A DNA stretch of 32,948 nt from assembly GCA_032250735.1 (NCBI GenBank), contig JAVVEP010000032.1, positions 1 through 32,948 of the forward strand, in the 5' to 3' direction. The translations under genes and the position numbers were made by a program. The notes under the pieces were generated by a model. That model had not been told where the DNA came from, searched no databases, and saw only the letters and a list, made by a program, of their open reading frames with translations. Position 1 is the first letter of the stretch. Every line of letters begins with the position of its first letter. Positions 1 through 32,948 of this stretch are shown in pieces. The DNA is from Gammaproteobacteria bacterium (lineage in GTDB: Bacteria > Pseudomonadota > Gammaproteobacteria > SZUA-152).

Positions 1-33
1 TCCTGTTTCAAAATTCCCGGTGGTTTTTACCCA

Positions 34-381
34 CTAATTCTGCTGAAGAGCCTTAAAATAAACGTCATCTAATGAGGTATCAGGATTAGGAAGGTTAATA
101 GTTGATCGCCCTGCTTCTTCTTTAATTATTGCTTGCTCAATAGCTGAATTAGTGTTGCTTTTAATAATGCAAAATTGACTCATAATTTTTTTAAAAATAA
201 TTTCGTTTCTGAGCCATAAATACTGTTCTGAATCTAACTCTTCAGTTAAATCCAAAAGATTAATATATTTCTTGTTTGGATCGCAGAACCCATTTTCTAG
301 CAAAATGTTTTTTAGCTCATTAAAAAGAGCCTGACAATCATTTGTGCCTGACCCTTTAAAAACTGCTTTGTCATTCATCAT
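34..381 (-). CDS. Small hypothetical protein, overlapping partner of the nuclease-helicase
   Basis: This is a 115-residue protein of unknown function. It is acidic to neutral, has no signal peptide and no obvious membrane segment, and contains a predicted helical stretch rich in Glu/Ile/Lys around residues 60-90. I recognise no domain. Its start codon (ATG ATG AAT at 381) lies inside the last codons of the upstream helicase gene, an 11-bp overlap, so the two genes are almost certainly one operon with coupled translation. That arrangement suggests a subunit, specificity or antitoxin-like partner of the helicase, which is inference. Base composition is AT-rich like the rest of the 1-5.7 kb block. 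Confidence 0.7.
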   Translation of the reverse strand: MMNDKAVFKGSGTNDCQALFNELKNILLENGFCDPNKKYINLLDLTEELDSEQYLWLRNEIIFKKIMSQFCIIKSNTNSAIEQAIIKEEAGRSTINLPNPDTSLDDVYFKALQQN

Positions 382-2572
382 CTAAGCCTTTCAAAGCTTT
401 TAAAAATAAAGATATAGACGGAAATTCTTTTTTTATTTCAACCAACTCTAAATTTGATAATTTTTTAATATCTCCACGGCTAGAAACCATTCCCATATAT
501 TGCCTCACCAAACTATCTTTCTTTCCTGTAGGGTTTTTTAAGCTTCTTGATTGCTCTTTATTTTCACCCCTATCGGAAGGAGGTATTTTTGAAACTTTAG
601 GTATTAATTCTGAAATTTCGTTTTCTGTAAACTCGAGCAAACTTTTGAACGAAAAATTTAACGATATTGCTCGTAAGCTAGGCTCAACACCATTATTTGA
701 AATATATTCTTCTACAAAGCCACCTACGCGAGATTTCATAGTTAGCATGTCAAAGTCAGTATCAAATGCTGCGGTTAAATATCCATAATACGAATCAAAA
801 TATGTAGAAAGCTGGTCGGAAGATACGTCATCAATAACTTCTTCAATATCACTTATTTCAGGTATTTGAAATTCTTGCTCTCTATAGCACCTAATTTTGT
901 CTATTAAGGCTTCACGAGTATTTAAACGATATTTCAATTCTTCTATAAGCTTTAACACTTTAGCCGCAGACTCGCTGTAATGGACTTCAAGTGAGCCATC
1001 ATGAACCACCTGCTTTTTATCATTTTTTTCCTCTGAATCCTCCAAGTGCTCTTTTTCTAATTTTTTATTTTTAACTGCTTTGGATAGTGCCTTTACTTCA
1101 TTTAATCGCTCTAAAGAACCAATAAAATCTAACACATGCACATATTCTTTGTTTGGTGTTTTTCGCAATCCTCGTCCAAGTTGTTGCAACCAAATTGTTC
1201 TTGAGCCTGTATAACGCATGAAGATTAAAAGGTTTGTTTCAGGTATATCAATACCTTCATTAAAAAGATCGCAAACTAGGATATATTTATAGTTACCCTC
1301 TCGAAAATTTCTTATATTTTCTCTTCGCTCTTGATCATTCATTTTAGAGTGTACACAAGTTGCAGTCCCCATTTCAAAAAACCCAAGCAAATGCTTTAAA
1401 TGGCGAATATTTCTACAAAACACTATGCCCTTAACATTTTCTATATTTTTCTTGCTAACAGTAGTTTCAATAATTTTAACCACTTCTTCATCTTTTTTAT
1501 GAAGAAATAACCTCTTATCAAGATCGCTAATAGATAAGCCGCTATCTAATTGATCAATCTTGCTCTGATCCAAATCATCCAATAAAACAATGTATTTTGG
1601 AAATGCCAGCTTTTTATGTTTCAGCCCCCAAACCAAGTCATATTTACCTATATGACCATCACTACCCCCAAAAAAATCAGTTACATTTTTTTCATCTGAC
1701 CGATAAGGCGTAGCTGTTAGCCCTATCAATAGCTTTGGAGAGAAGTTTTTTACTACTTCGGAATAAGTTCTTGCAGGTGTATGATGCGCCTCATCAACGA
1801 TAATATAATCAAAAGTTTCTTTTTTTAAATCATCTAATTGACTATATAACGTATCAAAACTTGCAAATACGAAATCAGTTTCTTCAGGAAAAGAGCCAGA
1901 AAAGCATGCTGAGAAGCTATATGAACCGACACCAAATACATTTTTAAAGGCTGTAACCGATTGAAGTAATATTTCAATCTGATGAGCAACAAACATTACT
2001 CTAGGACGTTTTGAGATATTTTTAGTTAACTCTTTGATTAATAACGCAACGGTATAAGTTTTACCTAAACCAGTTGCCATTTCTATTAAGATTTTATTTT
2101 TTCCAATATTGTATTGGTTTACTGCTTCTTGAATTACCTGTGTCTGATATTTTCTAGGTTTAATATCCCTACCTATCTCAGAGTGTTTTTGCACCCAAAG
2201 ACTTTTCAATCCATCCCGATCAATTAGCTCAACACCTAATCGTAAAGCTCTGACTTGGACCTCAGAAGTAAAATAAGAGTTCGTCACTAATATCATATGA
2301 TTAACGTTCGCTAGTTTAGCTCCAGCCACCAATTGGTTTAGTGCCTTTACATCTACGTTAGATTGAATATTTCTTTGTTTTACTTCAATAGCAAATTTAC
2401 GGCCAGCTTTGTAGGCGAATATATCAACACCTCCATCACCATGTTTATATTCCTTACCAATTTCTGTAATAACTGCATCAGTCCAACCTGATTTTTCAAG
2501 CAAGTCTTTAACGAAGAATTCAAAGTCCTTATCGCCTAATAAATCAACATCCTTAAAATTTTCAATAAGCAA
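371..2572 (-). CDS. Mrr-type restriction endonuclease fused to SF2 DEAH helicase
   Basis: A 733-residue protein. The N-terminal domain (about residues 10-125) is a PD-(D/E)xK nuclease of the Mrr_cat/REase type: DGGVD puts the metal-binding Asp at about 50, and IEVKQ supplies Glu63 and Lys65. It is followed by a ResIII/SSL2-like superfamily 2 helicase: Walker A ATGLGKT at 166-172, DEAH at 260-263, motif III LTATPYR near 285, and motif VI QQLGRGLRK near 463. The last 230 residues are helical, charged and unrecognised. Such nuclease-helicase fusions are typical of restriction and other anti-phage systems, and the substrate is probably foreign or modified DNA (inference). The start is TTG at 2572, preceded by GGAG at 8-nt spacing; no in-frame ATG lies nearby. 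It overlaps the 115-residue gene downstream. No methyltransferase is in view, so it is either a modification-dependent enzyme or not a classical type III system. Confidence 0.88.
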   Translation of the reverse strand: MLIENFKDVDLLGDKDFEFFVKDLLEKSGWTDAVITEIGKEYKHGDGGVDIFAYKAGRKFAIEVKQRNIQSNVDVKALNQLVAGAKLANVNHMILVTNSYFTSEVQVRALRLGVELIDRDGLKSLWVQKHSEIGRDIKPRKYQTQVIQEAVNQYNIGKNKILIEMATGLGKTYTVALLIKELTKNISKRPRVMFVAHQIEILLQSVTAFKNVFGVGSYSFSACFSGSFPEETDFVFASFDTLYSQLDDLKKETFDYIIVDEAHHTPARTYSEVVKNFSPKLLIGLTATPYRSDEKNVTDFFGGSDGHIGKYDLVWGLKHKKLAFPKYIVLLDDLDQSKIDQLDSGLSISDLDKRLFLHKKDEEVVKIIETTVSKKNIENVKGIVFCRNIRHLKHLLGFFEMGTATCVHSKMNDQERRENIRNFREGNYKYILVCDLFNEGIDIPETNLLIFMRYTGSRTIWLQQLGRGLRKTPNKEYVHVLDFIGSLERLNEVKALSKAVKNKKLEKEHLEDSEEKNDKKQVVHDGSLEVHYSESAAKVLKLIEELKYRLNTREALIDKIRCYREQEFQIPEISDIEEVIDDVSSDQLSTYFDSYYGYLTAAFDTDFDMLTMKSRVGGFVEEYISNNGVEPSLRAISLNFSFKSLLEFTENEISELIPKVSKIPPSDRGENKEQSRSLKNPTGKKDSLVRQYMGMVSSRGDIKKLSNLELVEIKKEFPSISLFLKALKGLDDE

Positions 2573-2649
2573 TTATACTTCTCCGTCGAGTTTCTTCATT
2601 AGGCTATTATATATAGCAATAGTGCTGCAATCTGCAGCTAAAGCAGAGC

Positions 2650-2717
2650 TAAAGGGGTCAGAGCCCTTTAAATCACATTCCGCGTGGACACGGAACACGT
2701 GCCCACCCTACCTGACT
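2650..2717. repeat. GGGGTCAGAGCCCTTTA palindrome plus copy 1 of the 55-bp direct repeat
   Basis: The imperfect palindrome TAAAGGGGTCAGAGCCCTTTA (2650-2670) runs into a 55-bp unit (2663-2717). That unit recurs at 6733-6787 in the same orientation with only three differences. The unit contains a hairpin formed by GTGG/GCAC and GTGCCCAC arms. Related GGGGTC(A/T)GAGCCCTTTA palindromes lie at 3108-3130, 5690-5710 and 5721-5742. They look like REP-type intergenic palindromes. Confidence 0.75.
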
Positions 2718-2718
2718 C

Positions 2719-2780
2719 ATGTAACCCAGCACAAAAAGGCAACGGGCGGCAAAGCCGTCCGCTACCTTTGCATGTTAAGC
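2719..2780 (-). other. attC-like integron recombination site C
   Basis: On the minus strand the 62-nt element starts with GCTTAAC, an exact match to the R'' consensus RYYYAAC, and ends with GTTACAT, a 6/7 match to R' GTTRRRY. Between them is an imperfect hairpin whose core, GCGGACGGCTTTGCCGCC, is of the kind seen in many chromosomal-integron attC sites. It begins 15 nt after the stop codon of the 49-residue gene, where the attC of that gene's cassette should lie, and in the same orientation. Confidence 0.65.
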
Positions 2781-2795
2781 TAATTACGAAATCAG

Positions 2796-2945
2796 CTAAT
2801 TTTTGCAACCATTTTTATCACATGTAATTCGCTGTGATGATTGCACCCAATGATCAGCATTCTTCTTAGTGTCAGTACCGCATCCAGTCGTTCCACCTTT
2901 ACTACCCTGATGAACGATATCCGTTGGTGTATGTTTAACAGCCAT
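2796..2945 (-). CDS. 49-residue Cys-containing cassette protein of unknown function
   Basis: A small gene starting MAVKHTPTDIVHQGSKGG and ending ITCDKNGCKN. It has an excellent ribosome binding site: AAAGGAG sits 7 nt before the ATG at 2945. The protein is Gly/Thr/Lys-rich, has no signal peptide, and carries three cysteines (22, 42, 47), with Cys42 and Cys47 in a CDKNGC motif that could bind metal or form a disulfide. An attC-like site follows the stop by 15 nt, so this is a one-gene integron cassette. I do not know its function. The strong ribosome binding site and the cassette setting argue that it is real despite its size. Confidence 0.7.
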   Translation of the reverse strand: MAVKHTPTDIVHQGSKGGTTGCGTDTKKNADHWVQSSQRITCDKNGCKN

Positions 2946-3036
2946 GATCAACTCCTTTTTATGAATTGTAATAACTTCCCTTTTCGCCGGAATTCCACCG
3001 GCTCATCAGCAAGCTTTGCCTGGAAGAGAAATTAAA

Positions 3037-3090
3037 CCGGGTCAGAGAGCAATATTCTCTAATATTAGAAACAATTGCTCTCTGACACGG
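3037..3090. repeat. Long inverted repeat with 17-bp arms
   Basis: Arms at 3037-3053 (CCGGGTCAGAGAGCAAT) and 3074-3090 (ATTGCTCTCTGACACGG) are complementary at 16 of 17 positions around a 20-nt AT-rich loop. A related core (TTAGAAACAATT...CTGATCCGG) recurs at about 9500-9526, and TTAGAAACAAT recurs again near 14527. It lies just past the stop of the 233-residue gene and could end its transcript, but the multiple copies suggest a dispersed palindromic element. Confidence 0.7.
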
Positions 3091-3107
3091 TTTTATTCTA
3101 AATATCG

Positions 3108-3130
3108 TTAAAGGGCTCAGACCCCTTTAG
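3108..3130. repeat. GGGGTC(A/T)GAGCCCTTTA palindrome
   Basis: TTAAAGGGCTCAGACCCCTTTAG is the reverse-oriented copy of the palindrome found at 2650, 5690 and 5721. It sits just after the stop codon of the 233-residue gene, between it and the long inverted repeat at 3037-3090. Confidence 0.65.
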
Positions 3131-3136
3131 CTGGAA

Positions 3137-3838
3137 TCATAGCTTAGTGACCTTTACATGCTTCTTATCTTTCTTAGACTCTCGCCAGATTTCTACACGG
3201 TACTGCTGCGGCAAAGGAATTGGTTTTGGCTGAGGTTTTTGCGGAATTTTCTTCTTGTCTTCGATTGGTTGTTCTCCACATTCAACCCATTCTTCACTGA
3301 TAAGGCTTAGCTGTTCGGGATACCTAGGCGCATCTTCAAACTGATCTTGCAATTCACAAATGAACTCTGGATTTTCATCGCCCTCTTTTCCGAACAGATT
3401 TCTTGCCTCTATCATCGCTTCATTAGTTGTAAGAACACCTCTCTGAACCTTATCGAACAGTGTATGCAACCGAGATAGAGCGCCTCCGCTTCTTCGTGAC
3501 TTTGCATTTACATTACTACCGCCGAACGGCGACCTGGCACTTTCAAATAACGCATTACTCACATAGGAGACTTGTCCACATATTGTTTCAAGCCCAGAAA
3601 TAAAGTCACCATATTGTCCAATTCCCAAATAGAGAGCACCAAGTGCAATGGCTATTTTTCCTCCACCTTTAATTGATCCCTCTTCAACATCTAAGGATAT
3701 CGAATAGTCTGGAAGAATAAGGGTCCTCTCTACGCTCCGTTCCCATTCATCGAATAAGTTTGTGGAATAGCGCTCAAACTCTTCTCGCGGCAAGCTCGGC
3801 ACTTTGATCAGAAAGTTGGTGGATCCTATGTCGATCAT
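3137..3838 (-). CDS. Unknown 233-residue protein with a central hydrophobic helix
   Basis: I do not recognise this protein. The N-terminal 55 residues are mixed alpha/beta. Residues 61-83 form a hydrophobic, Gly-rich segment (KIAIALGALYLGIGQYGDF) that could be a single membrane helix or a packed amphipathic helix. After that come a charged region, and a Pro/Lys-rich linker (KKIPQKPQPKPIPLPQQ, about residues 195-211) leading to a basic tail. The start is ATG at 3838 with a weak GGA at suitable spacing. It lies downstream of the reverse transcriptase but is separated from it by an attC-like site. By the integron model it is therefore a separate cassette and not necessarily a functional partner. 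A membrane-acting effector of a defence system is possible but unproven. Confidence 0.75.
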   Translation of the reverse strand: MIDIGSTNFLIKVPSLPREEFERYSTNLFDEWERSVERTLILPDYSISLDVEEGSIKGGGKIAIALGALYLGIGQYGDFISGLETICGQVSYVSNALFESARSPFGGSNVNAKSRRSGGALSRLHTLFDKVQRGVLTTNEAMIEARNLFGKEGDENPEFICELQDQFEDAPRYPEQLSLISEEWVECGEQPIEDKKKIPQKPQPKPIPLPQQYRVEIWRESKKDKKHVKVTKL

Positions 3839-3866
3839 CGCTTATTCCGTGGAACCAATAGTTTTC

Positions 3867-3919
3867 CCCTAACGCCGCGCTCTGCGGAAAATTTGTCCGA
3901 CAGCAGTCGTTTGTTAGCT
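3867..3919 (-). other. attC-like integron recombination site B
   Basis: Read on the minus strand it runs from AGCTAACAAACGACTGC to CAGAGCGCGGCGTTAGGG. The outer TAAC/GTTA arms match R'' and R' (AGCTAAC and GTTAGGG, each close to consensus). The inner GCTGTCGG and CCGCAGAGC arms pair with unpaired extra bases, as expected of attC. It starts 1 nt after the reverse transcriptase stop codon, exactly where a cassette's attC belongs. Confidence 0.75.
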
Positions 3920-3920
3920 T

Positions 3921-5495
3921 TCATGGGCTAAACGGATTGGCACGAGCCCAGCGTGTTACTGCTCGCTCCAACAAGTCTAATTGTGGTTCAACTGAACGAT
4001 ACCAATGTCTACGCGCATCGGCAGGCATACAACTTGCCGCTGCGAGTACAGCACGTCGTTGCCAGTGTGGATGTTCAAATAACGTTCGCCATTGCGACTG
4101 AAACCAATGCCGTTGTTCTGAGCGTCCCATAGCCAGTATCAGTTTTCGCTTGCAAGCTTGATCTCTCTCTTGATTATACAGACCAACAAATTTTCCTTCG
4201 TTATCCCATTCACGAGACTCAGTAAAAACATGCATTATCCACATTCGATGGTACGCCAGCTCACTAACCATAGAATCTTTCAATAAAGCCAATAACCTAC
4301 CGCCTAATTGAGAACGACTTTCTTTATTCAAAAATCGCAAACTCTTAAAATATTGAACAATATCAACAAATGCAGGAATAAGAGACTCTAGGTTATCGAA
4401 TATATCTTCGACAACGCTATCATCACCCAGCTGACCAAGACGCCGAAGGCAAAACTTCACAACTGGTATATCTGGTTCGTCTGATTGAGTTTCTTCTCGA
4501 AAAAGCTCCCCAAGATTCAAGGTGTCTATAAGCTCCTGTTGCTCTTCGTTCAGATCGTCATAATCAATTTCATCGTACCAGCTTTCCATTCCTAGCTCTT
4601 CGATTAACGTATGAAACTTTTCATGAAGAGAGTCCATTTCTCGGTCCAATGGGGTTGCGAGGAATTGATTTTTAAAATCGTTAACGGGTAGTACTGACGT
4701 TTTTTGCTGTTGAAGAGATAGGCCATGATTACGAAAAAGAGTTTCTGCTAAGAATGAAATATGTTGGTATGCCTCAACTTGGGTGCTGGCAAATATTCTG
4801 TAATCATCATTAAAACGAACAAAATCAATTCCGTTAGCAAGTAGTGCTTCATCAACGTCAGAAAGAGTGATTTCCGCAAGTATCCTTGATGGTGCACAAC
4901 CAACAGGTATTCCAAATGTTTCCGTGCCATTCCAGCCGGATAGCAGCCTCATTAGGGCAGAAATATGATTTGAATTTGTCGTTGCGGCACGTAACGCATT
5001 CTCAAGCCTATGATGATAAATTCGTGAGTAAAAATCAGAAATATCAGTTACTGCCACAAAAGAATCAACTGATGCAGTGGCTATTTTTCTTCGACACTTA
5101 TCTAAATACTGACGATAACCAATATTAGGATCAAAGAGTTGGCCATTTTGGTTCGTGTTGACCCTGTATGAAAAAACAATTTCATCTTGTATGGGAACTC
5201 GGCGGCTTTCAAGTTCAGCGGAAATCTCATAGATTAGCCCGCTATAAATAAGGAAGTCCAATGGGTCAAGTTGAGTGATAGTACGAAAACCATATTTTGC
5301 CTTAGGCGAAAGTAAGGCTCGTGCAGGGCGAGTGCGCCAGCTCAACACATCTTCACTCAGCAATTGTGTTTTAACAGCATCCCAATCATGGTTGATAGCT
5401 TGGTATTCAAATGGCGCAGGAAATACATCTGTATCACCAAGGTTTAGTGCATGGTTTATTGCCCAGTTGTAACTTTGTTCCCTAATGGTCAACAC
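3921..5495 (-). CDS. Unknown-Group reverse transcriptase (DRT/Abi-like) in an integron cassette
   Basis: A 524-residue protein. The RT fold spans about residues 55-275: a fingers motif (SPKAKYGFRTITQLDPLDF), motif A with the first catalytic Asp (VTDISDFYSRIY, Asp151), motif B (GIPVGCAPSRILAEI, 195-209) and motif C FNDDYRIF with the Asp pair at 230-231. Motif C is FNDD rather than the usual YxDD. The SRILAE motif B and the long helical C-terminal half (about 280-524) match the class of Unknown-Group/Abi reverse transcriptases used in phage defence (DRT systems, AbiA/AbiK/AbiP2). It lacks the maturase and HNH domains of group II introns and shows no retron msr/msd by eye. The start is GTG at 5495 with AAGGAA 8 nt upstream. 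The gene sits between two attC-like sites, so it forms a cassette of its own. The product would be cytosolic and make cDNA, or polymerise untemplated DNA. The exact UG class is unknown to me. Confidence 0.85.
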   Translation of the reverse strand: MLTIREQSYNWAINHALNLGDTDVFPAPFEYQAINHDWDAVKTQLLSEDVLSWRTRPARALLSPKAKYGFRTITQLDPLDFLIYSGLIYEISAELESRRVPIQDEIVFSYRVNTNQNGQLFDPNIGYRQYLDKCRRKIATASVDSFVAVTDISDFYSRIYHHRLENALRAATTNSNHISALMRLLSGWNGTETFGIPVGCAPSRILAEITLSDVDEALLANGIDFVRFNDDYRIFASTQVEAYQHISFLAETLFRNHGLSLQQQKTSVLPVNDFKNQFLATPLDREMDSLHEKFHTLIEELGMESWYDEIDYDDLNEEQQELIDTLNLGELFREETQSDEPDIPVVKFCLRRLGQLGDDSVVEDIFDNLESLIPAFVDIVQYFKSLRFLNKESRSQLGGRLLALLKDSMVSELAYHRMWIMHVFTESREWDNEGKFVGLYNQERDQACKRKLILAMGRSEQRHWFQSQWRTLFEHPHWQRRAVLAAASCMPADARRHWYRSVEPQLDLLERAVTRWARANPFSP

Positions 5496-5517
5496 GTTAA
5501 AGTTTCCTTGGAATGAT

Positions 5518-5573
5518 TGCTAATGCTTCAATAAGCCGACTCTTTAGCAGTCGGCTGCATTGACTTGTTAGAG
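5518..5573 (-). other. attC-like integron recombination site A
   Basis: On the minus strand: CTCTAACAAG (R'' 6/7), then AATGC, AGCCGAC, a 9-nt loop, GTCGGCT, GCATT and CATTAGC (R' with A for the first G). AGCCGAC/GTCGGCT pair perfectly (5534-5540 with 5550-5556). The layout is that of a classical attC. It lies 22 nt before the reverse transcriptase start and overlaps the 3' end of the truncated membrane ORF, which it terminates. Confidence 0.75.
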
Positions 5574-5719
5574 TTGTTTAGCTCGATTTGAGATGCAATT
5601 TTTTGTACCAATTCTTGCTCGCTTGGCCCGTTAAATATACTCATTAAGCCAAAAATTATTGTCAGCAAAAGGCCAATTACAGCTACAACTAAGGGGTCAG
5701 AGCCCTTTAACTCAACGGA
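5528..5719 (-). pseudogene. 5'-truncated small membrane protein of an upstream cassette
   Basis: An open frame on the minus strand reads through VVAVIGLLLTIIFGLM, a clear membrane helix, and then MSIFNGPSEQELVQKIASQI and a tail ending MQPTAKESAY that is encoded by attC site A. The region upstream of the helix is replaced by the GGGGTCAGAGCCCTTTA palindrome (5690-5710), and an in-frame TAG lies at 5722-5720. No start codon with a ribosome binding site precedes the helix; the first in-frame ATG is at 5644, after the helix, and would give only 38 residues. The simplest reading is a cassette gene whose 5' end was lost when the repeat inserted or recombined there. Confidence 0.55.
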
Positions 5720-5742
5720 CTAAAGGGGTCTGAGCCCTTTAG
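5690..5742. repeat. Two tandem GGGGTC(A/T)GAGCCCTTTA palindromes
   Basis: Two copies in direct orientation, TAAGGGGTCAGAGCCCTTTAA (5690-5710) and TAAAGGGGTCTGAGCCCTTTAG (5721-5742), lie at the junction between the AT-rich cassette block and the higher-GC DUF2167 gene. Each is an imperfect palindrome. Confidence 0.7.
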
Positions 5743-5770
5743 CCATTTAATCCAAATTTTGTTAAACGCT

Positions 5771-6667
5771 CTACTCAGCCTTTTTGCGGCTTAACATCTT
5801 TTTCAGGAAAACCCCAATAGCGATAACAAACAGAATAATAAATTTCTTACCCATAACGAGCAAAGCGATCAGTTTCGCAAGCAAGCCTGTCTTGGCGGCC
5901 ATCGTACCGCCCACCAGGGCCGCCAGGCCGTAGGCGGCAACATTGTCAGTGTCAGGGTCATAATCGGCGTAGCGATTCCCCTCGGTAAAGTTGGAAAAGG
6001 AAATCACGTCCTGCATGGATTCTTTTACCGTCGGCAATTGATCCGTGCCGGCGACGGCGTTAAGCACCAGCACACCCTCTCTGCCTAATACGCGAACATT
6101 ATAATTAAGCGTACTCTCCCCTTCTTCGCCGAACATTAGCTCCTTTGCCCAGTACATCTTTTTAGTGACTGGGTCATAACTGGGCATTTCTGCCCAACCA
6201 ACCAGGCTGATAGGCTCATAACCGGCCTCAACGCGCTCCTTACTGTCCTCTGCTGTTTCCGCCTGCATGTTTTCGAGAAGGTCCGCATAATCAATAGAGT
6301 CCGCATCTTCATCTGAAATGTGGCCATCATCTTGATAGGTAATCACCACGCCCCAACTGTTATCATCGGTTGGGCCAAGCTTGGCGGGAAATAACATGCC
6401 CAGCGTTCCTGTCCCATCGGGATTGCCCCAGGCCTGTTCCAAAACCCGTTGTGTATCATCAGAATCGATATAACGAAAACCCTCTGGCACCTGTAGCGTG
6501 GCCTTACCACCTGGCAGATTAATTACCCCTTGTTGATAGTTAAGTGACGCCTCAAATTCCGCTGCCGTAATACTCTCTTCCTGCGCATCAGTATCAGTAC
6601 CCGTATCCGCATAGGCACATGGCATCATCAGCATGATGAAAATCGACAGTCCTGATAGTAATTTCAT
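5771..6667 (-). CDS. DUF2167 family membrane protein
   Basis: A 298-residue protein with a signal peptide (MKLLSGLSIFIMLMMPCAYA, cleavage after about residue 20). A soluble extracytoplasmic domain follows: INLPGGKATLQVPEGFRYID, then a conserved aromatic-rich core including WGVVITYQDDGHISDEDAD and YEPISLVGWAEMPSYD, which marks the DUF2167 family. It ends in one or two C-terminal membrane helices (about 235-290) and a basic KKMLSRKKAE tail, so the bulk faces the periplasm. The role of DUF2167 is unknown. The ribosome binding site AAGGAA precedes the ATG at 6667. It is the first normal-GC gene after the cassette block and is probably transcribed alone. Confidence 0.88.
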   Translation of the reverse strand: MKLLSGLSIFIMLMMPCAYADTGTDTDAQEESITAAEFEASLNYQQGVINLPGGKATLQVPEGFRYIDSDDTQRVLEQAWGNPDGTGTLGMLFPAKLGPTDDNSWGVVITYQDDGHISDEDADSIDYADLLENMQAETAEDSKERVEAGYEPISLVGWAEMPSYDPVTKKMYWAKELMFGEEGESTLNYNVRVLGREGVLVLNAVAGTDQLPTVKESMQDVISFSNFTEGNRYADYDPDTDNVAAYGLAALVGGTMAAKTGLLAKLIALLVMGKKFIILFVIAIGVFLKKMLSRKKAE

Positions 6668-6732
6668 GAGTATTTCCTTGTTCTTGTTATGTTAAACAGG
6701 GCCACGTTAAATAGCGGGCTAATGTGATCAGC

Positions 6733-6787
6733 GCCCTTTAAATCACATTCCGCGTGGGCACAGAACACATGCCCACCCTACCTGACT
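6733..6787. repeat. Copy 2 of the 55-bp direct repeat
   Basis: This copy matches 2663-2717 at 52 of 55 positions and includes a GTGGGCA...TGCCCAC hairpin. Together the two copies flank the cassettes and the DUF2167 gene. Confidence 0.75.
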
Positions 6788-6807
6788 GATTTACGAACAA
6801 ATCGACC

Positions 6808-7695
6808 CTATTCCTCTTTCAGCCCCTTCACCCCAACCAACCACGGCTCCAGCCGCTGCCCTACATTAATCGTCGCTTCAAGTCGTGGTGGTTCATCCGG
6901 TTGGCGATGCGCTCTCTCTGTCGCTGCTGCTTCAATCACTGCGTGGTGTTGCAATGGCACGTGGATATAGGGGTTGCTGAGTGATTTGATGTAACCGATG
7001 AGCCTTGGTTTGCTTGCGTCTTCGCTCGCTACGCGCGCCATCACTACGCCTTTCATTAACAGGTATTTTGTTCGGTCGGCGTATTTTGTGCGTAACGTGT
7101 CATGGTCCAGTCCTGCGTCGATGACGAACAGTCGTGATGCCGAGGCCTTTTCTCGCGCCAGGTTTTCTTCGGCCTGTTTCAGTTTGTAGTTGTTGTTCTT
7201 CTTGTTATTGTCTTGCTCGGCCGACTGCTCTGCCAGCAGCTTGTCGTAATGTTGCTGGGCGGCTTCCAGTACACTTTGATAGGCCTTGCCGTTGTATTCC
7301 AGCGCGAGGATGACTTGCTTTTCCCTAAGCCTTTGATAGTGACGATTGTGCTGGTCGGCGCTGATGGCTTGCGACACATCAAAACCCAGCTCGGCCAGCT
7401 TTTCCTTGTTGAACCAGTCCAGGATTTCAGGTGATTCATAGTCACTGCGGAAATAGCCACTGTTATCGTAGCGGTGCATTAACTGAAGTTGAATGCCGCT
7501 GTTTTCAGCGTTGCCGCGGTAGTAATACGGCAGGCTCAGTTCGCGTTCGGTGAGGGTGATGGTGCTGTCGAGTTCGCCGGATCGGTTGTAGGCCACACCG
7601 GCCAGGACGATGGCGTTGGTCAGGATGATCAGTCCTGCGCCGAGCAGCAGGGCTTTGATGTGGCGCATGGCGCTTATTTGACCCAAGAGGCTCAT
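6808..7695 (-). CDS. DUF4824 family protein
   Basis: A 295-residue protein with one N-terminal membrane helix (about residues 12-36, HIKALLLGAGLIILTNAIVLAGVAY) acting as an anchor. A large extracytoplasmic part follows, with a coiled, charged segment around 140-190 (LEAAQQHYDKLLAEQSAEQ...KLKQAEENLAREKAS). The motif ENSGIQLQLMHRYD near residue 62 fits DUF4824 proteins, which occur beside DUF2157 membrane proteins. The gene starts inside the end of the DUF2157 gene (ATGA-type 4-bp overlap), so the two are co-translated. Function is unknown; a membrane complex with DUF2157 is the natural inference. Confidence 0.75.
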   Translation of the reverse strand: MSLLGQISAMRHIKALLLGAGLIILTNAIVLAGVAYNRSGELDSTITLTERELSLPYYYRGNAENSGIQLQLMHRYDNSGYFRSDYESPEILDWFNKEKLAELGFDVSQAISADQHNRHYQRLREKQVILALEYNGKAYQSVLEAAQQHYDKLLAEQSAEQDNNKKNNNYKLKQAEENLAREKASASRLFVIDAGLDHDTLRTKYADRTKYLLMKGVVMARVASEDASKPRLIGYIKSLSNPYIHVPLQHHAVIEAAATERAHRQPDEPPRLEATINVGQRLEPWLVGVKGLKEE

Positions 7696-8786
7696 TGCCT
7701 TGCCTCCGTGAAGTCAAAGAAGCCCTTCGCCCGCAGGCGTTTGAAGACCAGCAAAAACAGTACGGCGGTGAGCCCGATGACGAAGAAGAACAGATACTTG
7801 GGCATGATCTCCCACCACCAGTCGAAGAATTTGGTATAGAGGAAGATTACAAAAAAGACGTTGCCGGTGTTGATGGTGTCTTTCCAGTGCTTGCGTATGC
7901 CCCACCACACGGCCGCTGCGCTGAGCACAAAACCGGCCAGTTGATAGAGGCCTTCGATCACCTCCGTGTCTACTGCGAGGTAACTGATTCGGCCGTAGTT
8001 CGAGAGCACGAGTATCGGCAGGAAAAGACTCAACAGGCCGAACACCCGATACAGCGGCGCGAATCCCCAGTAGCGGGCATGATTCACCCACTGCGGGAAC
8101 AGGAATAACAGGATGGCGGCGGGGAAAAAGTTTTCCGGCCGCTCGCCGAACGACAACCAGTACATGCCGCTCCAGGTGCCTACTCTCGCGGAGACAAAGC
8201 CGATGACGCAGAGAATGCCCGCCGCCTGTAACAAACGGATGTCGCAGGTGTAGGCCAGCAGAAAGGCGAAGGCGCCCCAGACGATAAAGGCGTTGTCCGA
8301 GGGCGTGATGTTAAACATCTGCCCGAGCATGGAGATGTTCAGCACAAAACAGGCGAAGCTCACCAGGCCGACGAGCTTGGCAAAATAGCCGGTCTTTTCC
8401 CTTTCGGCGACCAGCAGCGTGGCGATGAAGGTGGCGAGTGTGCCGGCGATCAGAATCGCGACCTGGCTGGTGGTGGAGAGCTTGCCCCAGAATTGGTAGA
8501 ACAGGAAAAACACACTGGCGGCCAGAGCCAGGGCGCCGAGGAAGGAGGCGATGCGCATGCCCAGCGAGAGTTGTTTTTCGCGCTGGTCCTGATCGATATC
8601 GAAATCGTCGCTGTATTGGCTGAGCAGGGTTTGATGGTAGGCGTGGACGGATTGCGCCTGTTCTTCCGTGAGTGACAGCACGCCGTCACCTTTCAGCAGG
8701 GCCAATTCATCCTGAAAGGCCTTTACCTGGTCGGCGCGCTTTTGGGCTGCAAATTTTGAGAGCCCTGGATTTGAAAGTAATGACAT
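7692..8786 (-). CDS. DUF2157 polytopic membrane protein
   Basis: A 364-residue protein. The N-terminal 90 residues are cytosolic and helical, and include QFQDEL-like and SLTEEQAQSVHAYHQTLLSQY segments. Nine or ten membrane helices follow, starting near residue 93 (RIASFLGALALAASVFFLFY). This is the usual DUF2157 layout. It ends in a basic cytosolic tail (KRLRAKGFFDFTEARQ). The start is ATG at 8786 with only a weak ribosome binding site. It overlaps the downstream DUF4824 gene by 4 bp. The biochemical role of the family is unknown. Confidence 0.88.
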   Translation of the reverse strand: MSLLSNPGLSKFAAQKRADQVKAFQDELALLKGDGVLSLTEEQAQSVHAYHQTLLSQYSDDFDIDQDQREKQLSLGMRIASFLGALALAASVFFLFYQFWGKLSTTSQVAILIAGTLATFIATLLVAEREKTGYFAKLVGLVSFACFVLNISMLGQMFNITPSDNAFIVWGAFAFLLAYTCDIRLLQAAGILCVIGFVSARVGTWSGMYWLSFGERPENFFPAAILLFLFPQWVNHARYWGFAPLYRVFGLLSLFLPILVLSNYGRISYLAVDTEVIEGLYQLAGFVLSAAAVWWGIRKHWKDTINTGNVFFVIFLYTKFFDWWWEIMPKYLFFFVIGLTAVLFLLVFKRLRAKGFFDFTEARQ

Positions 8787-9387
8787 TGCGTGTGTTAACT
8801 CGACGCTATAGTTCTTCTTATATTCGTGTTTTTTTATTAGCCGCTGAGTGTGGAGGACTGATCGCTGTCCGTGACGCCGGGCAGATCCACATCAGGCGGC
8901 ACCCCCTTCCCTACTGCGATACTCTCACAATATGCGCAGATATTCTGTAGGAAATAGCCTACAAAGCGTCAGATATCCGTTATTTGGCCGTCAGCAAGAT
9001 GGGGCTGAGTACGTCGGTTTTAGCCTCAGGCCCTGATGACGAACCTACGTTCGCTCGGCTCCGTGGCCTGACCTGCCGCATACCTGACGAGTGGGGTCGG
9101 TTAGCGCACTGCAACTTTTTGGCCCAAACAATCCGCCCGACCCTTGCAAGGGACCATGAGGCACAGACCATAAATAACCCATTAGCTAACGCAAACAAAC
9201 TTACCGAGCCAGCCTCGTTGGTTTATTGTGCAGCTACCGTTGGTATGACCGGGACGTTGGACAGTTTTGACGTGGCGCTGGGACGGGTCGGCGGGGGCCG
9301 CCGGCAGTGTTGGCTTTGAGATCCGCAGCGTGGTTGTGGGACGCCGGCACTGTTGTTGAACGCACTGGTCGCAGAATCGGATTTAAT

Positions 9388-9424
9388 GAACAAAAAAGCC
9401 CCATTAAAAGGGGCTTTTTTGTTC
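9388..9424. terminator. Bidirectional rho-independent terminator
   Basis: A perfect 15-bp stem, GAACAAAAAAGCCCC paired with GGGGCTTTTTTGTTC, surrounds a 7-nt loop, with A/T runs giving a U-tract on either strand. It probably serves the outer-membrane protein gene on the minus strand; there is no obvious plus-strand gene just before it. Confidence 0.85.
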
Positions 9425-9460
9425 GCCTGGAAAAACAGGGGCAAAGAGGTTTTTCTCTAA

Positions 9461-9495
9461 TACCTGAATCCGTGGCTTAACCACGGATCCAGGTA
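9461..9495. repeat. Hairpin with 15-bp arms next to a repeat core
   Basis: TACCTGAATCCGTGG pairs with CCACGGATCCAGGTA (one mismatch) around a CTTAA loop. It is followed by TTAGAAACAATTATTTTCTG and ATCCGG, which resemble one arm of the inverted repeat at 3037-3090. It may be part of the same dispersed palindrome family. Confidence 0.6.
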
Positions 9496-9540
9496 ATAGT
9501 TAGAAACAATTATTTTCTGATCCGGTTTTTACACCACATG

Positions 9541-10065
9541 TCAGAATTTGAACTCGAGACCGACCATGTAGGCATTGAGATTGGCATTCGCCACTTCATA
9601 ACGTTCCGCGTCGAGACGTAATGCGAGATGGTCGCTAAATCCAAACTTGAAGCCAGCTCCCCAGAACGGATCGTTGCCACTACTGGCGCCCAGCGTACCG
9701 CCCAGGGATGAGTCTGATTCCCACCAGAACTGCCCGACTTTTAGAAAGACCGACGACCTATCCCCCACCGGCATTGAAAACACCGCCGCCAGACCCTTGC
9801 CATCAGATTCGAACCTGTCATTACCGCCGATGACGCGATTGAAATCAACCCACGAGCCTTCAACGCCGAACCAGTCGTTTAACTGACCGCCAACGACCAG
9901 CTTCAACACATCGTCATTTTCGTCCAGGTCGCTTTCATTGATGCTATAGGCTCCCCACGAGGCGCCCACATAAATCTCGGGGCTTTGCGCCTGTGCGGCG
10001 GCCATAGAACCAAGCGCCAGCGCGGCCGTCAAGCCGACGAGAGAACTGAGTTTGTTGATTCGCAT
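9541..10065 (-). CDS. Small outer-membrane beta-barrel protein
   Basis: A 174-residue protein with a signal peptide (MRINKLSSLVGLTAALALGSMAAAQAQ, cleavage AQA-Q near residue 27). The rest alternates polar and hydrophobic residues: IYVGASWGAYSI, LKLVVGGQLND, FGVEGSWVDF, SSVFLKVGQFWW, FWGAGFKFGF, LALRLDAERYEV and a terminal YMVGLEFKF. The C-terminal Phe is the BAM recognition signature. This is the 8-stranded OmpA-like/OMP_b-brl porin fold, and a transport role is not implied. AAGGAGATTTAGGT gives a very strong ribosome binding site before the ATG at 10065. The terminator at 9388-9424 probably ends its transcript. Confidence 0.87.
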   Translation of the reverse strand: MRINKLSSLVGLTAALALGSMAAAQAQSPEIYVGASWGAYSINESDLDENDDVLKLVVGGQLNDWFGVEGSWVDFNRVIGGNDRFESDGKGLAAVFSMPVGDRSSVFLKVGQFWWESDSSLGGTLGASSGNDPFWGAGFKFGFSDHLALRLDAERYEVANANLNAYMVGLEFKF

Positions 10066-10353
10066 ACCTAAATCTCCTTGTCCTAATTAGTTGGATATAC
10101 GGCAAGAGTTGAAAATATCACCCTGACCGCTATGCTTCCGTCTCCTGCCGCACATACACGCAAAGTAATCAGGCGCAGGACAGGGCCATTCATCAAGGAC
10201 GAGCATCATGTTGAGGGCTGCGCCTGCCTGCGGCACCTCTGTTTGACTATCAAGTGTAAATTTTTCGCATCACTGACCCGGCTTTTTCTCTAACCCGGTT
10301 TTTTCACGCGAAAGCAGCGCGCCAGTGAACTCGGCGCTGAGGGGTATAATACG

Positions 10354-11259
10354 GTGAAGAAAGGAAGATTAAATGTACGCCGGAAGCAAGACTACAATTC
10401 TGAATCGAATTTAATTACCCCCAAGTGTATAAAGAACGCATGGCCTGTGCTCGATGCATTGCCGTTCCCGGTTATGCATATCGATAGTGATTATCGGGTT
10501 ATTGCTAGCAATAGAATGGCAGCGCAGGAATATGCATCGGTAGAGGGATGTTGCCATCAGATCAGTCACGGCTACGACACCCCCTGCGACGAGAATGGCG
10601 AGCACTGTCCCAAACAGGATGCAGAACTCTCGGGTAGGCCGGTAGCAGTGCTTCATGTCCACCAAATAAAAACAGGGGTGGAACGATACAAGATTCAGTG
10701 TCTGCCAATCCTGGGGGGTGGAATCCTGGAGTTCCACATACCCTTGCGTGATGTAACTACGATTGATGGGCTGACTGGATTAACCAATCGTACCGAGGGC
10801 GAGCAAATAGTGCGTCGTGCTTTAGCCTTGATGCACCGTATGAAATCCGGCTATGCGCTCGTCATGCTAGACCTCGATAAGTTCAAGAATGTAAACGATA
10901 CTTTTGGCCATGAAGCAGGAGATTGTGTGCTTGCGGCGTTTGCAGAGGTTTTGCGGAACACCGTACGGAAGACCGACGTTGCCGTACGCTGGGGTGGAGA
11001 GGAGTTTCTTGTGATGTTGCACGGTGCAGACCAAACAGCCGCGGAACGCTTTGCCAACCGCGTTCTGGACGGCACCCGTAACCTTAGCGTCTCGTTCGAC
11101 GGTAAAATACTGACTGTTACCGTTAGCGCCGGAATACGTTTTGTTCGAGCTGATGAAAGTCAGTCGATAACTTTCGACCAAGCCTTGAAAGATGCGGATA
11201 ACGCGCTATATGAAGCCAAGAAGGCAGGGCGCGATCGATATCACATGCACAATGAATAA
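10354..11259 (+). CDS. PAS-GGDEF diguanylate cyclase with a Cys/His cluster
   Basis: A 301-residue cytosolic protein. Residues 28-130 form a PAS-like sensor domain (PVLDALPFPVMHIDSDYRVI). It contains the cluster CCHQISHGYDTPC...GEHCP (Cys66, Cys67, His68, His72, Cys78, Cys85), which could hold a metal or iron-sulfur centre. Residues 137-300 are a GGDEF domain with the active-site motif GGEEF at 214-218. An intact product-inhibition I-site RxxD (RKTD, 205-208) lies five residues before it, so cyclic-di-GMP synthesis with feedback control is expected. The start is taken as GTG at 10354 with GAGGGG 9 nt upstream; no in-frame ATG precedes the PAS domain. It appears to be a single-gene unit. Confidence 0.87.
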   Translation: MKKGRLNVRRKQDYNSESNLITPKCIKNAWPVLDALPFPVMHIDSDYRVIASNRMAAQEYASVEGCCHQISHGYDTPCDENGEHCPKQDAELSGRPVAVLHVHQIKTGVERYKIQCLPILGGGILEFHIPLRDVTTIDGLTGLTNRTEGEQIVRRALALMHRMKSGYALVMLDLDKFKNVNDTFGHEAGDCVLAAFAEVLRNTVRKTDVAVRWGGEEFLVMLHGADQTAAERFANRVLDGTRNLSVSFDGKILTVTVSAGIRFVRADESQSITFDQALKDADNALYEAKKAGRDRYHMHNE

Positions 11260-11545
11260 ATTTCCTGGTGTTTCCTGGCCCCCAACAAAGCCCTCCAATC
11301 GACGTTCGTCCCTCACGCGGTAGCGCCCCAGCCGCCCAACCCATCATTTTTGAGCCATTGATTTACAGCTCCACACAGCCTCGCAACGGAGGGAACGTGG
11401 CCGTCTATCTCCTGTTGCGCCGCGTCTAAAAAAACTCCTATTAACCCTAAAGTTAATACGCCATCTGCCGTTAGACAGGGGCACAAACCTGCGCGCCCTT
11501 GCGGCAGGCCGTCGGACAAACATAAAAACCAACAAGGAATTGATC

Positions 11546-12430
11546 ATGCATACCTCGAAAAAAGCCCTCTTGATCGGCGGACTCATGGCGAGTCTCATGG
11601 CCGCGAGCCTGCCCGCACAAGCCACCGTCACCATCGGCGTCCTCGCCCCCCGCGGCGAACTCATCGCCATGAAACAGTGGAGCGCCTTCGGAAAATACCT
11701 GAGCAGCCAAATCGGCGACACGGTGGAGATCAAGCCCTACGGCCCGCGTGACCTCGTCACCGCCGCCGCGGACAACCAAGTGGATTTCACCCTCGCCAAT
11801 CCCACCCAGGCCATTATTTTGCAGGATGTCCACCAGGCCACCCCGCTGGCGACGCTGAACAAGAAATCCGGCAGCCAGTTCGCGGGCGTCATCGTGGCGA
11901 AAAAGGGCAGCGGCATCACCAAGGCCGAGGATTTGAAGGGCAAGAAGGTCATGTCGCTGAAATTCCGTGCCGCGGCCGGCGCTTATACGTTTCAGACGTA
12001 TCACTTGATGCAAAAGGGCATCGACCCCCACAAAGACTTCGCCTCTTTCAAGGAGGGCAAGAAGCAGGATGACCTGGTATTGGCCGTCAAGGCCGGCGTC
12101 ATTGATGCCGCCTTCGTGCGTTCGGGCCTGCTGGAGAACATGGCCAAGGAAGGCAAGATCAAGCTGGAGGATTTCGAAATCGTGGACCAGCGCACAGGCG
12201 ACGGCTTTCCCCACCTCCACTCCACCGACCTCTACCCCGAGTGGTATCTCTTCTCGCTGCAGAACACCGATGCCGGTGTGGCCGGAAAGATCAAAACCGC
12301 CAGCATCAACCTGAAGGCAGGGGATGACGCCGCCAAGGACGCCAATATCGAGGGTTTCGTGGAGCCCGTGTCGCTGGACGGCATGAAGGCGGCGTTGAAG
12401 GCATTGAAGATCAAGCCGTACGATAAATAA
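11546..12430 (+). CDS. PhnD-like periplasmic substrate-binding protein
   Basis: A 294-residue protein with a signal peptide ending SLPAQA (about residue 26). A PhnD/phosphonate-binding type fold follows: VTIGVLAPRGELIAMKQWSAFGKYLS, then RDLVTAAADNQVDFTLANPTQAIIL and AEDLKGKKVMSLKF. The start is ATG at 11546 with AAGGA 7 nt upstream; a TTG six bases earlier is less likely. It is followed after 27 nt by a chemoreceptor gene and no transporter genes are nearby. I infer that it hands its ligand, possibly an oxyanion such as phosphite or phosphonate, to the receptor rather than to an ABC permease. The ligand cannot be read from the sequence. Confidence 0.85.
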   Translation: MHTSKKALLIGGLMASLMAASLPAQATVTIGVLAPRGELIAMKQWSAFGKYLSSQIGDTVEIKPYGPRDLVTAAADNQVDFTLANPTQAIILQDVHQATPLATLNKKSGSQFAGVIVAKKGSGITKAEDLKGKKVMSLKFRAAAGAYTFQTYHLMQKGIDPHKDFASFKEGKKQDDLVLAVKAGVIDAAFVRSGLLENMAKEGKIKLEDFEIVDQRTGDGFPHLHSTDLYPEWYLFSLQNTDAGVAGKIKTASINLKAGDDAAKDANIEGFVEPVSLDGMKAALKALKIKPYDK

Positions 12431-12457
12431 CGTCGCCACCCAGGGAGTTACAACGCA

Positions 12458-14098
12458 ATGATTGCCACCATCATATCCACCTGCAACCTCGGAAAAATGG
12501 GCATGGCCGCGAAATTCAGCGCGGCCACCGCCATCACCCTGGTCATCCTCATGGGCATCGGCGGCACCGTGGTGCTCAACCTGCAAGACCGAACCCTGGG
12601 GACGTTGCTGGACACCTCCAGCGGCATCGTCAAGGACATCGCCGCGGACCAGGTCGCGGCCAACCAGGATTCGGAACAGCTCAAGGCCGCGCAGTTGGGC
12701 AAGATGCTGGCGAAGATCGCCCCCGCGGCCATCGCCTCCTTCGATCTCAGCGCCTTGCTGGAATACGCCACCGTCGCCACGGAGGACCCGGACGTTTCTT
12801 ACGTGGCCTTCATCAGCACCGACGGCAACGTCCTGGCAGAGTCCGGCGACAAGGCCACCGTCGCGGCGGATGCTGTGCAGGAAAAGACCATCGTTTACGA
12901 GGAAAATCCACTGGGCAAAGTGGTGGTGGGTTTCAACCACAACCGCACCGAGGCCCAGTTTGCCAAGCTGGAAACGCGCAACGCAAATAACCTCAACAGC
13001 ATGCACGACACCAAGGGTAAGTCCTATCGCTCGGCGTTGATCAGTCTGATTCTGTTGAGCGTGTTCATCACCGTCATGGCGGTGATGGTGATTTACCTGG
13101 TCACCCGCAGTATCGTGAAACCCCTGTGCGTGGCGGTGGACGCCACCAAGCGCATCGCGGGCGGCGACCTTACCGTGCAGGTGGAAAGCCACTCCGAAGA
13201 CGAAACCGGTCGCCTGCTGGAGGCCATGCAGACCATGCAGGAGGGCCTGCATGGCATCGTCAATCAGATCACCGGCGCCACGGTGCAGCTCGGCGCCACG
13301 GCGGAACAGATGTCGAGCGTCACACAGCAAACCAGCCAGGGTGCCCAGCAACAGGAGTCCGAGACCGATCAACTGGCCACCGCCATCAACGAAATGGCGG
13401 CCACGGTGCAGGAAGTTTCGCGTAACGCCATGAAGGCGGCTGTCGCGGCGCAAAACGCCGACGAGGCGGCCATCAACGGCAAGAACGTGGTGCAGGAAAC
13501 CACCGACGTCATCAACGGCCTGGTGACAGAAATCGTCTCCACGGCGGAAGTCGTTCAGGCCTTGCAATCGGAGGCCAACGACATCGGCACGGTGCTGGAC
13601 GTCATCCGCGGCATCGCGGAACAGACCAACCTGCTGGCGCTCAACGCCGCCATCGAGGCCGCCCGCGCCGGCGAACAAGGCCGCGGCTTCGCCGTGGTGG
13701 CCGACGAAGTGCGCACGCTGGCTTCGCGTACCCAGCAATCCACCCAGGAAATCCAGCAGATGATCGAGCGCCTGCAAAAAGGTGCCAGCAAGGCCGTGAC
13801 CGCCATGGAAAACAGCCAGGAACGCACCCAGACCAGCGCCGAGAAGGCATCCAGCGCCATGGATTCCCTCAATGACATCGTCGGCGCCGTCGCCACCATC
13901 ACCGAAATGAACACCCAGATCGCCAGCGCCGCGGAGGAACAAAGCACGGTAGCCGAAGAGATCAACCGCAGCGTCACCAAGATACGGACGGTGGCCGGTC
14001 AAACCGCCGACAACGCCCAGCTCACCGCCGAGGCCGGCGGCGAATTGGCCGACATCGCCGGTCAGTTGCAACGACTCGTCGGCCGGTTCCGCGTGTAA
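12458..14098 (+). CDS. Methyl-accepting chemotaxis protein
   Basis: A 546-residue receptor. Membrane helices lie at about 18-41 and 193-216, with a 150-residue periplasmic sensor domain between them, a HAMP domain (about 217-268) and a long coiled-coil signalling domain. The highly conserved hairpin tip [20 protein letters not shown] and the following [17 protein letters not shown] lie at 383-421. The C-terminus ends RLVGRFRV with no CheR-tethering pentapeptide. It lies 27 nt after the PhnD-like binding protein and is probably co-transcribed. The periplasmic domain is small and helical, consistent with docking a binding protein or sensing directly. Confidence 0.93.
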
Positions 14099-14563
14099 AT
14101 CCGCGCAGGGGGCGGAAACGCGGGTCCGCCCCTACCGATCCGTCACCAGCTCCAGGTTAGCAAGTTTTAGTTATAAGGGGCCACTGCTGTCCCGTTAACA
14201 GACACTGCCATATTGTAATAGGTTATTTTCCGGGGCCTACAGTGTGTTTTTTGGATTTGAGACATGAATTCTTAGCAACCTCTCTCGTCAGAGCCTGCCC
14301 CGCGAAGCGCTTTGGGCATTCCGGCGCATACCCTCAGGGCATAAAGGCCGGAACATAAGCGCGTAGCGCGTTGAACGCCAAAGGAGGCCCGAAGGGTGAA
14401 CGAAGCGAATAATCCAGAGGTCGCCTAAGAGCGCCTACTTTTGGTTTAACGAATTACTGGATTCCGGCATGCGCCGGCATGACGGAAGTAAAGTTAACAG
14501 GACAGCACTGATACTTTTTCCCTTCATTAGAAACAATGGTTCTCGCCCCGCTGCCGATTGCCG
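14099..14563. other. 465-bp intergenic region with repeats, no gene
   Basis: It holds a GC-rich hairpin at 14109-14132 (GGGGCGGA paired with TCCGCCCC), which may end the chemoreceptor transcript although no U-run follows. It also holds several short palindromes (GCGCGTAGCGCG and TTCCGG...CCGGAA, 14320-14375), a GGATTCCGGCATGCGCCGG repeat (about 14459-14480), and a TTAGAAACAAT motif at 14527 shared with other repeats. I see no supported reading frame. Confidence 0.5.
14456..14485. repeat. GGATTCCGGCATGCGCCGGCATGACGG-type repeat
   Basis: CTGGATTCCGGCATGCGCCG and the following GCATGACGG belong to the very common proteobacterial intergenic palindrome type (dRS3/REP-like, TGGATTCC...ATGACG). The CCGGC/GCCGG arms form a short hairpin. 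Confidence 0.6.
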
Positions 14564-16126
14564 TTACAAGGGGATTTCCAGTTTGTTCATCCGGTAATAC
14601 AGTTGACGTGGTGTCAATCCGAGGTGATTGGCGGCCAGGGTTTTATTGCCCCCGGCTATGCGTAGTGCATCCTCGATACTCTGGCGCTCATTGCCATTAA
14701 CCCGGGTATACGGCCTGCCGGCAATAGTGTTTTGAGACTCATTGGCGGAATGCGGTGGCTCGACATCAATCGTGGCCTCTTCACACAAAATATCCTGAAT
14801 ATCTTGCTCGGTAACGGCGGAAGTATCAGACATGATAACGGTGCGGGCGATAACATTTTCTAACTGGCGCACATTACCGGGCCAGTCATATTCTTCCAGG
14901 GTGGATAAGCCTTTCGCTTCAATGACGACGTTTCTATGGTGGCGCTGGTTTTCTCTAATCAGAAAATAAGACGCTAACAGCCGAATATCATCGCGACGTG
15001 CCCGCAACGGCGGCAGCCCGATTCGTATCACATTGATACGGTAATACAGGTCCACGCGAAAGGCGCCTTCATTCACGGCGCGTTGTAGATTCTTGTTGGT
15101 CGCCGTGATGATGCGGGTGTCTACCTGGGTCTCTTTATTTCCTCCCACCCGTTGAATCATTTTATCCTGCATTATACGTAACACTTTTGCTTGCAGGTCG
15201 AGACTCATGTCGCCAATCTCATCCAGGAACAGGGTACCGTTGGCCGCCAGCTCGAATTTGCCGACACGCGAAGCATCCGCGCCGGTAAAGCTGCCTTTTT
15301 CATGGCCGAATAATTCTGACTCCAGCAGCTGCGCCGGTATGGCAGCGCAATTGACACACACAAAGGGTTGGTCACGACGCTGACTGGCAAGGTGGATCAT
15401 GCGGGCAAAGCGTTCCTTGCCAGAGCCCGATTCACCCACCAGCAAAACGGTGGCATCGGATTCCGCTGCGCGTAAGGCCTTGCCGACGGCGTTGCGCAAC
15501 GCCTTACTCTCACCGAGTATGCCGTAGACGGTGCCCTTTTCCTTACCCTTCCCTTTACAGGCGCTGTTCGCTTTGAGTAATTGTTTGGTGTGATCATTCA
15601 CCAGCTCATGAATCCGTGACAGTTGACCAATCATCGCGGCGAGTATCTGTAATACATACAAATCCCGATCAAAGACATAATCACAGGAGCGACGGGTTTG
15701 CACGGCGAGCACACCGATGGGTAGATCGTCCTGCAAAATGGGCACCGCGATATAGGCGAGCTTTTTGTCTGGCATATGCGACAGGTCGGTAATGCGGGCA
15801 AGATAGAGCGGCTCTTTGGTGACATCAGGGATCAACGCCACCTGACCCGTGGCCATCACGCGGCCGGTCACTCCTTCACCAGGCGCATACACGGCCTGCT
15901 GCCTCTCCGTTTTGTTTAGATCGACAAAGTAACGAATCTTCAACTCACCGCTTTCAGGATCAGGTAGCATGACACGCCCCTTATACAGCTGCAGGCGCAT
16001 GGACAACAGTTGCAGAATCGCCCCAATGGTCACCTCCGGGTTCAGGGATTTTCCCAAAAGTTGTGAGGCTTCGAGTAATACATCCGATGTTTCAGCGGAT
16101 AGCTGGTGCTGAAAATTTGCATTCAC
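14564..16126 (-). CDS. NifA-like sigma54-dependent activator (GAF-AAA-HTH)
   Basis: A 520-residue bacterial enhancer-binding protein. An N-terminal GAF domain (about 15-165, with [20 protein letters not shown]) resembles that of NifA. The AAA+ domain runs from about 205 to 440: Walker A GESGSGKE (231-238), Walker B LFLDEIGD (299-306) and sigma54-contact loop GSFTGA (278-283). A Fis-type HTH follows ([20 protein letters not shown], about 494-513). The loop has Ser where the family normally has Ala (GAFTGA). No Cys-rich interdomain linker of alpha-proteobacterial NifA is present and no nif genes are in view, so I do not call it NifA. A likely target is the adjacent DUF2892 gene, which has a good sigma54 promoter. 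Its own leader also carries a sigma54-like site, so autoregulation is possible. GGAGG lies 11 nt before the ATG. Confidence 0.87.
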
Positions 16127-16499
16127 TGCCCGTCCTCCTTGATAGAAAAAACACTAAAAACCGCATGGCTTAAAATATGAATATTGGACTCCAAGCAATC
16201 ACACGTATCACGCCTGCCACCCAGAATAGGTTGCAACTGTTATACCAGTATGACAATTCATAAGCGGCTGATTTTACGAAGGGAATATTTAGAACAATGA
16301 ATGAGCCGGCAAGCAAATGCCGCACTACTGTGCTGAGGCGCACCGCTTTAGTGCGAGTGGAATAAATAGTCCGGCCCGACGCGCCGATAGCACACCGAAC
16401 CGGGAGGGGGAAAATAACGTGCAAATACTTTTATTCTATTGATCAGGCCTTGCTGCAATCTGTCTCTTTTTTCAGCTTGTGTTTTAGCCTAGCAGAGCA
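16127..16499. other. 373-bp leader region upstream of the NifA-like gene
   Basis: No supported gene: an 84-codon minus-strand frame here starts with TTG and has no ribosome binding site. The region contains a candidate sigma54 promoter at 16232-16247 for the regulator. Confidence 0.5.
16232..16247 (-). promoter_or_regulatory. Candidate sigma54 promoter of the NifA-like regulator
   Basis: On the minus strand TGGTATAACAGTTGCA fits TGGCAC-N5-TTGCA at 9 of 11 positions, including the invariant GG and GC with correct spacing. Transcription would start near 16220, about 95 nt before the ATG. Confidence 0.45.
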
Positions 16500-16748
16500 T
16501 CAGCTGGCGAGCGGTAGCTTGCGATGACCATGGTGCGCCGGCACGATAAAAGAACGCATTTTTATCAAGGTGGCATACAATGGGTCCCAGGCAGTGATTG
16601 CCGTCATCACGGGATAGACGGCCACCAGTGCAACCCAGGGGGGAACGGTATCGCTAAAAAACATGACACCGGAGATCAAGGCCGCACCGGTGAACAATCG
16701 CCCGATTACTTCGTAATCCGTCATATTTCTGCTTAATAATGTGTTCAT
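16500..16748 (-). CDS. DUF2892 (YgaP-type) inner-membrane protein
   Basis: An 82-residue protein with two adjacent membrane helices (about residues 13-55, IGRLFTGAALISGVMFFSDT and PPWVALVAVYPVMTAITAWD) and the DPLYATL motif that follows the second helix in YgaP-type DUF2892 proteins. I place the start at the second ATG (16748) because AGGAGG lies 8 nt before it, while the first ATG at 16754 is only 2 nt away. A good sigma54 promoter lies about 65 nt upstream and the NifA-like regulator gene follows, so nitrogen- or stress-linked control is likely. The molecular role of stand-alone DUF2892 proteins is unknown. Confidence 0.82.
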   Translation of the reverse strand: MNTLLSRNMTDYEVIGRLFTGAALISGVMFFSDTVPPWVALVAVYPVMTAITAWDPLYATLIKMRSFIVPAHHGHRKLPLAS

Positions 16749-16811
16749 CGTCATATCCTCCTGTGGGTTTCAGCTTAGTGAAACGCAACGGCCTAAGCTT
16801 TGCCTGGTAGT

Positions 16812-16829
16812 TTGCAAGCCACATGCCAA
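16812..16829 (-). promoter_or_regulatory. Sigma54 promoter of the DUF2892 gene
   Basis: Minus strand TTGGCATGTGGCTTGCAA matches TGGCAC-N5-TTGCA at 10 of 11 consensus positions, with exact -24/-12 spacing. The predicted transcript starts near 16800 and leaves a leader of about 50 nt before the AGGAGG. Confidence 0.75.
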
Positions 16830-16889
16830 GCGGCGAAACCATCACCAACACACTGAATAATTAGATGTTTTTTCTTAATCGATAAATGT

Positions 16890-17048
16890 TCACATCAGCG
16901 GGAGGCACCCAACAATGTCGACAATGTCGAGATTGTCGTTTCCTGGTTCGCGCAGAAAGAGGATGGCATTCCGGCCAGTCAGGGCGTGGATGATTTCACT
17001 GCTGTCACTACCTGCGGCGATGGTCTGAAACGACAGGCGCGTACAACG
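16890..17048 (-). pseudogene. Coding-like remnant continuing in frame after the glcF stop
   Basis: Directly after the glcF TAG the same frame stays open for 52 codons and reads SFQTIAAGSDSSEIIHALTG, then NAILFLREPGNDNLDIVDIV, ending at TGA. The hydrophobic pattern looks like a genuine protein C-terminus, but there is no in-frame ATG, GTG or TTG start. GlcF is already full length at its TAG. I read this as the surviving 3' end of a decayed gene. The short dyad CGACAAT-N6-ATTGTCG (16919-16938) lies inside it. Confidence 0.35.
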
Positions 17049-18269
17049 CTATTCGGGGCTGTGCGGATCCAGCAATTCAATCCAGTGCCTGACCGGCACC
17101 TGCGCCCTGGTCGCCATGTGCATCTGGCAACCGATATTCGCGGTGGCGATAAGCTCAGGTTGTTCGGCCTGCAGGGACTGTAACTTGTTGGCCAAAAGCT
17201 GCTTGGATAATTGCGGCTGTAAAATCGAATAGGTGCCTGCCGAGCCGCAGCATAAATGGGCATCCTCGATCTGGGTCAATTGATAACCGGCGGTGGTGAG
17301 TATCTGCTCGACCGTGCCGGCGAGCTGTTGACCATGTTGCAGGGTACAGGGGGCATGAAAGGCGATTTTTCGGCCCTGGCCGCGCGCGGCGAACCCGCCA
17401 AGATCTTCGGCGCCGAGCACCTCGCCCAGGTCACGGGTCAGCGCGGAGACGCGTGCCGCCTTTTGCGCGTAGGCGGCATCGTGCGCCAGCAAGGTCGCAT
17501 AGTCTTTTACCATCACGCCACAGCCGCTGGCCGTCATCACAATGGCTTCCGCACCCTGTTCGATATAGCTCCACCAGGCATCAATGTTGCGCCGGATGGC
17601 GACCAGTGCCTCTTCGTGCGCCGATAAATGCGCACTCACCGCGCCACAACAGCCCGCCTTCGGGGCCCGAATCAGTTCAATACACAGACGATCCAGCACG
17701 CGGGCAGCGGCGGCATTGGTATTGGGTGCGGTGACCGGCTGTACACAACCATCGAGCACCAGCATCTTGCGCGCATGGGAATTTTGCGGCCATGCGCCGG
17801 CGGCCTGTCTGACGGGAATCTTGGCCTTGAGCGCGGGCGGCAAAACGGGCCGGACCATGCGCCCGAGATTCAGCAAGCTAGCGAACACGGCCGTATTGGG
17901 GATCACCATGCGCAGCAGTTTGCGTATGACCTTTTCCGCCACGCCACGCCCGACCTGCGCCTCAACGACATGCCGGCCGATGTCGACCAACCGACCATAA
18001 CGCACCCCGGAAGGACAGGTCGTTTCGCAGGCGCGACAGGTCAGGCAGCGGTCCAGATGTACCTGGGTCTTGCGCGTAACCTGCTGGCCCTCGAGCACCT
18101 GCTTGATCAGATAGATGCGCCCGCGCGGTCCATCCAGTTCATCGCCCAGCAGTTGATACGTGGGGCAGGTCGCGGTACAAAAACCGCAATGCACGCAGCT
18201 GCGCAGGATCTGCTCCGCCTCCTGTCCTTCCGGCGTGACTTTGAATTTTTCGACCAGACGGGTTTGCAT
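17049..18269 (-). CDS. glcF: Glycolate oxidase iron-sulfur subunit GlcF
   Basis: A 406-residue protein, the usual length. Two [4Fe-4S] ferredoxin motifs lie near the N-terminus (CVHCGFCTATCP, about 26-37; CLTCRACETTCP, about 75-86). Two CCG cysteine-rich domains follow: one has AGCCGAVSAHL near 206, the other FHAPCTLQHG and HLCCGSAGTY near 304-345. It takes electrons from GlcD/GlcE to the respiratory chain and acts at the inner face of the membrane. It starts 6 nt after the end of glcE, the last gene of a five-gene operon. No strong ribosome binding site is visible, so translation is probably coupled to glcE. Confidence 0.95.
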   Translation of the reverse strand: MQTRLVEKFKVTPEGQEAEQILRSCVHCGFCTATCPTYQLLGDELDGPRGRIYLIKQVLEGQQVTRKTQVHLDRCLTCRACETTCPSGVRYGRLVDIGRHVVEAQVGRGVAEKVIRKLLRMVIPNTAVFASLLNLGRMVRPVLPPALKAKIPVRQAAGAWPQNSHARKMLVLDGCVQPVTAPNTNAAAARVLDRLCIELIRAPKAGCCGAVSAHLSAHEEALVAIRRNIDAWWSYIEQGAEAIVMTASGCGVMVKDYATLLAHDAAYAQKAARVSALTRDLGEVLGAEDLGGFAARGQGRKIAFHAPCTLQHGQQLAGTVEQILTTAGYQLTQIEDAHLCCGSAGTYSILQPQLSKQLLANKLQSLQAEQPELIATANIGCQMHMATRAQVPVRHWIELLDPHSPE

Positions 18270-18275
18270 GGCGGC

Positions 18276-19334
18276 CTACAGGTCCTGGTACATTCTGCCG
18301 GGATTGAAAATGCGCTGCGGATCAAAGGCGTTTTTCAATCGTTGATGCACCTGCGCAAGACCGGCATCCAGCGGCTGAAACACCGCGCCATCGCGGTCAC
18401 CGCCACGGAACAGGGCGGCATGACCGCCCACGGCAGCGACCGCCGCGCGCACGCTCCGCGCATCGGCATCGGTCGACAACCAACGCAGGCCACCGCCCCA
18501 TTCCAGCAGACTCTCACCCGCCAGCGCCAGGGCCGGCGCATTCGGCGGCACACTCAAACGCCAAAGCGCGCCGGCCTGTTTGAAAAAAGCCAGCTGCTGT
18601 TCGCGCAACTCGCGCCAGAAGCTATCGCCCTGCGCCAGCAGCTCACCGCCGATCTGCGCCCTGGCGACGTGTACGCCCTTTTCCGTGCCATACAGGCGCA
18701 CATACAGCCTGCCATCGACAAAGGCGCTCGCACTCAGCGGCAAGGGTTGGGTCGCCCACCGGTTCATGGCCTCGATCGCCCCGGCCTCTGTGCATTCCTG
18801 CACCAGGGTGGTTTCACTGGCCGGGCACGGCAGCACCTTCAGGCTGATATCCAGCAATACACCCAGCGTGCCCAGGGCGCCCGTCATCATCCGCGACACA
18901 TCGTAGCCGGCGACATTCTTCATCACCTCACCACCGAACCGCAGCACTTCCGCCTTGCCGTTAATGACCCGCGTACCTAACACAAAGTCTCTCGCCGCAC
19001 CGCTGTAAGGCCGACGTGGCCCGGAAAGGTTGCAGGCGATGGTGCCGCCAAGGGTGGCGGTAGTACCAAAATGCGGCGGCTCAAACGGCAGCATCTGCTG
19101 ACTGGCGTGCAGCGTCTGTTCGATCTGATCCAGCGGCGTACCGGCACGCGCGGTAATCACCAGTTCGGTGGGCTCGTAAGACACGATGCCACTATGCCCA
19201 GCGACATGCAGTGCTTCACCCTGTGGGGTGCGGCCATAAAAAGACTTGCTGTCGCCACCGACGATGCGCAGCGCGCAGCGCTCTGCGATGGCGGTCTCGA
19301 CTTGCTGTTGCAGGCTATTGGTCAGATCAGACAT
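18276..19334 (-). CDS. glcE: Glycolate oxidase FAD-binding subunit GlcE
   Basis: A 352-residue protein from the ATG at 19334 (MSDLTNSLQQQVETAI), matching the usual GlcE length of about 350. A longer frame start at 19397 would overlap glcD and is rejected. The FAD_binding_4 domain is clear: ELVITARAGTPLDQIEQTL, then FGTTATLGGTIACNLSGPRR and VMKNVAGYDVSRMMTGALGT. A GlcE-type C-terminal ending IFNPGRMYQDL is present. It forms the membrane-associated glycolate dehydrogenase with GlcD and GlcF, oxidising glycolate to glyoxylate. It begins 16 nt after the glcD stop. Confidence 0.94.
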   Translation of the reverse strand: MSDLTNSLQQQVETAIAERCALRIVGGDSKSFYGRTPQGEALHVAGHSGIVSYEPTELVITARAGTPLDQIEQTLHASQQMLPFEPPHFGTTATLGGTIACNLSGPRRPYSGAARDFVLGTRVINGKAEVLRFGGEVMKNVAGYDVSRMMTGALGTLGVLLDISLKVLPCPASETTLVQECTEAGAIEAMNRWATQPLPLSASAFVDGRLYVRLYGTEKGVHVARAQIGGELLAQGDSFWRELREQQLAFFKQAGALWRLSVPPNAPALALAGESLLEWGGGLRWLSTDADARSVRAAVAAVGGHAALFRGGDRDGAVFQPLDAGLAQVHQRLKNAFDPQRIFNPGRMYQDL

Positions 19335-19350
19335 GGTGATTGGGTTGCGC

Positions 19351-20850
19351 TCAAAACCGTTCCAGTTCGGGGAAGGCCAGCTCACCCTTGTGCACATGCA
19401 TGGCGCCGAATTCGGCGCAACGATGCAGCGTGGGCACCGCCTTGCCGGGATTCAATAATCCCCGCGCGTCGAATGCCTGCTTGAGCGCATGAAACTGGGT
19501 GAGTTCCGCCGGATTGAACTGGCTGCACATCTGGTTGATCTTTTCCATTCCCACGCCGTGCTCGCCGGTGATGGTGCCGCCCACTTCCACACACAGTTCC
19601 AGAATCCTTGCACCAAACTCCTCGGTGCGTTCAAGCTCGCCCGGGATGTTCGCATCATAAAGGATCAGCGGATGCAGATTGCCGTCCCCGGCATGAAACA
19701 CGTTGGCCACCGGCAGCTGGTAATGAAGCGACAGCTCATTCATGCGGCGCAGCACTTCGGGTAGGCGCTTGCGCGGAATCGTGCCATCCATGCAGTAATA
19801 ATCGGGCGAGATACGGCCTACCGCCGGGAAGGCGGCCTTGCGCCCCTTCCAGAACACGGCGCGTTCCTGTTCGTCGCGCGCGGTACGCACCTCGGTTGCA
19901 CCACTGTGCTGGAGAATCTCCCGCACCTGCATGACCTGCTCGGACACCTCCTCGTTGCTGCCATCGAGTTCGCACAGCAGGATCGCCTCGGCGTCACGCG
20001 GATAACCGGCATGCACAAAATCCTCGGCCGCCTTGATCGCCAGCCGGTCCATCATTTCCAGGCCAGCGGGAATGACCCCGGCGGCGATGATGGCGCCGAC
20101 TGCCACACCGGCCTTTTCCACATCATCAAACGCGGCGAGCAACACCTGGGCGCGTTCGGGAACGGGTAGCAGATTGACCGTGACCTCGACAATGATGCCG
20201 AGCATGCCTTCGGAGCCAGTCATAATAGCCAGCAAATCATAACCGGGACTGTCCAGCGCCATGCTGCCGATAGTGAGCAGCTCCCCTTCAATGGTGACAA
20301 TTTTCAGGGCGCGAATATTGTGCACCGTCAGCCCGTATTTGAGGCAATGCACCCCGCCGGAATTTTCCGCCACGTTGCCGCCGATCGTGCAGGCAATTTG
20401 CGAAGAGGGATCGGGCGCGTAATACAGGCCGAATGGCCGGGCCGCATCGGAGATCGCCAGATTGCGCACGCCGGGCTGCACGCGCGCCGTGCGCCCCTGT
20501 GGATCGAGGTCGAGGATAGAGGTAAAACGCGCCAGGCTGAGCAGCACGCCCTGCTCCAACGGCAGGGCGCCGCCGGACAGACCCGTGCCGGCGCCGCGTG
20601 CCACCACCGGCACATTCTGTTCATAACACAGCTTTACGATGGCCTGCACTTGCTCGATGGTCTCGGGCAGCACCACGACCATCGGTAGGCGCCGATAGGC
20701 GGACAGGCCATCGCATTCATAGGGACGCAAATCCTCCGCCTCGTGCAGCACCGCGCTGGCCGGCAGCAGGGCCTGCAAGCGGGCGAGCAGATCCGCCTTG
20801 CTGATGCGGGCCTGCGGGATCGCGTCAATGTTGTGCGTGTGTGTGTGCAT
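19351..20850 (-). CDS. glcD: Glycolate oxidase catalytic subunit GlcD
   Basis: A 499-residue FAD-linked oxidase. The FAD_binding_4 domain includes VPVVARGAGTGLSGGALPLE (about 85-104) and DPSSQIACTIGGNVAENSGG (about 148-167). The C-terminal FAD-oxidase_C domain carries NVFHAGDGNLHPLILYD and the active-site region GTITGEHGVGMEK. It oxidises glycolate (or D-lactate and related 2-hydroxy acids) to the 2-oxo acid. Placement directly before glcE and glcF fixes the call as GlcD rather than a stand-alone D-lactate dehydrogenase. ATG at 20850 begins MHTHTHNID; AAAGG lies 9 nt upstream. It follows the DUF1537 kinase gene by 105 nt in the same direction. Confidence 0.95.
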   Translation of the reverse strand: MHTHTHNIDAIPQARISKADLLARLQALLPASAVLHEAEDLRPYECDGLSAYRRLPMVVVLPETIEQVQAIVKLCYEQNVPVVARGAGTGLSGGALPLEQGVLLSLARFTSILDLDPQGRTARVQPGVRNLAISDAARPFGLYYAPDPSSQIACTIGGNVAENSGGVHCLKYGLTVHNIRALKIVTIEGELLTIGSMALDSPGYDLLAIMTGSEGMLGIIVEVTVNLLPVPERAQVLLAAFDDVEKAGVAVGAIIAAGVIPAGLEMMDRLAIKAAEDFVHAGYPRDAEAILLCELDGSNEEVSEQVMQVREILQHSGATEVRTARDEQERAVFWKGRKAAFPAVGRISPDYYCMDGTIPRKRLPEVLRRMNELSLHYQLPVANVFHAGDGNLHPLILYDANIPGELERTEEFGARILELCVEVGGTITGEHGVGMEKINQMCSQFNPAELTQFHALKQAFDARGLLNPGKAVPTLHRCAEFGAMHVHKGELAFPELERF

Positions 20851-20955
20851 GCCTTAAGGCCTTTGCCCGCTCAGATACCTTGCAGCAACCCATCGCCGCC
20901 TGTGGCACGCGGCAATGACTGTCTGCAAATTCGTTTTCATTACGGCTGTCTCCAG

Positions 20956-22308
20956 TTAGGCGGAGACCACCTGGCCAATCCCGGCCGCCAGCGTTGCCGA
21001 GAGGCGATTATAGACGGTCGCCAGCGCGGACTCGTCACCCACATTGCCCGGAAAAATCACCACCGGTAAGCGCGGATAACGCGGGTGATCCTCTGGACAG
21101 CGCACCACGGAACAGCCGGCGAGAATCTGCCCGACCACGCGCGAGGTGCGCAGCGCCAGCCCATCACTCAGGACATCGTTGGAGGTGATGCCGCCCTTGC
21201 TGATCAGGAAACCGATGCCCTGCGGCAGATTGCGCACAATATCCATCAGAAATGCCGACACCATCATACCGAAGGCCAGGCGGGTTTGCTGATCCGCAAA
21301 ATTCTTTTCCGTGCGGCTGGTAAAGATCACCACCGTTTTGCCGGCGTGATACGCCAGCGCTGCGGCATCGCAAAGGGAGCGCCGCAAGGCCTCGCGCTCG
21401 TGTTCGATGCGCTCGACATCCACTTCCAGCGGCACGATGCCCGGCTGCTGCAACAGGATATGCAATTGGGCCGTGGTTTTGCTGACGTGCGAACCGACGA
21501 TGACGGCGCCAGGTTTGCCGTTGCGCACATACTCGCGCATGGCATCGGCGGCGACGGGTTGCGGTGGCAGTTGTGCCAGCGAGGTCAGCAGACTCGCGGC
21601 GCTGCGAAACAGAAAGCGTTTGCCCTGCGCGGCGGCACGGCGGATTTGCGCGGCGAACTGATCCATATCACTCTGCTGCTCGGCATCCACCACTGCACAG
21701 GTGTTGTGCTCCAGCCCCAGCAGGCGCGCCTGAATATCCGTGCGCACATCGGCCAGGGTGAAACGCTCCACCTGTGCGGCCCTGATCCGGCCCTGGGTTT
21801 TTTCCTCCACATAGTCGGGCAAATAGCTGTGGCGAAAACCGAATACCGAATCTTTGGCAAACTCGGTCTCGTGCACCGGCACTGGCGTGCCGTTGACCAT
21901 GAGATAGTGCACGCTGTCGCGCGTCACCCGCCCGCCCTCAAAAAATGCGGGGGTGAGAAAGTGCGCATCGAAAGGTCCGAGCTCCTCGGCAATCACATCG
22001 GTTTCCACCGGGTAGTGGCCACGCAGGGTCGAGTCCGAACGGCTCACCAGAATCGGATTGATGTCGGTGCCGGACCCGGCCAGGGCATCGAGTGCCAGAC
22101 GCAGGTTGCGACACACTTCGCGCGTCACCCCGGCCGCCTCGGTGGCGCCCATGCCGCGCGTATTAGTGAGCACAAAAAATAGCGGCGAGGCATCCTGCAA
22201 TGCCGCTTTGAGCGTCTCGACATCCCACCGCGTCAGCAGCAGGCAACTATGCACCGTCTGCGATCCGGTCGGGTCGTCATCGAGCACGACGATTTTGGTA
22301 TCGGTCAT
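20956..22308 (-). CDS. Four-carbon acid sugar kinase family protein (DUF1537)
   Basis: A 450-residue kinase of the DUF1537/OtnK-DtnK-DenK family. The N-terminal substrate domain shows VVLDDDPTGSQTVHS at 7-21 and SRSDSTLRGHYPVETD near 109-124. The C-terminal nucleotide-binding domain shows VIVGSHVSKTT, FLISKGGITSNDVL and the closing VIFPGNVGDE. Known members phosphorylate threonate, erythronate, 3-oxotetronate or 3-oxo-isoapionate at the terminal hydroxyl; the substrate here cannot be read off. It lies between the phosphoketolase-like gene (81 nt upstream) and glcD (105 nt downstream). I infer that it primes the sugar acid feeding this operon. GGAG lies 8 nt before the ATG. Confidence 0.88.
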   Translation of the reverse strand: MTDTKIVVLDDDPTGSQTVHSCLLLTRWDVETLKAALQDASPLFFVLTNTRGMGATEAAGVTREVCRNLRLALDALAGSGTDINPILVSRSDSTLRGHYPVETDVIAEELGPFDAHFLTPAFFEGGRVTRDSVHYLMVNGTPVPVHETEFAKDSVFGFRHSYLPDYVEEKTQGRIRAAQVERFTLADVRTDIQARLLGLEHNTCAVVDAEQQSDMDQFAAQIRRAAAQGKRFLFRSAASLLTSLAQLPPQPVAADAMREYVRNGKPGAVIVGSHVSKTTAQLHILLQQPGIVPLEVDVERIEHEREALRRSLCDAAALAYHAGKTVVIFTSRTEKNFADQQTRLAFGMMVSAFLMDIVRNLPQGIGFLISKGGITSNDVLSDGLALRTSRVVGQILAGCSVVRCPEDHPRYPRLPVVIFPGNVGDESALATVYNRLSATLAAGIGQVVSA

Positions 22309-22389
22309 GGCCTGACTCCGTGGTGATTCATATAAGGTAGCAGGTGTCGACTGTCACTCTGGCCGACACCTGCCCGCGCCCGGCGCACC

Positions 22390-24612
22390 TCACTTGCCGA
22401 CGAGTTCTATCGCCCGCTGGCACATGGCCTCGGCGGTAATGCCGTTGAAGGCCATGATCTCGTCCGCCGTGGCCGTGGTCTCACCGCGCTTCCAGCAAAA
22501 GGTGTCGCGGCGTGGTGCGCGGCTGCGCAGCAACACCGGTTCGAGCACGGCACTGGGGCCGCCAGTGACCGCCAGCAGGGCGTCGGCATCGAACAGCGCG
22601 TTGAAATGATCATCATCCATGAAGGCATTGTCCGGCTCGGACACCGTATCCCACGCCACATCGGTGGGACGATAAAGCCGACGCGGATTCATCACCGCCA
22701 CGATGCGCACGCGATAGCCTTGCGCCTCGAGTTGATCCCGGGCGGCAAACACCGGCAGGAACACCATGTCACCGGTGGCAGCGATCACCACGCTGCCCTT
22801 GTCACCCCTGGCACTTTCGTACAGCGTAATGGCACCATCCTCGATGCCCTTGCGCGCATCTTCCAGCGATACATAAACCGGCAGCGGGCTTTTCGAGGCA
22901 ATAATGGCCACGCCCTTGTTGAAGCTGTTGATGCCCCACTCATACGCCACCTGGATGGCATTGGCATCACACGGGAACAGCGGATACACATTGCCGTTAC
23001 GCATCTGCGCGGCGAAAAAGTTTTCGATCTCCGGGCGCTGGTGGGTCCAGCCGTTGCGACCCTGTTCCAGCGCACCGGCGGTGAACATGCACATGACGGA
23101 CGGCGTCCTACGGCGCAGCTCGGCCATGGCCTGGGTGACGGTTTGTACAATCGGCCAGCCATTGATGGCAAAGCTCTCATACGACAGCCAGATGGCCCGC
23201 GAACCAAACAGCGACAGACCCGCAGCCAGACCCGCACAGGCGTCTTCGTTGAGCGGTTCATACACCTGACCGGTCGGTGTCTGGTTGTACAGCGCGTCTT
23301 CGGTCGGGTGACGAATCTTCAACACATCGTTGATGTTCTTCATGCCCGAGGCCTCGTTGCCATCGGCATTGGTGACCAGATACCGCGGGTCGGCCTTGCC
23401 CACCGCACCGACCAGCACGCCCATCGCCGTCGATGGCACCTGCTGGTCACCGATGGCGAAATCCGTGGTCGGCAGTTTGCCCAGCGGCGCAATCCCCAGC
23501 ACCGATTCGGTGACCGAGGTCTTCACCGCCGGCCCACCGCCGGCGCGCACGAAGTTCTCCCGCACCAGGGACCAGGCACGCGGCGAGATGGCGCGACGTT
23601 GCAGGCCTTCAATGATATGCGGCTTGTCCAGGGTGTCGGCCGGATACAGGTTGTGTGATTTGGAACCGACCGTGTGCACGCCGGCGCCTTTCATCTGCTT
23701 GATGATGAAGCAGGACAATATCCCGCTACTGGCCGCTCTGGCCGCGGCATCCATAGCTTCGAGCACCGCCTGGGCAAAGGCCACACGCCGGTCAAACGAG
23801 AAGTAGGTGCTGTCGACATAGGCCCCTTGCTGGTTGCTGTCATCAAAGTCCTTGGCGTCGACAATCACCACGTTCTTGAAACCGTGACCCTGCCAGTAGG
23901 CCGTCATCTCCGCATTGCTCATGCGCGACACCATGGAGTGGTGCTCCTGGCTGTAACCGTTCCACACCAGTACTGGCAGGAAGTTGGTGACCTCGGGATA
24001 GGCCACATTGAAATGCTGCATGGCGGACAGGATATAGGGCTCGCCCATACCGCCATCACCCATGGTGAAGGGGAAGAGCTTGTCGCAGTGCAACATGGCA
24101 CCGGCCAGGGCAAAGTGCTGGCCCTGCCCCAGCGGGCCGGCCGGGGCGAGAATGCCGGGGATGGCGCCGGACAGATGGCCGAGCAGGCCGTGACGCTCAC
24201 GAAAACGTGCCCGCATGTCCGCCACGGTCTTGATGCCCATTTCCTCCAGCGAGGTATCCAGGAACATGGCCGAGTAAAAGCCGGGGGCGTGGTGACCCAC
24301 TTCGGTAATGATGTTGGTGTGGCCGAGCATGACCAGCGAGGCATAGGCCTCGGTACTGGAGGCAAAGCCACCGGGGTGACCGGAGCCCTTGGCGCCGGTC
24401 ACCTGCAAGGTGAGATAGCGCAGGGCGTCGGCCATCAACAGGGTCTGATAGCCGGCCTGACGATCCTGGGCATTGGCCACTGCAGTCTGGCCTTCGGCGA
24501 TGACCGCCGCTGCCCCGAGCTGGTCAAATTCCGGCCATTCCTTGCCAAAATGCTGAATGCCTTCACAAAAATCGGGGATGGACTGCGGATCGTACTCTGG
24601 GATTGCGGACAT
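22390..24612 (-). CDS. Phosphoketolase-like thiamine-diphosphate enzyme
   Basis: A 740-residue protein of the transketolase/phosphoketolase superfamily. The N-terminal half has KGSGHPGGFASSTEAY (about 75-90), GHHAPGFYSAMF (about 106-117) and the TPP-binding GDGGMGEPY...VLVWNGYS (about 185-218). The spacing and the LPVL-NGY ending fit phosphoketolase (XFP) better than transketolase. The middle and C-terminal domains keep YEPLNEDACAGLAAGLSLFG and the XFP-like NGWTHQRPEIENFF and PCDANAIQVAYEW. XFP cleaves xylulose-5-P or fructose-6-P to acetyl-phosphate, but this divergent branch is also annotated as transketolase-like or even a xylulose-5-P 3-epimerase in databases, so the reaction is open. It heads the operon with the DUF1537 kinase and glcDEF. 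GAGGAG is 9 nt before the ATG, and a very strong hairpin lies in the leader. Confidence 0.8.
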   Translation of the reverse strand: MSAIPEYDPQSIPDFCEGIQHFGKEWPEFDQLGAAAVIAEGQTAVANAQDRQAGYQTLLMADALRYLTLQVTGAKGSGHPGGFASSTEAYASLVMLGHTNIITEVGHHAPGFYSAMFLDTSLEEMGIKTVADMRARFRERHGLLGHLSGAIPGILAPAGPLGQGQHFALAGAMLHCDKLFPFTMGDGGMGEPYILSAMQHFNVAYPEVTNFLPVLVWNGYSQEHHSMVSRMSNAEMTAYWQGHGFKNVVIVDAKDFDDSNQQGAYVDSTYFSFDRRVAFAQAVLEAMDAAARAASSGILSCFIIKQMKGAGVHTVGSKSHNLYPADTLDKPHIIEGLQRRAISPRAWSLVRENFVRAGGGPAVKTSVTESVLGIAPLGKLPTTDFAIGDQQVPSTAMGVLVGAVGKADPRYLVTNADGNEASGMKNINDVLKIRHPTEDALYNQTPTGQVYEPLNEDACAGLAAGLSLFGSRAIWLSYESFAINGWPIVQTVTQAMAELRRRTPSVMCMFTAGALEQGRNGWTHQRPEIENFFAAQMRNGNVYPLFPCDANAIQVAYEWGINSFNKGVAIIASKSPLPVYVSLEDARKGIEDGAITLYESARGDKGSVVIAATGDMVFLPVFAARDQLEAQGYRVRIVAVMNPRRLYRPTDVAWDTVSEPDNAFMDDDHFNALFDADALLAVTGGPSAVLEPVLLRSRAPRRDTFCWKRGETTATADEIMAFNGITAEAMCQRAIELVGK

Positions 24613-24643
24613 GTGCTGAACTCCTCTGTTGTAGAGACGGGCC

Positions 24644-24692
24644 CCCCTGGCCGGCAGCGAGTGGAGGGGGAGGCTCGCTGCCGGGCCAGGGG
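24644..24692 (-). promoter_or_regulatory. Strong hairpin in the leader of the phosphoketolase-like operon
   Basis: CCCCTGGCCGGCAGCGAG (24644-24661) pairs with CTCGCTGCCGGGCCAGGGG (24674-24692), an 18-bp GC-rich stem with one bulged base and a 12-nt loop. On the minus-strand transcript it ends 31 nt before the ATG at 24612. There is no U-run, so it is not a standard terminator. An attenuating or stabilising leader structure is possible. Confidence 0.6.
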
Positions 24693-24770
24693 TACCCGGT
24701 TAAAACCCGGTTTAAAGTGACCTCTTGCAGTACCTTACTAAAACAGTTAGGATTTCACAATACACAATCG

Positions 24771-24787
24771 ATTTCATAATATGAAAT
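24771..24787. promoter_or_regulatory. Dyad operator for the IclR-family regulator
   Basis: ATTTCATAATATGAAAT is a perfect 8-1-8 dyad that ends immediately before the IclR start codon. A degenerate copy (13 of 17 matches, ATTTCACAATACACAAT) lies at 24752-24768. The pair sits between two divergent units, as expected for a local repressor controlling both. Confidence 0.7.
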
Positions 24788-25546
24788 ATGGACAACAAAC
24801 TACATAGCTCGATACAAGTCGTAGACCGCGCCGTGTTTTTGCTCGACGCCCTGTCGCAATACGATCACCCGGTGAGTCTCAAATTCCTGGCGGCAGATAC
24901 CCTGCTGCACCCCTCCACCGCCTTTCGCATACTGGGCGCACTGGTCACCCACGGCTTGGTAGAAAAGGACAAGCTGGGCGATTACCGGCTGGGTACCCGT
25001 CTGCTGGGCTGGGGTGATCGGGTGCGGTCACGCCTCGACCTGCGCGTGGAGGCCCGACCGATCATGGAGTGGCTGCGTGACGCGGTTGGCGAGACCGTGA
25101 ACCTGACCCTGCAGGAAGGCGACGAGGTGGTTTATGTCGAGCGCATGGTCGGCCGGCGCGCCATCCGCGTTGAGCAGGTTATCGGCAGTCGCGCCCCCCT
25201 GCATGTCACCGCGGTGGGCAAGTTGATGCTCGGTGACATGGGCGAACAGGCCTGGAACGACTATGCCGAGCGTACCGGCCTGCCGATGTTTACCGACAAC
25301 ACCGTCGGCACCAGGGAGCAATTGGGCGAACAGATCAGGGCAGCGATGCGTAACGGCTATGCACTGGACAATGAAGAGGCCGAACTGGGCGTCGGCTGTA
25401 TCGGCGTGGTGGTGCGCGACGCATCCGCCGCGGTCGTCGCCGGCCTGTCCATCTCCGCCCCTATCGAGCGTCGCAGCGATGAATGGATCGCACTGGTGCA
25501 GCAGGCCGGACAGCGTCTGTCCGCGCAACTGGGTTATCGCGGCTAG
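24788..25546 (+). CDS. IclR family transcriptional regulator
   Basis: A 252-residue regulator. The N-terminal winged HTH (about 7-70) has VSLKFLAADTLLHPSTAFRILGALVTHGLVEKD. The C-terminal IclR effector domain (about 80-248) has VNLTLQEGDEVVYVERMVG, LHVTAVGKLMLGDM and the closing VGCIGVVVRDASAAVVAGLSISAP. It is divergent from the phosphoketolase-DUF1537-glcDEF operon and presumably senses a metabolite of that pathway (glyoxylate, glycolate or a sugar acid). No Shine-Dalgarno sequence precedes ATG 24788, because the operator dyad occupies that place. The message may be leaderless or poorly translated. Confidence 0.9.
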   Translation: MDNKLHSSIQVVDRAVFLLDALSQYDHPVSLKFLAADTLLHPSTAFRILGALVTHGLVEKDKLGDYRLGTRLLGWGDRVRSRLDLRVEARPIMEWLRDAVGETVNLTLQEGDEVVYVERMVGRRAIRVEQVIGSRAPLHVTAVGKLMLGDMGEQAWNDYAERTGLPMFTDNTVGTREQLGEQIRAAMRNGYALDNEEAELGVGCIGVVVRDASAAVVAGLSISAPIERRSDEWIALVQQAGQRLSAQLGYRG

Positions 25547-25565
25547 CCTCTACCACGTACCCCTT

Positions 25566-26183
25566 CTAACCAGAGTTCGCCATACCGATCCGGCCTAACT
25601 GCCTGTCGTGCAGGCGCGAAAGCAACACCAGCCCCGTAATGGCGCCCACCAGCGCCAGTGCCATATCCGACTGGGTATCCCAGCTATACCCCTGGGTGCC
25701 GAGAAAGGCCTCGGCGCCCTCGCCGGTGGCAATCGCGACCCACCATTCGATGAGTTCATAAAAGGCGCTCAGGGCGAGACACAGGCAAATGATGAACAGG
25801 TTGCGCCACGCCGCGCCATTGAAGACCGCATTGCGGATGACAATCTCACGGGTAATCAGCGCCGGCACAAAGCCCTGGGCGAAATGCCCGAGCTTGTCGT
25901 AATTGTTGCGCTCCAGGCCGAACAGCTCCTTTAGCTCATTGAACAGGGGGACCTCGGCGTAGGTGTAGTGCCCACCGATCATCAAGATGATGCAGTGCAG
26001 CAGGATCAGCACATACAACAGCGGGGTCAGGCGGAAGCTGTGATAGGTTGCCGCGATGGCGATAAAGCCGACGATGGCGGGAAAGACCTCCAGAAACCAG
26101 ACGAATCGGTCCTTGGGTTCAATGGCGGACCACAGGAAAACCGCCGCGAATATAATCAGCCAGATGAATTTCAACGATGTCAC
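25566..26183 (-). CDS. DUF2238 (YjdF-type) inner-membrane protein
   Basis: A 205-residue polytopic protein with about six membrane helices (LKFIWLIIFAAVFLWSAI, VFPAIVGFIAIAATY, PLLYVLILLHCIILMIGGHY and later ones). It carries the family's conserved motifs: GGHYTYAEVPLF, NNYDKLGHFAQGFVPALITRE and SAFYELIEWWVA, ending in a segment with LGTQGYSWDTQSDMALALVGA. The many His/Asp/Glu residues near membrane ends suggest a metal-dependent or lipid-handling site, but the function of YjdF/DUF2238 is unknown. It is convergent with the IclR gene (19 nt apart) and follows the cyanase operon in the same direction, separated from it by a terminator-like hairpin. Confidence 0.87.
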   Translation of the reverse strand: MTSLKFIWLIIFAAVFLWSAIEPKDRFVWFLEVFPAIVGFIAIAATYHSFRLTPLLYVLILLHCIILMIGGHYTYAEVPLFNELKELFGLERNNYDKLGHFAQGFVPALITREIVIRNAVFNGAAWRNLFIICLCLALSAFYELIEWWVAIATGEGAEAFLGTQGYSWDTQSDMALALVGAITGLVLLSRLHDRQLGRIGMANSG

Positions 26184-26290
26184 TTCCTGTTTTACTTTCT
26201 ATTTTACGTTCACCACGCAGGTGCCGGTTATCGAATCGTTTTCTGAATAAGTCAGTGCTGAGCCAATATAACCGGTAGAGGGTGTGGCTT

Positions 26291-26338
26291 ACAAAACAAG
26301 AACCAAAACAAGAGGCAAAACAGGGGACGAAACCGGGG
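26291..26338. repeat. Degenerate short tandem repeat, CAAAACAAG-like
   Basis: ACAAAACAAGA, ACCAAAACAAGA, GGCAAAACAGGG and GACGAAACCGGG follow one another at 12-13 bp. This is a small, imperfect tandem array between cynS and the DUF2238 gene. Confidence 0.45.
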
Positions 26339-26361
26339 GAATTTTTCTGCGCGGCGTTTAT

Positions 26362-26388
26362 GCGCAGCGGCCGGTTCGACCGCTGCGC
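26362..26388 (-). terminator. Hairpin after the cyanase gene
   Basis: GCGCAGCGG pairs perfectly with CCGCTGCGC around a 9-nt loop, starting 23 nt past the cynS stop. The U-run is weak, so termination may be partial. Confidence 0.5.
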
Positions 26389-26411
26389 CCTGCCCTTCAT
26401 CGATGACGCAC

Positions 26412-26852
26412 TTACCAGCTCTTGTAAGGCAGGAATTTGCCGTTGAGGGTGACGACGACGCGATCCCCGGCCGGGTTGGGTTCCTTATCAATGTGCATGG
26501 AGAAGTCGATCGCGCTCATGATGCCGTCGCCGAATTTTTCATGGATCAGCGCCTTGATCGTGTCGCCATACACGCCGACAATCTCGTACCAGCGGTAGAT
26601 GACCGGGTCGGTGGGCACGGCCTTATCCCAGCTCTTGTGCGGAAACGCCTGCAATGCGCTGGAGACCGCCTCCGGCAAACCCAGCACCTCACACACCTTG
26701 TCGGCGAATTCGGGCTTGAGGCTGTTCATGCCCAGGCAGGCGGAGGTGAGAAACACCGGCGCCAGCCCCACCTGTTCGGCAATGGCCTCCCAGCCCAGTG
26801 CTGCGCGGTTTTTGGCCGCCATGATCTCTTCGGTCATTTCAATCTTGTTCAT
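26412..26852 (-). CDS. cynS: Cyanate hydratase (cyanase)
   Basis: A 146-residue protein of standard length. It converts cyanate and bicarbonate to ammonia and CO2 (via carbamate), acting as a decamer in the cytosol. The N-terminal helix-turn-helix-like domain is followed by the catalytic domain. PVIYRWYEIVGVYGDTIKAL supplies the catalytic Arg and Glu, and EKFGDGIMSAIDF supplies the catalytic Ser. AGGAGA precedes the ATG at 26852. It lies 64 nt after the transporter ATPase gene as the last member of a cyanate uptake and breakdown operon, which gives both nitrogen and CO2. Confidence 0.97.
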   Translation of the reverse strand: MNKIEMTEEIMAAKNRAALGWEAIAEQVGLAPVFLTSACLGMNSLKPEFADKVCEVLGLPEAVSSALQAFPHKSWDKAVPTDPVIYRWYEIVGVYGDTIKALIHEKFGDGIMSAIDFSMHIDKEPNPAGDRVVVTLNGKFLPYKSW

Positions 26853-26916
26853 GGTTATTTCTCCTGCTCTCAGGTTGATGTCATGTGTTTGCGAGTGCCT
26901 GTTGCGCAGGCCGTCG

Positions 26917-27822
26917 CTAGCCGGCCGCCCGTTGATAGTGGTCCTTCTTCATCGCCGGCTCGGGTTCCGCGGCGGGGTCGACCACCAGGGGATGCTTGCT
27001 GTCCGTCGCCACGGCGCTGACGGAGGAGCCGGACAGTTCCCTGGAGCGATTGATCAGAAAGTCCACCAGATGGTTGCGGATCCGGTAATAGCCGGGGTGA
27101 TGGATAATGTCGGTGCGGTTGCGCGGGCGGGGTATCGATACCTCGACCGATTCGGCGACCCGCGCCTGCGGCCCATTGGTCATCAGCAGGATGCGATCGG
27201 AGAGCAAGATTGCCTCGTCCACATCATGGGTGATCATAAACACGGTTTGCTGCGTCTCTTCCCAGATCTTCAGCAGCTCTTCCTGGATCATGCCGCGCGT
27301 CAGCGCATCCAGCGCACCGAACGGCTCATCCATCAGCAGTAACTGGGGCTGGGTGGCAAAGGCGCGGGCGATACTGACCCGCTGGCGCATACCGCCGGAA
27401 AGCTGCGAGGGCTTGCGGTGCTCGACCCCTTTCAGCCCGACCAGCGACAGGAACTTCATGCTGTGTTCGACGACCTGTTCCCGGCTCCACCGCGGCCAGC
27501 GCGCGGCGACCGCGAAGGTAATATTGTTCAGCGTATTGCGCCACGGCAACAGGCTGTAGTTCTGGAACACGACACCACGCTCCAGACTCGGGCCCGCGAC
27601 CTCCCGGCCGTTCATGATCACGGCGCCGTCACTGGCCTCATCCAGACCGGCGAGGATATTCAGGATAGTGGACTTGCCACAGCCGGAATGGCCGATGATG
27701 CAGACAAACTCACCCTTGTTGATGCCAAAATTTGCGTTATCAAACACCGTCAGGTCCTGTTCGCCCCGCGGATTCGGGTAGCGTTTCGCCAACCCCTGTA
27801 CTTCGACGAATTGTGTCGTCAT
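26917..27822 (-). CDS. Cyanate/nitrate-type ABC transporter ATP-binding protein
   Basis: A 301-residue ATPase of the NrtD/CynD/TauB type: Walker A GHSGCGKST (about 43-51), signature LSGGMRQRVSIARA, Walker B LLLMDEPFGALD, and H-loop MITHDVDEA. The C-terminus has an extra 60 or so residues (PRNRTDIIHHPGYYRIRNHL and a variable tail). It energises uptake through the adjacent permease. It is followed 64 nt later by cynS, so cyanate is the likely substrate; nitrate or bicarbonate transporters look alike, and only context separates them. It starts 10 nt after the permease stop. Confidence 0.9.
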   Translation of the reverse strand: MTTQFVEVQGLAKRYPNPRGEQDLTVFDNANFGINKGEFVCIIGHSGCGKSTILNILAGLDEASDGAVIMNGREVAGPSLERGVVFQNYSLLPWRNTLNNITFAVAARWPRWSREQVVEHSMKFLSLVGLKGVEHRKPSQLSGGMRQRVSIARAFATQPQLLLMDEPFGALDALTRGMIQEELLKIWEETQQTVFMITHDVDEAILLSDRILLMTNGPQARVAESVEVSIPRPRNRTDIIHHPGYYRIRNHLVDFLINRSRELSGSSVSAVATDSKHPLVVDPAAEPEPAMKKDHYQRAAG

Positions 27823-27832
27823 GTCTTAGCTC

Positions 27833-28663
27833 CTACTCTTCGTATGCGACCAGCCGACTGACCGTGCCGAGCGCCATATCAAGCAGCATGCCGACAATAC
27901 CGATCATCAGGATGGAAAAAATGACGCTGGCCAGATCCAGGTTATTCCACTCGTTCCACACGTAGTAACCGATACCGGTACCCCCCACCAGCATCTCGGC
28001 CGCCACAATCACCAGCCATGCGATGCCGACAGAAATTCTCATGCCGGTGAGGATCGTCGGCGCCGCGGCGGGCAGGATGACCTGGAATGCCGTCTTCAAC
28101 GGCCCCAGCTCGTGGGTACGCGCCACGTTGATCCAGTCCTGACGCACGTTGGAGACACCAAACGCGGTGTTGGTCAACATGGGCCAGATCGAGCAGATGA
28201 AAATTACGAAGATTGCCGAGGCCTCGGAGTCCTGGATGATGAACAGGGCGAGCGGCATCCATGCCAACGGCGATATCGGTCGCAACACCTGAATAAACGG
28301 GTTCAGCGCCTTGTGCATCAACGGCGACATACCCACCAGAAAACCGATCGGGATGGCCACCAGCGCCGCAAGCAGGAAGCCCGTCAATACCCGATAGATC
28401 GAGTAACCCAACTGAATACCGATACCCTTGTCATTGGGCCCGGCATCATAAAAAGGGTTGCCCAGTTCGGCCAGTGCCAGACTGAACACGGCGGATGGCG
28501 GCGGTACACGCGCCTCCTGCGAGGCGCCTCCCATCAACAGCTCGTATTCAGACTGCGGCGCGGTATCCCTGGGCACAATGTTGAGGCCTTCCCAGAAAGC
28601 GAGAAACAGCGCCAACAGCACCAGCGATAACAGGGCCGACCTGAATGGCAGTGACTTGTGCAT
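27833..28663 (-). CDS. Cyanate/nitrate-type ABC transporter permease
   Basis: A 276-residue BPD_transp_1 family permease with about six membrane helices. The first is LLSLVLLALFLAFWEGLNIV. The EAA-type cytoplasmic loop near residues 185-205 reads ARTHELGPLKTAFQVILPAAAP, where it meets the ATPase. An N-terminal periplasmic segment between helices one and two is typical of NrtB/CynB. The ATG at 28663 shares one base with the TGA of the binding-protein gene (TGATG), so the two are translationally coupled, with GGAGGA upstream. It is the membrane channel for the substrate delivered by the Tat-exported binding protein. Confidence 0.9.
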   Translation of the reverse strand: MHKSLPFRSALLSLVLLALFLAFWEGLNIVPRDTAPQSEYELLMGGASQEARVPPPSAVFSLALAELGNPFYDAGPNDKGIGIQLGYSIYRVLTGFLLAALVAIPIGFLVGMSPLMHKALNPFIQVLRPISPLAWMPLALFIIQDSEASAIFVIFICSIWPMLTNTAFGVSNVRQDWINVARTHELGPLKTAFQVILPAAAPTILTGMRISVGIAWLVIVAAEMLVGGTGIGYYVWNEWNNLDLASVIFSILMIGIVGMLLDMALGTVSRLVAYEE

Positions 28664-30162
28664 CAGCTCCTCCGGATCTTGAAGCTCTGAACGTATTCCT
28701 CGGGTTTGGTGTAATCAAACTCCTTACCCATGATGGTGTAGTTCTGGTAGGTTTTGCCCGGCGGCGTATAACCCAGCTCCTTCATGATCCTGGCAGTGTC
28801 TGCGGCAAGATAGACCTCCTCCGCAATCTGCCGGTAATTGACATCGCCCTTGATGTAGCCCCAGCGCTTCATCTGGGTGAGGATCCACACACCCATCGAG
28901 TGCCACGGGAAGGGATCAAAGTCGATACGGTTAGGCACATCCATTACCCCGCCCAGGCCATCGGCATACCGGCCGGTGAGCACCTGTTGAATAACCGGCA
29001 CGGGCTGATTGAGATAGTTTTTCGGCGCAATCGCCTCGGCGATCTCACTGCGGTTTTCCTGCTTGGCCGAGTAATGGGTGGCATCAATAATGGAACGCAA
29101 CAGCGCGCCGTAGGTGTTGGGGTTATTGACGGCAAACTCTTTGGAGCAGGCAAACGCGCAACAGGGATGGCCTTCCCAGATGTCTTTGGTCAGCATGTGA
29201 ATGAAGCCGACCTTCTCCCATACCGCGCGCTGATTGAACGGGTCAGGCGAGAGATAGCCGTCAAGATTGCCGGCACGCAGGTTGGCGACCATTTCCGGCG
29301 GTGGCACAACGCGGATCTGGATATCCTTGTCCGGGTCCAGACCGTGTTCGGCGACGTAATAACGTAACAGGAAGTTGTGCATCGAGTATTCGAACGGCAC
29401 ACCGAATTTAAACCCTTTCCACTGTTTTGGATCGCGCTTGTCCTTGTGGTCCACATGCAGGACGATGGCCTGGCCGTTGATGTTTTCCACCGCAGGCATG
29501 ATGTAAGGCTTGGCCGTAGAGCCGGCGCCCATGCTCATCGCCAACGGCATCGGCGTCAGCATGTGCGCGGCGTCATATTCGTTGGATAAGGATTTGTCTC
29601 GCGCCACCGCCCAGCCGGCGGTCTTGATCACGTTGACATCCAGCCCGTACTTCGCATAGAAACCCATCGGGTGCGCCATGATGATCGGCGTGGCGCAGGT
29701 AATCGGCACAAAGCCTACATCCAGTTTGGTTTTCTCCAGCTTGCCCATACTGTCCTTGAGCGCGGCCTTCGCCTCCGCCAGCGGAAACAGGGCGCCGAAC
29801 ACCGCAGCGGCGGTGCCAGCCCCCACCAGACCGAGAAAGGCGCGACGGCTCATTTCATTGTGGCCGAACACCGAGCGCACCACCGCGCTTTCAATCGCCC
29901 GATCCATCATTTCCTCAGCCGAATCAAATGCGGCACTACCCGACTCGGGCGTGTGAACTGTAGCGCCCTGCCCGGATGCGTGCGGCTGACTGGTCGCGGA
30001 TTCGTACAGCGCATTTTCCAGCTGATCCTGACGCTGGCCGGCAGTCAGTCCATCACGCGAGGGATCCTGCCTGGCGCTGTTACACAGTGGGCAATCACAA
30101 CTGGCCTTGTGCGTCAGGTTGCTGTGCGGATTAAACGGATCGTTAAGGCTCTTGTAGGTCAT
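28663..30162 (-). CDS. Tat-exported NrtA/CynA-type substrate-binding protein
   Basis: A 499-residue CmpA/NrtA/CynA family binding protein. I chose ATG 30162 (MTYKSLNDPFNPHS) because AGGGGA lies 7 nt upstream; a longer frame from 30312 has no ribosome binding site. An unusual N-terminal extension of about 100 residues carries CDCPLC (Cys22, Cys24, Cys27). It precedes an internal Tat signal, SRRAFLGLVGAGTAAAVFGA (about 105-124). The binding domain begins LDVGFVPITCATPIIMAHPMG and continues through NLRAGNLDGYLSPDPFNQRA and a CmpA-like C-terminus. Cyanate is the likely ligand given cynS downstream. It heads the operon behind a sigma54 promoter. Confidence 0.88.
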   Translation of the reverse strand: MTYKSLNDPFNPHSNLTHKASCDCPLCNSARQDPSRDGLTAGQRQDQLENALYESATSQPHASGQGATVHTPESGSAAFDSAEEMMDRAIESAVVRSVFGHNEMSRRAFLGLVGAGTAAAVFGALFPLAEAKAALKDSMGKLEKTKLDVGFVPITCATPIIMAHPMGFYAKYGLDVNVIKTAGWAVARDKSLSNEYDAAHMLTPMPLAMSMGAGSTAKPYIMPAVENINGQAIVLHVDHKDKRDPKQWKGFKFGVPFEYSMHNFLLRYYVAEHGLDPDKDIQIRVVPPPEMVANLRAGNLDGYLSPDPFNQRAVWEKVGFIHMLTKDIWEGHPCCAFACSKEFAVNNPNTYGALLRSIIDATHYSAKQENRSEIAEAIAPKNYLNQPVPVIQQVLTGRYADGLGGVMDVPNRIDFDPFPWHSMGVWILTQMKRWGYIKGDVNYRQIAEEVYLAADTARIMKELGYTPPGKTYQNYTIMGKEFDYTKPEEYVQSFKIRRS

Positions 30163-30291
30163 CGGATTTTCCCCTTGCTTACCTGTAGTGCATGGTTTTC
30201 GACAGCGCTCTCTTTTAGTGCAAATCATCATCGCCATCTCGAGCAAAACAGTGTCTTCACAACGATGATCTGCACCACTGCCATGATCTAG

Positions 30292-30308
30292 AGCACAGGC
30301 CGTGCCAG
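30292..30308 (-). promoter_or_regulatory. Sigma54 promoter of the cyanate operon
   Basis: Minus strand CTGGCACGGCCTGTGCT matches YTGGCACGRN3TTGCW with a perfect -24 element and one mismatch in the -12 element (GTGC for TTGC), at exact spacing. Transcription would start near 30281, leaving a leader of about 120 nt before ATG 30162. Confidence 0.75.
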
Positions 30309-30401
30309 CCACGAATGATTCCGCTAAGGCATTGAAATAAAACAGGTCTTTATCGACGGGGTAAAAAGTGACGACGCTGAAATTTCGTAGAACAACGCGT
30401 T

Positions 30402-30421
30402 TTCGTAATCGTGATTACGAA
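30402..30421. promoter_or_regulatory. Enhancer-type dyad between the cyanate operon and its activator
   Basis: TTCGTAATCGTGATTACGAA is a perfect dyad with 9-bp arms and a 2-bp centre, about 95-115 bp upstream of the sigma54 -24 element, the usual enhancer distance. A half-site (TTTCGTAG) lies at about 30383-30390 and another (CTCGTAG) at 30424-30430. It probably binds the divergent activator and may autoregulate it. Confidence 0.65.
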
Positions 30422-30496
30422 GCCTCGTAGCATTGGCACAGATCATGGAATACAGGGATATCGCCGTCATGAAACCTTCATCCGGGAAAGCCCATC

Positions 30497-32392
30497 ATGC
30501 CCACACAGATCGAAAACCTGTTCCTCCATCTCAGCGATGCCGTGCTGCTGATCGACCCCTACAACGACACCGTGCTCAAGGCCAACCCCGAGGCGCAGAT
30601 CCTGCTCGGCTATACCGCGCAGGCGTTTGACCGGCTGCGCCCGAGCCACCTTTTCCTGCCGGATCTGGCGGGCATGATTGCCTTTACCCAGGCAGTGCTG
30701 CACAAGGGACGTTACTGGAGCAACGAGCTGCACGCGCTGGACCAGAAAAATAATCCGCTACGGCTGGAGGTCTCCGCCAGCGTGCTGCAGGAGCCGGACG
30801 CCACGCTGATGATCTGCACGCTGCGTAATCATGAAAAAATCGAAGACCTGCGACGCATCACCGAGGCCAACTCACTCCAGCGTGAGGGACTGGAAGGCTG
30901 GAAAAGTATCGATTCGGTATTCAGGGAATTCGAGCGCCAGAATCAGTTGATCCTCAATGCGGCCGGTGAAGGTATCTATGGTGTCGATACCGAAGGCAAC
31001 ACCACCTTCATCAATGCCGCGGCTGAACGCATCCTGGGCTGGCGGGCCGATGAACTGAGCGGAAGAAATATCCACAAGCTGATCCACCACAGTCATGCCG
31101 ATGGCGATCACTATCCCGATCATGAATGTCACATCTTTGCGGCATTTCGCGACGGCGAGGTACGCCATATCGATAACGAGGTGTTCTGGCGCAGGGACGG
31201 AAACTCAATCCCGGTGGAATACACCAGCACGCCCATCATGGAAGAAGGGCGCCTGATCGGCGCGGTGGTCATCTTCCGCGACATCAGCGAACGCAAACAG
31301 GCAGAGACAAAACTGCATGCCGCCCTCAACGAGGTGCAGACCCTGAAGCGAAAACTGGAACTGGAAAATGCCTATCTGCAGGAGGAATATCTCACCGGGC
31401 ATAACTATAAGGAGATCGTGGGCAACAGCGCCGCCATCAATCAGGTGATCCGCCAGATTGAACTGGTCGCCCCGACCAATGCCGCAGTCCTCATTACCGG
31501 TGAATCCGGTACCGGCAAGGAACTGATTGCCCGCGCCATCCATGAGCATAGCGACCGCCATGACCGGCCGATGATCCGCGTCAACTGCGCATCCATTCCG
31601 CATGAACTGTTTGAGAGCGAATTCTTCGGCCACATCAAGGGGGCCTTTACCGGCGCAGTCAGCGATCGCGCCGGCCGATTTGAACTGGCCGACGGCGGCA
31701 CCCTTTTCCTTGACGAGATTGGCGAGATACCGATGGACCTGCAGGGAAAACTCTTGCGCGTGCTACAGGAGCAGCAATTTGAACGGGTGGGCGAATCCAC
31801 CACCCGGCGCGTGGATGTGCGTATCATCGCGGCCACCAACCGCAACCTGAAAACAGAGGCCGAGGCCAGGCGCTTCAGGGAAGATCTGTATTTTCGCCTG
31901 AATGTCTTTCCCATTGAATCGATCCCCCTGCGTGAGCGGCTCGAAGATATCCCCCTGCTCGTCACCCACTTCCTGCGCATCACCTGCAAAAACCTTGGCA
32001 AGCCCGCGGTACATAAGCCCGAGGTCCAACTGACGAAGGGGGACATCGAACGCATGCAGGCCTACCACTGGCCGGGCAATATCCGTGAACTGATGAATGT
32101 CATCGAGCGCTCGGTGATCCTTTCCCGGGACGGAAGACTGCATCTGGACTTCAGCGCCCATGCACAGGGCACAAGATCGCACAGACCGGCGGGCCACATA
32201 CCCGGCCATATCCATACCCAGGCCGAACTGCGCCAGCAGGAGCTGAATAACATCGTCGCCGCGCTGGAGAAATGCAACGGCCGACTGTTCGGCAAAAACG
32301 GCGCCGCAGAAATGCTGGCGATGAAACCCACCACCCTGGCATCGAGGATTAAAAAGCTGGGGATCAACCGCTACCGGTTTGTGAATCAATAA
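30497..32392 (+). CDS. PAS-PAS-AAA-HTH sigma54-dependent activator of the cyanate operon
   Basis: A 631-residue enhancer-binding protein. PAS 1 covers about 5-115 and PAS 2 about 145-275, the latter with a His-rich loop HHSHADGDHYPDHECH. A coiled coil follows at about 272-298. The AAA+ domain (308-545) has Walker A GESGTGKE (335-342), an intact GAFTGA sigma54 loop (382-387) and Walker B LFLDEIGE. A C-terminal FhlA-like HTH reads GKNGAAEMLAMKPTTLASRI. It is divergent from the cyanate operon, whose promoter is sigma54-type with a dyad enhancer between the two genes, so it very likely controls it. The PAS ligand (cyanate, redox or oxygen) cannot be read. The ribosome binding site is weak; ATG 30497 is the first in-frame start. 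Confidence 0.92.
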   Translation: MPTQIENLFLHLSDAVLLIDPYNDTVLKANPEAQILLGYTAQAFDRLRPSHLFLPDLAGMIAFTQAVLHKGRYWSNELHALDQKNNPLRLEVSASVLQEPDATLMICTLRNHEKIEDLRRITEANSLQREGLEGWKSIDSVFREFERQNQLILNAAGEGIYGVDTEGNTTFINAAAERILGWRADELSGRNIHKLIHHSHADGDHYPDHECHIFAAFRDGEVRHIDNEVFWRRDGNSIPVEYTSTPIMEEGRLIGAVVIFRDISERKQAETKLHAALNEVQTLKRKLELENAYLQEEYLTGHNYKEIVGNSAAINQVIRQIELVAPTNAAVLITGESGTGKELIARAIHEHSDRHDRPMIRVNCASIPHELFESEFFGHIKGAFTGAVSDRAGRFELADGGTLFLDEIGEIPMDLQGKLLRVLQEQQFERVGESTTRRVDVRIIAATNRNLKTEAEARRFREDLYFRLNVFPIESIPLRERLEDIPLLVTHFLRITCKNLGKPAVHKPEVQLTKGDIERMQAYHWPGNIRELMNVIERSVILSRDGRLHLDFSAHAQGTRSHRPAGHIPGHIHTQAELRQQELNNIVAALEKCNGRLFGKNGAAEMLAMKPTTLASRIKKLGINRYRFVNQ

Positions 32393-32403
32393 CCTGGGGA
32401 TTT

Positions 32404-32450
32404 CGCCACATACAAAAGACCCCAACAGGCGGGGCCAGTTTTATGTGGCG
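32404..32450 (+). terminator. Nested hairpin after the sigma54 activator gene
   Basis: An outer stem CGCCACATA/TATGTGGCG encloses an inner CCCC/GGGG stem, starting 12 nt past the stop codon. No long U-run follows, so termination is probable but not certain. Confidence 0.5.
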
Positions 32451-32630
32451 CAGAGCGAGGGATTGATGCGCACCAGCCCTGGCGCCCACCCCGGCAGGGA
32501 GCGCCTGCAGCTGTCCCGTTTATCTTTCCTGACAAACGGTCGAGCCCCGGAAGGTTGCCAACTAACGTCCAATTCGGCTAGATATTCCTTTGTAATCAAC
32601 CGAGCAGACATTTAAATCGATATAAATTCT

Positions 32631-32948
32631 TCATTTTATAACTGCTTCCAACCTTTCAAAAATGAGTGCCTCCCTACCCCCCTGCCTTTGGGCTGTACTT
32701 TGTACAACATAATCAAAATCCGGGTGCTCAAGCAATTGACCTAATTCTTCACTTATATAATTTTGAATCCCTGTTTCTGCTTGCCCGATTTCCGCAACAA
32801 GTTCTGCTCTCCCATCAAATACACTGAGAATATCTTCCATATCACGACTATGTATTGGAGCATTATTGCCTCTTCCTTTATAGGCCTCTAATTTTGGCTC
32901 TTCAGCAGAATCTGTGGGTAAGTTTTGGTTCTGGCAAAGCCCCCAACG
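32631..32948 (-). CDS. C-terminal part of a possible nucleotidyltransferase-like protein (runs off the window)
   Basis: The minus-strand frame stays open from the right edge to the stop at 32631 (about 105 residues seen). It contains LEAYKGRGNNAPIHSRDMED, then ILSVFDGRAELVAEI and a helical end QGGREALIFERLEAVIK. The SRDMEDILSVFDGR block is a pattern I associate with the C-terminal helical part of nucleotidyltransferase-like (AbiEii-type) proteins, but the catalytic part is outside the window. An internal ATG at 32840 is therefore not the start. The region is AT-rich, unlike the cyanate genes beside it, hinting at another accessory block to the right. Confidence 0.55.
   Translation of the reverse strand, partial: RWGLCQNQNLPTDSAEEPKLEAYKGRGNNAPIHSRDMEDILSVFDGRAELVAEIGQAETGIQNYISEELGQLLEHPDFDYVVQSTAQRQGGREALIFERLEAVIK

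Follow-up and report, generated by a model that had tools for sequence, protein, structure and literature searches.

A Drt8-Family Reverse Transcriptase with an FNDD Active Site in a Predicted Single-Gene Integron Cassette

How a reverse transcriptase (RT) could work when it appears to travel alone is the question raised by a gene on a gammaproteobacterial contig. The first-pass annotation had recognised it as an Unknown-Group RT, possibly an antiphage one, that stands alone in its cassette and, if active, would function either without a protein partner or with a non-coding RNA (ncRNA) from its short flanks. The window, meaning here the whole stretch of 32,948 nucleotides that was analysed, is the entire contig C32 of its genome. 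The features on which the discussion depends are the following.

371 to 2572, minus strand: restriction-like gene of 733 aa with Mrr_cat nuclease and ResIII/Helicase_C domains (PADLOC, Pfam), further along on the same strand
3137 to 3838, minus strand: following gene of the array (233 aa), unmatched in PADLOC, Pfam and NCBIfam
3866 to 3918, minus strand: attC-like site of the RT cassette (CTAACAA ... GCGTTAGGGG), end boxes paired
3921 to 5495, minus strand: Drt8-family RT, made up of an RT domain (roughly residues 1-281), a linker loop with Tyr307 (roughly 302-316) and a helical-repeat domain (317-519)
4575 to 4577, minus strand: candidate priming residue Tyr307 (codon position derived from ORF and sequence)
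4803 to 4814, minus strand: FNDD of motif C, F228-N229-D230-D231 (codon positions derived from ORF and sequence)
5496 to 5523, minus strand: short leader with a ribosome-binding-like AAGGAAA (sequence inspection)
5519 to 5573, minus strand: the preceding cassette's attC-like site (TAACAA ... GCATTAGC), whose cut point is the 5' edge of the RT cassette

The reverse transcriptase and its family

The open reading frame is intact, encoding 524 amino acids from a GTG start with zero internal stops. The RVT_1 domain is matched at residues 133-269 (48.6 bits, cut-off 29.6), and the motifs read TDISDFY in A (D151), GIPVG in B and RFNDDYRIF in C (F228-N229-D230-D231). The catalytic residues D151, D230 and D231 are kept in 83/83 aligned RTs, a set that includes the window RT and otherwise consists of relatives among the matches listed. 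The initial description of a protein with all RT motifs, FNDD as motif C and no intron maturase or endonuclease domain thus holds, as Pfam and NCBIfam scans of the protein found neither of these two domains. Between the window RT and its nearest relative dN is 0.058, and no dN/dS ratio can be given because dS is saturated; a second pair, L034 and L035, gives a dN of 0.040 and a dS of 0.261. The substitutions suggest that the gene is under purifying selection.

Profile searches support the placement among Unknown-Group/DRT enzymes that had been proposed. The PADLOC model Drt8 (PDLC03783), a family that we take to be UG7, matches window residues 4-520 with 546.9 bits, covering profile positions 2-492 of 493; the runner-up, RT_UG21, reaches 177.6 bits, and the best scores to Drt4 and Drt6 are 98.4 and 78.8 bits. 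Drt8 is also the best model for 10/10 further relatives scanned from several branches (458.7 to 585.6 bits) and for L105 (305.1 bits), and no NCBIfam model rises above its own cut-off for the window RT. Group II intron and retron models score far below their cut-offs. A group II intron RT was rejected at 57.3 bits for group_II_RT_mat (NCBIfam cut-off 300) with no maturase domain, and a retron at 27.5 bits for the best model, St85 (cut-off 235), with no RNA family match; no Rfam match to intron RNA or retron RNA was found in the window at gathering score. Judged by its profile match, the gene is a member of the Drt8 RT family, but with no partner gene beside it (see below) it falls outside the two-gene definition of DRT8. 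The same genome carries a second Unknown-Group RT on contig C29 (L002:42-1571, minus strand; PADLOC RT_UG36, 532.4 bits).

An AlphaFold2 model of the window RT, built from 60 sequences (pLDDT 92.3, pTM 0.90), has an RT domain fused to a helical-repeat (alphaRep) domain, as in class 1 UG/Abi enzymes. The long helical second half seen in the first reading corresponds to residues 317-519, which are mostly helices in this model, and the alpha-repeat C-terminal domain sought by structure prediction is confidently modelled and superposes on AbiK, DRT4 and DRT6. Whole-length matches in VIA-align 2 are DRT6 (Z 21.0, rmsd 4.2, 444 residues, 7-517), AbiK (Z 20.3, rmsd 4.0, 437 residues), DRT4 (Z 19.1, rmsd 4.8, 451 residues), AbiA (Z 18.9, rmsd 4.8, 388 residues) and Abi-P2 (Z 18.5, rmsd 5.2, 413 residues), and the top ranks in Foldseek are DRT6, UG15 and DRT4. 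Over the RT part, matches include DRT9 (9vma, Z 20.7, 251 residues, 4-283; another DRT9 entry, 9nlv, reaches 333) and DRT2 (Z 19.3, 250 residues, 6-284). Two results count against the reading preferred below: a group II intron RT has the highest Z overall (25.3), aligned over residues 1-281, and the matches of some group II and DGR entries extend to residues 343-357 of the window RT.

The G2L4 RT is likewise among the structural matches (Z 22.4, residues 1-279), and this likeness would suit a housekeeping or repair role of the G2L4 type, or a selfish passenger, in place of a role in defence. Such an alternative is nevertheless unlikely, given that a DRT model is the best family match and that the structures aligning over the whole length are Abi/DRT enzymes.

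The unusual motif C marks a group of RTs. Scanning the genome collection with an alignment of four sequences yielded 160 confirmed stretches; the best 80 of these 160 (79 loci) were used, and together with the window and three sequences from a genome sample they make up the alignment of 83 RTs. Among the matches listed, Asn229 is common to 14/14 members of the window's group (window included) and occurs in one of the 69 other Drt8-family RTs (L105), the other 68 having Val. In 13 of the 14 members it is preceded by Phe; L033 has Tyr there. The group comprises, among the matches listed, Pseudomonadota, Cyanobacteriota, Thermodesulfobacteriota, Acidobacteriota, Candidatus Poribacteria and a KSB1 bacterium.

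In a quick tree, from which six partial or broken rows were left out (L038, L039, L075, L077, L098, L104), the 12 FNDD rows used form one branch (SH-aLRT 86). When the motif C columns are removed, the same rows and L052, a YVDD sequence on a long branch, make one 100/100 branch, and a 100/99 branch unites the window with L028, L029, L030, L031 and L036. On this tree L052 has no fixed place and the FNDD label needs two changes, so that a single origin of FNDD is no more than likely. Other group-specific residues include G187, E192, Q466, W469, M490 and A494, present in 11-12/12 rows inside the group and 0-1/48 outside it in alignment A3. This alignment was made from 60 of the 83 RTs; the rows left out, 23 in all, are partial, broken or outlying (L026, L038, L039, L067, L075, L077, L098, L104, L105, L106) or have closer kin in the set (13 rows), and a further alignment, A4, was made without L038 and L039.

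The integron cassette

The coding strand reads TCTAACAAG...GCATTAGC before the RT gene (5573-5519) and GCTAACAAA...GCGTTAGGG after it (3918-3866). The layout and cut point applied to these flanks are those of attC sites in general; the 5' box in the window is ATTAGC, not GTTAGC. Folded as a single strand, the 5' site (5519-5573) has a z of -3.8 with 0/200 shuffles as good, though its best fold leaves the end boxes unpaired; the 3' site (3866-3918) has its end boxes paired but rises only weakly above shuffles (z -1.5, 16/200 as good). Eight flank sites were folded in this way, of which four have z <= -2.7 and four are not clearly above shuffles. In agreement with the initial view that the RT is alone in its cassette, these two attC-like sites frame it and nothing else.

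Integron integrases cut one base inside the 5' box of attC. The relative L028, whose RT protein is 91% identical to that of the window, shares with it a stretch with corresponding ends: compared with the whole window, the whole L028 locus (21.6 kb) has one same-strand match, from 5523 to 3911 (78.1% over 1614 columns). This homology begins one base inside the 5' box, the first base of which is A in the window and G in L028, and ends within the TAACAA box of the 3' site.

The arrangement recurs in relatives. Among the matches listed, [GA]TTAGC lies 17-29 nt 5' of the start in 7/14 FNDD-group RTs (window included), and attC-like stretches flank the gene on both sides in six of the 14 loci (the window and five relatives), L031 having the 5' box alone. 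Under the same flank rule, which is strict and was set post hoc after the flanks had been viewed, the 69 other RTs among the matches listed give one 5' box, four 3' attC-like stretches and no case of both; the corresponding counts are 21, 37 and 2 in 899 background ORFs, and 3, 25 and 0 in 218 other ORFs of at least 100 aa in the FNDD loci. The last figure, 0/218, means either that the rule misses other cassettes or that few are present. A home-made attC hairpin rule gave too much noise, calling 36 sites in 287,780 strand-bases for the integron candidates versus 37 in 567,326 for controls, and an alignment of nine other attC sites (A2) was too poor for a covariance model. On the evidence of these flanks, the RT gene is best described as a single-gene integron cassette whose mobility is predicted.

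In the window's own genome, an integron integrase match of 333.3 bits (model cut-off 435) lies in a 324-aa frame on contig C4, and about 1 kb past it there is an attC-like site. Since the window is the whole of contig C32, its array is cut at base 1, and a link to the contig C4 integrase is only conjectural; the array may be an attC cluster without an integrase of its own. Among eight FNDD genomes tested, six have an integrase match at E <=1e-50 (those of L028, L029, L030, L031, L036 and L037), and the genomes of L033 and L034 have none at this threshold, nor have any of 14 control genomes (0/14). The six positive genomes are those in which the RT has at least the 5' box, as against 0/2 without it. 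None of these matches reaches the model's own cut-off; an intact frame of 328-459 aa spans the match in five of the six, whereas the L031 genome has a partial match, with a stop and no long frame across it. RT and integrase share a contig in the Syntrophaceae genome of L037, where the RT comes third among the plus-strand genes on the side facing away from the integrase. The corresponding stretch, L119 (contig C38) 9205-14676, holds an HNH-like gene, a 366-aa gene and then the FNDD RT, with names given by eye.

Several further observations concern the window itself. A 19-bp palindromic repeat (AAAGGGSTCWGASCCCYTT) lies at 2651-2669, 3110-3128, 5690-5708 and 5722-5740, one copy with a mismatch. 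It gives eight matches over two strands versus 0.05 expected, is confined to the cassette end within the window, and has seven perfect sites genome-wide, three of them in the window. The Mrr-nuclease/helicase gene, at the same contig end as the RT cassette, provides a defence setting and would be a large load if it were itself a cassette. An 866-aa frame at 11471-14071 (minus strand), opposite an MCP chemoreceptor-like gene (12458-14098, plus strand), has no Pfam match at E 1e-10 and is probably a shadow ORF.

Integron cassettes carry many functions, which agrees with the housekeeping or passenger alternative raised above. The distribution of the gene points the other way: no relative was found at E 1e-60 in 23 other genomes of the order (0/23, several of them incomplete), a sporadic spread that suits an accessory gene, and class-wide 2/369 genomes match at this threshold, namely that of the window and a second one with 272.9 bits. 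A phage origin was rejected, with no relative in viral contigs and just three weak phage matches (24% identity), and so was a plasmid origin, with 35 plasmid records all below 60% identity, four of them covering at least 80% of the query. According to PMC12409362, antiphage gene cassettes in integrons are the subject of 2025 work by Darracq and by Kieffer. Also against that alternative, this article describes integrons as reservoirs of antiphage genes on which size limits act. The literature covered, short of the primary papers by Darracq and Kieffer, contains no recognised report of an RT or DRT as an integron antiphage cassette.

Protein partners and template RNA

Another branch of the Drt8 family does have a partner. 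Ten RTs (L065, L076, L080, L083, L084, L090, L091, L092, L094, L097) are followed by a gene for 196-261 aa that overlaps the RT end. The alignment of these partner proteins retains G150-D151, E160-x-K162 and Q175, and a model (pLDDT 89.1) finds its best matches in Argonaute-associated Cas4-family and Dna2 nucleases, with query-normalised TM-scores of 0.38-0.52; a Pfam scan of the partner protein gave no useful name. The conserved residues and model matches, the latter at modest TM-scores, indicate that the partner is probably a Cas4/RecB-like PD-(D/E)XK protein. This fits a statement in the accessible part of PMC12596737 that DRT8 has a PD-(D/E)XK domain.

The existence of a nuclease partner in relatives that match the same Drt8 model counts against a self-sufficient window RT. 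It opens the alternative that the window gene is the RT half of an RT plus Cas4-like system, which would take its nuclease from elsewhere, for example from the Mrr-helicase gene at 371-2572, whose nuclease domain lies two genes away. The shared PADLOC model (L065 557.9, L090 545.1 bits) agrees with this, but the distribution of the partner makes it quite unlikely. No PD-(D/E)XK gene adjoins the window RT. The partner family was not found in the window's genome (0/1) and is missing from 7/8 FNDD-group genomes, whereas both positive-control genomes yielded it (2/2); for the window's genome, a canonical DRT8 with its partner elsewhere was thereby rejected. In the one exception, a Nostoc, the partner adjoins a second RT: in this genome, that of L034, an RT-like frame of 481 aa (L116:56-1501) is followed by the partner at 1498-2202 with a 4-nt overlap. 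Moreover, the partnered RTs lie in the quick tree on a branch apart from FNDD, of whose 12 rows they make up 10, and within the four nearest ORFs to either side, only the two Nostoc loci of the FNDD group have neighbours in common. A tight downstream ORF occurs, among the matches listed, in 1/14 FNDD loci (L033), 10/10 partnered RTs and 7/59 others, and a tight upstream ORF in 0, 3 and 7, respectively. In L033 (Acidobacteriota), a 332-aa gene at +37 to +1035 after the RT has, by eye, a deoxyribosyltransferase-type domain and membrane segments.

A second alternative is that of a DRT2/DRT9-like enzyme copying an ncRNA encoded beside or inside the gene. Such RNAs are used by DRT2, DRT3 and DRT9 according to the accessible text of PMC12596737 and PMC13213688, and the RT part of the window protein aligns with DRT9 and DRT2. 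Neither DRT2 nor the best DRT9 entry aligns with the C-terminal half, and the cassette is tight: about 29 nt separate the cut point from the RT start, the 5' box is 17-29 nt off in seven loci, and attC begins 2-5 nt past the stop, leaving no room for an ncRNA or a partner gene within the cassette. Within the FNDD group, blastn found no shared sequence in 500 nt upstream or downstream except between the two Nostoc, which carries less weight than the lack of room because blastn can miss diverged ncRNAs. The window gave no Rfam match at gathering score, and no sigma-70-like promoter was found in 5440-5800. With neither room, nor a conserved flank, nor an Rfam match, the structured ncRNA adjoining the gene in systems of the DRT2/DRT9 type has no visible counterpart, and an ncRNA-copying enzyme is quite unlikely, though an ncRNA encoded elsewhere or within the ORF would be compatible with these results. 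Of the two options left by the first-pass annotation, the partner-free one stands, with no partner gene in the cassette and the Cas4-like partner family not found in the genome, and an ncRNA in the flanks is disfavoured by the lack of room and by flanks that are not conserved among relatives, the two Nostoc apart.

Priming, proposed mechanism and comparison with known systems

If the RT is self-sufficient, it would need a primer of its own, for which Tyr307 is a candidate. This residue lies in the stretch 302-316, between a long helix (282-301) and the helical domain, in a linker where model confidence is near its lowest (block means 65, 76 and 69 for residues 281-310). It is one of 16 invariant columns in A3 (60/60), the neighbouring columns varying and gapping freely, and it is present in 78/83 RTs overall, among the matches listed; the first count is flattering and the second fair, because A3 omits partial, broken and outlying rows. 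L067, L075, L105 and L106 are without it, so another primer is possible there, and L098 is too short. Priming residues differ among families. As far as the available texts describe them, DRT9 primes from C-terminal tyrosines, DRT3b from the C-terminal Y666 and DRT1 from S402; hence, the position of Tyr307 alone proves nothing.

The second distinctive residue is Asn229. According to the available part of PMC13174585, the YVDD residues Y276 and V277 of DRT3b touch the ribose of the -1 nucleotide, and N229 of the window RT occupies the position of V277. The FNDD group thus alters the residue adjoining the growing 3' end, and by analogy Asn229 may change nucleotide handling. The motif B arginine, R204, may be the counterpart of DRT3b R241. 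A mapping of DRT3b E22/R241 via one Drt3b homologue was dropped, as the N-terminal alignment was too poor for E22.

On balance, and with moderate confidence, the window gene is best read as a single-gene, integron-mobile RT of the Drt8 branch that acts as a protein-primed, untemplated DNA polymerase of the class 1 Abi/DRT type in antiphage defence. The computed base of this reading is the RT fold with its three catalytic Asp, the whole-length match to AbiK, DRT4 and DRT6, the tight cassette and Tyr307. In the proposed mechanism, the RT would oligomerise via its helical-repeat domain, and the first nucleotide would be attached to the enzyme's own Tyr307, in the linker between the RT and helical domains. 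Single-stranded DNA, presumably untemplated, would then be extended from this residue and, upon phage infection, would turn toxic or sequester factors. The mode of action would be that of the class 1 Abi/DRT enzymes AbiK, AbiA and DRT4, and it is by analogy with them that the window RT probably has an antiphage role.

A bolder version of this proposal is speculative and rather doubtful. In it, FNDD would denote a new kind of portable, partner- and RNA-free cassette for DNA writing that integrons carry from phylum to phylum, in which N229, replacing Val beside the two catalytic Asp, together with the C-terminal-domain changes Q466, W469, M490 and A494 would set a restricted, protein-dictated product, comparable to the poly(CA) that DRT3b is reported to make. 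Two papers from 2026 (PMC13213688, PMC13314766), in the parts available, credit DRT8 with no established mechanism.

The locus matters for several reasons. An integron cassette is a natural minimal-gene experiment, and a moving unit that consists of the RT alone argues that RNA and partner are dispensable in the FNDD branch. With a single candidate for the priming tyrosine and a single change in the active site that defines the group, the mechanism is directly testable, and an RT enzyme is added to the kinds of genes seen in integron arrays. Beyond what the first-pass annotation had proposed, FNDD emerges as the mark of a group, the integron-cassette-like gene occurs in several phyla, and a candidate priming tyrosine can be named.

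Compared with known systems, the window RT resembles the antiphage cassettes of integrons in that attC sites lie on both sides of the gene and the setting is a chromosomal integron, but these cassettes include no named RT in the account in PMC12409362, where the words 'reverse transcriptase' and 'DRT' are absent from the main text. AbiA, AbiK and Abi-P2 have an RT and a helical domain, as does the window RT, yet identity in the structural alignments is just 11-17%, and AbiA, unlike the window RT, carries a HEPN domain. Passages available from PMC11077055 state that AbiA primes from Tyr298/Tyr303, in a disordered loop joining the RT and helical domains, and that AbiK primes from an N-terminal tyrosine. 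The AbiA tyrosines are thus in the RT-helical linker where Tyr307 of the window RT also sits, whereas the priming site of AbiK differs. DRT4/UG15 and DRT6 are, like the window RT, single-gene enzymes with an alpha-repeat domain (their single-gene status is taken from the available text of PMC13213688) and match it over its whole length in structure, but they differ in the PADLOC models that score best. The two-gene branch of Drt8 shares with the window RT the whole-length match to PDLC03783 and, in most members, the linker tyrosine; it has a nuclease partner and YVDD, whereas the window RT has no partner, a single-gene cassette, FNDD and a separate branch. What emerges here is a partnerless, integron-borne, FNDD-type branch of Drt8, whose members are most likely protein-primed, template-independent DNA polymerases with a role in defence.
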